Shown here one piece after another: positions 1 through 11,948 of a stretch of DNA of 11,948 nucleotides; the first letter of the stretch is position 1; each line of letters starts with the position of its first letter. The translations under genes and the position numbers were made by a program. This DNA comes from Ettlia oleoabundans (lineage: Eukaryota; Chlorophyta; Chlorophyceae; Chlamydomonadales). The notes beneath the pieces were generated by a model that made no database searches, was not told where the DNA came from, and worked only from the letters and a program-made list of their open reading frames with translations. The DNA lies in contig JAAMXP010002933.1 of assembly GCA_019693395.1 (NCBI GenBank), positions 1 to 11,948 of the forward strand. The letters run 5' to 3'.

Positions 1-292
1 GATCAGGGATACACAGGCCAAGATGACACTCGGAGTGGGTTGAGAGGAATCCGAAGCAGGCCCAAGATGACACAAGGGTGGGTTGAACGGACCCAGGGAT
101 ACAAGGCGGATTCTCTTGTCCCCCTTGGCACTCAGATATTGTCGGCGGCAGCGGAAAGGACTGCTGCTCAGCTGCATGTGGCTGGCTGAATGTGCACAGT
201 TGCATGAGTCCAACGTAATACAACATAGCACCTAAAAGCAATACCAACAACGTCCAAGCAACACTCCAGCGCGAGTTATTGAAAGAGCTCAC
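1..292 (-). other. Partial intron of the HMA1 gene
   Basis: After the donor at 292-291 (GTGAGC on the minus strand) no further HMA1 exon could be found before the left edge, so this is read as the start of a long intron. It contains a degenerate tandem repeat near the edge (separate entry). The next expected coding block is the membrane segment with the metal-binding SPC or CPC motif. Confidence 0.6.
4..111. repeat. Degenerate tandem repeat, about 2.3 copies of a 45-55 bp unit
   Basis: CAGGGATACACAGGCC at position 4 is echoed by CAGGGATACAAGGC at about 98. Between them, CCAAGATGACAC occurs twice (about 19-30 and 62-73), each time followed by a variable purine-rich stretch and GTGGGTTGA. The copies differ by substitutions and a deletion. 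It lies in an HMA1 intron and may extend past the left edge. Confidence 0.6.
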
Positions 293-2510
293 CTGACCCG
301 CGGCTCCTAGCAGCGGCACGCCCATGAGCAATAGGACTGCCAGGAGTCCCACCGAAGCCGCCACCACGCCCTTGCTGTACAGCTCCCCAAACTCATCCAG
401 CCAGGTGCGCAGCTGCGGCCGCTTGGCCTGCAAACAGGATACGGGTCAGGGGTGGGGCAAAGTGCGCGATAAGGGTGGGGCAACAGATGCTGGAACTCAC
501 GGCAACAAATGCGCGGCTGGACTGCAGAAAGCAGGAGTTTGGCCCACTAATTTATCCACAACAGGTAGAGGCAGCTGACCTACCCTGTCCTATGCAGCAC
601 TAGAGGCTATGATGGGTGATGGCAGTCCAAAGGCAGGCCAACACAAGACAACCCTGAAAAAACAAAAACAACGACAACAAATCAATCTTGTTCTGCAATA
701 CCTGAGCATCCAAGGTTAGCTTGGCGATGCGGGCGGGAGTCGACTCCTCAACCAGCCGCAGTGCCCGGACCACCAGCACGCCGTCGCGGTTCAGTGAACC
801 TGCTGCCACCTGCACAACCCCAATCTCTCGCTCTATCAGCGGCACATCAGCCAGCGCAGCAGCCTTCAAGCACTTGGCAATTTGAAAACCAAGCACAAGC
901 AGCTTTGGCGCCCCAGTTGGAACAAAAGGATTATGATCTCGCTCTGATGTGCCCAGCAGTGGCGCAAACAGAGGTCAAAGCCAGCAAGGCGCTCCGTGTA
1001 AATGGCTGGATCCTACCTCATCGCCCGTACGGCGCAATACCGGAAGGCTCTCCCCTGTGATGTGCTCTGAACTGACCATAGCACGACCATGAATGATGCT
1101 GCCATCCAGGGGAACCTGCAAATGAAGGATTTCCTCGATTCTTGTGCCTAGAGGCGTGAATTTTGTTGGCAGACCTAGGGTCATCAGCCAGTTTGATGAT
1201 AGTGGGAGAATGGAGCTGACACATTGAGCGGCAGAGCAAGAGGTGAGAATGATTCAAATCCTGCGAAGATGCGACTTCATAGGACACAGATGGTGTCCAC
1301 ATTCATCGAGGCAAGCTGGGGCGTGCAGCTCATGTGCCGATTGCCAGCATTCTAACTGCCCAGGTTGCCAACAAGTCAGTTGCAACCATCTCAGCCCTGC
1401 CGCACCTGTTCCCCAGGCTTGACCAGCATACAGTCCCCGACTGCGACATCAGCAGCCCGCACACGGTGAGCCGAGGACAGGTCCGGGCTTCCATCAGCAG
1501 CCACTCCCACCACCACAGCTTCCTTGGGCATGGCATCATACAGAGCAGCCAGGTTGCCCTGGGCCCGATCGGTTAGCATGTGCTCCACCACGTGGGTCGT
1601 CTGGAAAAGAACCAGCAGCAGCGCTCCCTGCAGGCAGGCAGTGGCCAGGCAGGGGGAGGCAGAAGAAGGCCAGATGGGTGGGTTGCGGGCATCCCAGCTA
1701 GTCCTGCTTATGCAGACAGACTGGGTTGCAATCCTGTTCACATGACAGCATCAGTCTGTCTGCTTAAGTCATACAAGGCATGCTGTCATACAAGGAGCTG
1801 CAATGCCTTGGCTGCAGGTGCCGCTCTCGAGCAACAAGTACAGCAAACCACCATGGTCACCCGACAACGCACTTAACCACACACACAACCCCACCCACCT
1901 CCAGCGCATGGCCGGTCACTAGCGTGCCCAGCACAGCCAGGTTCATCAGCACATGAGTGTCCACACGGCCAGCTGTCAGATCATACGATAGGTCAACTGC
2001 TGCTGGCACGCCCGCCAAGAGAAAGACACCTGCCGTGGCGGCTGCCGATATAGAGCGTGCCGTCTGTGCTGCTGCCGCGCTGGTGGCCCAACCGCTAGCT
2101 GCCCACCCCGAGGCACCAGCGGCCAGCAGGAATAGCAGCATCTTGCCCACTGTGGCTGGCAGGCTGGACTCCAGCCAGGAAGCTGCTGTCGAGAGGCGGG
2201 TGGCGTCGTACACCGTCTTGAGCAGGCGGTGCACGGGGTTGGACGGGTCGGGCTCTGAGTGATCGTGATCACGTTCGCAGCAATGGACATCATCAGCAGA
2301 GTGATGTTGGTCGTGGGAGTGGTGGCCGTCGGAGTGCCCGCCATGAGCGCTGCATCTCAAAGGCGCCCGACTGCTGTTGGAACGTTGCTTGCGAGCTGCG
2401 TCGAGCCGTATAGAAAATAAAAAGGGTGCGCTCCCCGGTCGTAAGACCCCCGATGGGCGGGCCGCAAAGCCAGCCCCTGGCGCGTGCCGCAGGAGCGCCA
2501 GGCAGGCCAT
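293..2510 (-). CDS. HMA1: HMA1-type plastid heavy-metal P1B-ATPase, N-terminal part (5 exons, runs off left edge)
   Basis: Exons read on the minus strand: 2510-1899, 1627-1406, 1115-1017, 809-702, 427-293; each donor is GT, each acceptor AG, and all introns are phase 0. The visible 392 residues start with a Ser/Ala/Arg-rich stretch like a plastid transit peptide. A His-rich segment follows (10 His plus a CC pair in residues 56-84), typical of plant HMA1. Then come membrane segments (about 122-145, 158-172, 185-200), the HVLMNLAVLGT and GHALEGALLLVLF stretches, and an actuator domain with GEQ-VPLDG and the TGES phosphatase loop (about 298-301). The last exon carries AKRPQLRTWLDEFGELYSK and another membrane helix. 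The SPC/CPC motif, DKTG phosphorylation site and nucleotide domain lie outside the window. The family exports or imports Zn, Cu or other divalent metals at the chloroplast envelope. The start is uncertain: ATG at 2510 has a G at +4 and gives a transit-like N-terminus; an in-frame ATG at 2645 would add 45 residues. The metal cannot be read from the sequence. Confidence 0.9.
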
Positions 2511-3343
2511 TAGAGTCCTGAAGTGAGACACCACACGGAATGACACGCATTGGCTTGCGTCCCTTCGAGATGGAGCGGGATTTGCGTTGCACCCGCCGCG
2601 CCAACAAGGCGGGAGGTGGGAGGCGGCTGGTCGTAGGAGGGTCATTAGCTGAGGGCCAGTTTCACTTGAACCCGTCGAAATTATTTGACAAATAGTCATA
2701 ACACCATGGGTATATTTCCATGGCAGTTCATGCCGGGCCATCGGGCCTGCTCAACAAGGCCGAGCCGCTGGGAGAAGCCGTGATTCTGTGATGTCCAGGC
2801 CGCCTTCAAAGTTTCGGTGCACTTGTCGACAAATCACATCAACATCACCCGGGTGCAATCTTGTTCCTACCTGTCTATCCTTCCAGCAATCGACAACATA
2901 TTGGATTCCGTCAGCAGCATTTAGATGGTTTCAAGGCCTCTGTCCTGCTGTAGTTGATTATATTGATACTTTCTCGCTCACAGCATATACCTGTCATCAG
3001 CTATCTTGGAAGCTTGATGCAGACATCAGACGGAGGGAAAGCCAGCCTAATGCCTAATTCACCCAACAGGTGAAGAGGAGTCCAAGCTCTCCAAGCTGGC
3101 ACGTGCTGCGCGGACAGCACGGCGTTTGTACTGCACAAGCTGGGGTACATCTCTCTCCCCTCTCCTTAGCCCCAGTTCAAGACGGTTGGGTAAATCGCCT
3201 TGAAGCTCTTAAGAGTGCATATTCGTAGGAGACAAAGGCGTAAACTCGGTCTAGCACTGTCAGTCCCCTGTCGCAACTTTTTCCCGACGCCAATCATTTC
3301 TGGAGGCCCAACAACATCCAATTGCTTGTCTGCGCAAGCTCCG
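2511..3343. promoter_or_regulatory. Divergent intergenic region between HMA1 and the plus-strand gene at 3344
   Basis: The two flanking genes point away from each other, so their promoters and 5' untranslated regions should lie in these roughly 830 bases. No clear TATA box or known operator was recognised. Part of 2511-2645 could be HMA1 coding sequence if the upstream ATG is used. An open stretch without ATG at about 3051-3203 (reading EEESKLSKLARAARTARR and onward) is exon-like but has no convincing splice sites. The ORF at 2788-3057 matches nothing recognisable. Confidence 0.4.
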
Positions 3344-4550
3344 ATGTTCCGTACCCTCGGCTGCCTCAGGTTCCAGACTGCCGCAGGTGCGTTCATGGCA
3401 AGCTTCCAGCTGGGATTTGGGAGTAAGAGGGCCTTAAGGCGTCCTACTTTGCTAGGCGATGTTGCCTGGGTGATGAGAACAGAGCGCTGGGAACAAAGCC
3501 ACCTCCACTGGCGCCCCGCTATCCACCTGCCGCTCCTGCAACAGCGCCTGCTCATTTTGCCTGCCCTGCTGCTGCTTCTCTCATATCAAGTGCAGTTTCG
3601 AGTTATGCAAAACGCATGATGTCATCTGCACCTGGCAAGGACACGCAGGCAGATGCCACGAGGTGATGCTTGGGGCAGGCAGCAGTGTGTGGTGCTTTCT
3701 GTGCCGTGTTTCTTGCACTGATGCACTTTGGACACCGCAGTGGCTGACTTCTCTTGTGCAAGCCGGCCACTGCTACAGTGCAACTTCCAAGAGGTTCCTA
3801 TTGGCGGCAATTCCCATAGCAGGTGCAGTTTTTGTGCCAGTTGATTCCATTCCTACTATGTTCCATGCTTATGTTGGTATGATAGCTGATGTTCCATGCT
3901 ATTTTGGTAAGATAGCTGCTCCAACGTTATGTTTCCTTGCTTGCTTTATGACTAACAGTGATAGCGGCATTGATGGAGAAGGCTAACAAGGGGGAAGACA
4001 TGCAGCACGGCGAACAGGTATGCAGACGGTGCTTTGTTGACAATGGCCAACAGCGTAGTTGTCAATTACTTTTGTTGATGTCAATGAGACCCTGCTTGCT
4101 TGGATTGGGGAATGCTGGCACAGCGACAAATGGCTGCCCATCTCCATTACAAAAACGCAGCAGGGTGCGGCTGCTGCACATCCGCCATCTAGAGGCAGCG
4201 ATAGTAGCAGCAGCGGCAGTGGCAGCAGCGCAGTTGAGGGCAACAGCGGAGGCGATGGCCGCTTCAAGGCTACTGCCAAAGGAGGAGTGACCAGCCATGG
4301 TGTTGAGATTGATCCTGCTAACCCGCTGCACAAGATGCTACCCGAGACGGACTGTGAGTTCTGCCTGGAGACAAGAGAAAAGCTGTGGGGGATGGTGAAG
4401 AGCATGAAAAAACCGACAGGTGGTGGTGGCGGCAGCGGCTCTGGCAGCAGTGCGAGGGGCAAGGATGCTGCTTCACCTCCGGCCACTGAGCAAGGGGATG
4501 CTGCCTCTCCGGGCGGTGCTGAATCTGCAGCAAACCCTGGCTTGTCATAG
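3344..4550 (+). CDS. Tentative small mitochondrial-type protein of unknown function (5 exons)
   Basis: Proposed exons: 3344-3386, 3596-3662, 3779-3822, 3959-4017, 4161-4550; together 603 nt, 200 residues plus TAG. Intron phases are 1, 2, 1, 0 and all borders are GT/AG. The joined N-terminus (MFRTLGCLRFQTAAVSSYAK) is rich in Arg, Ser and Ala without acidic residues, as in mitochondrial presequences. A short hydrophobic helix follows (KRFLLAAIPIAVIAALM, about 44-60), then a charged stretch. The last exon has Ser/Gly-rich low-complexity linkers flanking a compact block, NPLHKMLPETDCEFCLETRE, with a CxxC pair, and a Gly/Ser/Ala-rich tail. I do not recognise the family. The model rests on frame continuity and splice signals only, so internal borders may be wrong. 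In particular the last exon could start at 4059 instead of 4161, adding 34 residues (LSITFVDVNETLLAWIGE and onward). That piece has more A/T at third positions than the rest, so I treated it as intron. Confidence 0.4.
3858..3918. repeat. 30-31 bp tandem duplication inside an intron
   Basis: Copy 1 at 3858-3888 and copy 2 at 3889-3918 both begin ATGTTCCATGCT and end GATAGCTG; between these they differ by one indel and a few substitutions. The stretch is AT-rich compared with its surroundings and lies in the proposed third intron of the plus-strand gene at 3344-4550. Confidence 0.75.
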
Positions 4551-5131
4551 GAAATTTAATAGCAGTGCCAGTCTACGTCCAGTAACCAATAGTGACTCAA
4601 TACCTTAAGGCTGGGTAGAACAACCGATTCAGGTTGGGCAACCATTGGGATTCGAGTCAGCGACGGCAGCAGGGCAGTACAGCGGACGATGTACATTAAG
4701 TGCGGCAGTAAGTTAAAATTTTGATGCCCCTCACGACCTACTTGTGTATGCTCTTCAACGCAGTGCTCCTTGTCTTCACACGGCGCCATGCACGCTGCAA
4801 TTCGGCTGGTCAGCCCAGCATTTTCACTTCGTGCTGCACGCTCCCCGTGGCCTTGGAAGCCAAGAGCACCAGCTTTTCGGGTGTCGGGTTCCCGACCGGA
4901 CGCAAGGAAGCCACTAAGCCGAACAAACAACGCTCAGGCAACTTCCGGCACCAACCAAAGGGCCCCAGGTGTGCGGGCTTCGTCCGAACACTGGTACTAA
5001 ATTAGGCGAGGGTTTTAGGAATCGCCCAGCTGCCGAGGTGCTACGCCCAGCATGCCGGCTTGCCCGCTGGGCGCTGGCGGTGGGAGCCCTCTTCACCCGC
5101 TTGGCCCGAGGAAGATCCTGGTAGTGCCACC
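4551..5131. other. Intergenic region: 3' end of the upstream gene and promoter of alkB
   Basis: About 580 bases between the TAG at 4548-4550 and the alkB ATG at 5132, both genes on the plus strand. It should contain the 3' untranslated region of the first gene and the promoter and 5' leader of alkB. No TGTAA polyadenylation signal, TATA box or known site was recognised. A short inverted repeat, GTCGGG-TT-CCCGAC, is at 4883-4896. ORFs here have no recognisable protein similarity. Confidence 0.4.
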
Positions 5132-8049
5132 ATGGTCACTCGTGCACCCGTTGCCTCCTGGAAGCCATCCAGTATGTTTCCTTTCCTTTTATTGCATCTG
5201 TTTCCCGAGCGCAGATGTGCCTTCGCCGCACTCAAAAGTTGCCGACACAGCCCTTGGCGCCCTCTTCCTCCGCTTGCTGCCCGGCCACCTCTACTACAGC
5301 TTCGCTTTTCTGTACCCCATTGCCACCGCTGTGGCGGGTGTGGGAGCTGTTTGGGCACCTTCCATGGTTCAATACATCGCTGCACTGCCAATGATTCAGG
5401 TGCGCACCAGAGTTGGCATCTGGCAGCTGGCAAAGGTGTTTTTATGTGTTTTTATGTAACCGCTTTCATTTTGACCCGTTGGTGCCTTCTACTGCCACCA
5501 CACCTGCTCCAAAACCAAGGATCTGTTGTTGCTCCTGCTGCAGGCGATGGGTCCCCTGGGCCCGCTGCTGCATCACCTGGCTACCACACAGCCTGCTGCC
5601 ACGCTACTGTCTGTGCTGGTTTCTTTGCTGACCGCTTACCTGGCCTTCATTGTGATGCCACTGGGCGATGCTGTGCTGGGGCGTGACCTGCGAAACCCAT
5701 CAGAGGTAAGATGCCTCTAATCAAGGCCATGTATGCCAGCTAGGTATGCTGTTTGCCAGGTGATATCCGATTGCATGTGTTGCCTGCTGAACTGCTCTCA
5801 GGTTGCTCAAACGGCTTGGCTGTGCATTTCCATGTGTGGTTAATCGCCATCATTCGTGTCTGTGTGGGTCATGCCAATCTCAACCTCAGCTGCCTGCGGC
5901 TCCCTGCCACTGTCACATTACAGGAGGAGGCTGTTGCTGATGCCCAGAATGCGCTGTACCGTGCAGTGCTGCATGCCTACTGCCCCATGCACATCGTGGT
6001 GCTCTGTGGCCTCTGTCACCTGCTCAGGTGTGTTGTCACCTCGGCTTTGGCAGGCTGAGCTGCAGCTCACGGGCAAATACTAGCGCCTACACATTGTTGC
6101 TCTCATTCATGATGGTCTGTTCTTGAAAGAAGACAGTTGATTTATGTTTGCATATGCTGAGTCTTCTTCTGGCTGTGTTGGTCGCGTTTATGTGCAGCAC
6201 CACCGCTATGCACCCCTTGGCCTTCTTGGGCACCACTATCAGCGCGGGGATCTCTGGTGGCATACTTTTTACCACCGCCCATGAGTTGCTGCATGGAACC
6301 CACTGGCTGGATAAGCTGGGCGCAAACGTGCTGCTGGCGGCTGTTGGGTACATGCACTGGTGAGCCTTTGCAGCAGGCCACACTCGTGGCTGGGTCCATC
6401 AGTTCTGCTATGTTTGCACTGAAGACCTACTATTCGCTTGTTGTTTGGCCAAACAGGAGGTTACATTATGCCACAGGGGCCTTCAGGCTTGTCAGACTGC
6501 TGTCAACATCAACCTGTTGCCTGCCTTCCGCCTGTCGTGTGTAGGACTGAGAGCCACCTGGCGCATCATAAGAAGGTGAGGGTGTATGGCACTTGCTTGG
6601 CAGCAGGGAAGGGGCCTGTATGCGACATGCAGGCTTAGACACTGGCTCCCCAGCTATGCAGGTGGCTACGCTTGAGGACCCGGCGTCTGCTCGAAGAGGC
6701 GAGAGTCTTTATTCCTTCATCCCCCGCAGGTAGGTGGGGCAGTGTGTTTGCTGCTTTTCGCACAAGCTGGCTTACTTGAAGCATAGGCTGACATACTTGA
6801 ACCAAATGGACTCTAGTTGCATCAATGATAGCGCAACCTGCTATGATTGTACGCGATGTCTTGCTTCGAACTGCAGTATGTGGGGGAATCTCGTGGATGG
6901 GTACAAGATCGAGGCACAGCGTCTGAAACGGAGGAAGATTCCGTGGCTAAGTTTGAGGAACAGGTGTGTTTCAGCCGCTCAAATTGAATCATGGGATATC
7001 AAGATCTGCTTTTGCTGTTCATGACACACAGCACGATGTCATGTTATGATCTAGTTTGACCCTTGATTGGCCTGGGTTGCTCCCCCTTTGTTCGCCTCGT
7101 GCAAATGCAGAATGCTGGCCTGGATTCTATGCCCTATTGCGCTGGCATCCGCTGTCTTCCTGGCATATGGCTGGAAGGGGCTGGCGTTCGCTGTTGGACA
7201 GGCTCTGGTCAGGTGCACAGCAACTGCTCAATGCTGGGGTTTGGAATTGCAATGTTGTTAATTATTAGCAGTGAAAATCGGCGTGCTGCTATCAAGGGGA
7301 TATGCCCTTACTGCCTGGCTGTTCGCCTCCTACATCGTTGACTTTACTGCTCCATTACTTTCCATTTTGCAGCATCGTCATGTTGGAGACTGTCAACTAC
7401 ATCGAACACTACGGCCTTCAGCGCAAGAAGGGTGCCGATGGCAGGTGATGGCTCCTCCTGCATTCCGCTGCCTTTGTTACCCAGTAGTTCAGTTATTGTT
7501 GTCATTTGTGTGTTGCTGTGCTACTCATCAAGAGACTCAAGACTGCTGCACACCCCAGAAGAACTTGTCAGTGAATTGCTGTTGGTATGGTCCTGCAGGT
7601 ATGAGAAGGTGGGCCTTCAGCACTCCTGGAACTGCACTTGGATGGTCACATCTTGCTTCACCTTCAGGTTGCAGCGCCATGCTGACCATCACATGTGGGG
7701 CAACAGGACTTACCAGGTGCGCCGCAGCAATGCGAAACAACATGCTCTGGAAGGGAGGAACTGTAGTTCACCATTCGTTTTGGGACAGCAGGCAGCAACA
7801 TGGCTGTTCCATTCCATTCCATTCCAGCAACAACCTGAAGCAGAGTAATCTGCAAATTCGTTGTTCATGGCCTCCTTTTATCTGCAGCTGCTACGCGACA
7901 TGCCCGACTCGCCGCAGCTGCCTGTATCATACCCAGCTGCCATGATGCTGGCAGCCATCCCGCCCCTGCACTTCAAGGTCATGGATGCTCGGATCGATGC
8001 CTATCACGCAGCCCGGCAGCAGCGAGCTGAGGCTACAGCGGTTAAATGA
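5132..8049 (+). CDS. alkB: AlkB-type alkane 1-monooxygenase, integral-membrane di-iron hydroxylase (12 exons, complete)
   Basis: Exons: 5132-5171, 5215-5399, 5544-5705, 5924-6027, 6162-6359, 6545-6575, 6662-6729, 6877-6963, 7111-7212, 7373-7444, 7599-7716, 7888-8049; 1329 nt, 442 residues plus TGA, near the usual AlkB length of about 400. The start ATG lies in GCCACCATGG. The family hydroxylates terminal methyl groups of alkanes or fatty chains in a membrane, taking electrons from rubredoxin or a similar carrier. Hydrophobic segments lie at about 25-62, 76-118, 165-203, 215-228 and 293-325. Box 1 is HELLH (204-208), box 2 ESHLAHHKKVATLEDPAS (H234, H237, H238), then the AlkB signature NYIEHYG (334-340), HSWN (358-361) and LQRHADHH (374-381). 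These give the nine histidines expected as iron ligands. The C-terminus (SPQLPVSYPAAMMLAAIPPL, then VMD) also follows AlkB. No rubredoxin domain is fused and none is encoded nearby. Oddities: 31-nt exon 6, a 43-nt first intron, box 1 without the usual following Lys, and HxxHH rather than HxxxHH spacing in box 2. Substrate unknown; fatty acids or alkanes are both possible. Confidence 0.95.
6545..6575 (+). other. alkB: 31-nt microexon carrying histidine box 2 of alkB
   Basis: The intron before ends GTGTGTAG (AG at 6543-6544) and the intron after begins GTGAGG (6576). The exon completes a TGG codon split after two bases and encodes TESHLAHHKK. The next exon continues directly with VATLEDPASARRGE, the conserved block that follows box 2 in AlkB. 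Leaving out this exon would break the frame and remove three of the nine iron ligands. Confidence 0.85.
7807..7826 (+). repeat. (TTCCA)4 microsatellite in the last alkB intron
   Basis: Four perfect copies of TTCCA lie between exons 11 and 12 of alkB, preceding the acceptor at 7886-7887. Simple repeat, no function implied. Confidence 0.85.
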
Positions 8050-8124
8050 GTCCGGGCATTGGTAGCGCACCTGACGTATGACCTCAGGCAGTGGTTGAGC
8101 GCCTTGCGCATGCAGATGCTGCAG

Positions 8125-8153
8125 GTTCATCAACACAGCCGCTCGTTGATAAC
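8125..8153 (+). other. Possible stem-loop in the alkB 3' untranslated region
   Basis: GTT-c-ATCAAC at 8125-8134 can pair with GTTGATAAC at 8145-8153: nine base pairs with one bulged C and a 10-base loop, starting 76 bases after the alkB stop codon. Stems of this strength are common by chance. Confidence 0.25.
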
Positions 8154-8681
8154 TTGCCAACCGTAAGCTCAGTGGGCATGGGTTGTGTTTGCTGGCTTGA
8201 AGCACGACTCTAATGAGTATGTACATAACTAGTTGACAGCAAACAGCAAAACCCAACAACAGAACTGTACGTGCATAGCTGTGTCAATCCTTTTGTTTTG
8301 GTTGTGTATATCATTCCCATTTATAGTAAATCCGAGCCCTTTACTCCGGTTAGCAACACGTATTTCATCCTGCCAAACTTCCACCTTATACATCAAGCCT
8401 CACCGCAGCATAGGATCAACTGCTTAGATACTGTGCCCAAACACGCGTGCTTGTACAATTCCCTCCTGTTCAGTTTACCACCCTGCACGTGTTTGCTGAT
8501 CCATCTGATGGCTCTCTGTCTAGTTGATTGAAGCCGTGATGTATGCGGCACCCAAACAACACGCTCTCCTGATTCCAGGATCTCATCAACCCAGATTGCA
8601 CCCGAAACAATTCCAGCCACCGGGAAATATTGCTGCACCTCAAACGCAGCTCCATATACATCTAGGTTTTTTGATGGGTTC

Positions 8682-8686
8682 TGTAA
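8682..8686 (+). terminator. Candidate TGTAA polyadenylation signal for alkB
   Basis: TGTAA is the usual polyadenylation motif in chlorophyte algae. This is the only plus-strand copy noticed between the alkB stop codon and the ERH stop codon, about 630 bases downstream of alkB. A 5-base match alone is weak evidence. Confidence 0.25.
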
Positions 8687-8937
8687 CATTTGTATATTGT
8701 GATCAGGTGGTTTTTGATGGTATAGCAGCGAGCGAAACAGAGAACCATGAACTGTTGAAAAGTATTTCAAATAGTAAAAGCAGCAAATGTCAAGAAGTCA
8801 GCAAATGGACTGTATGTGGGGTCGTGCCTGTGGTGTTGAGAAGGTGCCCATTGAGTGGACTGCATGGAACAGTAGCGCTCCCTTGGCAGCCACCAAGGCA
8901 GCCAACAAACAGAATGTGTGGGAATTGCATGCCGCAT

Positions 8938-10003
8938 TCACCGGCCTCCCTGATCTGCCAGCCGCCGCAGGTGTGTGAATGCCTTCTTCTTAATCCATTC
9001 CTTGCCGCAAGGCACATATGCCATAATCTGGGGCTCAAACACCAACGCGCTGCAGGCAGGCAGCGAAAAAAATACATATAACACGTGAGCCAGAAAAGAT
9101 GGTAGAGCAAAAAGGCAGGCTGTGAGCCCGAAAACCCATAGCTTCGCGTCACAGCGTGCAAGCCATGCAGGCAAGGCTGCTGCAGCTCCTGCTGGAGCTA
9201 GTGCTGGTGCTGCTGCTGTTCCCCAACCCGGTTTCGGCCGCGCAAACGGTCTCCTTATTACCAAAGGCGGCAACCTAGAAAGATCAATCCCCTCCACTGT
9301 ACCTGAGGTCTGGCATGTTGTCTACCCAGCTGTACAAATCCCCAATGTCATAAGTGATGCTGCGCAGCTGCGGGTTGAGTTCTCGCAAGCGCCGCTCAAA
9401 ATCGGCACAGATGCCGTCTATAGCCTTGTCCACTCCGTCATAGTCCTTGAATGTGCGGCTGGCCTTGTTCGGCGTGGGCTGCATGAGCACGATTGTGTGC
9501 TTGTCCGCCTGTGCACAAGGACGGAGGGCAGGCAGGCAGATTGGGACAAGAGAGCGAGAGAGCTATAACGATCCCCGACCGTGCCGCCTCGTCAGTTCTT
9601 GGGACGAGTAGCGAGTAGCGGAACTGGTTCAAAAAGACATACAACAGCCAGACGAAGGAAACTAATTTGTAGTGGTGTTGCAGGTGATAGACAGTAAGCG
9701 AGAGAAACAACCCAGGCATCCACGTCCCAAAGGCTTTCACCGCATCCGGACAGCAGCAATTTGCAAGGCAGCGACGCGGCTGCTGGCGGCAGGAGCTTGC
9801 GAGCTAGGGCGGCTGCTCCTGGCCCAGGTCTGTCCTCCTATTTTGGAACACGGTTTTCATGGTCTTGCGGCACTGGCGAGGGCCCAGTTCACCGTGAAGA
9901 AGCAAGGAGCAGAAGAAGAGGGAGGGGTGCCGTGCAGCTCAAATTCACCGCGGACGAATCCGGGTGTCATCAACAATGCGTGCACCTGAGCCCGCCTCAC
10001 CAT
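8938..10003 (-). CDS. ERH: Enhancer of rudimentary homolog (ERH), complete, 3 exons
   Basis: Exons on the minus strand: 10003-10001 (ATG only), 9508-9303, 9049-8938; 321 nt, 106 residues plus TGA, against 104 in human ERH. Exon 2 starts ADKHTIVLMQPTPNKASRTF and contains the ERH features SRTFKDYDGVDKAIDGIC, SITYDI and LYSWVDNMPDL. Exon 3 gives SALVFEPQIMAYVPCGKEW, then IKKKAFTHLRRLA. This is the whole single-domain fold. ERH is a small, highly conserved nuclear dimer that binds partner proteins in RNA processing and transcription control in animals and yeast; the algal role is inferred from homology. Exon 2 has no ATG near its start but a strong pyrimidine-rich acceptor at 9509-9510. The nearest suitable upstream start is CACCATG followed at once by a GTGAGG donor, so the 492-nt first intron would split the start codon from the rest. 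The body of the gene is certain; the ATG-only exon is very likely but inferred. Confidence 0.94.
9509..10000 (-). other. ERH: First intron of ERH, directly after the start codon
   Basis: The donor is GTGAGG right after ATG; the acceptor CACAG lies before GCGGAC and is preceded by a long pyrimidine tract. Open frames inside (9438-9740 minus, 9672-9989 plus) look like chance. First introns this close to the ATG often carry expression-enhancing signals, but none is recognisable here. Confidence 0.75.
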
Positions 10004-10322
10004 GGTGCTGATCGTGGCAGTGGGGATTTCAGCCTAGCGCCCAAGCGTTCCAGGAGTCTTCAGGTTGATTTGAGTGCGTAATGCTGTTTATTCGGCCGGT
10101 ATCGGTTATATTGGTTCGCCCCGGCTGCCAGAAGGCCGAGGGATGTTCAGTGGCGCTGTACTACTTTAGTGTAGTGCTTAAGACTGGAATGCCCTGGCTA
10201 GTGTGCCATTCATCGTGCTCGCTTGATCAGCAGCGCCGTTAGCATTTTTTCATTTTCTTCCGGTGTCCACACAGCTCCTGTGCAGTGGTGCTTGTCCGAG
10301 ATCACCAAGCAATTCCCACAAT
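10004..10322. promoter_or_regulatory. Bidirectional promoter region between ERH and UFD1
   Basis: The ERH and UFD1 start codons face away from each other across about 320 bases, so both promoters and 5' leaders must share this stretch (unless untranslated exons lie farther away). A TATATT at about 10107-10112 and a pyrimidine-rich run at 10244-10262 are the only visible features. Neither is specific enough to be called a promoter element. Confidence 0.55.
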
Positions 10323-11869
10323 ATGTTTGGTGGAATGTTTGGTGGCTTTGGGGGATATGGTGGTGGTCGGTTTGAAGCCAGCTATCGCTGCTACCCGGTG
10401 TCCTTCCTTGACAAGCCAGAGGCGGAACGGGGAGACAAAATTTTCCTGCCTCCCTCTGCCCTTGACCGCTTAGGTGAGCATATTCGATTGAGGGAGCAGC
10501 GGCCATCTCCTTGCGCCCCCTGCACAGGCGCAGGGCCCACTCCTGGCGCCCTTTGGCCACCTGCCACCCCCAACTATGGGGGTCTCACTTGCCTCGGTTC
10601 CCTGCTGTTGATTTGCAGCCCAGCTGCACATTGACTACCCCATGCTGTTTCAAGTGGAGAACCGGCGAGATGGGCGCAGCACCCACTGTGGCGTGCTGGA
10701 GTTTATTGCAGACGAAGGCATGGTGTACATGCCGTACTGGGTGCGTCAAATTGGTGATGCATTTCGCTTGATTGTTGATTCAACAAAAGCAGGACCGCAG
10801 ATCAGGCGTGGCCGCGGCACATGCCGGGGCATATCTGTCATTAGTCAGCAACCAAGTTGAGGCCTAGATTTGTGGCGTGCACGCGGCCACGCTGTGTTGC
10901 CTGCTGTTTGCAGCTGTTACAAGCTTATTCCCTTGCATCATTCATCTATGACTGCCGCTGGCAATTGGTGCGGATGCCACTATTCAATGCTATCTCGTTC
11001 TTGCCCACATGGTTGCTTTCCTTGCATGCCCTTCTTCGCCTGCCACCTGCGGCCCTGCAGATGATGCAAAACCTGCTGCTGCAGGAGGGCGATGTGGTCA
11101 CGCTGCGCTCCGCCACGCTGCAAAAAGGCACCTTTGTCAAGCTACAGCCCCACTCCAAAGACTTTCTTGACATCACCAACCCACGCGCCGTGCTGGAAAC
11201 CACCCTTCGAAACTTCTCCTGCCTCACGGGTGCGAGCTGCTGACTGTAAATCAGCTGGTGACCGTACATTCCTTTCTGCTGATGTGGCTAAGTCGTACTG
11301 CAGCAAGCTGGGGAGGGGGTTAGGAAGCGTGAAGACCAGTACTGTGGTGTACCAAAATTGTTGATTTGTCTTGGGTGTCACCGGCATGGCTGGAATAGGA
11401 GGGAATGGCAGCAATCCAGCTTTAATAGCGATATTGGCACACTGCTGATTGGTGTTTCCATGAATTTGCTGCTGCTATATGTGCATATTGCCTGCAATTG
11501 CTTCCTGCACAGGCAAAAACTTGCGTGCGCAGGTGCAGGGTTTTGGCTGTGCGGCGCCCCCAACCACACCACCACCACCCACCCGGGGCGCGCCGCCCAA
11601 GCAGATGCTTGTTTGTTGGCCAGCTGTTGTCACTATCAGAGTAAATAGCCTCCTAACTACGTGTCCTCTTCTATTTACAGTCCACCGCGATCTTGGCACT
11701 CCATCATGCAAATCTGCAACTTTAATTTAGCATGGCTGATGCCTTGGTTTTGCCAGTTTATGCAGTGGGCGACACCATCCCAATCAACTACAACAACCGA
11801 CGATATTTCATCGACATCATAGAGGCCAAGCCTTCCGATGCCATCTCTGTCATCGAAACCGACTGCAAC
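10323..11869 (+). CDS. UFD1: UFD1, ubiquitin fusion degradation protein 1 (first 4 exons, runs off right edge)
   Basis: Exons: 10323-10473, 10619-10740, 11061-11229, 11766-11869; 546 nt, 182 residues in frame, ending at a phase-0 donor GTGAGT. UFD1 pairs with NPL4 and recruits ubiquitinated substrates to the Cdc48/p97 ATPase, for example in ER-associated degradation and chromatin extraction. After a Gly-rich start ([17 protein letters not shown]) comes the family core: [59 protein letters not shown] (72-91), [13 protein letters not shown], the [12 protein letters not shown] stretch, [12 protein letters not shown] and IETDCN near 177-182. This is the double-psi barrel plus alpha/beta UT3 domain that binds ubiquitin. 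The C-terminal region that binds NPL4 and Cdc48 is beyond the window. The first in-frame ATG at 10323 matches the usual UFD1 start; nothing upstream in frame has an ATG. Third intron: 536 nt, no gene seen in it. Confidence 0.96.
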
Positions 11870-11877
11870 GTGAGTTG

Positions 11878-11910
<33 letters not shown>

Positions 11911-11948
11911 CCCGTGCGTGTGTGTGTGTGCGTGCCCGTGCGTGTGGG
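11870..11948 (+). other. UFD1: Start of UFD1 intron 4, cut by the right edge
   Basis: GTGAGT follows the codon for Asn182 and the rest of the window is GT-rich intron sequence. The next UFD1 exon, normally starting with the acidic and aromatic block after IETDC, lies outside the window. Confidence 0.85.
11878..11946 (+). repeat. GT microsatellite with a 24-bp higher-order period
   Basis: A run of GT dinucleotides begins directly after the UFD1 donor site. It is interrupted twice by CGTGCCCGTGCGTG, at about 11907 and 11931, which gives a 24-base repeat period laid over the GT run. It reaches the window edge, so its full length is not visible. Confidence 0.9.

Follow-up and report, generated by a model that had tools for sequence, protein, structure and literature searches.

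The window, meaning the whole 11,948-nucleotide stretch of DNA analysed here, is contig C848 of an assembly of 32.9 Mb in 1230 contigs, and contains an alkB-like gene flanked by genes for ERH (PF01133), UFD1 (PF03152 and PF24842), and a piece of a P-type ATPase (PF00122). A GT-rich simple repeat lies at 11875–11948, just past the last UFD1-like frame. The features of the locus are given below; exons 2 to 12 were each placed by exon joining and by tblastn, with further evidence in brackets.

4269..4409, + strand: segment of the upstream neighbour gene with homology to residues 85–131 of Micractinium conductrix P0006 (81% over 47 residues, E 5e-22)
4788..4968, + strand: candidate first exon, start MHAAIRLVSPAFSLRAARS, apparently transit-peptide-like (donor GTGTGC, phase 1; composition; algal extensions)
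5132..5171, + strand: exon 1 of the ATG 5132 model, alternative to 4788–4968 (exon joining)
5215..5399, + strand: alkB-like exon 2
5544..5705, + strand: alkB-like exon 3, which encodes the chain-length residue, Ala in place of Trp55 of Pseudomonas AlkB (alignment; available parts of PMC10113152 and PMC10110569)
5924..6027, + strand: alkB-like exon 4
6198..6359, + strand: alkB-like exon 5, box 1 HELLHG (ligand alignment)
6545..6575, + strand: alkB-like exon 6, box 2 ESHLAHH, HxxHH (ligand alignment)
6662..6729, + strand: alkB-like exon 7, VATLEDPASARRGE
6877..6963, + strand: alkB-like exon 8
7111..7212, + strand: alkB-like exon 9
7373..7444, + strand: alkB-like exon 10, NYIEHYG with Glu and His ligands (ligand alignment)
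7599..7716, + strand: alkB-like exon 11, HSWN and LQRHADHH with three His ligands (ligand alignment)
7888..8049, + strand: alkB-like exon 12, stop TGA

The 12 joined exons run from ATG 5132 to a stop codon ending at 8049 on the + strand, and their 1293 bases encode 430 residues with no internal stop. The earlier note had described 12 exons, introns in mixed phases, and a product of 442 residues carrying the motifs NYIEHYG, LQRHADHH, and VATLEDPAS; all of this was recovered except the length. The 11 introns are all GT–AG, measure 43–218 nt, and fall in phases 0, 1, and 2, and when the frame is continued through them, 10 contain at least one in-frame stop, the exception being intron 1. Exons 2–12 were recovered by tblastn with the relative P0001 as query, and exon 1 (5132..5171) had no homology recovery in that search. 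A search of the same genome with the window protein gave 10 matches, all inside the window, so that the gene is single-copy at that sensitivity. The PF00487 family search of the genome gave four matches, none within the window; it missed the window gene because each exon is searched separately.

The beginning of the protein is less settled. Exon 1 of the ATG 5132 model is doubtful because its 43-nt intron is half the length of the next shortest (86 nt). An alternative ATG at 4788 opens 181 bases to a GT donor, with the exon ending at 4968 in a phase (1) that fits exon 2, and yields a model of 477 residues, the first 62 of which contain 15% Arg, 18% Ala, about 3% Asp, and no Glu; by this composition, the exon probably encodes a transit peptide. 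A third option is ATG 5052 with intron 1 left unspliced, which is open and in frame with exon 2. Among 23 algal sequences in which the extension was measured by a crude anchor pattern, several have long basic N-terminal extensions (65 residues in P0001, 107 in P0012, and 72 in P0016), and residues 1–43 of the P0001 structure model have pLDDT below 50. The P0001 frame is continuous for 469 residues on a contig of 1712 bases, and such an unbroken frame in an intron-rich gene suggests that this contig is a transcript. Plastid targeting is not uniform across the algal gene models, since the extension is shorter than 30 residues in six of the 23 (P0002, P0003, P0004, P0018, P0020, and P0021). For the window AlkB, the chances of a plastid location appear evenly balanced.

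The window protein matches PF00487 in Pfam (1.7e-32), which finds no rubredoxin domain in it; NCBIfam assigns no family to it or to five homologues. Its nearest solved structures by sequence are those of Fontimonas AlkB, 8f6t (E 2.7e-66) and 8sbb (E 1.9e-60); no other solved structure matches at E up to 0.001. In fold comparisons (the 50 Foldseek and 50 VIA rows listed), AlkB structures are the sole clear matches, and the fold is that of the canonical AlkB alkane monooxygenase. Rows 3 and 4 of the VIA comparison are 8xks_K and 8xqw_M, for which a literature search gave no identity. No SCD1-like desaturase structure is named among the 50 rows listed from either comparison, although such a match may lie beyond them; the available part of PMC10110569 describes the AlkB fold as substantially unlike SCD1 and Scs7p. 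Sequence searches, the fold matches, and the tree described below support the relationship to AlkB that the earlier note had proposed.

The relatives were drawn from the best 120 of 477 and the best 120 of 305 rows of the protein searches, most of them without an organism name, and from the best 80 of 576 relatives in a genome scan. A green-algal clade comprises 38 of the 160 fetched proteins, 12 assigned by organism name and the rest by similarity, with 30 of the 38 also placed by the tree. Among the matches listed, the 12 named relatives come from Micractinium (three), Nannochloris, Myrmecia, Coccomyxa (three), Apatococcus (two), Parachlorella, and Elliptochloris. Membership in the Trebouxiophyceae was checked for Micractinium, Nannochloris, Apatococcus, Parachlorella, and Elliptochloris, and we take Coccomyxa and Myrmecia to belong there as well. 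Against a profile built from the algal proteins, full-length clade members score at least 497 bits and the top HxxxHH protein among the matches listed scores 376. The scores of short clade fragments (453, 395, and 375) overlap with the HxxxHH range, and P0034 is unlisted.

The tree compares the window protein with 30 clade proteins (of 38), 17 other proteins (of 122), and every second genome locus (40 of 80), 88 rows in all; box-2 columns were excluded. It has no root and points to no donor. The 31 algal rows, two of which have an odd letter make-up, lie together on one side of a branch with a support of 100/100, and their stem measures 0.86 changes per column. Within the algal clade, a group of Micractinium and the window protein (100/99) and a Coccomyxa–Elliptochloris group (100/96) are resolved. 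Apatococcus, which NCBI taxonomy places in the Chlorellaceae, joins Coccomyxa, Elliptochloris, and Myrmecia in the tree (99/96) and not the other Chlorellaceae, a position that speaks against the simple reading, as does the odd make-up of the two rows. The window AlkB belongs to a trebouxiophyte branch that lies apart from canonical bacterial AlkB and has probably been inherited within these algae. The old acquisition suggested earlier gains support from the spread of the gene among the named Trebouxiophyceae, and not from the intron phases that had been offered as evidence. Some algal database records are already named alkane 1-monooxygenase, and no functional study of the clade was found in a literature search that was mostly without subscription papers.

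The upstream neighbour is matched by P0006, a Micractinium conductrix AlkB gene model, most strongly at 4269..4409 and more weakly across 4149–4511 (42%, E 5.5e-19), and the later part of P0006 matches the window AlkB exons; the two genes are therefore adjacent in Micractinium conductrix too, and P0006 is probably two neighbouring genes fused by annotation. The open frame of the upstream neighbour spans 4059–4550 and has no match in Pfam. Two other AlkB models, P0122 (Parachlorella, 943 residues) and P0123 (Elliptochloris, 954 residues), carry extra Pfam domains beside PF00487, presumably MatE and methyltransferase, and are perhaps gene-model fusions. Because studied members of the AlkB family are bacterial, contamination by bacterial DNA or a recent transfer from bacteria has to be considered; the introns, the eukaryotic neighbours (ERH, UFD1, and P-type ATPase), the adjacency shared with Micractinium, and the single algal clade with its stem of 0.86 changes per column leave this explanation with a negligible probability. 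Contamination is rejected, in agreement with the eukaryotic setting described in the earlier note, and the window gene is a genuine nuclear algal gene.

The diiron center of AlkB is coordinated by nine histidines and Glu271 (PMC10113152, in part), and the nine ligand histidines have been described as invariant across species (PMC10110569, in part). All ten ligand positions are filled in 31 of 31 algal rows, the window protein included, and in 97 of 97 others, made up of 17 proteins and the full set of 80 genome loci. The surroundings of the ligands are altered. Box 2 of the window protein, overlooked in the earlier note, is ESHLAHH (HxxHH) and not EHxxGHH, and the HxxHH spacing is found in all 37 readable proteins of the 38 in the clade, P0034 being without that stretch. 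Among the best-scoring matches, the remaining 122 proteins and all 89 loci (nine of them from a viral collection and including near-copies) have HxxxHH, and no non-algal protein with HxxHH was present. The nine viral-collection loci are IMG/VR contigs (L096–L104) that encode AlkB with HxxxHH, and are possibly host DNA in viral bins. A Lys or Arg follows box 1 in 96 of 97 other rows versus none of the 31 algal rows, which have Gly or Ser; likewise, the Glu before the box-2 His and the Gly before the box-2 HH are each present in 97 of 97 others versus 0 of 31. EHxxGHH and HELxHK/R, strings taken here from the non-algal rows, serve as AlkB signature motifs, and the algal clade has neither. HxxHH is also the box-2 spacing in many desaturases, so the reaction of the algal enzyme may have changed. 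Which position within box 2 has lost its residue varies with the alignment; the HxxHH spacing does not. The trebouxiophyte branch is without two bacterial AlkB signature motifs and has every metal ligand.

A functional metal site despite HxxHH is plausible, because variation in histidine spacing within the superfamily has been described as being compensated by helix conformation (PMC10110569, in part); box 2 of P0001 lies within one helix (257–267) in the structure model. Without the box-1 Lys/Arg, the Glu of box 2, and one of the docking Arg positions, the enzyme could have a different chemistry. All solved AlkB structures come from bacteria, and the algal clade constitutes a natural experiment on box-2 spacing and the surrounding charges. 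The clade-wide change in active-site surroundings is new, as is a hypothetical link to the turnover of internal hydrocarbons, while algal homologues were already known from databases.

In Fontimonas AlkB (FtAlkB), Leu274 and Leu318 hold the alkane terminus (PMC10110569, in part); these correspond to Leu318 and Leu362 in the 430-residue protein, and all 31 algal rows have Leu at both positions. The position that governs chain length (Ile54 in PMC10113152, Trp62 in PMC10110569, and Trp55 in GPo1) is Ala109 in the window protein, a mapping in which the 8f6t sequence index and the paper's numbering are taken to differ by 3 and which agrees with the 8sbb alignment. Small residues at this position go with longer alkanes (PMC10110569, in part). 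Ala occupies it in 25 of 31 algal rows, and the other rows have Val in 54 and Ala in 11 of 97, so that a small residue here is not special to algae. A third cavity position, Leu315 in the numbering of PMC10110569, is Leu in only one of 31 algal rows versus 95 of 97 others. Together with the HxxHH spacing in every readable clade member, this change would suit an enzyme that became a fatty-acyl or lipid modifier (acting as a desaturase or hydroxylase on a fatty acid, wax, or pigment) once box 2 had been shortened and no longer accepts free hydrocarbons. However, the activity of FtAlkB was little affected by a change of Leu315 (PMC10110569, in part), the alkane-terminus residues and the Glu of NYIEHYG are kept, and the Foldseek and VIA rows listed show clear structural matches to AlkB alone, so we regard such a modifier as unlikely. 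AlkB-type hydroxylation of a long aliphatic chain is the likely activity.

Six Arg residues of FtAlkB face rubredoxin (PMC10113152, in part). All 31 algal rows have a deletion at position 169, which is Lys or Arg in 76 of 97 others, and position 215 is Lys or Arg in 10 of 31 algal rows versus 86 of 97 others, whereas position 143 varies in both groups (7 of 31 versus 37 of 97). Positions 148, 284, and 287 are Lys or Arg in 30, 28, and 27 of the 31 algal rows, and the window protein has Lys or Arg at four of the six docking positions (148, 215, with Arg, 284, and 287). With 169 deleted and 148, 284, and 287 mostly basic, the docking face seems to be changed but not abolished, and the electron donor would dock somewhat differently from the bacterial AlkG rubredoxin. 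Rubredoxin matches occur at two places in the genome; near one of them are frames resembling a plastid lead and a hydrophobic stretch of a C-terminus, which may belong to a single gene.

The same genome contains a fatty acid photodecarboxylase exon (G000:C830, L111) that agrees with the Chlorella enzyme at 89 of 98 residues (E 1.2e-53). Fatty acid photodecarboxylases produce C15–C17 alka(e)nes. In Chlamydomonas, the photodecarboxylase makes the only known hydrocarbon, more than 90% of which is in thylakoids and the content of which varies over the cell cycle, and the commentary reporting this names no hydrocarbon-removing enzyme (PMC8260119). A plastid alkane hydroxylase would fit this biology, and the algal AlkB is a candidate enzyme for the fate of hydrocarbons made by algae. 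The photodecarboxylase and AlkB may not go together, because Chlamydomonas has the former and no protein named from Chlamydomonas is present in the best 120 of 477 and the best 120 of 305 rows, mostly unnamed; removal in that alga may take another route. A GMC oxidoreductase at G000:C645:18543-20688 was considered as a fatty or long-chain alcohol oxidase and was set aside, as the tested exon gave only general FAD-domain matches.

The reading that we slightly favor is that the gene encodes a working AlkB-fold membrane diiron monooxygenase of the trebouxiophyte branch acting on internal hydrocarbons. Inside the alga, it would hydroxylate alkanes or alkenes longer than about C12 at the terminal carbon, and the likeliest substrates would be the chloroplast alka(e)nes from the photodecarboxylase, an assignment that we put forward tentatively. 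More speculative, and rather doubtful, is a trebouxiophyte chloroplast hydrocarbon cycle, in which the photodecarboxylase makes alka(e)nes and the HxxHH AlkB, driven by a plastid electron donor in place of the AlkG/AlkT pair, returns them toward alcohols and acids.

The earlier note had named the gene a candidate enzyme in lineages such as Prototheca, in which alkane degradation is known, and had given a role in fatty-acid or cuticle-like lipid hydroxylation the same weight; the corresponding rival reading is a hydroxylase for environmental hydrocarbons, acting outside internal metabolism. The genome is photosynthetic, as it has 33 exon-level light-harvesting matches and rbcL, so the Prototheca link lacks support and Prototheca is rejected as the source; no protein named from Prototheca appears in the same best 120 of 477 and best 120 of 305 rows, mostly unnamed. 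Trebouxiophyte genera that carry AlkB are of varied habitat, and the presence of the gene in several of them argues weakly for a housekeeping substrate. An environmental role would draw on a fold and ligands that are the same as those of bacterial alkane monooxygenases, and on an anthracene-induced transcript called alkB in Ulva lactuca, the best match of which is a Chryseobacterium protein with 44% similarity at 32% coverage (PMC9530894, in part). We consider this role improbable and retain action on internal hydrocarbons as the preferred reading.

Among the closest known systems are the Micractinium conductrix, Nannochloris sp. 'desiccata', and Coccomyxa sp. Obi proteins named alkane 1-monooxygenases, which share 62, 52, and 46% identity with the window protein, belong to the same clade, and have the same HxxHH box 2; the differences are those of ordinary divergence. 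The AlkB proteins of Fontimonas thermophila (8f6t and 8sbb) and Pseudomonas GPo1 have HxxxHH in place of HxxHH. Bacterial AlkB has Lys or Arg after box 1 where the branch of the window protein has Gly or Ser, as well as the Glu before the box-2 His and the Gly before HH, both of which the algal branch has lost together with the position of FtAlkB Arg169. Unlike the Fontimonas and GPo1 enzymes, the window AlkB is encoded by a spliced nuclear gene without a rubredoxin domain. The membrane fatty acid desaturases and hydroxylases of the PF00487 superfamily have their Pfam family in common with the window protein, but the latter has clear structural matches to AlkB only in the rows listed.
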